A DNA stretch of 64,000 bases, from NCBI GenBank assembly GCA_018340805.1, contig JACMZG010001913.1, positions 6,479,230 through 6,543,229 of the forward strand. Reading direction: 5' to 3'. The position numbers were made by a program, and so were the translations under genes. Source of the stretch: Microvelia longipes (lineage: Eukaryota; Arthropoda; Insecta; Hemiptera; Veliidae). Every line of letters starts with the position of its first letter. Position 1 is the first letter of the stretch. The notes under the pieces are model-generated. The model had not been told where the DNA came from. It searched no databases and saw only the letters and a list, made by a program, of their open reading frames with translations. This document shows positions 1-64,000 of the stretch, in pieces.

Positions 1-119
1 TTCACTGGTGCAACTAAGTAATGCGCACCAACAACAATAAGATTTTCTAAAAAAAAGTTGGCAATACTTCCGGTTGCTGAATTATTTAAATTATCTGATT
101 TTATATATATCATTAAAAC

Positions 120-333
120 ATTTAAGCATATATATAATGTGTTTGCCTTTAAATAAACTAAGATATATCATATATATAATATATATATCTATATATATAT
201 ATATATAATATATATATCATTATATATATTATATATATATATATATATATTATTGTGTCCTTCTAGGGGGGCCATCATAGGGGGTATCGGCCATATATAT
301 AATATATATCTGTATATATGGGTAAGTTACATA

Positions 334-400
<67 letters not shown>
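120..400. repeat. AT and GT microsatellites
   Basis: Long TA runs (about 170-250 and 335-370) are followed by a GT run (about 372-402). Apparent reading frames here are low-complexity I/Y and C/V strings with no coding value. Confidence 0.9.
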
Positions 401-402
<2 letters not shown>

Positions 403-434
403 TGTCTGTGTGTATGTAAGGTTATGTTTTTTTT

Positions 435-1190
435 TTTAATAGTTCTGGCGCGGTGGTCCGCATTTCAGGCGAATTTCTTTTGGATGCGTGTTTTCGTGCT
501 TAACAACAATCCTGGTTGGAAAGATAATTTTTATAGTTTTTTACATTCATATAAGTTTACAACTACTGAATAAATAATTTCGGCGCGGTGGTCCGCTGTC
601 GGGCAAATTCATTTAGAATGCGTGTTTCTGTGCTTAAAAACCCATTACTTGGTTAACGTTCCGGTTCATGCTTTAAAACCTAAGCTGTTACTCAATTGTC
701 AAGCACTGCCCGTAACTCATTTTGTCGGTATTTTTCAAAGGAAATGCGCATAATTATCCAGTTGTTTATACAAAACTATGCCTCTAAAGTTAGCAGTACG
801 CACTATTATTTGAAATAGTTTAAAGCTTAGTTACTTATCTTTAAGCTTCGTCAGTTATCTTTCAAAGGTTTTAGCGCATTTCCTTTGAAAAATACAGACA
901 AAATGAGTTACGAGCAGTGCTTGACAAGTGAGTAACTGCTTAGGTTCTGAAGTATGAACCGGAACCTTAAACAAGAAATGGGTTGTTAAGCACGGAAACA
1001 CGAATTCTAAATGAAATTCGCCCGACAGCGGACCACCGCGCCAGAATTATTTAGTAGTTATATACATATATAATGTAAAAAAAGAATAAAAATTAACGTT
1101 CCTACCAGGATTGTTGTTAATCAAGGGAGCACGCATACCAAAGGAAATCTTTCAATATGCGGACCACCACGCCAGAATTATTTTGTAGTT
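435..1190. mobile_element. Foldback (palindromic) element with repeated GGCGCGGTGGTCCGC blocks
   Basis: The sequence reads into its own reverse complement around an axis near 812. The block ending GCGGTGGTCCGC occurs at about 445 and 583 on + and, inverted, near 1027 and 1157, each followed by similar flanks. This is an almost fully self-complementary non-autonomous DNA element with internal duplication of its terminal block. No transposase is present and the superfamily is unknown. Confidence 0.7.
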
Positions 1191-1249
1191 ATAAACTTAT
1201 TTTATGCAAAAAACGATAAAAAAATATCGTCCCAACCAGGATTTAAACC

Positions 1250-1770
1250 CAGGAGAGAGTTTGAGTAATTGTATCGACTCCGGACCTCTGCCATTCAACA
1301 CACAGGCCCAAAAAACAAGGAAAATGACTCTTCACTTGAAATATGTTATTTAGGGCCCAAAATTTAGATTTTCCTGCATTAACCACCGTTTTTTGACTTT
1401 TTGGTCACTTAGAGTGGCCGTATCGACTTCAGATCGAATTTATTCGATTCGACGCCTAAAAAAACATAGAAAACGACACCCTACCCATAATTTTTTGTTC
1501 ATCAACCGTAATTTTGGTTTTCAGTAATTGTTTGTGCTTTTTCGATTTTTTGGTCATTTAGAGTGGTTGTATTGACTTCAGACTGGTTTCATTCGATTCA
1601 GTGCCCAAAAATACATAGAAAACGACACCCTACTCGAAATTTATTTATTTTTTATCAACCTAAATTTTGGTTTCTGGTAATTTACAATGGTTTTTTCGAC
1701 TTTTTGGTCATTTAGAGTGGTTGCATTGACTTCGGACCGGTTTTATTTGATTCAGCGTCTTAAAAAACAT
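1250..1770 (+). repeat. ~150-bp tandem repeat, three to four units
   Basis: The phrase GGTCAnTTAGAGTGG recurs at 1403, 1552 and 1706 (spacings 149 and 154). Each is followed by a TCGACTTC-like and GATTC-like stretch and an AAAACGACACCCTA block. A more diverged first unit precedes it from about 1254. It lies in the putative upstream intron of the SH3 gene, and I see no coding signal. Confidence 0.7.
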
Positions 1771-2339
1771 ATGCATTGACCTTTTTTGCGGCGGAAAATA
1801 TTAACCCTGAATTTTGCTGATTTTTTGAAAATTTTGCTGACTCAGCAAACTGGGTTAATGATGTTACAAAAATCTTGTTTTCAATAGGGTTCGTGTCCTT
1901 CCGAAGGTTGATTTTTGTACTAAGTTTGGTTAAAAAATATTAATCCGTTCGAAAGATAGTGTTTTTACAAGAAACTGATGCCTATTCCATTAGCGAATTT
2001 TATTCCCAAAGGAAATTCGCTAAAAAACAAAGCTCTTAGAGGACGAATCAAAACAATTTTTTTTTAAAAAGTCTTAATGAAAGACAAAAAACAATCCCCT
2101 AAAACAAAATACAAATTCTTATTAAACTGAACTGAACTAAATATGGTTTTTATTTAATAATAATAAAAGCACAAAGTTAATATGTCGAACTAAAAAAACA
2201 AATTTAATTTTTAAGACAAAAGCTACCTTTAAGCTCTAAATTATTATAATAAAACTTATAAAATTAATTAATTATTTTTATAAAATTAAAATTTAAATTA
2301 ATTTTATAAAAAAAATGTTTTTCATTGCCTGAACCATAG

Positions 2340-2420
2340 TTTTTATATCATTTTGCAACAACCCTGCTCGGCTAGGGGGGGCCCGGGCCCCCCCTGACCC
2401 CCCTGGCTACGCGCCATGAG
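2340..2420. mobile_element. DNA-transposon end, G/C-rich terminus
   Basis: A GGGGGGGCCCGGGCCCCCCC palindrome is followed by TGACCCCCCTGGCTACG. In reverse, CGTAGCCAGGGGGG resembles a terminal motif common on animal DNA transposons. It lies exactly where the split MITE resumes at about 2420, so it probably marks the right end of the insertion. Family assignment is inference. Confidence 0.4.
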
Positions 2421-2675
2421 TCAGCAGGTGTTTTAAGTTATTATATTTGTTCTTTACGATCTTTCTTCATTAATAGATATTTATGACACATATTTAAAAT
2501 AATGTTTTGTTGTCAGGTTGGCAGCATTACTTAGGTGCACCAGTCAACCGGCTTTCGTGTTATCAGTGGAATTACATTGTGTTTACGGTCCTGTGCTCCT
2601 TCTATATATAGTATTATTCTAAGATTACGATTATTCATTATCATTTGATATGGTTAGATTTCTGGAATTCGCTCA

Positions 2676-2940
2676 AATAGTCAAAGAGCCAGGTCTAAAA
2701 AATGTGACTCATTTTGTACTATTTTAAACCAAATTTTTCTGAAAATATACCTTTAATTATGAAGAAAAAGCATAGTCTGCCTATCCAGGGTGGAGCCCTA
2801 CATATGATTGCGCATGCTCAAAATTTTATAGAATCTCACAAAAAGCCGATATTTTTCCAAATAAATTCACTGAATTTCGAATTCTTAATTGACTTTCATA
2901 ATCATATTTTGAAGACGAGCGAAGCAAGTTAAAAGTGGTG
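2676..2940 (+). mobile_element. Partial copy of the ~706-bp TCCAAGAGCCAGACCTG foldback
   Basis: It matches the left half of the foldback at 39252-39957, including the blocks GAAAATATACCTT, AAGCATAGTCTGCC and ATGATTGCGCATGCTCAAA. The short frame inside is the same non-coding sequence seen in the other copies. It sits just upstream of the SH3 exon acceptor, in the last intron. Confidence 0.6.
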
Positions 2941-3037
2941 GGAATTTCAACAAAATATCTTACAGCATAAACACGTTATAAGTTATTATTCTTGTTGCAA
3001 TTTAAGTATGTTGTTTAATTATTTTATCTTTTTGCAG

Positions 3038-3111
3038 GTTGGAGTGAAGGAGAAAGAATAAGAGATGGCAAAATTGGCTTGTTTCCCGCTAATTATTGCC
3101 ATAAACTGTGA
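3038..3111 (+). CDS. Last coding exon of an SH3-domain protein (partial gene)
   Basis: A pyrimidine-rich tract ending TTTTTGCAG (to 3037) is followed by a phase-1 exon that reads (G)W-SEGERIRDGKIGLFPANY-CHKL and stops at TGA 3109-3111. The GW...EGE...G-x-IGLFPANY pattern is the C-terminal half of an SH3 domain, the fold that binds proline-rich PxxP ligands, so the domain ends at the protein's extreme C terminus. EGERIRDG resembles the terminal SH3 of ephexin-type Rho-GEFs, but one exon cannot settle which SH3 protein this is. Earlier exons are not seen in 1-3037, where the DNA is repeats, so they must lie left of the window. Candidate poly(A) signals AATAAA occur at about 3200 and 3305. Confidence 0.75.
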
Positions 3112-3962
3112 ATGCTAGTCAGAAAATAAGTACAACAAGGATATTCAGAACCTAAGAATGAAAACTTGTAGAAAGAATATCTATGAAACTGAATCAAATA
3201 AAAAATGAGTTCTTAGCATTATTTGCTCCGTAACAATTACACATTTTTAATTGCATTATCTTTAAGTACGTCATATAAAAGAACACCCAGTAAAATATTA
3301 GATTGAATAAACGTATACTTTTGATGATACAGCAAAAACACAAAACATTTATTTAAATATGTTGTTTTGCTAGAAAAACCGCCTCGACTGCTTGCAAAGA
3401 GACTAAAACTATATAGTTTTCATCTCTTTGACTGCTTGAGTGGCGTCAGACGTATGAATACCGCTGTATACTATAATATTCACTAGAGCAACACTCATAA
3501 GAGTTTCTCCTATACTGTCAACAAGATGATACTGACAGCTGTAGTCATCACGTTCCTTAGGCATTGTATTACCTGGAACACGGAATTATTTTCTGTCAGT
3601 CTTCTTTACATTCTATTGAACTGTAAGCAACTGTTGACCTTACGATTTTTAACTAAAACTCTCATCTATATCTTAAGCGACCCAACCTTTAGAACGTTCC
3701 GTTTTCACCCCACTCTCCCTCTCCAGTTCTTTAAATGCTTATTTGGAATATTTAAAATTAAATAAAATATTTGTTTTACAGCTACATATATATTTTTTAA
3801 CACATTTAATCATTTTATAAGCAAAAAATTTTTTTTTGGAAAAATGCAAATACTCTATTGTAATAAGAAAACTCTATCTACTACCTTGTAAAAAAATATT
3901 GTTAAAAATTATTAACTAAATAAAAATTGTAAAATTAGTGTCTTATTTAAATCTCCTACTAG
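3112..3962 (+). other. 3' UTR and downstream AT-rich DNA of the SH3 gene
   Basis: AATAAA at about 3200 and 3305 could end the SH3 transcript. Near 3385-3435 a hairpin is formed by GCAAAGAGACT and its inverse around a TATA core. A 79-codon frame at 3526-3765 is hydrophobic and unrecognised, with no splice or coding support. I see no other gene. Confidence 0.4.
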
Positions 3963-3964
3963 TA

Positions 3965-4817
3965 CAGTCGGACCTCCATATAACGAACTTCTATACAACG
4001 AAAGTCTCTATGTAACGAATTTTTTTACGTTCCCTTAAATTTTATGGTTAAGTGTGATTCTATTTAACGAAAAAAATTTCTATATAACGAACAAAATTTC
4101 CAGAAATAAAGATAAAGACAAGACCCGCAAACTTTCAAGGAATTGACCAAAACGGCACTTCTGTTTTCCTGTAATTTCCCAGAACAATTATTTATTGATT
4201 CTCGCCCTGCCTTATTTAATTTTGCGAACTCTTTCTTTACAATTTTCTATGAATTAGGATTAACACAGCATAGAACTAAAAATCTTTCAGTTTTAATTTG
4301 GTATTCGGTCTGACCAGTTCATTTGTGAAACTTTTTATTTGTTTGTAAATCGAGTTTATTAAAATGTCAATACGGAAATCGCTGTCCCTTTCTGAAAAAA
4401 TCAATTTATTAAAAGATTCCGACGATGGAGTCAACAACAAAAACTTGTGTCTGAAGCATAAAATCGCTCCTAGTTCTATATCAACAATTTAAAAAAATCG
4501 GGAATCTATACTTAGGTTAAACGAGTGGCGATTTAAAAAAAAGTTCTCGAGTATGCAAGTATGAAGACATTGATGACACAATTTTACAGTGGGTGACAAT
4601 GTTAAGGGATAAAAATATGCCTGTGACAGGACTGCTAATATAAGAAAAAGCTGCTGAATATGCAACTGCGAGGTTATTATTCATCCTATATATCCATTAA
4701 AATATCATAAAATAGTACAGAGTTATTTTTTATTTTTTCAATTTCTATACAACAAAATTTCTATATAACGAATTTTTTCTCTTGAACCTTTAAGTTCGTT
4801 ATATAGAGGTCCGACTG
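3965..4817 (+). mobile_element. pogo/Tigger-like Tc1/mariner transposon, internally deleted
   Basis: The 853-bp element has terminal inverted repeats CAGTCGGACCTCnATATAACGAA and is flanked by TA (3963-3964, 4818-4819), the hallmark target of Tc1/mariner elements. It keeps the N-terminal DNA-binding part of a transposase but no DDE catalytic region, so it cannot move on its own. Confidence 0.85.
4364..4680 (+). pseudogene. Tigger-type transposase N-terminal fragment, broken
   Basis: From ATG 4364 a frame reads 42 residues with LSLSEKINLLKDS and LCLKHKIAPSSIST, the psq/CENP-B-like helix-turn-helix of pogo/Tigger transposases, then TAA at 4490-4492. After a frame change, remnants include DDTILQWV and MPVTGLLI followed by another stop and EKAAEYAT, matching the second CENP-B-type DNA-binding domain. 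The catalytic core is deleted. This is a dead transposase remnant within the TIR-bounded element at 3965-4817. Confidence 0.75.
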
Positions 4818-4839
4818 TATTTCCTCAAAAATTAAATAT

Positions 4840-5335
4840 CTTTAAGAGCGGAGCATTTTCAACCTAATAAGGGGTCATAATCAGTGCTAGCTTTAGAATA
4901 AATAATATGGCGATAGAAGAGTCTTACTGATTAGATGTTAATGTTACTAGTGGTCATCATTAGTGCTAGACATTGAAAAAAGAGGGCAATAGATGAGTCT
5001 TACAGATCATATATTAACTTAGCAGGCCATCATCAGTGCTAGCTGTAGAATAAAGAAGAAAATGATTGATGACTCTTACAGATCATAGTTCAGCATCAAT
5101 CTAAGTCTGTCTCTAATATATGATCTGTAAGTCTTATCTGTCACCTTCTTCTTTATCAACGGCTAGCACTGTTCATGGCTTCTATTAGGTTGACAGCACT
5201 TTGCTATTCAAGATGTATATTTTCTGTAGAGAGACTTTTTCTTCTTTTGTTAAGTGTGACTTCTTTATTCAACAGCTAGCACTAATGATGGCCTTCTTTT
5301 TGTTGAAAGCACTTTGCTATTAAAGATACATTTTT
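4840..5335. mobile_element. Foldback repeat cluster with CATCAGTGCTAG and GATGGCCT motifs
   Basis: Four near-copies of a TCAGTGCTAG(A/C)... block (about 4878, 4955, 5035 and, inverted, 5160 and 5275) alternate with CTTACAGATCATA blocks that invert near 5100. This belongs to the same family as the elements at 26877, 45891 and 53158, which share the CTGATGATG...GTTGAAAGC core. It has no coding capacity. Confidence 0.6.
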
Positions 5336-5402
5336 ATAATTATATTAATGATACCAGGTCCTTAATGATATTAAGTAAGGCTGTTATTAATGATAGTTTT
5401 AG

Positions 5403-5530
5403 AGTCCTAATTTTTGCCTATACCCAGGTTTATTTAGGGTTAGGGATCTTTTACGAGTACCTGACATCACACAGGCTCGGAACCGTCTTAACATCCTTCT
5501 TGAAAAGCACATTTAAAGATATCTATTCCA
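5403..5530 (-). mobile_element. Truncated tRNA-derived SINE (family of 30642-30880)
   Basis: The stretch TAGGGATCTTTTAnGAGTACC with neighbouring CCCAGGTT and CTTAACATCCTT matches the SINE body at 30652-30770 in the same orientation. The tRNA-like head is missing. Confidence 0.6.
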
Positions 5531-5599
5531 TAAAATTCTTAAGGCCCCCAACCAGTTTTGAAATCAAAATGTTTGGATGGAAGGCAACACATTAATCAT

Positions 5600-5972
5600 T
5601 ACAACATACCACCCCCACCCCACCTCAATCTGTGCTCTATAAATCTTAATTTATAGAGTTAAGTTTCAAGAATAGCAAATAGAATCAAACCAGGGAATTG
5701 AAAGCAAAGGACACACACACAGCATCTGCTTAGTTAGAATATAGTGAGACTTACTCTTCATAATTTGTTTTTATTTTATTTATTTACTCTTAAACATTTT
5801 TTTATTGTTAATTTTTAATCATTAATTTTATCATTATTTTTTTTAATTAAAAAGTTATATTTTATTATTACTATGTTTAGTATTTTATCATTATATATTA
5901 TTTTTTTATTGCTGTCATGTTTCTATTTTTTTTCTTATTTACGTTTATTTATTTAATATTTTTTTATAATTT
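5600..5972. other. AT-rich intergenic DNA
   Basis: T-rich, low-complexity DNA with poly-T and TTTATT runs. I see no gene or recognisable element. Confidence 0.6.
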
Positions 5973-5973
5973 A

Positions 5974-6284
5974 ATAGGGCGCTAACATAACTACTGTTAG
6001 ATGTCAATGTCAACAAATATGACATGTCGAAATATAACACAAATTAGGTAGATAACATTGACGTCTAACAATAGTTATGTAAGTACCAAGTTAGATTAAA
6101 AATAAATCGTTGAGTGAATGTAAATACTCTTTGAGATTAACCAAAAGAGCGTGCAGATTACGGAAATAGGCTTCATTTATCACAAATCCGGCTAATTACT
6201 GAAAATTTTGAAAAAAAAAGTTATAAAAAAGTTTGTTGGTGATCCAATGTTCTTGAAGGCCGTGGATATTCGACTGCGCCTTAT
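5974..6284. mobile_element. Palindromic MITE (TAAGGCGCGGTCGAATATCC family), left end truncated
   Basis: It matches the intact 470-bp palindrome at 58773-59242: the central ATGACATGTC, the GTACCAAGTTAGATTAAAAA block, and the right terminus GTGGATATTCGACTGCGCC. The left arm is reduced to about 50 bp. Confidence 0.75.
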
Positions 6285-8630
6285 ATTATTATATTTTTAC
6301 TTTGCCTCATTTATAACATAGGTGTATAGAAAAAGTTTTGTGTTTGCAAAAACCAAGATTGTCACCTGAATATCCATTTCAGATGTTTTCAAGATCTGAG
6401 TGTGTTTTACTAAGTTGCCTGTAATGTCTGTATATATATGGTGTGTGTTATCATAATACTTTTAGTGTATTTATGCTAGAGATTTGAACTTAGAAAATTC
6501 AATCTGTAGGTCTTATTTTTGCTTTCCAAAAAATAATTTTTATATGAGGTCATCAACCGGAAGTAATGACTTGGCAAAAAAATCAAAAATGGATAAAATG
6601 CGGAAATATATTTTGATCGATTTAAGATTTGGCACGCCTGTAGTCATATAAAGACCACCATGTGTGCCTACAAAGTTCCGAATGTCCATTGTACCTGATG
6701 TTTCTATTATATTTTTGATAATTTTTATAATAAAATTTTTTAATTAAAAGTTTATATTTGATTATTATTATGTTTAGTAATGTATCATTATATATTATTT
6801 TTATTGCCGTAATTTTCTTTTTCTCCTCTCTCTTTAGAAATAATAATTTTATATTTTATTAATTTTATTCTTGTAACTGGTATGAAATACCGTGTTATTA
6901 AAAAGATACAAATGAAGCGCTTAAAGTAGATAAATATCATCCTTTAATACCAACAAAATATTTATAAAAATAATCATTTGTTTTTTAACTATTTTCTAAT
7001 AGAAACAAAATAACTTAAAAGTATAAGTTTACAAATTATCAAAGTAAGTCTAACTAAGTCCGTAACCTCCTACCCACGTCACGGTCAGATGCTTTAAAAT
7101 AATATCAGTGAAATTTTTATTTTTTACATATACTTTGCTTAAAAAAAGTTAAATGATATCATATTGCTGAATTAGAACCACCTGTTGATTTCTAATTCAA
7201 CAGGTTCTAATTTGTCAGAGCCAATTTCAGTAAGAAAGATAGGGTTGCCAAACAACTTTAACTGACAAAGTTTCCTACTTCTAAACTTGGCAACACTGAA
7301 TTCTTTTTGTTTAAAAAAAAAAGTGACATTATCTCTATAAGTTTGTTAAATGATTAGTTGTTCTTACTTTATCAGTAAAAGGTACGGCTAGTTGTAATGT
7401 TTATATCTCTTGACGTCCCCTGAACTGAGAGCAATTAATTTTGGCATAGTGGTTGCTCTAATAGGCGCGGGAACCTATTAGAGCCCAAGAGCATCTACAA
7501 CAATCTGCTAGTCAAAAATTTAATAGACATACTGTGAATTTAAAATTGTTAAAATTATTTATGTTTTCAACTGATATTATTTTACGGTTTATTTAAAAAT
7601 AGATAATTTTTATTTAATCATGTAAAAATACATGGTACTATGTAAAAAAAATTATCAAATTAAAACAAACACCTCTGAGGAGGTCCATTTCACACCGCGA
7701 TGATTAAACTAGGGACTTTTTTGAAAAAAAATTAATCATCGCTTACAATAAAAAGAACAAATAGTTGGTAAATATTTTTTATCAAGAATATTAAGTAAAA
7801 ATATGATAAAAAATTCACTACCAATCTATTTATACTTCTTATTCTCCATTCATCTCACAACATGGGATATTACACTTACACTCAACTATCATGAATCTAC
7901 TAAAAGAAACAAATTAATATCAAAATAAACAGGACAGTTAGGTATTAGTGATTAATAATATTTATAATAAATATTTTTATCACTAAAACCAAATTAAATA
8001 CAAAAAGTCAGAATTATATCAAAAAAAAATGGAACTAGTAATTTCTATATATTTAAGCCTGGGTCATAAAAAAATAACCCAATATACCCAATAACTAAAA
8101 CATAATTCAAACATATTTAATGACAAATCACTGTAATTAATTCTTTGATGTGCGATATGTAGAAATAAACTAACTCTAATAAAAATATCTATGTTATTTC
8201 TAATTTTCAAATACTCAACATTAAAAATAAAATATAAAATGCAAATAACCCAAGAAGAGAAATAAATGTTAATATTTAATCCTTGATTTTAGTAACTAAC
8301 TATTTTAAGTCATGAAAAATTTAAGTGATGAAAGTCATTTCAACATTTATTTATTCGTGATTGATCCTAGGTGTCAATAATAATAAATAAAGTACTGAAG
8401 TGTTTATCATAATAATCACCAATAATGCAAAACAGGTTTTTTAATAACTTAATGACCTGTGTATCAGAAAAATGAATAACCCCTGGATACCTGCTAAAAA
8501 AATAATTATGCCTCATAATAAGAAGCCCACTTATCTTTTTCGGAAATTTAATCAATCTAACAGGATCCGTTTTAATATTTATGAAGAATGATCCGAAAAC
8601 TGCCTTCCTTCAGGATACTTGTAGACTGAA
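6285..8630. other. AT-rich intergenic DNA, no gene seen
   Basis: Unique-looking AT-rich sequence with short hairpins, for example AACCACCTGTTGA against TCAACAGGTT near 7170-7210 and CTAATAGGCGCGGGAACCTATTAG near 7457. I find no splice-bounded exon. Short frames are scattered and unrecognised. Confidence 0.5.
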
Positions 8631-8639
8631 TTCAGCAAC

Positions 8640-10960
8640 ACTGCCCCCATACACTGACTCTAACCCCCAAAAACACTGACTCTAACCCCCAAAAAAACAC
8701 TGACTCTTAATTCATACATTTTTATAATATGCAAAGTCATTTCTAAATTTTCCTCTCGCTACACGAATCACAGACGGCAGTTTCACATAGTTATGTTAAA
8801 GTTTTTCTGATAAATGCTTATCAAAACATATCTTAATTTTACTCTTAAGTTCTTGATACTATATGAATTACATGAGTCCAACAGAGATTTCTGTTTTCCC
8901 TATAACTTTTTGTAACAGTACTTTTGTCTTAAAAAGTTCTAAACCTAATTTATTTGACAGAGATCGTCCCTTTGTTTATTTATATCCTCAGATTCTTTTT
9001 ATTTTTATTATAAGAGATTGTTCCATTCAATGGTATGATGTAATATGTTAATATTTAATGTTAAACTAATGAAGTGTCACCTTAATCAAACCTAAGTAAT
9101 AAAAGAGAACTTGGCAATACCTTTTAAAACATGATAGAAATGTAAAGTATATTATAACCTAATAAAAATAAATTAAAGAATAAACAGTGGTATGATTTTG
9201 ATTAAAAATTGATTCTACCCCCGAAAAAACACTGACTCTAACCCAAAACACTGACTCTAACCCACAACACTGACTCTAACCCAAAACACTGACTCTAACC
9301 CAACAAAAAGTGGCGTCAGGATTCTTCTTCTCCCTGCTGCCTCAGCAGTTCCTCCTTGTAGACTGACTTCTCCAACTCTGCCCCCATGCACTGACTCTAA
9401 TATCAAAACATATAATTTACCCCCAAAAAAGTTTAATAATAACACAGACACGCTTTTTATCTAAAAAAATAACTATTACACATCTGGACATTATTTAAAG
9501 TAAAAATAAAACGTTAATCGTAAAAAGTAGGATGTCAATAAGCAACAAAGAATGAGAAAATAGTTATGTTACATAATGAAGACTTAAATAGTTATATTTT
9601 AATAAGATCTTGGTCCCTAGCCTACCTAACCAAAATAACTAACTAACTAAACCTAACTGTGTGAGCTCCCGTCCCTAACTGACCTAGTCCCAACTGGTCC
9701 CTATCTATGCAAGCAAGCCTTAACCACCCCTCCCTATGACTCTAACTGATTTAGATCTTATTAAAATATAACATTGAACTAAAAAAACTATATATAAAAC
9801 CAAAATAAAAAACCATGGCAAGAATTATTTATTATTCAATCGTAGCTTGGTGTGTTATAAATTTAGAAAATTATTTTAAAACATCTGACTCCAAAGAAAC
9901 ACTGACTCTAGCCCCAAACACTGAACTTCTAACCCAAACAGCCCACTGACTCTCTACCCCCCCCCCACAACAAAGCCTGCTCTCGGCTGTCACATCATCA
10001 ACCCGCTGCACACAACAACCCGGCTGCCCATCAACAACCCAGCCACCCTGCAGCTACATCATCAACCCGGCTGCCACATCAACAACCCGGCTGCCCACAT
10101 CAACAACCCGGCTGCCACAGCTACTTCTGCCCCATACACTGACTCTAACCACCCCGAAAAACCCCAAAAACCATTGATATTCTTAATTACTTCATTAATA
10201 CTGGGTATGATTTTACTTCATATTTTTACACCATGTCTTTCTGATTTGCCAAGTTATCTTTAATATTTTTAGTATTCTTAGACATCCATTAAAGAAATGT
10301 TAAAAATAAAAAGAACAAACATTGAAGTCCAAGAAAAATCTTTGATAAGAAAAATAAAAACTGAATTTTAGGAATATAAACAATAGAGGAGAACTAAATA
10401 AAATAAATTAGTTTTAAAAATAACTTCAAAAGATAAAAATAGTGCTTACAAAAAATCTCAAGACAAAACAGAATTTCATGTTGACATAATATAAAACAGA
10501 TAGCAAGTCAATCATTAAAGGAATTAAAGCAAGATAAATATGTGATTAAAACATTTATCTAACTATAAACAGAAATAAAAGAACAACAGCTTACGTCTGC
10601 GGGACTCGTGAAGATTAGAAACAATTTAGAAATCTTACATATTATTATAATGTAATAAAAGTGATTCTACCCCGCAAAACACGACTCTAACCCCATAACA
10701 CTGACTCTAACCCACAAACACTGACTCTAATCCCCAAAAACACTGCTCTAACCCCAAAAACACTGATTTTACCCCCCCCCCACAACAAAGCCTTGCTCTC
10801 GGCTGCCACATCATCAACCCGGCTGGCACATCAACAACCCGGCCCACATCAACAACCCAGCCAAACCCTGCAGCTACATCATCAAACACCCGCTGCCACA
10901 TCAAACAACCCGGCTGCCACATCAAAACCCGGCTGCCACTTCATCAACCCTGCTGCATTC
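8640..10960 (+). repeat. CACTGACTCTAACCCC and CATCAACAACCCGGCTGCCA short tandem arrays
   Basis: A 16-18 bp unit based on AACACTGACTCTAACCCC repeats near 8640-8705, 9215-9300, 9890-9960 and 10665-10775. A second C-rich unit based on CATCAACAACCCGGCTGCCA repeats near 9990-10130 and 10800-10950. The two arrays occur together twice (9890-10140 and 10665-10960), so the pair was duplicated about 800 bp apart. Translations are repeat artefacts. Confidence 0.75.
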
Positions 10961-10979
10961 ACCCTCTCAGGTGTAAATT

Positions 10980-11630
10980 ATTAAAACAACTCTACATATC
11001 ATGATAAGGACCATATATGAGGAGTGAATCCGTTGTTAGTTGAAAAAGATTATGAAGAAGTAAGAAAAAGGCCCCTTACCAACGGTCTTGGGTCAGTTCA
11101 TCTCAGTTAAAGATGAAGCTACGCAGTTTTTTTAATACAAAGGAGAAATAAGTCAAAAAAACTATTAGGCACGATTAATGAAGAATCATAGTAAACTTAT
11201 ACTAAATATTATTATCAGAGACACATCTAATTCAGATCAAACCATAAAATTTTTTAAATTTTTAAACAATTTCGTAAAAATTTCTTGAATTAAAAAAGTA
11301 TCATTAATAACATCGGGTTAAATTTAAAAGATCTACCCTCTCCCTATAATCAGTTAACTTATATTTTAGATTCATTTGCAATCTGATTCTTGTTAGAAAA
11401 AATACGAATATCGACAGATAAATTCAAAAGAATAACTGAAATACCTACAAATAGTACATGAAAAATTTAAAAACTTACATTTGTAATCAAAGACATTTTA
11501 ATTATGATTTAGTCTGAGTTCTTGAGTAAAAACACTGAATATTCATCAGAAGCATTTAACGTGAAATGCTACTTGATATAGTTCTACTTCCTATATTTAA
11601 TTTAATACTTAATAACTACTCACACGCAAA
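10980..11630. other. AT-rich intergenic DNA
   Basis: No gene, long repeat or recognisable element is seen. Confidence 0.5.
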
Positions 11631-11639
11631 ACCCCATTG

Positions 11640-12700
11640 CCAAAATATTTGGCCATTTAGGGCCACATCAGCTTCAACAGCCCCCTAAACCCTATTCCCT
11701 AATTTTGGCATTTGAGCCCTTATAACATCAGCTTCAACAGCCCCCCTAAACCCTATTCCCAAATTTTTGGCAATTTGAGCCATAATATTACACCCATTCA
11801 GCAGCCCCCTAAACCCCGTTCCTTAATTTTTGGAATTTCAGCCATAATATTAAATCACTTCAACAGCCCCCTAAACCCCATATTCCCTAGCCCCAAATAA
11901 TAAGTAATAAGTATAACATTAAATATAAAATGATACTTAGAAAAAATAGATGACAGAACTCGGGCTGACTTCTCCCTCCATGTTTTTTCCGAATTCATCT
12001 GATCTACTGGTCTTCCAAAAGCTTCAAAGACCAGCGTCTGGAAGATAAAATTAAACAATTAATCGCTCGATGAGGCGAAATAACTTTTTGTTTGAAAGAA
12101 TCCAATAAATATTTCTTATATAATATAATTTATTAAAAAAAACAACTTTAAACTTAGATATTTTTTTAATTTAAACCACATGTTATTTTTGCCTGCATCA
12201 AGTTTTCTGAAATAGCGAACAAGAAAATTAAAAAGAAAATATACGGTTGTGCTTTGATCTTTGGAATTTTGGCCATACATTAAAATATCAGCTTTGAAAG
12301 CTCCCTTTACCCCCATTCCCTAATTATTGTTTAGCCATATTTCATTCAGCCTTCAACAGCCCCCTAAACCCATTCCCTAATTATTGTCAATTTTCAGCCA
12401 TATTTAATCAGCTTCAACATGCCCCTAAACCCAATTCCCTAATTATTTATCATTCTAAGCCACATATCATCAGCTTTGACTGCCCCTTAACCACCCCATT
12501 CTTAGAATATTTGTTTTATTGTTATATATAGACCAATTAATGAAAGAAAAATGATACTCATTAGATAACAGATTTGACTCATTTGTTTCTTCAAATAATC
12601 TTCTCGTTTCTTCCAAAGCTTTGAAGTCATATAAAGAAACGATCTTCCAGCATTCTGAAAGATATAAAAGAAACTATTAATCACCTGATGGGCAAAATAA
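11640..12700 (-). repeat. Duplicated ~650-bp block with CTTCAACAGCCCCCTAAACC repeats
   Basis: Units of about 60 bp containing CTTCAACAGCCCCCTAAACC and ATTCCCTAATT are tandem at 11660-11890 and again at 12300-12500. Each array is followed by a similar TTCCAAAAGCTTCAAAGAC-like segment (12010-12060 and 12605-12660). On the minus strand each of these has an acceptor-like TTTCAG or TTCCAG, but no shared open frame follows. I treat this as a duplicated repeat block, not exons. Confidence 0.5.
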
Positions 12701-12830
12701 CAAGTGGTTTTTTTAAATGACCCCCAAAAAAATTTGCAATATCTTTTTTTCCAAATAAAAGAGAAATACTATGAAATTAGTCCGGTCATTTACAACCAAC
12801 GAGTTATTTTGCCCCCATCTGGGTGTTTTT
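12682..12830. repeat. Short hairpin (GGGCAAAATAAC / GTTATTTTGCCC)
   Basis: CACCTGATGGGCAAAATAAC near 12682 is complementary to GTTATTTTGCCCCCATCTGGGTG near 12803 around a loop of about 100 bp. It may be a small foldback element; no family is recognised. Confidence 0.4.
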
Positions 12831-12959
12831 CTGAGAAGCAAAGAAGGCAAAATTTATTTTCTTCTACCATAGCAAGTAATTTACAGCGTGGTGCCATTGT
12901 AAATAACTTGTACGTACAGTTTTTACTGTGCCAAAAAAACTAATTGAAGAAAAATAAAT

Positions 12960-14000
12960 TTAACATAAGAATAACAAATAAGCACTGTTTTTTAGTGCTC
13001 CATGGATTATTCTTATAAAGAATTGGTTTAGTAAAGTAAAAAACACAAAAATAATAACAGGCTTTATTGTATTAAGTGGTTTTAACTATTTTATTACTTC
13101 TAATAAAATTTGTTAAAAACCAATTCCTAAGTGTGGGGTGTAGGGTTAGTATGTTGTATTCATCCGTACATGCATTATAAGACTTCAATCAAAACTATCA
13201 AACTTTATATCTTCCTTAGTTAAGGACCTCGGAATATCAATATATAAAGACTAATTTTTAAAGACCTCGGACGATTGCTTCACAAGCGCCGTGCCCTTTA
13301 AAAATATAGAAACTTAAACTGATATTTGCCTTAAACTATGGAGAAATTTGTTTAATGTCAAATGAAATCCTATTGATAAAAAAGCATAAAATAATATCGA
13401 ATTATATCAGATATTATTGGTTGCTTATTCATCAAATATAAGACTTAAGGTCAGCACATTATAGAAAGTACCTAAAAGGACCTAAACCTCCCACCCTAAA
13501 ACTGGGGCAAACACACCATGTGTTCTGAACATATATAAAACATCCACAAATCATCTTCCTACCTAACCCTACCCGGGAACCAAATGTATATTACCATCGC
13601 CCAATGGTTCAATTTACGGCTGACATGTCGATGAAGTGTGGATATATAAGGAGATAAATGAGTCATAAAACCCGAGTCCCTAACCTACCCGCCGCGGCCT
13701 AAACCATGAAAATAATATTTTTCGGCTTAAAACAACGGGTCATGAAAACAAGTATCTCCTAAAAAAAGTGTAATGGGTGCCTGATCAGAAGGTTTTATAA
13801 TGCTTATAAATGTATATGCGATTTTATTAGAAAATAACGAAGCACGAAGTTAGTAACTTTTTATCAGTTACTACAGTGAAATTAGACATTTGAACTTAAA
13901 ACCGGAAACATTCGAACAAGCCAATGGTTAGTTTGTTTCATAAATAAGTATAGTGTTTTAAAAGAAATAAAACAAGCCACAAAGAAAGTGTACATATTTA
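12960..14000. other. AT-rich intergenic DNA
   Basis: No exon or long repeat recognised. Short AAGACCTCGGA repeats occur near 13226 and 13261. Slightly GC-richer stretches near 13490-13720 lack an open frame. Confidence 0.4.
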
Positions 14001-14032
14001 ATTTTTTCATCTAACTAGTTTAACTAAACAAT

Positions 14033-14550
14033 TTGAAATTTATAAAATATGTTATAAAATTACAAAAAACAGTTAAAAGCTACAAAATTTTAACAGATAT
14101 CAGCGCTAGCGATGACACTGCCGACAAACCGCCTAGTTCAAAGACTGTCGTACCAAAAAACAACAATGTTACCAAAAATAATCATAAGAAACGTATGCTT
14201 CGGTCGGGGCTATAGCAGTTACAATCACTACGTCACTCCCCCAGCCCCCACAAAAGCGTGACTGCAGTATTTTATGCTAACATTGTGTCTAAGTCAGCCC
14301 ACAATCCCAAAACCCAGGCAAATCCCCGGAACAGTGATCACCTATAATATAATGATCCATACTACAAGTGCTAAATGTGTTTATAATACATAACGAACCA
14401 ATCGGCGTCCTCTTGAAGATCTTGTGCCTAGGCAGGGTCCGATAAAACCAAGACTGAAAGGTTAGTGTCAATGGTTAATCGGAACCCTGATTACTTATCT
14501 TTAAAAACTGAAACGGCGATCCCACGGAGGAAGCTCTCCAGCGAAGGTTG
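14033..14550 (+). other. Moderately GC-rich block with a 60-codon frame, unidentified
   Basis: A frame at 14033-14215 is lysine-rich then S/T/P-rich (SASDDTADKPPSSKTVVP) and ends MLRSG before a stop. It is followed by GC-rich sequence without a long frame. It might be the edge of a degraded retroelement ORF or a unique exon; no domain is visible. One undetermined base (n) lies at 14556. Confidence 0.25.
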
Positions 14551-14654
14551 ACACANTATAAAAACAGACTAATTATTAGATTATAGGTACAAGGGTTCTT
14601 ACCATTGCTGGGTGGCTTGGTACCATAACGATATGCTGGTGACAAAGAGATATT

Positions 14655-14830
14655 ATATTATTATATTCTCTATTTGGCATAGAGATATTTTTAGAAGATA
14701 AGCCCTATAGATTAAATTTTAAAACATCGAAAAAGTAACCTGACCACTTTCGATTATAAAATAAATCAAAATAATCAGTACAAAAATAGAATAAAATTGT
14801 ATATAAATAATAAATAATGAAATCTCTATT
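14655..14830 (-). mobile_element. Partial hAT-type MITE (CATAGAGATAT family)
   Basis: It begins CATAGAGATAT and continues with ACATCGAAAAAGTAACCTGACCAC, the reverse-oriented right end of the 320-bp family described at 29664-29983. It then dissolves into the AT array. Confidence 0.65.
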
Positions 14831-14886
14831 ATTTTTAAGACCCTTTTTGGGGTATACATTCTTTCATTACATATACAATACAAGAA

Positions 14887-15415
<529 letters not shown>

Positions 15416-15688
15416 CTAAAGGACATAGCGTTATCTAAATACATTGGAAGTGCCTAAAACATCGTTCTGGGGCTCTCAGGTCTCTGTGTAACTCTCATAT
15501 ATACCTCTTCAAGAGTGAGTTTAGGTTATAAAAATCAATTGTTTTAGGCTTTCCGCACATTGTTTGTAGTTTGATTTCTTTTTTACCGTACTTCTACTGA
15601 CTATTTGATTATGGTTTTAGCGCAGGTAGCATATTATATTTGTTCTAAATTTAACCATTAGGGCCCCTCTAGTAATAATATCTCTATG
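15416..15688 (+). mobile_element. hAT-type MITE, 5' end replaced by the TA array
   Basis: It contains GGGGCTCTCAGG, GGCCCCTCTAGTAATAATATCTCTATG and the internal body shared with 29664-29983. The first ~20 bp are lost in the microsatellite. Confidence 0.75.
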
Positions 15689-15710
15689 GGTATACGTTAT
15701 ATAATCGTAG

Positions 15711-16005
15711 GCATAAAATATATTTACTAGAGGAGCCCCATTGGTTGAATTTTGAAACATCAAAAAAAATAACCTGACCACCTTTTCTTATAAATATAAT
15801 CAAATAATCAGTACAAATTACAGTAACTTATATAGTAAAACGTTAAAAAACCAAATCATAACACAAACCAATGTGCGGGAAACCGAAATATATGTAATTA
15901 TTGTAACCTTAACCTCTTGAAGGAGGTTTCAATGAGGTACACAGAGCCCCAAAAAGATGTTCAGCTCTCAATGTATTGAGATAGGCTATGCCCCCCCCAT
16001 GATCG
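15711..16005 (-). mobile_element. hAT-type MITE, reverse copy
   Basis: Reverse-complement body of the same family (AACATCAAAAAAAATAACC...GGTTTCAATGAGG...GATAGGCTATGCCCC). Both terminal repeats are decayed. It forms an inverted pair with 15416-15688. Confidence 0.7.
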
Positions 16006-16462
16006 TAGGTTTAATAGGTTACATTATATAATGGAAGAGGTATAGGTATAGTAATAGTTATAAATAATAATAATAGTGGGTGTAATAGGTTACGTTTACA
16101 GCAATAGTTATGGTTACAGGAATAATAGAATAGTAATAAGTTTAAGTATTAGTACCAATACGTATAGAGCCAACAGCAAATATTAGCATTAATAGTCGTA
16201 ATATTTAAAGAAGTTATATTAGTAATTTATAGCAGACATGCAAATAGAACAATTATAAAAGAAAATAGAAATATTCAAAATGCTAAAGAAAGTAAAATAT
16301 ATATCCAACTCAATTACGATCTATTAACTAGTAGTTAATAGATGTATTAATTATTATGTATTTATTATTATTATAATTCTAGTATTAACTAGAAATGTAG
16401 TTAAGTATTAATTAATTTAAAATTATATAGATTAAAACGAATAATAAAATATCCAGACTTAC

Positions 16463-16510
16463 TTCACTTCATCGGACATTTCCGCTCTGCATGAAGGCTG
16501 AAGGCCGACT
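16463..16510 (-). CDS. Candidate first exon (starts MSDEV) of an unidentified minus-strand gene
   Basis: Downstream of a TATA/initiator promoter, the predicted transcript starts at about 16510. It contains ATG at 16479-16477 followed by codons for S, D, E and V, then GTGAA with a strong donor GTAAGT beginning at 16462. If unspliced, the frame stops at once, so an intron is required. An earlier ATG (about 16492) opens a 7-codon upstream frame. Further exons, which should lie at lower coordinates, were not found. The gene is not identified. Confidence 0.35.
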
Positions 16511-16566
16511 GACGAGAGTCGACCCTGCCCTCCTTTTATATCCTACGGTGGCCTCCGCCATCTTGG
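16507..16566 (-). promoter_or_regulatory. TATA-box plus initiator core promoter with CCAAGATGGCGG motif
   Basis: On the minus strand, TATAAAA (16540-16534) stands 30 bp upstream of the A in TCAGTC (A at 16510), the standard TATA-to-initiator spacing for arthropod Pol II promoters. CCAAGATGGCGG, a YY1/Pho-like site, lies at 16566-16555. The block is much richer in GC than its surroundings. Function is inferred from motif spacing. Confidence 0.45.
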
Positions 16567-16569
16567 AAT

Positions 16570-17010
16570 CACGTAACAAATAATTATGAAATATTCTATT
16601 TTATTTATGATAAATTTATTGATAATTATTTAGTAATATATTTTACAATTAATTTTCATAAATTAATAATATTCTTTAAATATTAGACCAAAAACTAAAA
16701 AAAATGGATCATCTAATTTGATTAATGCGATGTATTTTATTAAAATTTTTTAAATTATCTTAAAAACATAAAAAAATAATACTTTTTATTTTTTTTTATT
16801 AAATATTATTTGAAATTAATGATTTTTTTATAGAAATTTGTCCGTTTATACCTCGTGCTAAGTAACCTCCATCTTAAATTGAATTATATTAAATACATCA
16901 ATACGACAAAAAGATTTGTTAAATTAAAATAATCAATTTATATTAATTATCGGTGACTATTTAAATTATTACAATTAATTTTAATGTAACGTAATATTTA
17001 ATAATTTTCT
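16570..17010. other. AT-rich intergenic DNA
   Basis: Poly-T and TTAAT runs. No gene or element recognised. Confidence 0.5.
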
Positions 17011-17011
17011 T

Positions 17012-17430
17012 TATGGGCATAGAGATATTTATTACTAGAGAACCCTTATCTGTTGAATTTCGGAACATCGAAAAAGTAAACTGAACACCTTCCATAGTCC
17101 ATAAGAGTCACAGAGACTTATACTAGAGAATGCATAGCCTGTCTCAACACATTAAAAGGCCTGAAACATCGTATTGGGGCTCTCAGGTACTCTGTGTAAC
17201 CTCATTAAAACCTCCTTTAAGTGTAAGTTGGGGTTATAATAAATCTATTGTTTTCGGCTTCTCGCACATAGTTTGTGTTTTGATTTGTATTTCTAACATT
17301 CCTCTATATAAGTTATTGTAATTTTGTACTGATTATTTGATTATATTTTTAGGGAAGGTGGTCAGGTTACTTTTTCGATGTTTCAAAATTTAACCAGTAG
17401 GGCCCCTCTAGTGATAATATCTCTATGATA
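17012..17430 (+). mobile_element. hAT-type MITE, composite of reverse fragment plus forward copy
   Basis: 17012-17100 is a reverse-oriented right end (CATAGAGATATTTATTACTAGAG). 17125-17430 is a forward copy ending CCCCTCTAGTGATAATATCTCTATG. The joint looks like one copy inserted into, or recombined with, another. Confidence 0.7.
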
Positions 17431-17848
17431 AGAGTAAGTTTAATGCAACAAGTATACAACTTGTAAATAAAATAATTTTTTTATCTGCTCACAGCAGCAA
17501 AATTAAGCATTACTGAACTAGTTTTAGGCAGGAAAGAAGCGTTTCGCTGATCTGTTACTTCAAAACAGGCAACAAAGTGATTTGAGTACTTTCCCTGCCT
17601 AGGGAGTCAAAGTAAGGCCTAAATATATGGATATTTCTCAAAACTCTCTAGGCAGGGAAAGTAGCAAAAACTGACTGTTTTGACTAATCAAAAACATGAC
17701 TTTATTAAATATATCGCTGATTAGGTAAAATATTCGATAAAAATCATGTTCTCATTTTCTGTTAATTACTATTAAATCAATTAATTACTAATGGACAGCT
17801 GGACAAGGGTAACTTAGAGATAACCACAGTACGTTTTGGTGTAACCTA
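17430..17848. other. Spacer left of the giant inverted repeat
   Basis: It contains TAGGCAGGnAA(A/G)GnAG blocks near 17530, 17595 and 17650 in alternating orientation (small hairpins). No gene seen. Confidence 0.4.
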
Positions 17849-18335
17849 CTGATAAGAACCATTTTCTAATCAAAGATTTTCCCCGTGTATTAGCATAGGA
17901 CAACATTTTTAGGAGGTGTTTTTTAATATAATTTTTAGTATTTAACTCTTGAAATGTTATGAAATCGAAAGTTGGACATCTATATTTACGTTAGGAAAGA
18001 AAACAAGTGTGGTTTGTTCGATTTTTCCGAATAAAATACGGTGGTGAAATGTGACCTTTTTTTGTGCATTTTGGACTCTCCGTTTTTTGACTTTTTTTAG
18101 TATAATTCATATTATTTAACTCTTGAAATGTTATGAAATCGAAAGTTGGACATTTATATTATCGAAAAGAAACAAAATCAGTGAGGTTTAGTAGATTTTT
18201 CTGAAATAAATACGGTAGTAAAATCTAATGTTTTTGTTTACATTTTGCACTCGTTTGTTTCTGGTGTTTTTGTACTATTTTTGACTTCTTATTAAGATAA
18301 TATCGTATATTATTGGTTTCAACGACAAAGGTAAT

Positions 18336-18554
18336 TTGTTTATACTGAAAGAAGTATGTATATCAGCATTTGTGGTATGGAATATTAGTAACTTTGTTGA
18401 TAAGTTGCTCAAGTCACTTCTGTGCATTGATGCCGTGCATAATTTAAGTGAAATGTCAACATCTTCTATTCATTTTTATAATCTAGAAGACGTGCATGCT
18501 AGATTTTTGTTCACTGATAAAGGATGCATGGAGACATTGGCACAAGTTGAATAA
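18336..18554 (+). other. 72-codon frame in the left arm, unidentified
   Basis: The frame encodes a peptide containing VWNISNFVDKLLKSLLCID and SSIHFYNLEDVHARFLF. The right arm keeps the last 60 residues on the minus strand (22424-22606) but has an indel near the N terminus. The composition is protein-like rather than repeat-like, but there is no known domain, promoter or splice support. It may be a remnant of an element gene carried in the inverted repeat. Confidence 0.25.
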
Positions 18555-18629
18555 CTTCATGCATAAATAATTACTGTTGTAAGATGTCAATGTCATTAAC
18601 TCAATTTATGTTAAAAACCAAATAATCTG

Positions 18630-19010
18630 TCAATATATAACTGTGCGAGACACCTAGGAAATATAACAAGCAAAATGCAATACTACACCTGGGATTTGTT
18701 CCATCATTCGACATTTGTCTTCATTGATGGCTCTACATAATGTCATGCCCCGCGTTTCGTCACGTGTAACTCATCAGGGTGCCGACGGAGCCTGAACTCA
18801 CTGTAACCTTTGATTAAAATTCCTAAGAATATAATGTGAAGTATTTACTAGAGACGAGCAGTGCTCTCTTACCACCATCATGCTTGGCAATCAAAACATG
18901 TATCATTTGATACTACCGAGTTTTGAAAAACATGAATACTCCCACAATATAACTGATCGAGAGACACCTAGGAAATTTAACTTGCAAAATGCAATGCTAC
19001 AAAATCTATG
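18630..19010 (-). repeat. Hammerhead-bearing dispersed repeat, about 1.2 head-to-tail units
   Basis: Two copies of the motif ending GAGACACCTAGGAAATnTAAC start 314 bp apart (CACCT at 18651 and 18965), so one full unit runs into the start of a second. The ribozyme-like core is on the minus strand at 18747-18792. The unit also carries GCAAAATGCAATnCTAC and GAGACGAGCAGTGCTC blocks found in all copies. It lies inside the left arm. Confidence 0.75.
18747..18792 (-). ncRNA. Hammerhead-ribozyme-like motif (left arm copy)
   Basis: Read on the minus strand: CTCCGTC (cleavage-site GUC), GGCACC, CTGATGA, stem II GTTA-CACG-TGAC, GAAA, then CGCGGGGC, which pairs back to GGCTCCG with one bulge. Every invariant core position (CUGANGA, GAAA, GUH) is present. 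Stem I is only GG/CC with a two-base loop, which is unusually small for a type III hammerhead, so activity is uncertain. It is identical to the right-arm copy at 22184-22229. Confidence 0.65.
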
Positions 19011-20056
19011 TTCATAAAATGATAATGTAATGTCAAACTTTATGACTCATAACAACTGCGAAGCTATGCCCACCTCAAGAAAGTCAAGTTTCATCACGGT
19101 GAAGCCTTCACGAGCATCTGTTGCAACCTTCGTGCGACTGCAGTCAAAATATTTTATTCTTAATTAGGATTTAAACTTGTATTAAACTTTTCTTTCATTG
19201 TTAAAATTTTATTTATAATAAAATTTAGTAAAATTGATTCTTTTATTTTATTCTAATTTCTCTATAACCTACACCAATTTAGGAGGTTTGTCATATAGGA
19301 GCCAGGGTGACCCTATCGACTCGATTGAAGAAGACTTCAGTTGATTTATATGGGCTTAAGTCTGATTTAAATAAACTCAAGTATGCTTTGTTTTATTTTT
19401 ACATTTATAGAATGTATATCTCTGTCGGTACAAGACTAATTAAGTTAACTTGAATAAATAATTTTAGTTGGCCCAAGTTAATCATTTGACTATTTTTGAT
19501 TTAAAATGACCTTTGTCAGCTTGTTCCCACTCATGTCAAATTAAATCTACTTATTGCTTCAGCTTTTATTTATTTGGGTTGAATTGAACCGAATCAACTT
19601 CAATCAGATGAAGCGATTTGAATCAACTATCGACTTAAGTCGATTATCTGTTGAGTCAACTCATATAAAATCGGTTTAAAAGTCAATTTGGCATATCACT
19701 ATTTTATTTCTCATTGAAAGATCTGTTTATCTACAATTTCTCCCCCCCCCCCTCTCAGGCTTTGCCTTGTGGGTTACTTGTATACTTTTGTGTTAACTTT
19801 TTTGTATTCCTTTTTCTTTTTGTATGTATACTTGTAAATAAAGGAATTGTTCAAAAACACAGACTCATGACTACTCAATTTTTTTCTACAATTTAAACAG
19901 ACTCATGATTGATATCTGCCCTATTTTTCGCTTATTATGTATAAATAAAAATTGGAGGAATCGTCTCAATTTTCTTCTGAGACTTTTTTTATGTTCAGGT
20001 AAGTATTATTAGTATAGTATTGCACATTTCTAACTATATAAAATTATCAAATGAAA

Positions 20057-20914
20057 CACCAATTTAGGAGGTTTGTCATATAGGTGCCTGGGCCACCCTA
20101 AATCTATAAGATCTGATATACCTTAGCTTGAACTTTGTTCAGTCAAACACATACCTGACTGAGGTGTCCATCAGTGTCAAGGCAGACAGCATACGAATTT
20201 GTGATAAATATTTGTTGTTAAAAATAGTTTTCTCGATTTTTGAATCGAGAGAGGCATCACATGTGTGGTTCCCAGACTTCTCAGGATATATGAATGAATT
20301 TTTTTGTAAACCTCATTACCACAAATAGCTGATGCAATTTTAAACTTAACCAGCAAAAAGACAACAGTATTTGAATATTGTATAAATAGTGTAATAGAAT
20401 ACTACCTCCGTGGCCGAGGTCGTTAAGGCGTTAGTCTTTACACTGACCTTTGACACCATCCCAGGTTATGCTCTCAGTTGATAGAAGATTATTGTTTAAT
20501 ATATTATCGCCAATTTTTGAATACAATTTGAGCGTAACGGTTGCTACTACCACCCGTAGTGGTTCCCGCATGCGTTATCACTGATGAGCTACAAGGCTCT
20601 AAACGGGCATTATTATTATTATTTTAGGGTAATAGAATACCGTGTTTCTATTTGCGGGTATAGCAAATTTAATGAAACTTGAGATATGACTTCTAATGTA
20701 ATTCACATTTATAGTTCATGGCAGCTTCCTCTTCGCCAGGTTTATTTTATAAAGACTTCAATTATTGAGAGGGTTATAATATCACAAACTACAAAATGAC
20801 AATTACTGTATCCACAGAAGCCATCTGCATTTGATTACAGTAGGTATGACTGATCCTTTTTTCAATCTAAATCTTTTTGTGGTAGAACATTATGAATTCT
20901 AGTAGCATCTAAAA
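20057..20914 (+). other. Spacer (loop) of the giant inverted repeat
   Basis: The 858-bp non-repeated centre begins CACCAATTTAGGAGG, which also occurs inside each arm (19273 and, inverted, about 21705), so a piece of the arm is reused at the junction. It holds a 66-codon unidentified frame (20128-20328, containing VSISVKADSIRICDKYLL) and an inserted SINE (20403-20628). Confidence 0.6.
20403..20628 (+). mobile_element. tRNA-derived SINE with ATT tail and 12-bp target duplication
   Basis: The head GTGGCCGAGGTCGTTAAGG is an A-box-like Pol III promoter element, with a decayed B-box region (CCAGGTTATGC) downstream. The body ends GGCTCTAAACGGGC, then (ATT)n. The insertion is flanked by the direct repeat GTAATAGAATAC (20391-20402 and 20629-20640), diagnostic of LINE-driven retrotransposition. 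The second copy is 59248-59480. Confidence 0.85.
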
Positions 20915-21999
20915 TTTCATTTGATAATTTTATATTGTTAGAAATGTGCAATACTATACTAATAATACTTACCTGAACATAAAAAAAGTCTCAGAAGAAA
21001 ATTGAGACGATTCCTCCAATTTTTATTTATACATAATAAGCGAAAAATAGGGCAGATATCAATCATGAGTCTGTTTAAATTGTAGAAAAAAATTGAGTAG
21101 TCATGAGTCTGTGTTTTTGAACAATTCCTTTATTTACAAGTATACATACAAAAAGAAAAAGGAATACAAAAAAGTTAACACAAAAGTATACAAGTAACCC
21201 ACAAGGCAAAGCCTGAGAGGGGGGGGGGGGGGGTAGAAATTGTAGATAACAGATCTTTCAATGAGAAATAAAATAGTGATATGCCAAATTGACTTTTAAA
21301 CCGATTTTATATGAGTTGACTCAACATAATCGACTTAAGTCGATAGTTGATTCAAATCGCTTCATCTGATTGAAGTTGATTCGGTTCAATTCAACCCAAA
21401 TAAATAAAAGCTGAAGCAATAAGTAGATTTAATTTGACATGAGTGGGAACAAGCTGACAAAGGTCATTTTAAATCAAAAATAGTCAAATGATTAACTTGG
21501 GCCAACTAAAATTATTTATTCAAGTTAACTTAATTAGTCTTGTACCGACAGAGATATACATTCTATAAATGTAAAAATAAAAACAAAGCATACTTGAGTT
21601 TATTTAAATCAGACTTAAGCCCATATAAATCAACTGAAGTCTTCTTCAATCGAGTCGATAGGGTCACCCTGGCTCCTATATGACAAACCTCCTAAATTGG
21701 TGTAGGTTATAGAGAAATTAGAATAAAATAAAAGAATCAATTTTACTAAATTTTATTATAAAATAAAATTTTAACAATGAAAGAAAAGTTTAATACAAGT
21801 TTAAATCCTAATTAAGAATAAAATATTTTGACTGCAGTCGCACGAAGGTTGCAACAGATGCTCGTGAAGGCTTCACCGTGATGAAACTTGACTTTCTTGA
21901 GGTGGGCATAGCTTCGCAGTTGTTATGAGTCATAAAGTTTGACATTACATTATCATTTTATGAACATAGATAATTTGTAGCATTGCATTTTGCAAGTTA

Positions 22000-22345
22000 A
22001 ATTTCCTAGGTGTCTCTCGATCAGTTATATTGTGGGAGTATTCATGTTTTTCAAAACTCGTAGTATCAAATGATACATGTTTTGATTGCCAAGCATGATG
22101 GTGGTAAGAGAGCACTGCTCGTCTCTAGTAAATACTTCACATTATATTCTTAGGAATTTTAATCAAAGGTTACAGTGAGTTCAGGCTCCGTCGGCACCCT
22201 GATGAGTTACACGTGACGAAACGCGGGGCATGACATTATGTAGAGCCATCAATGAAGACAAATGTCGAATGATGGAACAAATCCCAGGTGTAGTATTGCA
22301 TTTTGCTTGTTATATTTCCTAGGTGTCTCTCGCACAGTTATATAT
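22000..22345 (+). repeat. Hammerhead-bearing repeat in the right arm
   Basis: Mirror of 18630-19010. Here the ribozyme sense is on the plus strand. The block order is TTAAATTTCCTAGGTGTCTC, GAGCACTGCTCGTCTC, the core at 22184-22229, then the next unit's start. Confidence 0.75.
22184..22229 (+). ncRNA. Hammerhead-ribozyme-like motif (right arm copy)
   Basis: Stem III 5' strand GGCTCCGT (22184-22191), cleavage C at 22192, GGCACC (22193-22198), CTGATGA (22199-22205), stem II GTTA/TGAC closed by CACG (22206-22217), GAAA (22218-22221), and 3' strand from 22222 pairing back with C22224 bulged. Compared with other copies (CTCTGT/ACAGAG), stem III has CCGT/ACG-GG: an A-U pair changed to G-C on both strands. 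This supports a conserved RNA structure; cleavage is untested. Confidence 0.65.
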
Positions 22346-23202
22346 TGACAGATTATTTGGTTTTTAACATAAATTGAGTTAATGACATTGACATCTTACA
22401 ACAGTAATTATTTATGCATGAAGTTATTCAACTTGTGCCAATGTCTCCATGCATCCTTTATCAGTGAACAAAAATCTAGCATGCACGTCTTCTAGATTAT
22501 AAAAATGAATAGAAGATGTTGACATTTCACTTAAATTATGCACGGCATCAATGCACAGAAGTGACTTGAGCAACTTATCAACAAAGTTACTAATATTCCA
22601 TACCACAAATGGTGATATACATACTTCTTTCAGTATAAATAAATTACCTTTGTCGTTGAAACCAATAATATACGATATTATCTTAATAAGAAGTCAAAAA
22701 TAGTACAAAAACACCAGAAACAAACGAGTGCAAAATGTAAACAAAAACATTAGATTTTACTACCGTATTTATTTCAGAAAAATCTACTAAACCTCACTGA
22801 TTTTGTTTCTTTTCGATAATATAAATGTCCAACTTTCGATTTCATAACATTTCAAGAGTTAAATAATATGAATTATACTAAAAAAAGTCAAAAAACGGAG
22901 AGTCCAAAATGCACAAAAAAAGGTCACATTTCACCACCGTATTTTATTCGGAAAAATCGAACAAACCACACTTGTTTTCTTTCCTAACGTAAATATAGAT
23001 GTCCAACTTTCGATTTCATAACATTTCAAGAGTTAAATACTAAAAATTATATTAAAAAACACCTCCTAAAAATGTTGTCCTATGCTAATACACGGGGAAA
23101 ATCTTTTGTTTAGAAAATGGTTCTTATCAGAACTGTTCTTCTCGTTCTTCTTTGGGTTTCTTCCTGTTGTTCTTAGATAGAATTGCCAACTATGAAGCTG
23201 AA

Positions 23203-23894
23203 GTCCAGCAGTCTATTTTGTACTACTTTAACCAAATTTGTCTGAAAATATACCTTTCATTGTAAGGAAAAGCATAGTCAGCCTATCTAAAGTGGAGCCC
23301 TTCATATGAATGCGTTCGTTCAAAATATTAGAATATCGCACAAATCCCAGTTCTCTTGCAATAAGTCGTTCTCTGTAGGTCATGTGCAAAAGACGAAGAT
23401 AACATTTTTAAAACGAGTGTTTTTCGTCAAAATCGGATGACTACAATAACTAATTAGGATGACATAACTTTAAAAAGTTATAACATTTTTAAAATAGCCT
23501 AAAAAATGCTCAGAATGACCATATTTTTTCAAAGAAATTCGCTGACTTTGCATAAATAAACCATTTTTTTTTTTTTTTTTTTTTTAAAGAACCATAACTT
23601 TAGTTGCAGTGATCCGATTTTGATGATTAAACACTCATTTTATAGAACATTTTATCACCTTTAAAAAATGTTCTTTCCATGTTTTGCACACGACCCACAG
23701 GGAACCACTTATTTCAAGAAAACTGAAATTTGTGCGGTTTTATAAAATTTTGAGCATGCGCAATCATATGTAGGGCTCTACTCTGGATAGGCAGACTATG
23801 TTCTTTCTTTATTATTTAAGGTATAATTTCAGAAATATTTGGTTTGTAGTAGTGCAAAATGAGTCACATTTTTTTCAGGTCCGGCTCTTGGACT
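23203..23894. mobile_element. ~700-bp foldback element (second copy)
   Basis: The left half (GAAAATATACCTTTC, AAGCATAGTCAGCC) is mirrored by the right half ending GGTCCGGCTCTTGGAC at 23894. It is the same family as 39252-39957. Poly-T (about 23566-23585) lies in the centre. Confidence 0.7.
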
Positions 23895-23920
23895 ATTATA
23901 AAATAATACTCTGGGCAAAC

Positions 23921-24218
23921 CTAGGATGTTGAATAAAGGGGATGACGCATTAAGGAACATTTCTGACCCCATGGAAGTTTATGAGGTAGAGAAATAGGAG
24001 CAAACTTACCTCCCCTTAGGTTATAAGTTTGCCTCTAAATTTTAAGACCTGCGCTGTTATAAGGATCATAAGCATGCGCAGTTCGTACCAAGCGTGTGCA
24101 GTTGGTTTTTGACGTGTGTTTCGTGATGCATTCATCTCTATGTTTTGATTTTCGATGGGGTCACTTAGTTGAATGGCAATTCGACTTAGTGCGTCATCCC
24201 CTTTATTCAACATCCTTG
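23921..24218. mobile_element. hAT-type MITE with 8-bp target duplication
   Basis: The 298-bp element has terminal inverted repeats CnAGGATGTTGAATAAAGGG and is flanked by the exact 8-bp direct repeat GGGCAAAC (23913-23920 and 24219-24226), the length made by hAT transposases. The 65-codon minus-strand frame inside starts in the terminal repeat and is not a gene. Confidence 0.85.
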
Positions 24219-24471
24219 GGGCAAACTAAAAGTCCAAGTTATACCTTCACATTAACTATAGAAAAGCAAGTTTAGCATTCTAATAAAAATCATAAATCTT
24301 TGTGGTCATAAAGAACATGTAATCTAGATACTACTTTAATGACATTGGAATACTTTGGTCTTGCTAGTCTGAATAAATATAATCAGAAAATAAAAAATTT
24401 AAATTAATTAATTATTTAATTAAGATTAAACAAAAATGATATAATATAATTGTCCGAGAGACAGCTAGGGC

Positions 24472-24792
24472 CATAGAGATATATACTAGAGGGGGCATAG
24501 CCTACCTCAATACATTGAGAGGTCTGAAACACCTTTTTGGGGCTCTTAAGGGCTCTGTGTAACCTCATTGAAACCTCCTTTAAGAGTGAGTTAAGGTTAT
24601 AATAAATCAATTGATTTTGGCTTCCCGCACATTGTTCGTGTTTTGATTTGTATGTTAAACATTCTCCTATATAAGTTATTGTAATTTTGTACTGATTATT
24701 TGATTTTATTTATAATCGAAGGTGGTCAGGCTTTTCTTTTTCGATGTTTCACAATTTAATTTATATGGCCCCTCTAGTAATGTATCTCTATG
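24472..24792 (+). mobile_element. hAT-type MITE (CATAGAGATAT family), full length
   Basis: The 321-bp copy has both terminal repeats (CATAGAGATATATACTAGAG; CCCCTCTAGTAATGTATCTC). The flanking 8-mers GCTAGGGC and CCTAGGAA agree at five of eight positions, a decayed target duplication. Confidence 0.85.
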
Positions 24793-24871
24793 CCTAGGAA
24801 GGAACAAGCAAAATTCTATGCTAAGCATTAATGTTGAGCATAATGGCGGTGTTAAGAAGTGATGATAGAGG

Positions 24872-25009
24872 TGCATGATTTATTATGGATGAGAAGGGAT
24901 GGCGGTGAGTGCATGGAGGAGAAGGAAGAACAGATAGGGATGCATGATTTATTATGGATGAGAAGGGATGGCGGTGAGTGCATGGAGGAGAAGGAAGAAC
25001 AGATAGCTA
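24872..25009 (+). repeat. 69-bp direct tandem duplication
   Basis: TGCATGATTTATTATGG starts at 24872 and 24941 and the following ~65 bp are nearly identical (GCGGTGAGTGCATGGAGG). It lies just upstream of a LINE remnant. Confidence 0.8.
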
Positions 25010-25039
25010 TAAAAGGATAATATTGTTGTGGTGATCAAA

Positions 25040-25275
25040 TCTAGTAATATGAGGTGATTTGACCATGTTATGAGGAAAGATGATGATGGTGTTTTGAGGC
25101 AAGTTATTGAAAAAGATCCCGTAGGCATAAGACCTAAACTGCTATGGATGGAAATAGTAAGAATAGACAAAGAGACAGCAAACATATCTTTTAATGGCTG
25201 GATAGATAGAGTTACACGGAGAAGTTATAATAGCAAGGCAATGAACATACTGCAGTTCCATAAGCCTGATTAGAG
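25040..25275 (+). pseudogene. LINE reverse-transcriptase C-terminal remnant
   Basis: The frame reads FDHVMRKDDDGVLRQVIEK, then RPKLLWMEIVRID, ending in a stop at 25271-25273. The pattern (F/Y)-x-HVMR-x-D, followed about 20 residues later by R-P-x-x-x-W-M-E/D, is the usual C-terminal tail after the reverse transcriptase of many non-LTR retrotransposons (RTE/CR1-like). The polymerase core is absent. Only this tail survives. Confidence 0.6.
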
Positions 25276-25615
25276 AGTAAGAATGGTGGTAAGAGAGCAC
25301 CACTTGTTTATAAGGCGCGGTCGAATATCCATGGCCTTCTAAAACATTGGATCACCAACAAACTTTTTTTATAACTTTTTTTTCAAAATTTTCAGTAATT
25401 AGCCGGGTTTGTGATAAATGAAGCCTAATATGACATGTCAAATAACACAAATCAGGTAGATAACATTGACGTCTAACAGTAGTTATGTATGTACCAAGTT
25501 AGATTAAAAATAAATCGTTGAGTGAATGTAAATACTCTTTGAAATTTTGCTTGTTACATTCCCAAGTGTCACACAAAATTATATTGTGTCAACGATTTTT
25601 CCAAACTCGGTAGTA
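25276..25615 (-). repeat. Hammerhead-family repeat split by a palindromic MITE
   Basis: 25276-25309 (GAATGGTGGTAAGAGAGCACCACTTG) and about 25550-25615 (GCTTGTTACATTCCCAAGTG ... GGTAGTATCAAA) are two ends of one repeat copy. Between them lies a palindromic MITE (25311-25550) starting TAAGGCGCGGTCGAATATCC. The segment carrying the ribozyme core is missing here. Confidence 0.6.
25311..25550. mobile_element. Palindromic MITE (TAAGGCGCGG family), one arm
   Basis: The left terminus is intact, including GGATCACCAACAAAC. The copy runs through ACATTGACGTCTAACAGTAG and ends near CTCTTTGAAA. It has lost part of the left arm's interior and the right terminus compared with 58773-59242. Confidence 0.7.
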
Positions 25616-26180
25616 TCAAACAATATATTAAACACAGATACCTGTAATCAGATTATAATTTAACACTTACATATAATAGATGGGTAGAGGTAAAGAAATA
25701 GTAAATAAATAAATAAAAATATTTATTTATTTATTTAAAGAAATAGTAATAGTAAATATTATTAGACAGTTTTTATTTCAACAATGATACAATATTCCAT
25801 AACAGTACAATTCATCTGTTTCGTAAACTACTGATTTTTAAACAATTTGTGCAAAGAAAATTAAAATTTATAAAACCATAGTATTTTAATAATTTATTTT
25901 CAACAGCTTAAATAAAATCGATCCATAACATTCATTCATAAACATATGAAGTACAAAATTATATTGTCTAGAGGTCAAAAAATATCACTAAATGAAAGAA
26001 AAAATGTAAGAGCTTTTGGAATAAGCAGAACTTACAGGGAAGTATTCTAGAACATCAATTAAGTTTAAGTGAGACACCTATGTCAAAACACATATAAGTT
26101 TCACTCAAATTTATGTTCTTTAAATACTTCTTTAAGTCCCGACAGGAATCAAAAGGAATTGAAAAGCTGACGTAGCTAGG
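25616..26180. other. AT-rich intergenic DNA
   Basis: No gene seen. An ATTTATTTATTT run lies near 25715. Confidence 0.5.
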
Positions 26181-26284
26181 CGAGCATTGAATTTAATGTT
26201 GATTCCGCCAGGTTTTTATACACACATTACAATCAATATTATTTCAGGGTTAGGAAAGGGCAGTAAAATCTGTTTATTGGAAAT

Positions 26285-26535
26285 AAACTGTGGAGGCTTT
26301 CACAGATTTTGGTCATCAGGTCATGACCACATAAATGAAAATAAATTGCAACGTTTCGCATCGACAGGGGGAGGAATCTTGAGGGATGTAGAGCATTGTG
26401 CTCACAATCCATGATACCAAACATCTCTGAAGATGCCTCCAAGGGCTCCAATTCTGAGGACAGTCTAATACCTGAGGACTCCTCCAGGGGAAGTCAAACA
26501 TCAAATTCATCTAAATTGATGTTGTCATCACCGGC
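26285..26535. mobile_element. Foldback with CTGAAGATGCCTCC core
   Basis: The left part (AACGTTTCGCATCGACAGG, GGAATCTTGAGGGATGTAG) is roughly inverse to the right part (CATCTCTGAAGATGCCTCC). A second core-like unit CTGAGGACTCCTCCAGGGG lies at about 26474. It is the same family as 31811-32260 and 57381-57719. The overlapping frames on both strands are by-products of the palindrome. Confidence 0.6.
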
Positions 26536-26739
26536 CAACCTAAATATTCTGTACATTGAAAAGTGGCTCACTTACAACATTTTAAAATTTGATTTAAGTT
26601 GTTGATATCCTCTAAAATTCATAATGTAAGGTTTTTTTTGTTCATAAATTTAATCAGGTCTATTTTACAAGGAACCTAAATATATACACATTGAAACACA
26701 AACTATATCAATTCTTACATTATTAGCCAGCCTCTAGCA

Positions 26740-26741
<2 letters not shown>

Positions 26742-26794
<53 letters not shown>

Positions 26795-26795
26795 T
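26742..26795. repeat. TA microsatellite
   Basis: Uninterrupted TA run. Confidence 0.95.
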
Positions 26796-26876
26796 ATATA
26801 ATAAATTAACAAATTTATCTTAAAAAATGTATAAAAAACACAAATAATTTTTACTAACAATATGAGAATAAATAAG

Positions 26877-27173
26877 GGAACGAAGAAAAGTCTCTCCACA
26901 AAACAATAATTTATTCAAAGCGCTTTCAACCTAACATGAGGCCATCATCAGAGCCAGATATAATAGAAAGAATAAACGGCTAAGAGAAAGACATTAAAGG
27001 TAAATATAAGTCAAACTGTGGAATTCGCAGTTTTCCTTCTCTTCTTTTTCGACTCGACGATGTCGGCGAGTCGTAATAGACTGCCATCTTCTGGCACTGA
27101 TGATGGCCTCATGTTAGGTTGAAAGTGCTTTGAATAAATTATAGTTTTGTGGAGAGACTCTTTTCTTCGTTCC
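26877..27173. mobile_element. Foldback MITE with GGAACGAAGAAAAGTCTCTC ends
   Basis: The 297-bp element has ~85-bp inverted ends: AAGTCTCTCCACAAAAC ... AACCTAACATGAGGCCATC against its mirror GATGGCCTCATGTTAGGTTG ... GGAGAGACTC. The mirrored core CTGATGATGGCCT...AGGTTGAAAG is shared with 45891, 53158, 28555 and 33330. Confidence 0.8.
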
Positions 27174-27174
27174 T

Positions 27175-27660
27175 TTAATTATGAACAACTACACTGGTGC
27201 TCGTTCGAAATCAATATGAGAATAAATAATGAATGGCAAGAGAGAAAATAGATGAATTTGAAGACAGTATGTATACACTACAATCATAGAAGAAAATGTG
27301 ATTGCTTATAATCTATTTCAAAAGGCCATAAATATCCTAATTAAAATATGATATTTTTTGTAAACATAAATACAGTACATCTTAAAATCTAACAGATATC
27401 ACTAACTCATTTTTTTCAAAAATGGACCATCATTTCCAACCACCCTCTCCCGGCCCTTCAAATATTATCGTTTAAAAAATAAATATTTACCTTTATTGTG
27501 TATCACAGTCAAAAATAAAAAGTCAATTAAGAAATTTATCATATCAATGGAGGAGATGGGATTCAGGCACCATGCAAGACACGATGCAAACTAATTCATC
27601 AGTGAATTTGATTTAAAATTTAACAAAAGAAAAAATTTAAATCTCTAGAAATTTAAATTC
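27175..27660. other. AT-rich intergenic DNA
   Basis: No gene or long repeat recognised. Confidence 0.5.
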
Positions 27661-27664
27661 TAGA

Positions 27665-27935
27665 GTTCTATGAAATTATTAAAGGCTTGACATAATGTCA
27701 AGTCCCACTCTGTTTTGTTACAGCAACACACCAGGCCACAAACAGAGTCAGAACTCAATCTCCAATTAAAATTCTGAAAAATACAAAGTGAAGTGTATTA
27801 ACCAGAGACGAGCGGTGCTTTCTTACCCCCACCATGCTCGGCAATTAAAATATTATCAAAGATACTACCAAGTTTTTCAGAACAAATACTTGATACAATA
27901 CAATTGAGCAAGGGACACCAGCAAAATGTTTAATA
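27665..27935 (-). repeat. Hammerhead-family repeat, degenerate core
   Basis: CCCACTCTGTTTTGTTACAG, GAGACGAGCGGTGCTTTC and ACCAAGTTTTTCAGAA match the family. On the minus strand the core reads CTCTGTT ... TGGTGTG ... GTAAC-AAAA-CAGAG, so both CTGATGA and GAAA are mutated. The ribozyme is dead in this copy. Confidence 0.7.
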
Positions 27936-27984
27936 TAAACAACCAGCATAATAATAAATAAATAAATAAAATCTTTAATACCTA

Positions 27985-27988
27985 TATA

Positions 27989-28067
<79 letters not shown>

Positions 28068-28068
28068 A
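27985..28068. repeat. TA microsatellite
   Basis: TA run with a single interruption. Confidence 0.95.
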
Positions 28069-28079
28069 CATAATGTCCA

Positions 28080-28540
28080 GTGTCATAAACATTTCCACAT
28101 AGTTAAATAGAAAAATTCTGGTGTTGAGAAAAAATCAAATTCACTGATACAAATTAAATTTACAACATCATTATATAAAGAAGACAATCATGCATGAACC
28201 CTAATATTAAACTTCTAGTTCACAACAAACTTGTTTTATCGAGATTTAGTAAACTACAAAATTAAATTAATTAATAATTAAAGACAGGAATTATCATGCA
28301 AGAGTATGATTTATCATTTTTTAATGATTGATTTTTTTTAATATTACTGAAAAAGTAATATAATTTACTACAAAAGCAAAGAATACTAACACCTTAGATA
28401 ATATTAAGTATCGTAATTAAAAACAATGTAAGAACCATGTGGAGAGAATACATGTGGTTATAACTTGAACTAATCAAGCTATAACCACTGGATTCTTATC
28501 CAGTTAACAATAAGAAAAGACTCAAAACCTAGCTTCCTAA
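28080..28540. other. AT-rich intergenic DNA
   Basis: No gene or long repeat recognised. Confidence 0.4.
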
Positions 28541-28544
28541 CATC

Positions 28545-28645
28545 TCACCGGCACTGATGATGACCTTTAGTTGGTTGAAAGCCAGCTATGCTTTATTTTA
28601 AATAAATAATACATCAGTGGAGAGACTTATTTTATTATTCTGTAC
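28545..28645 (+). mobile_element. Half copy of the GATGATGACCT...GGTTGAAAGC foldback family
   Basis: ACTGATGATGACCTTTAGTTGG, TTGAAAGCCAGC and TCAGTGGAGAGACTTATTTT form the right half of the family. The mirror half is missing. Confidence 0.65.
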
Positions 28646-28892
28646 TTATCAGTTTGATAAGACATAAGAAAGCAAAATGCTATTTTCTTGTCTTTAACTT
28701 TCTTATAACACGGTAATGAACCTCCATCCGGGCGGGGCCCGTTATGGCGTAATCTGACTTAAATAGATAGTAAATAGTAATAAGAAAAAGGTGTTAGACC
28801 ACCTAGTAAGGTCACGTTGTTGGGCCCCTTTTTGCTTACTCCTTTAGATAGAAGATAGTGTTCTGGCTTATAAGTCCTAGTGCAGGCATTTA

Positions 28893-30446
28893 GGCCCGTA
28901 TTCAAAGACGTTTTCCTAACATTTTCCTAACTTTTTCCTAACATTTTCCTAACATTTTCCTAACATTCTCCTAACTTTTTCCTAACATTTTCCTAACACC
29001 TAACTTTTTCCTAACATTTTCCTAACATTCTCCTAACATTTTCCTAACTTTTTCCTAACATTTTCCTAACATTCTCCTAACACTCACCTTAGGTTTAGGT
29101 AAGAGAAATGTTTTTAAGCCACGAAATTTAAATGATCGTTCCCGTGTTTTAAAAGTCATTTAGAGGCTTCGCATGATTTTTTTTAGTAAGAACCTAAGGT
29201 AGTTAAGTCAAAAAGTGATACCATTGTAAATAACGTAATATATCGCAAAATATCTATGTTATTAACTTATTACCTGGATTTACGACACACTTTGTCGTAA
29301 TAATAACTATCTACATAAATTTACATAATATAAGTTACTGTTAATCCACTTACTTTACTTTTAGGGAGTTTACCCTGAAATTCTTTTAACACAATCAGAT
29401 TTTTTATTTTCTATGGTCTGTTTGTGGGGGGCTATCAATTCAAAGAGGAAATTCAGTTGGTCCGGTGTGAATAATTCAGCCATTATTATACCAAAAACAT
29501 TTTACACAAACAAAAATGAATTTGATGACAAAATACAAAAAAAAAAAATTGTGTAAATGATTTAGCAAAATGAAAACAGTGTTGCACTGATTAACAGGTC
29601 TTCATTTAGACACCTTTGGATTCCTACAACCTGGTCCACGTTCAAACTTGAAACGCTTGATACCATAGAGATATATACTAGAGGGGGCATAGCCTATCTC
29701 AATACATTAAGAGGCCTGAAACATTTTTAGTGGGGCTCTCAGGGGCTCTGTGTAACCTTATTGAAACCTCCTCCAAGAGGAAGTTGAGGTTATAATTAAT
29801 CAATTGTTTTGGGCTTCCCACAGATTGTTTGTGTTGTGATTTGTATTTTAAACATTATACTATATAACTTACTGTTTTTTTGTTCTGTTTATTTGATGAT
29901 AATGTTAATCGAATGTGGTCAGGTTACTTTTTCGATGTTTCAAAATTCAACCAATAGGGCCCCTCTAGTAATATATCTCTATGCTTGATACTGCTTTATT
30001 TATGAAAGCTGTTACAATAATTAAACATTGTATTTGTATTAACTCTACTGTTTACTGAAAACATATGTAAATAAAGTTTCTAATATATTTAACATTCGCC
30101 AAAGCAAGGCCGCATTGTTGTTTATGACAAAGTGTGTCGTAAATCCAGGTAATAAGTTAATAACATTGATATTTGCGATATATTACGTTACTTACAATGG
30201 TATCACTTTTTGACTTAACTACCTTAGGTTCTTACTAAATAAAATCATGCGAAGCCTCTAAAGGCTTTTAAAACACGATAGGAGAATGTTAGAATGTTAG
30301 GAAAATGTTAGGAGAATGTTAGAGTTAGGAAAATGTTAGGAAAAGTTAGGAGAATGTTAGGAAAATGTTAGGAAAAAGTTAGGAAAATGTTAGAAAAGTT
30401 AGGAAAATGTTAGGAAAATGTTAGGAAACGTCTTTGAATACGGGCC
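28893..30446. mobile_element. 1.55-kb PIF/Harbinger-like foldback element
   Basis: The ends GGCCCGTATTCAAAGACGTT and their inverse lie directly inside TTA/TTA (28890-28892, 30447-30449), the 3-bp TWA target of PIF/Harbinger elements. Inverted arms are about 400 bp: a 12-bp TTTTCCTAACAT tandem array, the GCTTCGCATGATTTT block, and TACCTGGATTTACGACACAC. A hAT-type MITE (29664-29983) inserted into the loop later. No transposase frame remains. Confidence 0.8.
29664..29983 (+). mobile_element. hAT-type MITE (CATAGAGATAT family), type copy
   Basis: It is 320 bp, with terminal repeats CATAGAGATATATACTAGAG and CTCTAGTAATATATCTCTATG. The exact 8-bp target duplication CTTGATAC lies at 29656-29663 and 29984-29991. 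The body includes GGCCTGAAACAT, GGGGCTCTGTGTAACC, GGCTTCCC and CAGGTTACTTTTTCGATG. It is non-autonomous. Confidence 0.95.
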
Positions 30447-30559
30447 TTAATGTCTAATCCATAGAAGACCCGTGACTTTACTCTAAGTTCTATAGCTTCA
30501 ACTAGAAACAACACGTGCCCACTGCCAACCAGGCTTTCCAGCACTCGAAACCATATGGC

Positions 30560-30585
30560 AAAAAAACACACACACACACACACAC

Positions 30586-30642
<57 letters not shown>
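30560..30642. repeat. CA and TA microsatellites at SINE tail
   Basis: A CA run followed by a long TA run, joined to the 3' end of the adjacent SINE. Confidence 0.9.
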
Positions 30643-30645
<3 letters not shown>

Positions 30646-30880
30646 CTACTATTGGGGGTCCTAAATTTTGCCAAAACCCAGGTTCATTGAGAGTTAGGGA
30701 TCTTTTATGAGTACCTGACATCCCACATGCTCAGAACCACCGGCTTAACATCCTTTAGAAGGACGGGATAGAAAGGATTTCCATCCCTCGCACGAAAATC
30801 GTAGAGGCCCCGACCGGGATTGAACCCGGACTGTCTGAGAGGCAGGCGAACGTGCTAACCTATACACCACCGGGACTCCA
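30642..30880 (-). mobile_element. tRNA-derived SINE with TA tail
   Basis: On the minus strand the head (30879-30807) reads GTATAGGTTAGCACG (A box) ... GGGTTCAATCCCGG (B box), like a Gly/Asp/Glu-type tRNA. The T loop lacks one base and the acceptor and anticodon stems do not pair, so it is a tRNA relic rather than a tRNA gene. A ~160-bp body follows and ends in TA repeats. A truncated relative lies at 5403-5530. Confidence 0.8.
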
Positions 30881-31800
30881 CCTTGACATCTGACTCAATT
30901 GACCAAACAAATATAGTCCAAGAACCAGTGCATAATAAACAGGTAAGCGGTAACACTCACCTGGTTGTGTGTAAGTATTGATTATTTCTCCCAATAGAAA
31001 TTCTGGAGCTACAATAAATAATTAAAAAGAAATAAATGAGGCCTTCATCCTCTTGGTCGCTCCATGGCATTGGCACTCGGAGGCCACTGAAAGGTCCCAT
31101 ACCTCTCTGCGGCCACTTTGCTGTCCCATGACAGTTACATACATAAGTTTACTAAAACTTAAGTAAGCTTTTAAAAATGACAGCTATAAATTTAATTTTA
31201 GAAAATATCCCAATTTGTGATGCAAAATCAACGAACAAGAACAACAAATACTGAAATAAAATTAAGATGAATAGATAGAATAAATACATTTTTCTATTGA
31301 TTCTATAGTATCTATTTTTATTTTGCTGACACTTTTATTTTTTTAATAAATAATCAAGAATATAATATCTTTGCTTTTGATAAATAAATCAATCAATAAA
31401 AAAATCAGTTATAAAATTTAAAAAAAATAATACTAATTAAAAAAAAATAATAGCAATATATAAAAATATGATTTGGTTACTAATGTTGAGAATGTTATAC
31501 ACTAAAGTGTTTAGAATGACTAGACGAAAGATTCAGGCTGTCTGTTGCAGCCAATGTACAATGCAAGACGTTTGACTTTCGGCATGCAACTATCACGATC
31601 TGAAAAACAAATATTACAACTAGTAATTAGTAAACAAACAAGAGACAGAGTAGCATTAGTCAGACACTGGGGATTAGTTTTGCTAAAGGAAAACATTCAG
31701 GGAAATCATCTCTAAAAAAAAATTACTTTCTGGAAAGAAAAATAGAAGAAAAAATATTTTATAAAAAGAAACGAAAAATAAACTGCGCAGACTTCCAGTG
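30881..31800. other. Intergenic DNA, no gene seen
   Basis: The stretch 31030-31140 is less AT-rich (CACTCGGAGGCCACTGAAAGG) but has no splice-bounded frame. The rest is AT-rich. Confidence 0.4.
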
Positions 31801-31810
31801 TTATTGTTAT

Positions 31811-32260
31811 GAAGATTTAGGTCTTCCGGTTGTGACGGCTTCAATGTAGATGAAGAATACGACGTTTCGCTTCCACTGTGGGAGGCATCTTCAGGGATGT
31901 AGGACATCATGGATAGAAACACAATGCTCTACCTCTACAATTCAGTTTAGTAGAGAATTCTGTTCAGTTCAGTCTTGTAGAGCATTCTGTTAAGTTCAGT
32001 TTTGTAGAGCATTCTGTTCAGTTTAGTATAGAATTCTGTTCAGTTCAGTCTTGTAGAGCATTTTGTTCAGTTCAGTTTTGTAGAGCATTCTGTTCAGTTC
32101 AATTTTGTTGAGCATTCTAATCAGTTCAGTTCAGTTTTGTAGAGCATTGTGTTTCTATCCATGATGTTATACATCCCTGAAGATGCTTCCCACACTGGAA
32201 GGGAAACGTCAGATTCTTCATCTACATTGACGCGGTTACCACCGGAAGACCTAAATCTTC
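31811..32260. mobile_element. Foldback with CTGAAGATG core and GTTCAGTTTTGTAGAGCATT repeats
   Basis: The arms (GAAGATTTAGGTCTTCCGG; inverse CCGGAAGACCTAAATCTTC) are about 120 bp and contain CATCCCTGAAGATGCTTCCC...GGAAGGGAAACGTC on + and its mirror. The loop (31935-32145) is a ~30-bp tandem repeat of GTTCAGTTCAGTTTTGTAGAGC. Frames on both strands beginning MFLSMM are palindrome products. Confidence 0.75.
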
Positions 32261-32479
32261 AAATAAATAAGAATTTAAAAGTAATAAAAACAAAAAAGAA
32301 TGCATTTCATTCAAAATTATACAATATAATACTTAAGGTTGTGTAAGACTTATTTTTTGTTATTGACTTAAGTATAAGTTTTACTTAATCTTAGGTAAAG
32401 TCACTGAATGCTCCCTTGTTTAAAAGTTGACAGTAAAAACTTGCGGACAAAGCGTATGAACTGTATCTAGAGAGGACAA

Positions 32480-32850
32480 GTAAAATATATTATTTGATAC
32501 TACCTAGTTTTGCAAAACATGAATATTTGACAAAATATAATTGTGCGAGAGACACCTAGGAAATCTAACAAACAAAATGCAATGCTACATCTGGGAACTG
32601 TTCCGACATTCGTCATCATTGATGGCTCGAAATAATGTCATGTCCCACTCTGTTTTGTTACGGCTAACTCATCAGGGCCCCGACAGAGCCTAATCTCTCT
32701 TTGACCTTTAATTAAAATTCCAACAAAACGAAACAGAGTGGAACACGACGTAATGTAGAGCCATCAAGGATGACAAATGATAGACAAGTTCCCAGATGTA
32801 GCATTGCTTATAATATTTCCTAGGTGTCTCTTGCACAACTATATTGTGTC
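32480..32850. repeat. Hammerhead-family repeat arranged as an inverted pair
   Basis: 32530-32715 is one orientation (core on minus, 32648-32688: CTCTGTC, GGGGCC, CTGATGA, GTTAGCCGTAAC, then AAAA instead of GAAA). From about 32715 the sequence turns around (ACGAAACAGAGTGG at 32728) with GAAA intact but without the CTGATGA part. The copy therefore folds on itself, and neither half has a complete core. Confidence 0.7.
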
Positions 32851-32859
32851 TTCAAGTAA

Positions 32860-33500
32860 AATCTCCACACATTTATTTAAATATTATTATGATTTTCATA
32901 TTCAACTAAATAAAAGTCATCATCAGTGGCAAACGAAACAAATAAATAATTACAAATAGTTGGAAAAATTATGGATAAGGAAAAAGTTATAAAGCTTATT
33001 GCTTGTGGAAAAAGTATGACCTCATTAACTCAACCTCATGACGTCATCAAAATTTTGAGATAGTAAACTTTTTCAGATTTTATTAGTTTTTTAGAATCAG
33101 CTATCCTCGATACTTGCTGTAAAATTTAAAATACCTGGACGGGTTTCAGCTTAACCCTATCATCAGCAGACAGAGCAACGCAGGAGCTCTTAACTAACCC
33201 TTCCTTCTGATGATGTTCAGGGATATTCTTATTCAACAGCAACTATCTACGGTAGCTGATTCTTTTACTGCTTCACTGCCTTGGATTAAATACAACCTCA
33301 TAGAGTTTATTTGTTAGCTAGGCACTAATGATAACCCTTATTTGATTAAAAGTTGGTAATGCTTTATTTTAAATAAATATTTACATCAGTAAAGATATTT
33401 GTTCTAATAATCTGATCACGATCAAATCTTCTAGTGCTCAAACTCAGAATAGAGAGAATAATCTTAGTTTTAGGTTCCTAGATTATCTTAGGTCTAAACC
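32860..33500. other. AT-rich DNA with half foldback copy (33315-33405)
   Basis: 33315-33405 holds CACTAATGATAACCC...TTGAAAAGTTGG-like sequence and TCAGTAAAGAT, a decayed half of the GATGATG...GAAAGC family. No gene seen. Confidence 0.4.
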
Positions 33501-33524
33501 TATCTTAGACATAGGTTTTTTAGG

Positions 33525-33800
33525 ATATCAATGAGAAGAACTTAGAGTACTTCATAGAAGAAACTATATCAATGGGAAGAACTTAGAGTACTCCATAGAA
33601 GAATTAATCAAGGGAAGAACTTAGAGTAAGAAGAAATTATATCAATGGGAAGAACTTAAGAGTATTCCATAGAAGAAATTATATCAATGGGAAGAACTTA
33701 GAGTATTTCACAGAAGAAATTATATCAATGGGAAGAACTTAGAGTACTTCATAGAAGAAATTATATCAATGGGAAGAACCTAGAGTGTTTCATAGAAAAA
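33525..33800 (+). repeat. ~41-bp minisatellite, about 7 units
   Basis: The unit GAAGAACTTAGAGTACTnCATAGAAGAAATTATATCAATGG repeats with small deletions. Confidence 0.85.
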
Positions 33801-33829
33801 ATTGGCTGTAACCAAGGAAAGGTATGAGT

Positions 33830-35090
33830 AAAAAAGGAAAGCAGGATAGATTTTCTTCAAATTTCTTTTTTACCCATAATGATATTACAAACACTATTTG
33901 TATACAGGCAAAACAAACTAGGAGTAAACTCTCTAGATAAAATACATACTCTTTGTAATGAGAGACACACTCACATTCCTATGATGATTTTATGTATCAC
34001 ACAAGTTAGCAGTACATAACACAAACATATAAATCATAAAATAGTTATAATTTAACCTAATTAAGTATTATAAAAATCATAAAGGAATATAAAAAACAAA
34101 GACAGCTATGCAAGGCTGAATACAGAAACAAATATCAAATAATATAAACTATAGATTATTTAAGTTGAAATAGATGTTAAATGGAATTCTAATTTCTAAT
34201 TAAGTACAAAATTGTAATTATTCAGAAACAATCCAACTTCAATCCATGCATTCTTTATTTTCTAAATTTTTAACACTATATTTTTATCTATTGTAGTGAA
34301 GTACAATGCAACAATCTCATGCGTTTTTTAATAAAAGGTTTATAAAAAAATGAGGAATTTATGTTAGTAAAGTCTGGTTCTATCCAAAAAAAATGCTGAA
34401 GTGAGCTGATATTTCTATGTACAGTCAAGTATTCATAAAAAACGCAGTTTAAATTAAGCATTAACACAACCAACATTGAATTGGCACCCACGCACGGATT
34501 ATAAAATAATCTATTTTCTCATAGTTTTGAGAAAATTGAACTTATGGTTATAAACTTACTAAATGAGAAAAGTTAGTTTTGGTGGGCAGTCAAGCTGGTT
34601 CCTAAGGCCAAAGCCGAAGGAAAAATATAATTTAAATACCAGGCTGAAGGATTTATTTATTTGGTTCTAGAGGATGCAAAAACTGTTTAGCTAACTCATG
34701 GTTGCGAAGAAGCAACAACTTTTATTCTTCCCATGGTAAGTTTAAAATTTTACCCCCCGCGAAAGAGAAAATAGTATAATAACAAACAGCAGATTTTAAA
34801 ATCGCAGTACGTTTCAATAAAGTTAATTTTTCATTTATTTGGCAATAAATAATGTCTTACATAGGTTGCTCTTCAGGAAAAGAAATCAATCTAACTTATA
34901 AATGAATCAAACAAAATAATTTTGAGATTTTCTAGACAAAAATAAGTAACAGTTGGTTGCTTAGTCACGCTACAACACAATGAGGTCAGTATTATTAGGC
35001 TTTTATTTATATCTATACAAATATTTTGATAACTATATACTAAAGTAATATATAAACCAATTAGGGAAACAAATGCGATTTCTGTTAAAC
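33830..35090. other. Intergenic DNA; possible degenerate coding patch at 34575-34740
   Basis: 34575-34740 has codon-like texture on + (AEGFIYLVLEDAKTV) but two in-frame stops, and ends at a donor-like GTAAG. It could be a decayed exon. The rest is AT-rich with no gene seen. Confidence 0.25.
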
Positions 35091-35155
35091 CTGGTATGTA
35101 GTTCACATTTTTTCCACCAGGGAGTTGGATCAAATTTTCCAATGGGCGCAGCCAT
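35090..35155 (-). CDS. Possible first coding exon (MAAPIGKFDPTPWWKKCELHT), unidentified
   Basis: On the minus strand ATG at 35155-35153 sits in ACAAGATGGCTGCG, a YY1-like context typical of housekeeping starts. It opens a frame rich in W, P and K for about 22 codons, up to a weak donor-like CAGGTTTAAC. Without that intron the frame continues into AT-rich sequence and stops. No partner exon or family is recognised, so this is a low-confidence call. Confidence 0.2.
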
Positions 35156-35209
35156 CTTGTTTTATCCTTGTAAATGTAATTAACACTATTGACGGTACTC
35201 AATTTTTTT

Positions 35210-36660
35210 GTTTTTATTACATTTCTTAGTACATTTTAGTATAAAATGTAAATAATTTTTGCAAAAAATATGTTTTTTCGCATCAAATAAAGGTTAAAGT
35301 GTAAATTTTTAAATACCAGGTTTGTATAAATTACTTAAAACCTCTTTTAAAGTTTAATTTGCAGCTAGGCTAATTAAACTTTCTTTTTATGAGCACTAAT
35401 TAACTTAGCATATTTTAGCGTGTGATATTTGTTTTTTGCTTAAAATAAATTTAAGTAATTTAACAACTTAAAGTCAAATTTTTTTAATACAATTAAAGCA
35501 ATCGTCATTTTAAGTTATATTTAAGGCAAAACACTGTTGTCTGTATATTCTTCAAAATCTTAATAAAAGTATGTGATTTACCTTTACTATAGTTTCTATT
35601 TTTACTATAGTTTCATTTCAACAATTATCACGTACATATTAAATCAGTACAGTTATAAGTGTTAATAATAAATAAAATTAAATAAAAAAATGTAAATCCT
35701 AAAAGGCTCATGCGCAATTATTCCAAATTTAGCTATATTTTATGTTGAGCCAGGTATCAGCTGATCATGCAAGTCTGAATTTTTGTTACATAGGTTAGTA
35801 TAGGATTTTCTCTACTTGGTTTACATATTACTTTAGTAGATACATATTGATGTGTATTGTATATTGACGTATACATACATATTTTAAAACTCTGTATTTG
35901 TAACAGATTCCAAGCAGCATAACCCTCATTCTAGGACACTGATATTGATATGTATCCCTATCTGTTAAACAGTGTGAAATGTTTAGTTAATTTACCTAAT
36001 AGTAATATTAAGACGTAGAGGACAACCTACAGCTCACTTTACACCAGTCATGTTCCTTACGCCAAGGATTTTTTTCAAAGTAAATTTCACTGACATTTTA
36101 CACACATGCCAGCTTTCTAATACAATTTTCAATTAATAATATTGTTTGAAGGAAATTTAAGAATGTGAAATCAGGACCTTACCTTAAATTGGCCTAAAGA
36201 CCATAAAATCACGACCATAGTTAAAAATTGGGCCTACAGGACAATAGTATCCATTTTCACATATTATATAATGTGAAAAACTTCACATTATATAACACTT
36301 GGAGATAAAAAAATTTATACTGTGTCTAACTTCTACAAATCACGACCTTGAGTAACAGTTTTATTATTAAGTATCACAATATAATATTTATAGATACAAG
36401 GTCCGTTAATGAAAAAGACAAGAATAATTAATAATAACTTTGGCACTGTTGAATTCACTAAATATTTATAATAATTAACAAACAATACTTTTAAAATAAA
36501 TATTAACATAGTTCAGGAGAAATCAGTTAGTTTTTTTATTTTTCTTTGTCATAATTTTGTAACTGATATCAACAAAAGTATATTATGCTATTAGGCAGCA
36601 AAACGGAATTTCGCAGTCGAGATTTATAAATTAGCCCCCGTGCTGAAGGCGAGGGTAGGC
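35210..36660. other. AT-rich intergenic DNA
   Basis: No gene seen. 36255-36345 contains one diverged unit of the 102-bp minisatellite that follows (CTTCACATTATATAACAC, GAGATAAAAAAATTTATACTG). Confidence 0.5.
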
Positions 36661-36720
36661 CATGGAAAGGTTATTATCAGCCCAAGAGTGTGAAGGAAAT
36701 CACTTACACTCTCAAGAAAG

Positions 36721-37225
36721 TGGAGATAAAAAAGTTTATACTGCGTCTAATACTTTTACACACCTCATAGAGATGTATGCGGATACAGATTCATATATTA
36801 AATATTCATATTATATAACACATGGAGATAATAAAGTTTATACTGCGTCTAATACTTTTACACACCTCATAGAGATGTATGCGGATACAGATTCATATAT
36901 GAAATATTCATATTATATAACACATGGAGATAATAAAGTTTATACTGCGTCTAATACTTTTACACACCTCATAGAGATATATGCGGATACAGATTCATAT
37001 ATGAAATATTCATATTATATAACACATGGAGATAATAAAGTTTATACTGCGTCTAATACTTTTACACACCTCATAGAGATATATGCGGATACAGATTCAT
37101 ATATGAAAATTCATATTATATAACACATGGAGATAATAAAGTTTATACTGCGTCTAATACTTTTACACACCTCATAGAGATATATGCGGATACAGATTCA
37201 TATATGAAAACTTCACATTATAAAA
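36721..37225 (+). repeat. 102-bp minisatellite, five units, open reading frame across units
   Basis: Units start with TGGAGATAA at 36721, 36823, 36925 and 37027 (exactly 102 bp), then 37128 (101 bp). Because 102 is divisible by three, a frame of 153 codons (36662-37123) stays open with a 34-residue repeat (DNKVYTASNTFTHLIE...). It ends where the one-base deletion shifts the frame. A related single unit lies at 36260-36340. Coding use is unproven and I regard it as a tandem repeat. Confidence 0.85.
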
Positions 37226-37229
37226 GACA

Positions 37230-37790
37230 CCTGTTGTTTTTCATGAGAGTAGTTTTCTTATAAATTAAAGTTTAAAGATTTGATAAAGTAGAAATGAAAG
37301 CCATCTAGAGAAAGGAGTATTTTCAAATAAACATATTTTTGGTTCCTCCTCAACAGTGGTGTCGATAAAACTATCAGCTAATTCTCTAATGAATTAATAA
37401 TATCTAATTATTGCTATTTTTTTAAATTATATGATTTATAACAATCATGTTTAACACTAATATTGATAAATCTTTAGAAGACTGTAACAGTAACAAAGTT
37501 GGATTCAATTTGTTTGTAAAAAAATTGGACTCAATTTGTCGGTAATAAATTGGAGTAAGTTTGTCATAAACAAATTGGTTCAATTTGTTTGCAACAAATG
37601 GAAATCATATTTGTCAGTAACAAATTTTTATTCGAGTCAACACAAAGGCAGTGGCTCTTAAATTGATTAATTTATGTGAGTGCAGTACGCTCAGAAACAA
37701 ATAAACATCAAAACTTTATATTATTTAGTACTTAAGGATCGAGGATAATAATGACAAACAGTAGATCACCTAGAAAGTAGGCCAAGTTCA
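37230..37790. other. Intergenic DNA with AATTGG(A/T)TTCAATTTGT short repeats
   Basis: 37495-37620 has about five degenerate copies of a ~32-bp AACAAATTGG...CAATTTGT unit. No gene seen. Confidence 0.5.
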
Positions 37791-37794
37791 AGAT

Positions 37795-38000
37795 TTCAGG
37801 ATTTTGTTGGTGACCGCGTCAATGATGATGACAAATCCACCATGGGAGTCATCTTTAGGGATGCAGGGTTAATGGATCCCTCCATTAACCCTTTATTCTT
37901 ATAATCATTAGTAGAGAACAAGTCGCTCTACAAAAATTAACTGACCGTTGGGTACCTATGTCAACATTGATGCGGTAACCACCACTTGAATCATCTTGGC
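37795..38000. mobile_element. Degenerate CTGAAGATG-core foldback
   Basis: GGTGACCGCGTCAATGATG, GGGAGTCATCTTTAGGGATGC and TCAACATTGATGCGGTAACC match the 31811 and 57381 family in both orientations. Confidence 0.5.
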
Positions 38001-38592
38001 ATTAACAGCGGAAGCCAAAGCAGTTTGTTATGCCAAGGTATAAAATTGTTAAATATATAGCGTCACTCACTATCAATGAACCACTACCTAAATAATAATA
38101 GTTCTTACAGTACAAATGTTTAAAATAAACAGTTTTCTTAACTCAAAAAACGACCCAAAAACATTAATTTAAAATTTAATTTTATAATATTAATTCATAA
38201 TTTAAAAACTTAACTCAAAGATTTATAAAACTATAAAACAAAACAAGGGCAAAATCAAAACAACCTAATTTACGGATAAAAAATTGTTATGAAATAGTGA
38301 CAACAATAACACTTAAGTTTAAACTAATCCCCTAAAACAAAAGTTATGAATTTTACAAATTTCTATTAAATAGTGACTTGAAGTAAACATTGCTACCTGC
38401 ATTCTTTATAATACTGATATGTTATCAAATTAAGGAGTTTTTAATAATTAAGTTTAAACCTGAGTTGTAGATAAGCTTTTACTTCTATTTACAGTCCATT
38501 CCGTATTTTATAAACAGAGAATTGTGTTAACTGTTCAAGTCATTGGCAAACCAGAAAGACATTTTTTTGGAAGTCGTAAAGGAACTAAATAC

Positions 38593-38916
38593 CATAGAGA
38601 TATATACTAGAAGGGGCATAGCCTATCTTACTCTATTAAGAGGCATGAAACATCGTTTTGGGGCTCTAAGGGGCTCTGTGTAACCTCATTGAAACCTTTG
38701 TCAGGAGTGAGTCAAGGTTGTAATAAATCAATTGTTTTTGGTTTCTCGCACATTTTTTTTCTGTGTTTTGATTTGTATTTTTAACGTTCTCCTATATAAG
38801 TTACTGGTAATTTTGTACTAATTATTTGATTATATTTTTAGCGAAGGTGGTCAGGTTACTTTTTCGATGTTTCAAAATTCAACCAATAGGGCCCCTCTAG
38901 TAATAATATCTTTATG
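38593..38916 (+). mobile_element. hAT-type MITE (CATAGAGATAT family), full length
   Basis: 324 bp with both terminal repeats. The flanks ACTAAATAC and ACTAATAC are an 8-bp target duplication differing by one inserted A. Confidence 0.9.
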
Positions 38917-39251
38917 ACTAATACGGTCTACTAACTAAATAATAATATGGTCGTTTATTTACATTATTTAAAGAGCTCAATTTTACTGACAGCAAAGAGA
39001 TTGTATGTTACCAAGAGAGTTCATCATTAGTTACAACAAAGAGAAGGTGCGTTAATTACAAAACTCATATGTAGGTACATCAATGAGTATTTAATTTGTC
39101 TAGAGAGCTCAATTTTACGCACAACAAAGGGTTAGTAAATTTAAAAAGTGCATTCTCTTTTATGTAGCATATTTTTTAAAAATTTACACAAAAATTTTAA
39201 AAATGCAAAAAGTGTATGGTTTACACAAATTAAGGATTTGTCATTACGTTG

Positions 39252-39957
39252 AGTCCAAGAGCCAGACCTGAACAAATGTGACTCTGAAAAACGAGGTATA
39301 TTCTGAAAATATACCTTAAATTATGAAGGAAAAGCATAGTCTGCCCATCCAGAATGGAGCTTTTCATATGATTGCGCATGCTCAAACTTTTATAAAATCG
39401 CACTTATTCCAGTTTTCTTGCAATAAGTGGCTCCCTGTAAATCGTGTGCAAAAAATGAAAAGACCATTTTTAAAGCTATTAAAAAATTCTATAAAACGAA
39501 CGTTTAATTATTAAAATCAGATAATTAAAGCCAGACAACCAAAGTTATGGCACTTTTAAAAACACCAAAAAATAGTTAATTTATGCAAAGTCAGTGAATT
39601 TCTTTGAAAAAGTATTGACTTTTAGAGCATTTTTTGGGCCATTTAAGAAAAAAATATCATAGCATTAGTTGCATTAATCTAATTTTGACAAAAAAATACT
39701 CGTTTTATAAGCAAATTTTATCAGCTTTAAAAAAAAGGTCTCATGTTTTTTCACACGACTTACAACTGGAAATAAAGTAATAAACTGGAAAACTGGAATA
39801 AGTGCGATTTTCTAAAATTTTGAACATGCGTAATCATATGAAAGGCTCCACTGTAGATAGGCAGACTATGCTTTTCCTACATAATTTAAGGTATATTTTT
39901 AGAATAATTTGAAGTAGTACAAAATAAGTCACATTTTTTAGGTCTGACTCTTGGACT
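39252..39957. mobile_element. 706-bp foldback element (AGTCCAAGAGCCAGACCTG ends)
   Basis: Long inverted arms run from AGTCCAAGAGCCAGACCTG to its inverse AGGTCTGACTCTTGGACT. The inner blocks AAGCATAGTCTGCC and CATATGATTGCGCATGCTC are mirrored. It is the best-preserved copy; others are at 2676 and 23203. It has no transposase. Confidence 0.8.
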
Positions 39958-39959
39958 AA

Positions 39960-40530
39960 TAGATTTCCCTTCTCTTCCTTTCACACTAACAGTGCAAAAT
40001 GTCTAAATCTCAAACTAAGCCACTAATAAATATTAATAATCCTCTCAATAACGTATTTAAACTTATTTAAGGCCCTATAATCTACATATTTGGCACGCTA
40101 ATAATACTTTTCTTTAAATATTCGGATAACTACAATTTTAATGTTCCCATAGATATCTTAAATGTTAAGAATAAATAAGAATTAAAAATATAAACTAATA
40201 ACTAAATCTAAAATAGTGAATAATAAATACCTCGAGTGTAATTTTCTATTCAAAATTGGCTAAAAACTATATTCTTAATAATTTAGATAGGAATGATTTG
40301 TACTATAAAAGATAATATATTTTTTTTAGATAAAATTAGTTCATTAATAAGGCCAACCAAATGTAACTGGTTGGTTTAAAGATACTTTTAATGACACTAA
40401 ATGTTTTTAACAAAAGATTATTGAACTGGGTGTTTTCGATCAATTATACATTAAATGTTCTTAGCAAGACAACATTTTCTGATAACATTAAATTATTCAC
40501 ATAAAATTTTCTTGTTTTCGCCATTAACAT
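39960..40530. other. AT-rich intergenic DNA
   Basis: No gene or long repeat recognised. Confidence 0.5.
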
Positions 40531-40534
40531 AATG

Positions 40535-40965
40535 ATGAGAACAAGACATAACAACATAGTGATGACAAAAATGCATGACAACATAATGACAAGAACAAAT
40601 TATAACAACATAGTGATGACAAAAATCCATGACAACATAATGACGAGAACCAATTATAATAACATAGTGATGACAAAAATGCATGACAACATAATGACAA
40701 AAACAACTTATAACAACATAGTGATGACAAAAATGCATAATAACATAATGAAAAGAACAAATTATAACAACATAGTGATGACAAAAATGCATAACAACAT
40801 AATGACGAGAACCAATTATAACAACATAGTGATGACAAAAATGCATAACAACATAATGACGAGAACCAATTATAACAACATAGTGATGACAAAAATGCAT
40901 AACAACATAATGACGAGACCAATTATAACAACATACAAAAATGCATGACAACATAATGACCCATG
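40535..40965 (+). repeat. 54-bp minisatellite, about 8 units
   Basis: The unit contains AACAACATAGTGATGACAAA, AATGCATnACAACATAATGA and GAGAACCAATTAT. 54 is a multiple of three and the unit has few stops, so frames stay open on both strands (up to 153 codons). None shows protein-like conservation. Confidence 0.9.
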
Positions 40966-41303
40966 ATATCCAGTCATCACATTATAATAATGAGAACAAG
41001 CCATAACAACATGATGATATACAATAGAAGTAATCACAACATACAAGCACATATGATGAGAGCTTTTATACTTAGTGATCAACATAGACATTCAAGAACA
41101 TTGCAAAACGAATAATACTTATTCGTTTACTTTAAACATCTTAACAAAAAATAATAATTTAAAACTACATTAGTTTAAAACATAAAGTCTCTTCGTCTAA
41201 GTTTTCTAAATGCATCTGTTTAACACACAAACTAATAGAGAATTTAATAGATACATCATATAGAAAACAACAAGACATAACTAGAACTTCTTTTTTTAGA
41301 TGA

Positions 41304-41306
<3 letters not shown>

Positions 41307-41375
<69 letters not shown>
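41307..41375. repeat. TA microsatellite
   Basis: TA run with one AATTA interruption. Confidence 0.95.
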
Positions 41376-41379
<4 letters not shown>

Positions 41380-41708
41380 GATTGTTCTTCATTGCCACTT
41401 AAGTGCATTTTTTGGTCATATTTACAAAACTAAATACTTTTATATAAAACAAAGCATCTAATTGTGAGTTCCTACCTTTTTCAAACATTTGATAAACAAG
41501 TATATAACCCTAGAAAAGAAACCCTAATCTTTCTTAGATGATAATAACTCCATCAAAATGACTATCAAAGAACGGTATTAAAATTGTTAAGAATGTGCTA
41601 GAAAACTTGTTAATAGATCATATGCTACTCCACTCATCAGCTTTCAGGGAGAGATAGCACATTTAAAATAAAACATTTGCCAAAATTTGGTTAGCATTCT
41701 AGGAGTAA

Positions 41709-41955
41709 GGCCCGTATTCAAAGACATTTTCCTTAAGGAACCCTTAAGGAGAATGTTAGGAAAATGTTTTTAAGCCACGAAAACCATGTTTTTTCCCACT
41801 TTTAAACACGGGAACTATCATTTAAATTTTGTGGCTTAAAAACATTTTCCTAACCTAAACCTAACATTCTCCTTAAGGTGACCTAACATTTTCCTAACAT
41901 TCTCCTTAAGGAACCCTTAAGGAAAATGTTAGGAAAATGTCTTTGAATACGGGCC
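41709..41955. mobile_element. PIF/Harbinger-like MITE with TAA target duplication
   Basis: The 247-bp palindrome has ends GGCCCGTATTCAAAGACATT and its inverse, flanked by TAA (41706-41708, 41956-41958). Its inner sequence TTTTTAAGCCACGAAA and CACGGGAAC are shared with the 1.55-kb element at 28893-30446, so this is its deletion derivative. Confidence 0.85.
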
Positions 41956-42099
41956 TAAGACTTTTCCATAAAAAAAGGTGACAATTTAAGATTTCACCCA
42001 TTTTAACCCGATACTAGATACTTAGAATAATACTAATATAGAAGGAGCATACCTATTGATAATAGAGTTGTTTGCTGCCAGCTAGTGACAACAATTAAA

Positions 42100-42430
42100 A
42101 GTAATATCATTTGATACTATTAAGTTTTCGAAAACATGAATAGTTGACACAATATAATTGTGCGAGAGACACCTAGGAAATGTAACTAGCAAAATGCATT
42201 GCTACATCTAGTAACTGTTCCATCATTCGACATTCATCATCATTGATGGCTCGACATATTGTCATGTCCTACTCTGTTTTGTTACGTCTAACTCATTAGG
42301 GCGCCGCCAACAGTACCTGAACCCACTCTGGCTTTCACTTAGAATTCCAAAGAATATAACATGAAGTATTTACCAGAGACGAGCAGTGCTTGCTTACCGT
42401 CAATATGCACTCCAAAGAGCAGAACTTATA
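42100..42430 (-). repeat. Hammerhead-family repeat, near-complete unit with mutated core
   Basis: It runs from ATCATTTGATACTATTAAG through GTGCGAGAGACACCTAGG to GAGACGAGCAGTGCTTGC. The core (minus, 42272-42313) reads GGCGCC, CTAATGA, GTTAGACGTAAC, AAAA, CAGAG. Two invariant bases are changed, so it is inactive. Confidence 0.75.
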
Positions 42431-42477
42431 CAATTTAACACAAATGGTCCCAGTCTAACTTCTTTGGTTACAACTGG

Positions 42478-43076
42478 CCCCCGGTTCACAAAAGTACATG
42501 TCTTGTATACTACAAGTAAAAAGCTACAAGTTTACTAATAATTGTAAGAAATTTGTTTCACTAATGTACAAGTTTAGACTAGTAATTATTAGCGAACTTC
42601 AAACAATTTTATTAAAAAACACTTGTAGGTTACATGTTTTAATTTAAATCTCCTAGGAAACGAGCATATTTGTGTCAAACTCCAATCAAATTTGATTAAC
42701 TCCCCCACTCATACATACTATTCGTAAAAGTAAATTATTTCGAATGCGATTATTTCTAAAATACGAGAAGTAATATTTATGAAAAAAGTTTTACAAACTC
42801 ATATTGAGCACTAGATTACTAATAAACTAAAAGTTTGCGATAAATACTAAGTTTGGATTAATAAAATTAACTCAGTTTACCTAAGTTCGGACTTGGGTAG
42901 AAATTTTACAAGTGAATGTTACATGTAATTGTAATAGACAAGAAAATGTTGTTTATAAAATAGAAAAACGCTACAAATCTACAAGTGTATCCTTGGTAAC
43001 ACTTGTAAATTTGTCATTACAAGTTGTTTTTTACAATTTTTGTAACTACAAGACTTGTACTTTTGTGAAACGGGAC
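42478..43076. mobile_element. ~600-bp MITE with CCCGGTTCACAAAAGTAC ends
   Basis: The left CCGGTTCACAAAAGTAC...CTTGTA and right TACAAGACTTGTACTTTTGTGAA form inverted ends with internal ACAAGT repeats on both sides. The end type resembles PIF/Harbinger MITEs. A clear target duplication was not found. Confidence 0.65.
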
Positions 43077-43249
43077 CCTGGTCACCAGTCTAATATCAGT
43101 AGTGATCCATCTTTCTTAGCATCATTCTAAGGCAATTATATTCTTACAATGTATAAACTTTAGAATTGGAAATATTACTCGTAATTCCCCCGCCCCAACC
43201 ACACCATAGGACCCTTGACTTGTTTAAATTCAGCCGCTTAAACAAAATA

Positions 43250-43400
43250 TTATACAGTGGTCTCCCGGTCAGAAACTACTTTAATAGTGCCATCCTCGCA
43301 GATCTGAATCTGAACTCGAGATTCGTCATCTTGGTTCTCGGTTTCAGTACAAGGTTCATAGTTACCAGAATCCGTTGTTTCTTGGATTTGAGACATAATG
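43250..43400 (-). CDS. GC-rich exon-like block, acidic protein, possible C terminus ETTV
   Basis: On the minus strand a frame runs from an ATG near 43398 and reads MSQIQETTDSGNYEPCTETE then NQDDESRVQIQICEDGTIKV, ending SDRETTV before TAA. Its base composition is far above local GC and its amino-acid mix is that of an acidic, ordered protein. If translated to the stop, ETTV would be a class I PDZ-binding C terminus. Alternatively, AAA|GTAGTT could be a splice donor and the block a first exon. No family is recognised. The 98-codon plus-strand frame over it is its shadow. Confidence 0.35.
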
Positions 43401-43639
43401 ATGTCGTTGGGCGAAGGCTGCTCCGTACCACTCTGGGTCCGACTTGGTTTCCATTTTTATAAATTTAGTAAGGGTAAGCATTAAAAAATGGATAAAAAAT
43501 ATTAGCTACATATAAACATTGTTAATTTAGGAGCACCAAACAAAATTAACATTTGGATATGTATCAACTATCAATTGCACAAAAAATATAATATCACATA
43601 ATATAATATAATAATGTTATTAATGATTAAAGAAAGGAA

Positions 43640-44375
43640 GGTGGTTATAAAAGGGCAGAGAGTGAACGATGATTAAATGAAAAAGTAAAGAATCATTAAA
43701 GGGCAGGTGGAGTGAGGGATGATTAAAAGGGGAAATAAACAATGATTAAAGGGGAGGAGAAGTGAGCGATGATTAAATGGGAAAATAAACAATGATTAAA
43801 GGGCAGGTGGAGTGAGCGATGATTAAATAGGAAAATAAACAATGATTAAAGGGGAGGAGGAATGATTGATGATTAAATGGGGGAAATAAACAATGATTAA
43901 AGGGGAGGAGGAGTGAGCGATGATTAAATGGGGAAATAAACAATGATTAAAGGGGAGGAAGAGTGAATGATGATTAAATGGGGAAATAATGATTAAAGGG
44001 GAGGAGGAGTGAACGATGATTAAATGGGGAAATAAACAATGATTAAAGGGCAGGTGGAGTGAGGGATGATTAAATGAGGAAATAAACAATGATTAAAGGG
44101 GAGGAGGAGTGAACGATGATCAAATGGGGAAAAAACAATGATTAAAGGGCAGGCGGAGTGAGGGATGATTAAATAGGGAAATAATGATTAAAGGGAAGGG
44201 AGGAGGAGTGAACGATGATTAAATGGGGAAATAAACAATGATTAAAGGGCAGGTGGAGTGAGGGATGATTAAATGAGGAAATAAACAATTATTAAAAGGG
44301 GAGGAGGAGTGAAGATGATCAAATGGGGAAAAAACAATGGTTAAAGGGCAGGCGGAGTGAGCGATGATACACAAA
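43640..44375 (+). repeat. 50-bp minisatellite, about 14 units
   Basis: The unit contains GATTAAAGGGGAGGAGGAGT, GAGCGATGATTAAATGGGG and AAATAAACAAT. Variants alternate (GGGCAGGTGG against GGGGAGGAGG), suggesting a higher-order two-unit repeat. The minus-strand frame of 88 codons is an artefact. Confidence 0.9.
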
Positions 44376-44458
44376 TTTTATGGAAAGAAAACTCAGCGTA
44401 CTTAGTAGAGTCTAGTAACTACTCTCTTATATCAATTCATTCATTTATTCATTCAGTT

Positions 44459-44614
44459 TCAGTAGAAACTAACTTCCAGATCATGAGCATATTCGCGATT
44501 CAAAGCAAAAGTGTTCCAATGACCTCGAAATTGAAGGGGATCTCCCTTCAATTTTGATCTAAAAGCTATTTTTACTTGGGAAAACATTTTTTTGATGTTT
44601 CTTTCGGAACTCAT
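44459..44614 (-). CDS. Small unidentified frame (MSSERNIKKMFSQVKIAF...)
   Basis: A 51-codon frame from ATG 44614 to TGA 44461-44459 encodes a basic peptide containing SKLKGDPLQFRGHWNTFALN and ending EVSFY. AATAAA-like signals follow downstream on the same strand (about 44440), and an acceptor-like TATTTATCAG lies upstream near 44668, so it may be a terminal exon. The residue mix looks genuinely protein-like. No domain recognised. Confidence 0.3.
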   Translation of the reverse strand: MSSERNIKKMFSQVKIAFRSKLKGDPLQFRGHWNTFALNREYAHDLEVSFY

Positions 44615-44786
44615 CCTTAATTTATTTATCATCAAATAATATTGATTCAATAATAAAACAACAAAAGACTGATAAATAAATAACATTAAATTGTTAAAAA
44701 TGATATAAAATCAACTTCTTTCTATAAGAGCCTTTAAGAAGAACCACCCTCGTGTAATCAATGTTAGTAAAAAACAGTGCTGCGTT

Positions 44787-45331
44787 CTTAGAATAATACT
44801 ATATATAGAAGGAGCACAGGACCATAAACAAAATGTAATTCCACTGATAACACGAAAGCTAGTTGACTGGTGGACTTAAGTAGAGGTACCACCCTAACAA
44901 CAAAACATTATTTTAAAAAAGGGTCAGAAATATCCATCAATGAAGAAATATCGTAGAGGACAAATATAAAAACTTAAAACACGTGCTGAGTAATTAATAA
45001 AACCGGAATTAGTTGGCAAAAGGATAGCGAAATACAAGAATCTTCATTTAGTCGACAAGGACTACTTTCAATAAAATTTTAATTAAAAACGTTAAACTAC
45101 AAGTTAAAATGTTAAAAATATTGTAATGCACTGATATGTATATTAGTATTTTATGAATAATTAATCATTAATTAATAATAGAACATAATAATTCAGCAAC
45201 CGGAAGTATTGCCAACTTTTTTATAAGAAAATTGGATATTGTTAGGGTGGCAGCATTACTTAAGACCACCACCAGTGAACCGCATTTTATTATATCAGTA
45301 GTGCTCCTTCTATATACAGTAATAATCTAAG
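44787..45331. mobile_element. ~545-bp CTTAGAATAATAC MITE
   Basis: Ends CTTAGAATAATACTATATAT and its inverse, with inner blocks AGAAGGAGCACAGGACC and CAGCAACCGGAAGTATTGCC, as in 47840-48369. The right end is slightly mutated (ACAGTAATAATCTAAG). Confidence 0.85.
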
Positions 45332-45339
45332 GCTGTGCT

Positions 45340-45885
45340 CTACCAAAGTTTGATATGCGAATATGTACTAGATTTCAGCACTTGAGAGCCCGGTTCAGGC
45401 CTGTACCAAGCCAAAAATTATAGAAAGAAGATCCCATAGAGGGTGATTTTTTACACATCTTTATGAGAATTCTGCCGAAAACTACTACAAGCAAGCCTTT
45501 CGGAACCTTTATAGGATTTGCTTTGCTACCAAGATACCTTTTTCTAGAAAACCTGGAGCTACCAACAAGTTTAAATACTCCTAACAGTGCTGATTTACAT
45601 TGTTTTATTACCTTATTTCAATTTGTAATTTAATAGTTATGGCAAAAATAATCTAAATTTTCATTTTTTGTCGTGTAAGGTAGTTTATACCTTACCTGAC
45701 AAAAATAAAACCAATATAATCTAAATTTTTATTAAAAAAAATCAATAATATCAGAGAAAAAAAAAGCAATTTTATTAATAAATACTTTAGAAGTTTCTGT
45801 GATCTTGAAGATTTGAGTCTATTTACAACAGAAACTTGTTTAGGTAACCACAAGGAACTTAAGCGGAGTTGTGGAGTCCAGATAT
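45340..45885. other. Intergenic DNA
   Basis: No gene seen. Frames on the minus strand at 45692-45937 overlap the foldback that follows and are not convincing. Confidence 0.4.
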
Positions 45886-45890
45886 AAGGA

Positions 45891-46110
45891 AAAATAAAAA
45901 AACAAGTCTCTCCACTGATGTTTAATTGTAATGACAAAGCCAGCTTTCAGACTTGACAGTCCATCATCAGTGCCGAACCAAGAAAGTATAAAAAAAAAAT
46001 TGAAATTTTTATTCTTTGTTGGTTAAGCACTGATGATGGACTGTCAAGTCTGAAAGCTGGCTTTGTCATTACAATTAAACATCAGTGGAGAGACTTGTTT
46101 TTTTATTTTT
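45891..46110. mobile_element. Near-perfect palindromic foldback (GATGATGGACTGTCAAGTC core)
   Basis: ~90-bp arms: ACAAGTCTCTCCACTGATG ... CAGCTTTCAGACTTGACAG, mirrored exactly around a short AT centre at about 45995. It shares the CTGATGATG...GAAAGC core with 26877 and 53158, but the hairpin between them is GGACT/AGTCT rather than GGCCT/AGGTT. Confidence 0.85.
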
Positions 46111-46354
46111 TTTTATTTTTCCTTAAGCGGAGAGATTAAAAACACGTCTCTTCATATAAAAACATAGCGTGATTGGACAACTTTTCATGTTTAAACCTAA
46201 AACACAATTCCAATTCGATTGCAGGTAAAGTTTCAAGTTGAGGCTTAGTTTATACCGTAAGAGAAAATTGTATTAGAGGATTAGTTATCTCCTGAGGCTT
46301 GCGAAGTGCTGTAAGGATACTGGACTAGAGAGGAGTGGAGAGGGAGGGAAGTGG

Positions 46355-46650
46355 AGTAATGTATTTACAACAAATTGTAAAAACATTTACAACATTGAAA
46401 AGACATTTACAACAAATTGTAAAAACATTTACAACAATTGTAAAAACATTGTAAAAACATTTACAAACAAATTGTAAAACATTTACAACAAATTTTACAA
46501 AAATTGTAACATTTACAACAAATTGAAAAGACATTTACAACAAATTGTAAAAACATTTACAACAAATTGTAAAAACATTTACAACAAATTGTAAAAATTA
46601 CAAAAAATTGTAAAAACATTTACAACAAATTGAAAAACATTTACGTAATT
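46355..46650 (-). repeat. ~22-bp minisatellite (TTGTAAAAACATTTACAACAAA)
   Basis: About 12 units of TGTAAAAACATTTACAACAA with occasional deletions. Confidence 0.85.
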
Positions 46651-46675
46651 TTATGAACCGTAAACTTAACAAGTG

Positions 46676-46750
46676 GCATATGGTTTTATCCACCAAAGGC
46701 ATATGGTTATATCCACCAAAGGTATAAGGTTATATCCACCAAAGTGGATA
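46676..46750 (+). repeat. 23-bp tandem repeat (CATATGGTTATATCCACCAAA)
   Basis: Three to four units of GGCATATGGTTATATCCACC. The last is partly inverted (TGGATATATGA). Confidence 0.8.
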
Positions 46751-46979
46751 TATGATTTTGTTCACTAAACTGGTGTGGTAGACGTAACTGTTTTTTTTTT
46801 CATGCTGGTGGGAGATTTGCTCAGAGCCATCATAGAGGATTAATGACTCCACACAGATTTCATAAACAACGGGGCTGGAGACATTTATAAGGTTGATTTT
46901 TGTACCAAGTTTTATTTCAATCCAAAAAAAGCATTTGAAAGTTATCATGTTTCATAGAAACATCTAGGAACAAATTCTC

Positions 46980-47020
46980 GTGCACACACACAAACAAACA
47001 CACACCACACACACACACAC

Positions 47021-47070
<50 letters not shown>
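46980..47070. repeat. CA and TA microsatellites
   Basis: ACACACAC runs followed by a TA run, directly before a hammerhead-family repeat. Confidence 0.9.
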
Positions 47071-47074
47071 TACA

Positions 47075-47335
47075 CATTTAATTGTGCGAGACACCTAGGA
47101 AAAGTAACAAGCAAAATGCAATGCTACATCTGGGAACTGTTCCATCATTCAACATTTGTCATCATTAATGGCTCGACATAATGTCACGTTTACATCTAAC
47201 TCATCAGGGCGCCGACAGAGCCTGAACTCACTCTGACCTTCAATTAAAATACCAAAGAATATAATTTGAAGTATTTACCAGAGAGGAGTGGTGCTCTTAT
47301 ACCACCATAATAATTGGCAAGCAAAACATATATAA
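47075..47335 (-). repeat. Hammerhead-family repeat, core partly deleted
   Basis: GTGCGAGACACCTAGGAAA to GAGAGGAGTGGTGCTC. Core on minus (47183-47220): CTCTGTC, GGCGCC, CTGATGA, GTTAGATGTAA, after which GAAA and the 3' stem III strand are deleted. Confidence 0.7.
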
Positions 47336-47511
47336 TTTTAAATAAGTGAGTTCCATAATTTAGAAAAATACCTCCCCTCTTCATGTTCTCGACTTCATTA
47401 GCTCATTTCCTCTACGGATATTTGCTACAAACGACTTGGTACAAATCCGACATGGTTTGCTCCCACGACACAATTGGTAGGTAAAGCCTTTTACCAGAAG
47501 GCCGGTAAAAC

Positions 47512-47831
47512 CATAGAGATATTATTACTAGAGGGACCCTATCGGTTAAATTTTGAAACATCAAAAAAGTAACCTGACCACCTTCGCTTATAAAAATAAT
47601 CAAATAATCACTACAAAATTACAGTAACTTATACAGTAAAATGTTAAAAATACAAATCAAAACACAAACAATGTGCAGGATACCGAAATAAATATATTAA
47701 TTTTAACCTTAACTCACTCTTGAAGGAGGTTTCAATGAGGTTACACAGAGCCCCTGACAGCCTCAAAAAGATGTTTCAGGTTTCTCAATGTATTAAGATA
47801 GGCTATGCCTCCTCTAGTATATATCTCTATG
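47512..47831 (-). mobile_element. hAT-type MITE (CATAGAGATAT family), full length
   Basis: 320 bp in reverse orientation. The 8-bp target duplication GGTAAAAC (47504-47511) / GGTAAAAG (47832-47839) matches at seven of eight bases. Its right duplication abuts the next MITE exactly. Confidence 0.9.
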
Positions 47832-47839
47832 GGTAAAAG

Positions 47840-48369
47840 CTTAGAATAATACTATATATAGAAGGAGCACAGGACCGTAAACACAATGTAATTCCACTGA
47901 TAACACGAAAGCCGGTTGACTGGTGCAACTAAGTAATGCTGTCAACCTGACAACAATACATTATTTTAAATATTTGTCATAAATATCTATTAATGAAGAA
48001 AGATTGTAAAGAACAAATATAATATCTTAAAACACCTGCTGAGTATTTAATAAAACTGGTCTTAGATGGCAAAAGGGTGGCGGAATACAAGAATCTACAT
48101 TTAGTTGACGAGGACTACTTTTTATATAATTTTAATAAATACGTTAAACTACAATTTAAAATGCATAAAATATTGTAATGCACCGTTATTTATATTAGTA
48201 TTTTATGAATAATCAATCATTAATTAATAATAGAACATAATAATTCAGCAACCGGAAGTATTGCCAACTTTTTTTTAGTAAATTGTATATTGTAAGGGTG
48301 GCAGCATTACTTAGTTGCACCAGTGAACCGGCTTTCGTGTTATCCTTCTATATATAGTATTATTCTAAG
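47840..48369. mobile_element. 530-bp CTTAGAATAATAC MITE, 24 bp from the NMNAT stop codon
   Basis: Intact inverted ends (CTTAGAATAATACTATATAT; GTATTATTCTAAG) and inner mirrored blocks. Its right end stops 24 bp from the NMNAT stop (48394), so the gene's 3' UTR must largely be MITE sequence. On the gene's strand the element offers ATTAAA-type poly(A) signals (for example near 48035) but I see no AATAAA. Confidence 0.9.
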
Positions 48370-48393
48370 GACGTTATTGAAAAGAAGGTTATC

Positions 48394-48555
48394 TTACTTG
48401 TTAGTATCACTGGCGTAAAGAGACTGACTCTTGATATAATTAATGACATCATTACTCAGCAAATATTTGACGCTCTCTCCCCTCCTCAGAGACCTTCGTA
48501 TTCTTGTCGAGCTCACTTCATTAGGTATCCATTCCGTTACAATGGAGATGTTTTT
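48394..48555 (-). CDS. NMNAT: NMNAT exon 5 (C terminus)
   Basis: Acceptor ATTTTAG. Residues 191-243, containing EWIPNEVSSTRIRRSLRRG and a C-terminal YIKSQSLYASDTNK. TAA at 48396-48394. Confidence 0.95.
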   Translation of the reverse strand, partial: KNISIVTEWIPNEVSSTRIRRSLRRGESVKYLLSNDVINYIKSQSLYASDTNK

Positions 48556-51500
48556 CTAAAATAAAAATAACTTATTATATTATTCAAAGTTTACAATGGT
48601 TGAAATATTAACAATATGATGCATATATATAAACACTTTATTTACAAAATATAAATATGTGAGGCTGGCCTTATAATAAGGTTTGCTTACAACACAGCGT
48701 ACTTATCAATCTAAAAAGACAATTGGTCAAATTACAACTAAGGGTTCAAATTAAAAATTATGTACATAAATTTACAAAACTTTACATCTATAGATAACAG
48801 ACTTGTTATTCAACTTATTGTTGTACAGTTAATTTATATGATTAAATTTTATGAATAAATATGATGATTTATTATGCCTAATGAGTCAAGAATTATGTTT
48901 TCAGACAGTACGCGAATAAATTCTTGGTCTACACCGATCTTGTCGAAGAATTGTTTTGTTCTTTCTGGTATAGCCCCCCTCGAGCCAAACCACAAACCGT
49001 ACACGACATAGTTTCTGTCTCCGTGAGAAGCTCTAAAATGTTCTTTATAATAACTAATGCTAATGCTATTGCTAAGTTTAAATGAAAATAAATAAATATA
49101 AGTACATTAAAATAATAAAATACAAAGGTAGAAGGAGAAAAAATAATAAACTGATTGCAATTAAATTGAATGTAATAATTACCATAGAGAATATATAATA
49201 CAACCAGGAGTTATACACAGACCAGGAGGTATACCCAGACCAGGAGTTATACCTCAGAAATTGGTTGCTTGGATTCTGACACAAAGCTTTTTCTCTACAA
49301 GCCATCACGTTTTAATACAAAAAAGAAGAGTAATATTTATTATTTATTAGTAATAAAATCAAAAATTATATAGGTTTTTTTGTTATAGAAAAATGTAAAG
49401 GATTTTGAGATGGGGGTCTTTCTAACAATAGTTAATATAGTACTTTATTGTACAGTACATAGCAAACTAAGCGACTCCAGTAACTTAAGGAAGAAAATAG
49501 TAAAATTACCTGGTATTGATAAAATAAGTCAGATTCGTAGATAAATTTATAAGGGTTTGTGCCGTTCCTCGTGATAACTACTAAACCATGGTCTTTAACT
49601 ATCGTTGAGATCTGAAATCAAAACAGCAATTATTAAAACTGGATTTAAATAGAGAAATATTAGTTTTACCAAGTAATACAATTTCACTTTCCTTTTTTCA
49701 ATTTAAAGAAATTAAAGAATACTACTCCCCTAAAATAATGGTTAATTGGCTCTAATAACCCAATAATAGGAAACACTTTTCCTAAAGGGAGAAAAGTAAC
49801 TTTTTCTCCCTTGGTAGTGAAAAGTGCTTCTTTACTCCCTAAAAAATAGTTAATAAACTTAACATTATGCACTGTCTGGAGATAAAAAAATACATTAAGC
49901 TGTAAAAAAATATTTTATTTAATTTTAAATAGTCAAAATAAGCATTTAGAGAAGGGGAATTCGTGAGAGAGAGGTGAAAACGGAATGTTCTAAAAGTTGG
50001 GTCGTTTGAGGTACAGATGGGAGTTTTAGTTAGAAATATCTTAAGGTCAACAGTTGCTTACAGTTGATAAAGAATATAAGGACTCAATCTTCAAAATCAT
50101 TGGACCTATGGGCTTCTAGGGTTTACCCAAGAAGTCCTGTATTTTATACAGCAATTTATAACACAAGTCGTAAACGTTACGTACATCGGATTCATTCCAT
50201 ACACCTGGTATTCCCATTGATTCAAGTAGGTCGGCTCCACAGAGAAGTGTAACACAAACTGGTCCGTTAGATGCACTCTCGACCACGTGAGTGGCCCAGT
50301 CAGTAAGTTTACTATTTGAATCTTCTTGGTTTAAGGCTGCTGTCACTTGGTTCTGAAACAATTACAAACTTACATAAAACACCATACGTAACAACTAAAT
50401 GTAATAATACCTGATATTATATACTACAGTCTATTGTTTAGTTTAAAAATCTTGACAGATCAGTTTAGACACCAGTGATTCTTAAAAAAAATCCCTGCAA
50501 GAAGGGAGTGGGAAAAAACTATGTAAACAAATCAGGTTATTTTACCCATATTTTCTTGGCGATGTTTTTTTACATTTCTTTTGTGTAGTTTTATTTTAAA
50601 ATATCATTTTTAAGATTAATTTGAAAGTAGTTATCAAAACGATGTAATCAAAAGAAGAACCACAAACAAAGTGAACGATTGCCGAGAAGAAGATTTATTC
50701 CCTACAGCAGTTATTTTGGTAGGGATTTTTTTCTCCTTTTAAGTGAAAGGTTGGCAGAGGCTTCTCTGATTGGTCAAACCCCAAAATATTTATGACCTTG
50801 GGGATTTTTAAACTAAACGATAGACTGTAAATGTAATTAGATTTGATAATTTCTTTTTGGATTTATACAACAAAATTAAACTTATGTAGAACATATCAGA
50901 TGCTCAAAGATTTAATACAGGCAACAGTGGATTTAGCTGAAAATTCACTGGGAAGAAGAGGAGAAATAAAAATGGGGCGGTGCTCTTCCCATTGCGGGTG
51001 ACTGTGAAGCTGGTTGATTAAAAAATATCTGTAGAGGTTCTAGTCATATTACATACACCAAGAGCTGTTATCTCACTAAAAAATTTAATTTAAATAAAAA
51101 TAATAAAATGCCTTCAGTTCCACACACAGTGGTAGATAGGCAACACAGTAGAACAAAACTAACCAGTTGATTTCAGCGATTAAAAATGTAAAACACACAA
51201 CAAAAACAAAAAATTCAGTGCCTGTAAGATAATTATCAGTGCTGGATATACATCATATGGTCTATGGCACTGACGGCAACCTTAATCCAGTTGAAAGCCA
51301 GTTTTGTTCGTTAATAAAGAAATTAATAAGAAAAAGTTTTTTTTTTATCAATATCAGATATCAGTAATTCATAAATTTCTTTTATTCTATTAAAATAATT
51401 TAATCAATATTTTAGTCAATTTAGGCTTTTTAAGTACAAAAAAATTAGGTACGGGGTACCTTGGAATTTTCCCTCATCACATTCGCTTTGCTCGTCCTCA

Positions 51501-54500
51501 GAATATACAATTTGCCAAATTTATACTGCAACATGTCTTCGGACGAGCTTCGCTCGTCCTTAGATAGTAAATATATCAGTATCATTCTCAGCAGTCATCC
51601 ATACAGCACTGACCACGCTCAATTTTTATGATACAACAAAAATTATGGATATAGTTGTCGTATTGAAACGAAACTTAGTGCACTTATTTATTAACTAAAT
51701 GTATACACTTGGACTAAAACTCAATTAAATCATTTTCTGATTTTTTTACAATTTTTTTAAAAACTTACACAAATCAATCGATAAAAATTGATATAAATCT
51801 GATAATGAGATGAAACTTGATAAATATGTTAGTCTTGTACATAGCCACATGCGTGCCAAATCTTAATCCTATCAAATCAAGTTTTTTTTGCATTTTATGA
51901 TTTTTCAATTTTTTCGCTGAGTCATTATTGCGGGTATACAAGTCATTCGATAAAAACTGAAATAATGCTGATAATGAAATGAAACTTGGCACACTAGTAG
52001 TTCTTGAATATGAATACGTGCACGTGAAATCTCAAACTGATAAACAAATTATTCTGTGTTTATTAAAATTTTGATGAGTCATAATAATGACTCATCAAGA
52101 ACCCCACATCACTAATTTGTAATAAGAGATTAGTTATGTTAAAAAAAATCTGGATAGCACAACAACACCAACAGATTGATTTTCGAAACAAGTTTTTACT
52201 CTTCAGCGTAAATACTCCGGGAGATACGATGATAACAGACACACTCACATACAGACAGACACATAGGAGGTCTGGTCTAATCTTGTAAACTCATCCTGAG
52301 ACGCTGAAAGCCCTTCACTTAAAATATTATTACGATAAAATAAACTGCTGAAATGGGTTTTGATGAAACTGATAAGAAGAATTCATGAACAGAATTTTAC
52401 ATAGCTGTGATTTACCAATAAAGGAAATATATGTAAAATACGGAAAACTTCAGAATTGTAAATACTTAATTTTTTGTATTGTGAATTTGTATTTTAATTA
52501 TAAATATATCAAAATAATATAGTAATATTAGTAATATTTAGTAAAAGAAGATAATAAAGTTTATAATTGTTTGTGATTGAGAATTGCATGTATTTAAATT
52601 AATTAATTATAAAAAAAGTAAATAAGTTAATATGTGCATGCAATTTTAAAGCCCTACTAGGCAACCACAGTCCATGACTGATTTGCATGTTATAATTATG
52701 TTACATTATTATGTATTGTAATAATCTCTAAAAAAAGCAATAAATGGTTATTCTATTCTATCAAAATTTCTAGAGTCCTAAGAAAATAAAATAAAAATGC
52801 AGCCTATATGCATGTAATATTCATATGGAGCATGCAAAAAAAAAAAAAAAAAAAAAAAAAAACATAGGAGGTCTTAAAATGGATAGTTTCGGTAAAATTC
52901 TGGTTTTGAATATTTTTGCAAACACAATACTTTACCTGTATTATACTTATGGTTTAAATGAGGGAAAGTAAAAAATTATAATAAATTTAATAAAAATATT
53001 ACAACAACAAATTATAAAAACTAAATAGAATACTACCTCTAAGTAAAAATACTGCAAGTAAGAATATATTATATAATATAATATATTAAGGACTTTTGTC
53101 CTTAAAAAATTGTTTCATACAGGATTGAGACAACCAGCTAATAACAATACCTGGTGTAAGGATGTAAATAAAAGTCTATCCACAAATAAATTTCAAACAA
53201 TGTAATGATGACAAAACCGGCTTTCAACCTAATACAGGTCATCCTCAGTGCCGGTGAGAAGAAGCTAATTTTTCCTCTTGAGTCTTGTGGTTAGATTTGA
53301 GACTGGATGAAGACAGTCTCAAATCTAACAATTATTTTTCTATGTGTCTGCATCCAGTCTCAAATCTAACAACAAGACTCAAGAGGAAAAATTAGCTTCT
53401 TCTCACCGGCACTGAGGATGACCTGTATTAGGTTGAAAGCCAGTTTTGTCATCATTACATTGGTTGAAATTTATTTGTGGATAGACTTTTATTTACATCC
53501 TTATGGTAAAAAATCCACTAGCGCTTATAATTTAAATAATACCTGGTGATACTGAAGGACAAGTCTAGTAGGGGTGTAGTCTAATCGATTGGCTTCCCAA
53601 TCGCTCAGATAAATCCAATCAGAATCCTTTAATGCTAATTTAACTAAAGAACACCTATGTGTGGATGATATCAAATCATTTTTCTTGTAGCTATCGTGTA
53701 CGGGAGATATTATCCCACAGACTACTTGGTAATATCCACTTCTGTGGAGGAAATCTCGTGCCACTTCTAAAACATAAATAGATATTTAAATATTAATTTT
53801 AACCAATTTCCTCTGTAAAAGTTATTTTGCAGTATAAATAAATCTAGTACAATTTTTGTATCCTAAGAAATATTCAACTAATGATACATAAGGAGATATC
53901 ATACAATTCAGAGGTATTCATGGAGATAAATCATAACAGATATTAGCAGTTGCAATAATTGTAGCAGTTTTACCTCCATAGTCATAAAATTCATTTAGTA
54001 GTAAAGACTGCAGGTGGGTCAATGTTAAAGTACCATTCTCTAGCTTTGTGTAGGAATGTCAAATTTGAAATTCTATCAAGTACATATGGACATGGGTATA
54101 AGACAAATCTAAAGAGTCCCCACACATCAAAATCTGTTCAGTAGATTAAAGTGTAGGTGTGTCAAGGTATAAAACTGCTGTTTGCTAGCTTAGTTTTTCG
54201 CTCCGGGTGCAGCGTAGGAATGTTAAATTTAAGATGTTATTAGGTAGGAATGGACACAGGCAAACGTAAAATCTAAAAAGTTCTCATACGTCAAAATCCG
54301 TAAAGTAGTATAGGCTGTTGGTGCGTCATCAAAAAGTGAATGAAGTCGTCAAAAATGCAATTTTTAAATCTATTTTTCTCTACTTCTATTTGGCCAATTT
54401 GAGTAATCTACAAGACACACTCTTTTGTTTAAAAGGCAAAATGCCATTAAAATTCAAATTTGCCACAATATGTTGAAATTAAAATTCCTGAACGTTTGTT

Positions 54501-56415
54501 CAAAAAACTTTGCAAATTTAATCCTGTTTTATATTAGCTGTAAAGTAACAATATCAGTCAAATAATTTATTTATTGTATACTTTAAAATAATAAACAAAA
54601 CTGGACTAAGAATCCCATTAAAATTTGTTTTAAATTCAAGTACATACAATTTTTTCTTTTCCTCATTTATACCGTAGGTGTAGAAAAGTACTGTATTTTA
54701 TTTTCAGATGCAAGTGACAAAGTAGTACAAATTTTGAAAAGTATGACCTTTCAATCTAAAAAGTAGGAAAACTGGCATCTCTGAAATCTTGTGCAAAATG
54801 GAGGGTCTAAATCAGGCTTAAGACACACAAAATAACTTTTATTTCCTTGACCTTTTATTTCTTTCTTTTTAACATTAGCAGATGTTTTGACAGCCCAGGA
54901 TTTGGGAGGATGCTTTATTCCAAGCTGATAAAATTTATAAGGTGATTCAATTGGAGGGTTTTTATGAATAAAATATTTTTTTTTGACATGTTAGGTTATA
55001 GTCCGGAATTGACGTCATAGCCGGAATAAAGTAAATTTTTAATGTTGACCGCCTATACCAGGGGGGGGGGGGGGTAACTTAAATGAGGAAAAGTTTGGAT
55101 TCGATTATCGCAAGCTACTAAAAATAGCGCTGCGGCGGACCGGTGCGGACAACTCATGAACTAACCCCAATAGCTTTCCAAAAATTACTGATTATTTTTT
55201 TATATTTAAATTTATGAATACCATGGCAATTCTTGGTTATGACAGCTACATTTATTATTATTATAAAAGGTTTTCTGTATGTATTTTTCACAAAAACGGT
55301 TCGCCGTTGCATGTTTTGTATTTCAAAAATTCAGAAACTAAAAGTAAATAGAAATCTTTTTAAAACTTCTAGAGAACGCTACTGATGGAAGATAAGTGTA
55401 AATTTCATTTAATTAATTTATTGATTTAGTCGATTTTATCAGGTAATTACAATTAATCACATGTATGCATCTTGCCGATGTAATTAAAATACATGCTGCA
55501 TTAAATGCCAAAATCTATCTTCTACCACGTGTAAACTTTAGCCACTATTTCATTATTACCTGATTGAATCAATTAAATTAATAAATAATAATGCAATAAT
55601 TAATAATAAAATAAAATTAATAAATAATTAATGCAATAATAATATCTTATGTATTATATTATTTATAAAATAAAGAAATTTGTTTAAAAAAAAAAAAATT
55701 ACTTGAATGAAAAACTTAAAAATAATCAGAAGCGTTCTGTGTAAGATTAAAGTGGTAGGGTCAGTTAGATGTATAACTATACAAAGTGTAAAAATTAAAT
55801 TTCAAACTGACTGTGGGCAAAAAGCGGGAAATTAAGACATGCCCACTCAATTGAAAGGTATGTCCACCGCCGCGCTAGTGTCGACCGGAATCCAAATTTT
55901 CCCACCATTGAGTCGACAGTCTTACTGTTTAAGTATCTATAGTCACTGGCCTATACCAAGTCCTGCAATGACGTCAATCATAACAACATCAGGTTATAAC
56001 CTCCGAATGAGTTTGGTTTGTTTACATCCAAATGAATCACCTTCTAAATTTCTAACATCTTGGCCTTATTCATAGTATTTGGGAGGATACTTAATAGTTT
56101 ATTCTATTCCACTACATCCAGAAAGCTAGCCTCATAATCTATCATCACAAATTGTGTTTGTAGTTTTTAGAAACAAGCTGAAGATCTAAGATTCTAACGA
56201 AGTTTGCGATTTTTATGAGATTCTAAGATTTCCTAGACTTTGAAAGGATACGCTTTCCTATTTATTGCTTATTAAACAAACAAATTGCAACATAGAGTAC
56301 AATAATAGGTTGTTATCACTACTAGTAAAAGAAACTTACCAAACATTCGCAAGTGCATGAATGTAGGAGGATTAAACGAACCACAGGCCAATAGTATTAC
56401 CTTTTTAGGTGCCAT
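48394..56415 (-). CDS. NMNAT: Nicotinamide/nicotinic acid mononucleotide adenylyltransferase (NMNAT), complete, five exons
   Basis: NMNAT joins NMN or NaMN with ATP to make NAD or NaAD, the last common step of NAD synthesis; in neurons it also protects axons. Exons on the minus strand: 56415-56340, 53766-53543, 50352-50185, 49611-49510, 48555-48394. All have GT-AG introns and the phases add up to 243 codons plus TAA. Visible motifs: ACGSFNPPTFMHLRMF at residues 10-25 (the GxFxPPTxxH nucleotide-binding loop), GIISPVHDSY 43-52, SDWE 80-83, LLCGADLLES 136-145, KFIYESD near 180, and VSSTRIRRSLRRG 204-216 (the SxTxxR phosphate-binding motif). It is slightly shorter than vertebrate NMNAT1 (about 279): the nuclear-signal loop and the NMNAT2 membrane-targeting insert are absent, so a soluble form is likely. 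A donor-like CAA|GTAAGA overlaps the last codon and could give an alternative C terminus. The 5' end faces a lectin gene. Confidence 0.95.
48855..49035 (-). pseudogene. Possible retroelement-protein remnant inside NMNAT intron 4
   Basis: On the minus strand one frame reads GDRNYVVYGLWLEGG, and after a one-base shift at the G run another reads AIPERTKQFFDKIGVDQEF and ENIILDSLGIINHH before a stop. A glycine-containing junction, then PxxTxxFFxxIG and a later LxxSxxIIxxH, resembles the conserved stretch after the polymerase in some non-LTR element proteins. It lacks any diagnostic catalytic motif, so this is tentative. Confidence 0.35.
49190..49260 (+). repeat. ~19-bp tandem repeat in NMNAT intron 4
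   Basis: Three units of CAGACCAGGAGnTATAC. Confidence 0.75.
49510..49611 (-). CDS. NMNAT: NMNAT exon 4
   Basis: Acceptor TTTCAG, donor CAG|GTAATT. Residues 157-190, containing DHGLVVITRNG and NPYKFIYESD. Confidence 0.95.
50185..50352 (-). CDS. NMNAT: NMNAT exon 3
   Basis: Acceptor TTTCAG, donor GAT|GTACGT. Residues 101-156 include the short variable linker (NQEDSNSKLTDWA) and LLCGADLLES with GVWNESD. Confidence 0.95.
51437..51945 (+). repeat. Dispersed repeat in NMNAT intron 2 (GGTACGGGGTACCT family)
   Basis: It matches 63425-64000 over more than 500 bp (GGTACGGGGT, CTTTGCTCGTCCTC, CATACAGCACTGACCAC, CATGGATAT...GTATTGAAACnAAACTT). A ~175-bp subunit (CGATAAAAA...GATAATGAnATGAAACTTG) is repeated downstream to about 52060. 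No coding function is evident. Confidence 0.65.
52837..52862 (+). repeat. Poly-A run
   Basis: About 25 adenines in NMNAT intron 2. It may be a decayed retroposon tail; no body was recognised upstream. Confidence 0.8.
53158..53502. mobile_element. Near-perfect palindromic foldback in NMNAT intron 2
   Basis: The 345-bp element has ~170-bp arms: AAGGATGTAAATAAAAGTC ... CGGCTTTCAACC ... CAGTGCCGGTGAGAAGAAGC, mirrored completely. It ends 41 bp from the donor of exon 2. It shares the CTGAnGATGACCT...AGGTTGAAAGC core. Confidence 0.9.
53543..53766 (-). CDS. NMNAT: NMNAT exon 2
   Basis: Acceptor TTTTAG, donor CAG|GTATTA. Residues 26-100 include the substrate-contact ISPVHDSY and the conserved THRC and LSDWE stretches. 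Confidence 0.95.
53990..54340 (+). repeat. ~170-bp tandem repeat in NMNAT intron 1, two units
   Basis: GTGTAGGAATGTCAAATTTG and GCGTAGGAATGTTAAATTTA begin similar units, each with GGACA(C/T)(A/G)GG, AAATCTAAA(A/G)AGT and TCAAAATC(T/C)GT. Confidence 0.7.
54345..56335. other. Rest of NMNAT intron 1
   Basis: AT-rich, with a G run at about 55063. Near 55840-55900 it is richer in GC but not a supported exon. No recognisable gene or element. Confidence 0.45.
56340..56415 (-). CDS. NMNAT: NMNAT exon 1
   Basis: Codes residues 1-25 plus one base. ATG at 56415-56413; no upstream in-frame ATG with family similarity. The donor is G|GTAAGT. It carries the GSFNPPTxMH loop. Confidence 0.93.
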
Positions 56416-56734
56416 AATTTAAATAATTAATAACTAATTAATTTAAAATGATATAAAAATCAACACTTCTTCATTTCATCACGAGAAAAAGAAAAAACAC
56501 GTGATAAGAAAATGACAGCCAGTGGTACCAACAAAAATCAATTTTTTGTCGACTTTAACATGTGTAGCTCACCCGTAACATTGTTGCTTTTATCATACTT
56601 AGCTTTATTAGTACATAAACAACCTAACGTAACCTGCTTTATATGCCAACAAAAAAAATTACGAAGAAATTTTTTATTATCTATTTATTTTGTGTTTTAT
56701 ATCGGTTTTAGTTTAAAATTTTACGCTACCAAAG
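56416..56734. promoter_or_regulatory. Putative bidirectional promoter, NMNAT / VIP36-like lectin
   Basis: 319 bp separate the two divergent start codons, so both promoters and 5' UTRs must lie here or overlap. A CACGTG E-box is at 56498-56503, and no TATA box is well placed for either gene. An 88-codon frame across this gap (56512-56778) is in another frame from the lectin and has no support. Shared regulation is inferred from spacing. Confidence 0.6.
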
Positions 56735-56849
56735 ATGGAAAGAACTTACGTAATTTATTTTATTTGTTTAATTTTTAAAATAGTTAATGGAGATATTGGT
56801 AATACGGATTTTATGAAGAGGGAACACTCATTGATAAAGCCGTATCAGG
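56735..56849 (+). CDS. VIP36-like lectin exon 1
   Basis: Start chosen because it gives a hydrophobic signal peptide in frame with KREHSLIKPYQ. Phase-1 donor. Confidence 0.88.
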
Positions 56850-58544
56850 GTATGATGTTTAACTTTGTTCTGTTTATTTAATTAATATTTCCTGGTGTAA
56901 TGAACTGCGTTGACTTCCTCTTTTATAGATATTAAAAAGTTTAGGATTTCCGTCGGTGACCGCTTCACAATTGATGTTAAATCTAACGTTTCGTAGTTGA
57001 CGGCTTCTGGTATTTCGATGGCATATCTGATACTGCGTAAACACATACTAAATCTACAGATCATATTAAATACGGTTGAATATGATGTAAGTAACACGCA
57101 GAGGGAATCCAGTTTGATACACTAGTTTTAGGGATATGGAATGCAGACCCCTTTAATGTACCTTGAGAGCCGATTTTATTTAACGTATAACCCTTTAGAC
57201 GAACTATTGTTTCACTTAAATAATACATTTTGTATCAAATAACTTTACAAATATTTCCTTGGTCCAACTTTATTATTTTGGAAAGAAATCACAACTTATA
57301 TAATATATATTTTTTTTGTTTTTTAACTTCCTAATAACTTAAGTGAACCTTCACAATAAAAGGGACAATAATAAATTGCGTAGGCTTCTGTGGTGACTGC
57401 ATCAATGTAGACAAAGAATCCGACTTTTCGCTTCCACTGTGGGAGGCATCTTCAGGTATGTAGGACATTATAGTAAATGATGTCCCTTACACAACCTTCA
57501 AGTAGATTGCGTCATGGCTTCAATCGTTTTCGAAGACAAGGTCAGAGACAGGTATAAATAGGGCCACCTTCGTCTCCATCTATAGTTCAGTTTAGTAGAG
57601 CATTGTGTTTTTTTATCCATGATGTCCTACATCCCTGAAGATGCCTCCCAAACAGGAAGCAAAACGTCGAATTCTTCATCTAAATTGACAAGGTCACCAC
57701 CGGAAGACCTAAATCTTCAAAAGGCACCATGTTTTGGCAGGATCAGTTATTACGTCATCTGATTCAATTGACTTAACAAATACAGTGCAAGAACCAGATT
57801 GTATTAAATGTGTATAGAATGTGATTTCCCGTTAAATACGCTGTGTGTACATGACAAGAAACAGGTTAAATAAGGGTATTTCCTTTCAAAAACTTTTGTT
57901 TGACAGAGAGTATTGTTTTTTGATCCATTATGCCCTTCATCCCTGAAGATTCCTCCCCCTGTGGAAGTGAAGTGTTAAAGTCATTATCTATTTTACCTAA
58001 CCAGAATCAGAAAAACCTTTTCTTGATGTTCGTAGGAGTGGTTTATGGTGTCTCCAGTTCCTATTTATATAAGTAAATCTTCTATATTACTTATAAAGAT
58101 ACAATTGACACAAAATAAATACTGTTTACTTTTGTCAATGAAGAACTTGTTTAAAACAAAAAAATAAATTCATTAAAAAAATTTTAGTCAGCTTGAATCT
58201 TTCTGACTAAAAATTTTTAGTCTTCCTCTTCAATTCTGAGGGAGCGATGTTTCACGCACCTTTAAGGGATTTCTACCAAAGACTACTTTGTCAGAGGGGG
58301 TAACATTTTTTCCCTTCATAGCTAATGGCCTGACCATAACCCTCATTATGCTTGTGCTGTAAGCTCACAGTCACCAGTAATGTACTGTTTTTTACTCTTG
58401 TTGTGTTATGTACTATTTGTTGTTTTAGGAGCCAAAGCATCTATACACTACTGGGATTTCCATGGTGCTACTATCGTTACTAATAACTATGTTAGATTAA
58501 CTCAAGATGTGCAGAGTACACAAGGGGGCTTATGGAACTCTATT
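56735..58544 (+). CDS. VIP36/LMAN2-type L-type lectin, first two coding exons (partial gene)
   Basis: L-type lectins of this group are type I membrane cargo receptors that bind high-mannose N-glycans in the ER-Golgi pathway. Exon 1 (56735-56849) codes a signal peptide (MERTYVIYFICLIFKIVNG) and the start of the mature protein, containing FMKREHSLIKPYQ. This is the VIP36/VIPL signature; ERGIC-53 differs here. Donor G|GTATGA. Exon 2 (58429-58544, acceptor TTGTTTTAG, donor ATT|GTAAGT) codes residues 39-77 with WDFHGATIVTNNYVRLTQDV and QSTQGGLWNSI, the opening beta strands of the carbohydrate-recognition domain. Phases join exactly (231 bases, 77 codons). Sugar-binding, calcium-site and transmembrane exons are not in the window and lie to the right. 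The second intron exceeds 5.4 kb and holds several transposable elements. Confidence 0.9.
57381..57719. mobile_element. Foldback with CTGAAGATGCCTCC core in lectin intron 1
   Basis: The left arm (TTTCGCTTCCACTGTGGGAGG, reverse sense) is mirrored by CATCCCTGAAGATGCCTCCC and CCACCGGAAGACCTAAATC. The loop carries TTCAGTTTAGTAGAGCATTG. A further isolated core lies at about 57940-58000. Confidence 0.75.
58429..58544 (+). CDS. VIP36-like lectin exon 2
   Basis: Starts with the last two bases of the Gly-39 codon and ends on a codon boundary. The apparent ATG upstream (58380) is intronic polypyrimidine sequence. Confidence 0.9.
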
Positions 58545-58772
58545 GTAAGTAGAAAAAGTAGCTATGATGTTTAGTAAAAACACACACTAGAATTAAATAT
58601 ATTGTCGACCGCAATAGTATAAAAAAATGTAATTAACTGGTTTTGACTTTACGGCATCATCAGACCTGTTTACATACTGAGTATTTTGGGTAGAAAGTAG
58701 GAGGAGGGAGCAGAGGAAGGAGTTATTGTATTATAATAAATAAATAAATCTGTATTTCTCATAAATTTACTA

Positions 58773-59242
58773 TAAGGCGCGGTCGAATATCCTCGGCCTT
58801 CTAGAACCTTGGATCACCAACAAACTTTTTTTATAACTTTTTTTTTCAAAATTTTCAGTAATTAGCCGGATTTGTGATAAATGAAGCCTATTTCCGTAAT
58901 CTGCACGCTCTTTTGGTTAATCTCAAAGAGTATTTACATTCACTCAACGATTTATTTTTAATCTAACTTGGTACATACATAACTACTGTTAGACGTCAAT
59001 GTTAACAAATATGACATGTCAAAATATTGACGTCTAACAGTAGTTATGTATGTACCAAGTTAGATTAAAAATAAATCGTTGAGTGAATATAAATACTCTT
59101 TGAGATTAACTAAAAGAGCGTGCAGATTAAGGTAATAGGCTTCATTTATCACAAATCCGGCTAATTACTGAAAATTTTGGAAAAAAAAAGTTTGTTGGTG
59201 ATCCAAGGTTCTAGAAGGCTGTGGATATTCGACCGCGCCTTA
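58773..59242. mobile_element. 470-bp palindromic MITE (TAAGGCGCGGTCGAATATCC), intact
   Basis: The whole element is two ~215-bp inverted arms (ends TAAGGCGCGGTCGAATATCC and inverse) flanked by TA/TA (58771-58772, 59243-59244). Tc1/mariner-like target choice is inferred. Other copies: 5974-6284 and 25311-25550. Confidence 0.9.
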
Positions 59243-59247
59243 TAGTA

Positions 59248-59480
59248 ATAATAATAATAATAATGCCCGTTTTAGGGCCTTTCGGCCCTTCTGGGTATTC
59301 GCCCTGCGGGAACCACCTCGGGTGGGTCACATCTACTATGCTCAAAGTGAAGCTAAAGTTGGCGAAAGTTATTTTTAGAACAAATTCTATTCATAATAAA
59401 CTGAGAGCAAAGCCGGGCTGTGAACCCCGGACCTCCGGTGCCAAAGTCCAGTACTAAACGACCACGGCTACTGAGGCAGA
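59248..59480 (-). mobile_element. tRNA-derived SINE (family of 20403-20628)
   Basis: On the minus strand: AGCCGTGGTCGTTTAGTAC (A-box region), GGTCCGGGGTTCACAGCCC (B-box region), a body with GGTTCCCGCAGGGCG and GGCCCTAAAACGGGC, then (ATT)n. It is inserted directly beside the palindromic MITE. The frame at 59221-59457 is the antisense of this SINE. Confidence 0.8.
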
Positions 59481-59579
59481 TAAAACGGGAGCAGAGGATG
59501 GAGTTATTGTATTATAATAAATAAATAAATCTTTATTTCTCATAAATTTACTATAGTAAACAACAGAAATCGTCAAATT

Positions 59580-60690
59580 AAATAGCGTAATGAAAAGAAA
59601 TTAACATTTTATATCATTGCATTGAAGTCTTCATCTACACATATAATAAATAAATAAATTTAGGAGATCGTCTGAAAAAAAAATAAGTGAAATTAAAAAA
59701 CAAAATCAATATACTCTTGGAATGAGTAAAGAGCCTTGCTAATTAGTTTTGCTTGAATTTTTCCCTTAAGTTCAGTAAACGGAATTTGCCTTTTTTCTAA
59801 TTTCAGTTTATTAAAGAACTCTATTCCCAAAGTCCTGTGGCCAACTTCTGATTTACTGAATCTATGCTTAGGAATTGTATAAGAATTTCTAGTAGGTGTG
59901 GTTAGGGGTACTGGTGGGAGAGGGTTAGTTGCAAAAGCAACTTATGCATACTTCGCTTTTAGAATTCTAATGAGTTAGACACAACAAAGCAGAGTGGGAC
60001 ATGACTTTGAAAAATAAAGAATCAATTCCCAGATTTAGTTTAGCAGTTTACTTTATACATTCCTGTTAGGTGTCTTACACAATTATATTAAAAGAAATCG
60101 TATAAGAAGTGATTAGATTATGGGGTGATTCCATAATTTCAAACTAACTGTATAAATAAAACCTTTTGATACGTTAACCTTCATTTCAATCCTGGCAGCT
60201 TTTTAGCTATTGTAACTAATTATTCTAACTTAGCTATTTAATTTTAATTTATTTAATCATTTCTTTATCTATGTATTGCATTGTATATTGCATGTATATG
60301 GAAATCATATTAGATTTGAATGAATAAAAACTAAATAAGGGAAAAATAGGACAATAGAACATAAATCAAATAATTACACCTAATTATTAGCTTTTATCTA
60401 TGGTTTATTTACCGTTCGTCCTTGAATACGTAATGAGAATTGTATTCTCAAGTGGGTTTGTTATTGTAACCCCGTAAAATGTTTATATCTATTGAGTGCT
60501 CGATTGCTATACTTTATAAATTGTAAATATTTAAGCTTGAAGCTTTGTTATTATTTTATGTAAGCAATTATATGTCAATAAATGAAAAATTAATTTATTA
60601 TGAACAAATTCTTACACAGCTTAAAATTATATACAAAAGAGTAAAAATAGTTTGATACAACTGAGTTATGTAAAACATGAATAGTCAGCA
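59580..60690. other. Lectin intron 2: AT-rich DNA with a hammerhead-family fragment (59960-60090)
   Basis: 59967-60000 reads CTAATGA, GTTAGACACAAC, AAAG, CAGAGTGGGAC on the plus strand, a decayed ribozyme core without its GTC half. The flank to 60090 (CCTGTTAGGTGTC, CACAATTATATT) confirms the family. No exon seen. Confidence 0.5.
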
Positions 60691-60995
60691 CAATATACAG
60701 TAGTTTAGTCCAATAGACAGTGGTTCAGTCCAATATACAGTGGTTTAGTCCAAAAGACAGGTCAATATACAGTGTTCAGTTCAGTGTTCAGTCCAATATA
60801 CAGTGGTTCAGTCCAATATACAGTGTTCAGTCCAATATACAGTTTCAGTCCAATATAACAGTGTTTAGTCCAAGACAGTGATTCAGTCCAATATACAGTG
60901 GTTCAGTCCAATATACAGTGATTCAGTCCAATATACAGTGGTTCAGTCCAATATACAGTGGTTCAGCCCAATATACAGCGGTTCAGCAACAAAAG
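60690..60995 (+). repeat. 20-bp minisatellite (GTTCAGTCCAATATACAGTG), about 15 units
   Basis: GGTTCAGTCCAATATACAGT repeats with truncated units. It starts right after ACATGAATAGTCAGCACAAT, the leading block of the hammerhead-family repeat, so it may have expanded from that element. Confidence 0.9.
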
Positions 60996-61158
60996 TTTGG
61001 AACCATTTTAGATGCATATTCTTATTGAATACCCACAATAATGAACCAAGGTCATACAGAATGGTTTAGCCCCCCTAAAGATTCATTGAGCCTATAGGCA
61101 AAGGTTGGTGGGGGAACCCTTTATTATATTGTATATTATAATAATAAAACTTAAAAAA

Positions 61159-62772
61159 AGTATATAGATCTGCCAAGGAAAGGACTCTACAGAAACTGGA
61201 TCCAATACATAACGCCGGAATACGATTATGCACTGGAGCATTTAAAACAAGCCCAATACCATCTCTTCTAGTTGACGCAAACGAACCTCCATTACAACTA
61301 CGTCGGGACCAACTTGTCCTTGCCTATGCGTACAGAAAGCTTCAATTCCCTCATCACTACGTCACACACAAGATACAATCACCAAAATACCACAGAAATT
61401 ATGAAAGAAAACCTAATTTAACCAAACCGATCGGACACCATCTTGAAGACTTGATTAGAACGTATGAAATGGACAACTTACTAAAACCAAGTACATCCAA
61501 ATACTGCATTGAAACTACAACAGCACCATGGCTTATGAAGAAACCACGACATCTCTATTCATTCAAATCTAAAAAGCAACACCTGGAAATAATATACCAA
61601 CTTAACAAAATCAAACAAAATTACAATAATGCAGAATTTATATACACAGATGGAGCTAAAAACAACGAAGGCACTGGATACGCATTCACAACCAGCTCAG
61701 GTCAAATCGAACAGTTTAAGGGAATTAAACTTAGTTCTATAACTTATAGAACTAGAAGCTATAAAGAAAGGGCTAGAGCATGCCATAAAAAATTGCAAAA
61801 AGGACTTAATCATACTTACCGACTCTTCCAGCGGACTGCAAGCAATGAACAATATATACAGCCAGAACAACATCATTATAGAAATTAGAGAAAAGATAAG
61901 ATCAAACAACTTAAATGTAAAGTTTTGCTGGGTACCTGGCCACTCTGGGATCCCGGGGAACGAAACAGCTGACAAGCTGGCTAAATCTGCTATTTCCAAT
62001 GGACAACTTTCGGAAACTTTGGTGACAATAAATGACATTAAAGCAACCCTTAGACTGAAACTAAATAAACGGTGGCAACATATATGGGATTCCTTAGGTA
62101 ACAACAAACTAAATTCTATCAAACCTATTATAGGGGAGTGGGGGACTTGCTATAGACAAAACCGACACGAGGAGACTGTCCTCTGCAGATTAAGACTAGG
62201 ACACACTCGACTGACTCACAGCTATCTGTTTTCGAGGGACCTAGAACCGCCAAAATGTAGACTTTGCAACGACATACTTACCTTCAAGCATTTTCTAATC
62301 GACTGTACTAGGCTGACACAAACGATAACAAACCATAAAATTCCCACAAATTTACCTGACCTCTTAGGGGACGACGAAACCAATATCAAAAACTTATTTA
62401 CTTACCTAAAAGAAACTTCTACTTTGGCTGAAATTTAAAACGTCATCAATTATTATTACCAACCTACCTTTTTATCCATTCTGCATTTATATAATTTTAT
62501 TTATCCCTGTATTTTTAAAACACCCATTCTCTCATTTTATTTTAAAGTTTATCCCTTCTTCTAATTAGTCCTCAATAATTAATTAGCTAACTAATCAACT
62601 TAGTAATTTTTCTTATACTTTCTATCAAAAACTAACCCAATCAATATATAAAAACAGTTTAAATCCAAAACACCTTTACCTTTATGTTGTTTTCTTGTCT
62701 AACCAATGTTAATATAGTTGTTGCGTGGAGCTAATAATGTTTAATTAAGCTCCACAATAAATAAATAAATAA
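61159..62772 (+). mobile_element. 5'-truncated jockey-clade-like non-LTR retrotransposon
   Basis: The 1.6-kb insertion holds the end of a reverse-transcriptase ORF, an RNase H domain, a short 3' UTR and an (AATA)n tail. It is flanked by ATAAAACTTAAAAAA (61144-61158 and 62773-62787), a 15-bp target-site duplication. 5' truncation is typical of target-primed reverse transcription. It is in the lectin's second intron, in sense orientation. Confidence 0.9.
61160..62438 (+). pseudogene. LINE ORF2 C-terminal region with RNase H domain, frameshifted
   Basis: From 61160 an open frame encodes the region after the polymerase (KLDPIHNAGIRLCTGAFKTSP), then the RNase H start (FIYTDGAKNNEGTGYAF). A one-base loss near 61745-61760, before the conserved Glu, moves the reading to a second frame, which carries ELEAI, ILTDSSSGLQA and WVPGHSGIPGNETADKLA. 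It ends with a CRLC...FKHFLIDC zinc-knuckle-like tail and TAA at 62438. RNase H acidic residues (TDGA Asp, ELEA Glu, TDSS Asp, ETAD Asp) are all readable but split between frames. The endonuclease and most of the reverse transcriptase are absent. Confidence 0.88.
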
Positions 62773-63081
62773 ATAAAACTTAAAAAATTATTATAAAACA
62801 ATTTTTATTTAAATAAATTGCCAACATTTGAAATTATCATTAACAAACTTAAATTTGTTTTTATTGTTTTAAATAATAATAATAAATAATCTAAAGTAGA
62901 CAGTTTCTTGCTTTGGTCTAAATATGTACCATTGAAAAAAAAAATTCTTATAGGTATGTTGATCTGAAAAGCAATAAGTTCTGTATGACCTTGGTTCATA
63001 TTTGTGGGTATTCAATTAGAATATGCATCCAAAATTGTTCCAAACTTTTGTTTTTGTTAACTGAATTTAATGTGAAATCTT

Positions 63082-63401
63082 CATAGAGATATAAACTAGA
63101 GTGGGCATAGCCTACCTCATTACATTGAAAGGCCTGACACATCTTTTTGGGGCTCTTAGGGGCTCTGAGTAACCTTATTGAAACCTCCTCCAAGAGTGTG
63201 TATAGGTTATAAAAAAAATCAATTGTTTTCGGCTTCCCGCACATTTCTTGTTTTTTGATTTGTGTTTTAACGCTCTATTGTACAATTTTCTGGAAGTTTG
63301 TACTGATTATATGATTGTATTTATTAGTGAGGTGGGTCAGGTTACTTTTTCGATGTTTCAAAATTTAATCAATAGGGCCTCTCTAGTAATATATCTCTAT
63401 G
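63082..63401 (+). mobile_element. hAT-type MITE (CATAGAGATAT family) with perfect 8-bp target duplication
   Basis: 320 bp, flanked by the exact direct repeat GAAATCTT (63074-63081, 63402-63409). Ends CATAGAGATATAAACTAGAG and CTCTCTAGTAATATATCTC. Confidence 0.95.
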
Positions 63402-63424
63402 GAAATCTTGGGTCAACAATTTTA

Positions 63425-64000
63425 GAAAAAAATCGGGTACGGGGTGCCTCGGAACTTTTCCTCGTCACTTTGGATTCACTACACTCATCCTCCTTACTGC
63501 GGACTCGCTTTGCTCGTCCTCCAGAATGTAAAATTTCTACTATAATACGTCTTCCTCTTCTCATAGTAAATACATCCTCTTCATCATTCCGAGCGGTCAC
63601 CCATACAGCACTGACCACACTTGATGCTCCTTAACTTTTATGATCAAACAAAATCATGGATATACTAATAGTATTGAAACAAAACTTGGTGTACTTATTT
63701 AGTACGCGAAGGTGTACACATGTTCCAAATTTTAACTTAATTAGTTTATTTTCCGATGTTTTACAAGTTTATTTACAAAATTTACACAAGTTATCTGATA
63801 AAAATTGAACTAATGCTGATAATAAGATGACACATAGCACATATGTTAGTCTTATACAAAGCTACATGGGCTCCTAATCTCAATCTGATCTCAACATTTG
63901 TCCGCATTTTATTAATTTTCAAAGTTCAAAATGAATTTCAAAAATGCAGAGTCATTACTGCGGGTTATTGAGGTTATAAAAATATTTTCCAAATAGCACA
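63425..64000 (+). repeat. Dispersed repeat (GGTACGGGGT family), runs off the window
   Basis: Second copy of the repeat at 51437-51945. The plus and minus frames over 63248-63634 span the MITE end and this repeat and are not genes. Confidence 0.65.

Follow-up and report, generated by a model that had tools for sequence, protein, structure and literature searches.

A short repeat scattered through a 64,000-nucleotide stretch of Microvelia longipes DNA (the window) raises the question of whether it encodes a hammerhead ribozyme and, if so, what kind of element carries it. The initial annotation had described, in a ~314-bp repeat present in both arms of a giant inverted repeat, the motif GTC, a 6-base segment, CTGATGA, a 4-bp stem II with a tetraloop, and GAAA. 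All of these parts are there, as 43 identical bases in each arm, and the repeat spacing measured 313/314 bp. Related sequence was also located near 32.6, 42.3, 47.2, 27.7, and 60.0 kb, where further copies had been reported. Beyond that list, two loci (24.4-24.8 and 25.3-25.6 kb) have pieces only.

Hammerhead-like copies in the window

The features discussed below are these:

17849..23130, no strand assigned: palindrome (5.3-kb inverted repeat) bearing the arm copies
18749..18791, minus strand: arm L core, the same 43 bases as arm R
21978..22349, plus strand: arm R repeat, ~1.2 family units
22185..22227, plus strand: arm R hammerhead-like core; invariant core bases complete, loop-I hexamer GGCACC, stem III 3 nt short
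24437..24470, minus strand: tail portion of a further copy, interrupted by a ~322-bp repeat, with another piece at ~24793-24823
25544..25626, plus strand: tail of another copy; 5' piece at 25283-25302, interior replaced by another repeat
27640..27838, minus strand: 27.7-kb copy, decayed
32487..32852, minus strand: whole 32.6-kb element, an inverted plus a forward segment
32647..32689, minus strand: best-paired core in the window; hexamer GGGGCC, G12 reads A, all pairs unbroken in the Rfam alignment
32727..32851, plus strand: inverted part of the 32.6-kb element, with just the 3' half of the core, GAAACAGAG, G12 present
42092..42410, minus strand: 42.3-kb copy, about one unit; hexamer GGCGCC
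47062..47312, minus strand: 47.2-kb copy; stem III 5' strand, GTC, GGCGCC, and CTGATGA intact
59967..60088, plus strand: 60.0-kb decayed partial copy; 3' half of the core
60651-60697, minus strand: tail fragment beyond the 60.0-kb copy

The arms had been called intact and the other copies degraded. In the window, the invariant core bases are indeed complete in the arms only, and all other copies depart from them. However, stem III of the arms is out of register. A wider alignment shows that its 3' strand is missing 3 nt relative to the other window copies, and the compensatory stem III change proposed earlier needs a poorer alignment without this gap. The arm fold preferred by ViennaRNA pairs GCUCCGU with GCGGGGC, 2 nt off the hammerhead register, with a minimum free energy (MFE) of -13.4 kcal/mol versus +1.5 kcal/mol for stems II and III of the hammerhead fold. 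We therefore do not accept the arms as the family's intact version. They also do not count as two observations, because they are a single sequence in both arms (99% identity across a 1,935-column alignment). Two of the three original arguments (the intact arms and the compensatory change) thus fail, although the ribozyme reading survives as partly supported.

The remaining copies are damaged in different ways. G12 reads A in those at 32.6, 42.3, 27.7, and 60.0 kb. The 42.3-kb copy also has CTAATGA (G5 reads A) and a 3-base insertion ahead of the hexamer, and the 47.2-kb copy has lost GAAA together with the 3' strand of stem III. For the window, we rejected CpG decay as a demonstrated origin of A12, because the four departures all read CA and none reads TG; G12 is nonetheless the common genomic state. 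A LINE-type RNase H open reading frame was also detected in the analysis and, with the overall character of the sequence, is suggestive of an animal host.

Nothing in the window reaches the Rfam Hammerhead_3 gathering score of 48.5 bits. At relaxed thresholds, scores were 29.3 bits for the 32.6-kb copy and 23.7 bits for the arms, the latter with an E-value of 1.4 across all families, and the 42.3- and 27.7-kb copies had no hammerhead match. Covariation did not rise above shuffles either: across five window copies, in the alignment lacking the 3-nt gap, 1 of 13 stem pairs changed on both sides, and 120 of 500 shuffles equaled this. Both results are among those that the initial annotation had named as refuting its reading. 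The core of the window copies is conserved no better than the flanks, by variable columns (11/38 versus 22/71 and 38/138) or by divergence (32/176 versus 50/404 and 33/408). None of the window copies makes a convincing case for a functional hammerhead. Furthermore, when types III and I are counted on both strands, chance alone would yield 8.5e-4 matches per 64-kb window to a descriptor with the looseness of the arms, so the window by itself is suggestive but not proof.

These results fit an ordinary SINE-like repeat, moved by a LINE or Penelope-like enzyme, in which the hammerhead match is coincidental and the core was fixed by descent from a successful source copy. Scores under the Rfam cut-off, covariation no higher than in shuffles, and a window core no better conserved than its flanks all favor this explanation. 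So does an arm-type sub-group with the broken core CTGATAA, found at 7 of 28 arm-type loci, because at least that lineage multiplied without the core.

The core across the genome and its predicted fold

Genome-wide counts bear on the same explanation. A 35-base core with all invariant bases, including G12, has 3,207 exact copies (1,564 + 1,643) in 665 Mb, and a reversed-pattern control had 0. With up to 3 mismatches and site 12 open to G or A, there were 7,543 (3,727 + 3,816), again with 0 in the reversed control. Among 100 listed zero-mismatch places, site 12 was G in 96 and A in 4, and it is the one base at which the majority of the five window copies differs from the genomic core. The 3,207 copies therefore carry the full set of invariant positions (C3 U4 G5 A6 N7 G8 A9, G12 A13 A14, A15.1-U16.1, and H17, as listed in an excerpt of PMC3088659).

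A complete single-strand hammerhead descriptor has a chance expectation of 2.2e-5 per 64 kb, so high copy number by itself is compatible with coincidence. However, the 3,207 copies combine all invariant bases with two well-paired stems and a hexamer placed for a dimeric hammerhead. For a complete core that also has a palindromic loop I and six additional pairs in stem III, the chance expectation is 7.7e-7 per 64-kb window (5.1e-6 with site 12 free). Moreover, units of ~315 bp with 41.9% GC, arrays, and flank repeats of >4 bp are the published setting of animal hammerhead retrozymes. On balance, we think it unlikely that the family is a SINE-like repeat with a fortuitous match.

At one array locus, Hammerhead_3 matched 15 of 17 units, 14 of them at 37.0 bits and with all pairs unbroken in the displayed alignment. 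This is also below the gathering score, and AT-rich hairpins in that search matched miRNA families at similar E-values. Helix I and its loop are shorter in this family than in the model. In array units located by their flanks, G12 was kept in 44/44, and divergence of these 44 units from the typed unit was 22/1936 in the core, 139/4537 upstream, and 69/4473 downstream. Thirty loci discussed below were picked through exact core matches, and conservation figures including them are biased. Scans of viral contigs with patterns for pieces of the family returned 0 matches. The pattern GTCGGCGCCCTGATGA...GAAA was found in 7 viral contigs with one identical sequence around the match, in which no hammerhead stem II was discerned. 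A scan of prokaryote genomes gave a single match, in a Pseudomonas contig, which we took as chance.

The order within a unit is 5'-stem III-GUC-GGCGCC-CUGAUGA-stem II-GAAA-stem III. Judged from sequence, this strand order is that of a type III hammerhead, with helix I apparently collapsed to a self-complementary hexamer. Stems II and III are fully paired in the Rfam alignment of array units. Helix I can form as 2 bp with a 2-base loop within a unit or as 6 bp between two units. Because a two-base loop closes the hairpin poorly, the likely active form is predicted to be two paired units.

Folding of a 52-nt majority sequence agreed with this, as its dimer MFE structure was a double hammerhead (probabilities of 0.93-0.94 for stem I, 0.70-0.74 for stem II, and 0.88-1.0 for stem III). 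In a two-unit array transcript, stem I between units had a mean probability of 0.76. However, the dimer MFE structure of a 54-nt genomic core with G12 was not a double hammerhead, and the real cores of the arms and of the 32.6- and 42.3-kb copies gave dimer folds without all three helices in register. Stem III pairings in longer transcripts had probabilities of 0.44 and 0.15 (two units) and at most 0.28 (three units). Overall, folding programs give the dimer partial support.

A real hammerhead could instead cleave as an ordinary type III monomer, the palindromic hexamer being incidental. Taken singly, each unit fits the Rfam type III model, and stem III pairs within a single unit with a mean probability of 0.77. 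However, stem II in that fold reaches only 0.13, and helix I would consist of 2 bp with a 2-base loop. An excerpt of PMC7936874 gives the usual type III helix I as 6 bp with a 6-8-nt loop touching loop II, whereas this family has no helix I loop for that contact. We regard a monomeric ribozyme as improbable.

Arrays, element ends, and mode of spread

Copies often lie in tandem arrays of ~315 bp per unit; core matches numbered 13, 17, and 13 at three such loci. The majority unit of the arrays is 315 bp with 41.9% GC, and unit and locus alignments contain no LTR. At the 30 loci, right (3') ends cluster and left (5') junctions vary, a pattern expected of target-primed retrotransposition with 5' truncation or inversion. 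An inverted plus a forward segment makes up 22 of the 30 rows (19 of 27 distinct elements), and the other 8 rows are single forward copies. Ends fall preferentially ~160-183 and 203-216 nt after GTC, and 14 of the 19 inverted-plus-forward elements have one end of each type. None of these is at the predicted cut site; ends there are expected from a linear cleaved RNA, and a circle need not give them.

Exact flank repeats of at least 11 bp bound 10 of the 30 rows (8 of 27 elements, with lengths of 11-14 bp), compared with 0.1% of cross-locus pairings. Their lengths agree with the target-site duplications of >4 bp given for metazoan retrozymes. In the window, an exact 10-bp repeat, ATTTTACTTG, flanks the 32.6-kb element (32477-32486 and 32853-32862). 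We rejected two imperfect candidates of 9-10 bp, each with 1 mismatch, at the 42.3-kb copy and at arm R (where the 10-bp flank repeat is not significant by itself), because by a hand estimate such repeats are expected by chance in AT-rich flanks. Inspection of the palindrome ends by eye revealed no clear target duplication. Together, the preferred 3' ends, variable 5' junctions, 5' inversions, and flank repeats point to retrotransposition.

The palindrome suggests another possibility, namely that the copies belong to a cut-and-paste DNA transposon of the inverted-repeat (foldback or MITE-like) type, to which the hammerhead is irrelevant. The arm copies lie within the 5.3-kb palindrome, the 32.6-kb copy also forms an inverted repeat, and among 40 scored arm-type places there are 10 opposite-strand pairs, 2.6-15 kb apart, elsewhere in the genome. 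However, a terminal-inverted-repeat element would have matching arms, whereas inverted segments in the 27 elements are unequal in length to the forward ones, and equal terminal inverted repeats with fixed termini are absent from them. Variable 5' junctions, arrays, and the 8 single forward rows also argue against it for the family at large, and we consider it very unlikely there. For the arm sub-group alone, such an identity is possible.

The original proposal of a ribozyme-bearing satellite or retrozyme-like family therefore looks sound as far as sequence can indicate, being well supported by genome-wide copies, ~315-bp arrays, and marks of retrotransposition. The family is probably a short (~315-bp unit), noncoding, nonautonomous, non-LTR element of the retrozyme kind with a predicted hammerhead, the dimer likely being swapped at helix I. 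As part of the same explanation, the window copies are probably decayed descendants of the family, and those in the arms decayed passengers within a larger inverted-repeat element.

Related systems and a proposed cycle

Comparison with known systems draws on excerpts of the cited papers. Metazoan non-LTR retrozymes are repeats of ~150-450 bp with <50% GC and no LTR, in dimers to long tandem arrays, with target duplications of >4 bp and one type I hammerhead per unit, and their authors propose circular RNA as the template of a non-LTR reverse transcriptase (Cervera and de la Pena 2020, PMC7229834). The family here shares the short low-GC unit without an LTR, the tandem copies, the duplications of >4 bp, and one core per unit. 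However, its strand order is type III, and helix I rather than helix III is collapsed. Many copies here are head to head, a layout for which a word search of PMC7229834 gave no occurrence. Plant retrozymes are also nonautonomous retroelements with the type III order, but they have a full helix I, LTRs, ~700-bp bodies, and 4-bp target duplications (PMC7229834, PMC7761336), in contrast to the ~315-bp unit, 11-14-bp duplications, and collapsed helix I found here.

Dimeric type I hammerheads, known from newt, the viroid ASBVd, Aedes-type repeats, and Penelope-like elements, swap helix III (PMC6155905, PMC3088659, PMC7761336). They resemble the predicted form here in having a collapsed palindromic helix that is stable only between copies, but here the swap would be at helix I. 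Type III hammerheads outside plants occur in HDV-like agents and in termite and dipteran genomes, as isolated motifs with an unusually long helix I (PMC7936874). This family is likewise encoded in an insect genome, but its helix I is minimal and its motif lies in thousands of repeats. In pDo500, a 500-bp satellite of Dolichopoda cave crickets, single and double hammerhead forms were proposed (PMC2837043). The abundant repeat with a core and a proposed double form is common to both, whereas the compensatory changes and the greater conservation of core than flanks described for pDo500 are features that this family does not clearly display. Among the open-access titles and abstracts listed by our searches, we found no helix-I-swapped double hammerhead, which is not a claim that none is in print, and a search there combining type III hammerheads with animal genomes returned nothing.

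In the likely active form, the GGCGCC hexamers of two units would pair with each other and the units would share stem III strands, whether they lie in one multimeric RNA or in separate RNAs. In a proposed retrozyme-type cycle, read-through RNA would be cut after GUC into unit-length RNA, which a host enzyme may ligate into circles. A non-LTR reverse transcriptase (LINE or Penelope-like) could copy the circles by target priming, with more than one round on a circle giving tandem arrays and priming from both target strands giving head-to-head copies. More tentatively, and with slightly more doubt than confidence, we suggest that thousands of retrozyme copies here bear a second dimeric hammerhead architecture (type III order with a palindromic helix I swap) and that copying of a circular template from each of the target strands, at a pair of preferred sites ~40 nt apart, would give head-to-head tandem arrays.

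If the family cleaves, hammerheads can function with helix I cut down to a palindrome, mirroring the known helix III-swapped dimers. Searches that require a normal helix I or the Rfam cut-off would then overlook such families, of which this one, where the gathering score finds nothing, would be an example. Furthermore, because one insertion may record several rounds of copying, head-to-head arrays with two preferred ends might offer a genomic test of the circular RNA template of retrozymes.

Hammerhead-family copies in the window

The initial annotation had placed a hammerhead-like core in both arms of a giant inverted repeat, and we recovered it there as two occurrences with identical letters (18749-18791 on the minus strand and 22185-22227 on the plus strand), carried by a 5.3-kb inverted repeat. 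The related copies claimed elsewhere were matched by nhmmer and blastn near 32.6, 42.3, 47.2, 27.7, and 60.0 kb, and these searches added family pieces near 24.5 and 25.5 kb. Unit spacing was 313/314 bp. Of the claim that the arms are intact, one part stood: every core base is present, but stem III is short by 3 nt. The helix that this stem prefers is shifted by 2 nt from the hammerhead register, and folding as a hammerhead costs ~15 kcal/mol relative to the minimum free energy (MFE) structure. The 32.6-kb copy has no broken pair in its Hammerhead_3 match, and its invariant G12 is replaced by A, a change reported to cost hammerhead activity several orders of magnitude (PMC2553840).

An Rfam hammerhead search of the window gave no match at the gathering score. 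Relaxed thresholds let Hammerhead_3 match the 32.6-kb copy (29.3 bits) and the two arms (23.7 bits each; E 1.4 across all families); no hammerhead model matched the copies at 42.3 and 27.7 kb. The compensatory change proposed for stem III did not hold up, as it depends on not placing a 3-nt gap there and is equalled by 120 of 500 shuffles. Core conservation in four window copies was not above that of the flanks (variable columns, 11/38 versus 22/71 and 38/138). In a separate divergence count over four window rows, with gaps included, the core was the worst-conserved part (32/176; upstream, 50/404; downstream, 33/408).

Chance expectations were obtained by simulation. For the arm-like descriptor, 4.22 Gb of simulated sequence contained 14 type III and 14 type I matches, or 8.5e-4 per 64-kb window. 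The corresponding rate was 1.5e-4 for a descriptor that requires a long stem III but leaves site 12 free, and 2.2e-5 for the complete descriptor. A palindromic descriptor is expected 5.1e-6 times per 64 kb when site 12 is free and 7.7e-7 times when it must be G. Taken alone, the window evidence is suggestive, not proof. Its copies of the family are relics.

Other features of the window
20380-20640: tRNA-like SINE with a (TTA)n end; includes CTGATGAGCTACAAGGCTCTAAAC, which resembles a degenerate hammerhead; this segment also adjoins arm-type copies at loci L012 and L015
24470-24791 and at least seven similar stretches: ~322-bp repeat family, about 80-86% identity; one copy splits a hammerhead-family copy
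25309-25546: further repeat, with relatives near 6.0-6.3 and 58.8-59.2 kb; fills the interior of another hammerhead-family copy
26924-26951, 27097-27124, 28554-28580, 32894-32926: CTGATGATG...GTTGAA words that recur within a different repeat; hammerhead models give no match there within E 10
30806-30876 (-): tRNA-Gly (GCC) gene or pseudogene
45948-46052, 53247-53413: nearly perfect palindromes, probably palindromic transposable elements; miRNA model matches on both strands, under cut-offs
61743-62438: ORF with a LINE-type retrotransposon RNase H domain

The core across the genome

We searched 664.6 Mb of genome with a 35-base core, using the reversed pattern as a control. With G or A allowed at site 12, there were 7,543 matches at up to three mismatches and none to the reversed pattern. 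With site 12 open, G12 occupied 96 of the 100 zero-mismatch places among the matches listed. The exact G12 core occurred 3,207 times (reversed control, 0), and it differs from the majority of the window cores solely at site 12.

Arrays at ~315 bp held 13, 17, and 13 core matches at loci L067, L068, and L069, respectively. In L068, 15 of the 17 units matched Hammerhead_3, 14 of them at 37.0 bits; the cut-off of 48.5 was not reached, and AT-rich hairpins matched miRNA models at similar E-values in the same search. When array units were located by flanking sequence, all 44 had G12. In these units, whose arrays were first noticed through exact core matches, the core was clearly less divergent (22/1936) than the upstream side (139/4537) and only slightly less so than the downstream side (69/4473). 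Across all 97 spanning units, the figures were 92/4268, 460/9690, and 323/9816; site 12 was G in 93 units, A in 3, and gapped in 1.

Insertion structure and the arm sub-group

Insertions were analyzed at 30 loci (27 distinct elements) selected by exact core matches. Right-hand ends were clustered and left-hand ends variable. Mapped on the unit, 22 of the 30 rows, corresponding to 19 of the 27 elements, consist of an inverted segment joined to a forward segment. In 14 of these 19 elements, the outer ends fall ~156-183 nt past GTC on one side and 203-216 nt past it on the other. The 19 head-to-head elements, which lie among loci L037-L066, have two preferred 3' ends ~40 nt apart, one per outer end in those 14; window positions 32487-32852 were noted alongside them for this regularity. 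This 32.6-kb copy shares the inverted-plus-forward layout of the genomic elements and is bordered on each side by a perfect 10-bp repeat. At the genomic loci, perfect direct repeats 11-14 bp long border 10 of the 30 rows (8 of the 27 elements); repeats of at least 11 bp arose in 0.1% of pairings between flanks of different loci. The ends, inversions, and flank repeats are hallmarks of target-primed reverse transcription accompanied by twin-priming-like inversions. Some arrays lie on either side of a centre, with nine core matches on the minus strand followed by four on the plus strand in L067, and nine on one strand followed by eight on the other in L068. Such arrays might arise by several rounds of copying along a circle or multimer, with priming on both target strands.

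The arm-type sample comprised 28 loci, including the two window arms, all picked by likeness to the arm. G12 was present in 27, and the core was broken (CTGATAA) in 7. These seven copies (L022 and L028-L033) have multiplied despite the broken core. Ten opposite-strand pairs 2.6-15 kb apart occurred among 40 scored places. From the CTGATAA loci and these pairs, the arm sub-group appears to have spread as a passenger of a larger inverted-repeat element and, at least in part, with no functional core.

Dimer folding and known hammerhead elements

Animal retrozymes are described as 150-450-bp tandem repeats of low GC without LTRs, with type I hammerheads, some acting as dimers, and target duplications of >4 bp (PMC7229834). 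The unit here is 315 bp with 41.9% GC, and it fits all of these traits except hammerhead type. Type III is called typical of plants in that source; insects are also named for it (PMC7761336), and termite and dipteran genomes are reported to contain type III motifs whose helix I is long (PMC7936874). The type III topology would be less unexpected in a plant host; here a LINE-type RNase H ORF and general character suggest an animal.

A retrozyme-like cycle in which the hammerhead would work as a dimer via helix I is most likely. The dimer of the five-window-core majority (site 12 is A) folds as a double hammerhead, with GGCGCC-GGCGCC pairing between strands, C17 and CUGAUGA unpaired, and stems II and III formed. 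When the arm, 32.6-kb, and 42.3-kb cores were each folded as dimers, the three helices were not all in register. Counting against a helix-I dimer, the dimer MFE of the 54-nt genomic core with G12 differs from the double hammerhead, and a two-unit transcript gave a mean pairing probability of 0.76 for inter-unit stem I but only 0.44 and 0.15 for the stem III pairings. Also, a single unit already pairs stem III internally at 0.77 (stem II, 0.13). The proposed swap at helix I was not found in the open-access literature searched, and it differs from known dimeric hammerheads, described with a palindromic, dimer-forming helix III (PMC3088659, PMC6155905).

The initial proposal of a retrozyme-like family is well supported by the exact genomic cores, the ~315-bp arrays, and the retrotransposition marks. 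Judged by sequence, these elements appear to form a genuine family of retrozyme-like type that is very abundant and whose hammerhead core is complete and unusually compact.
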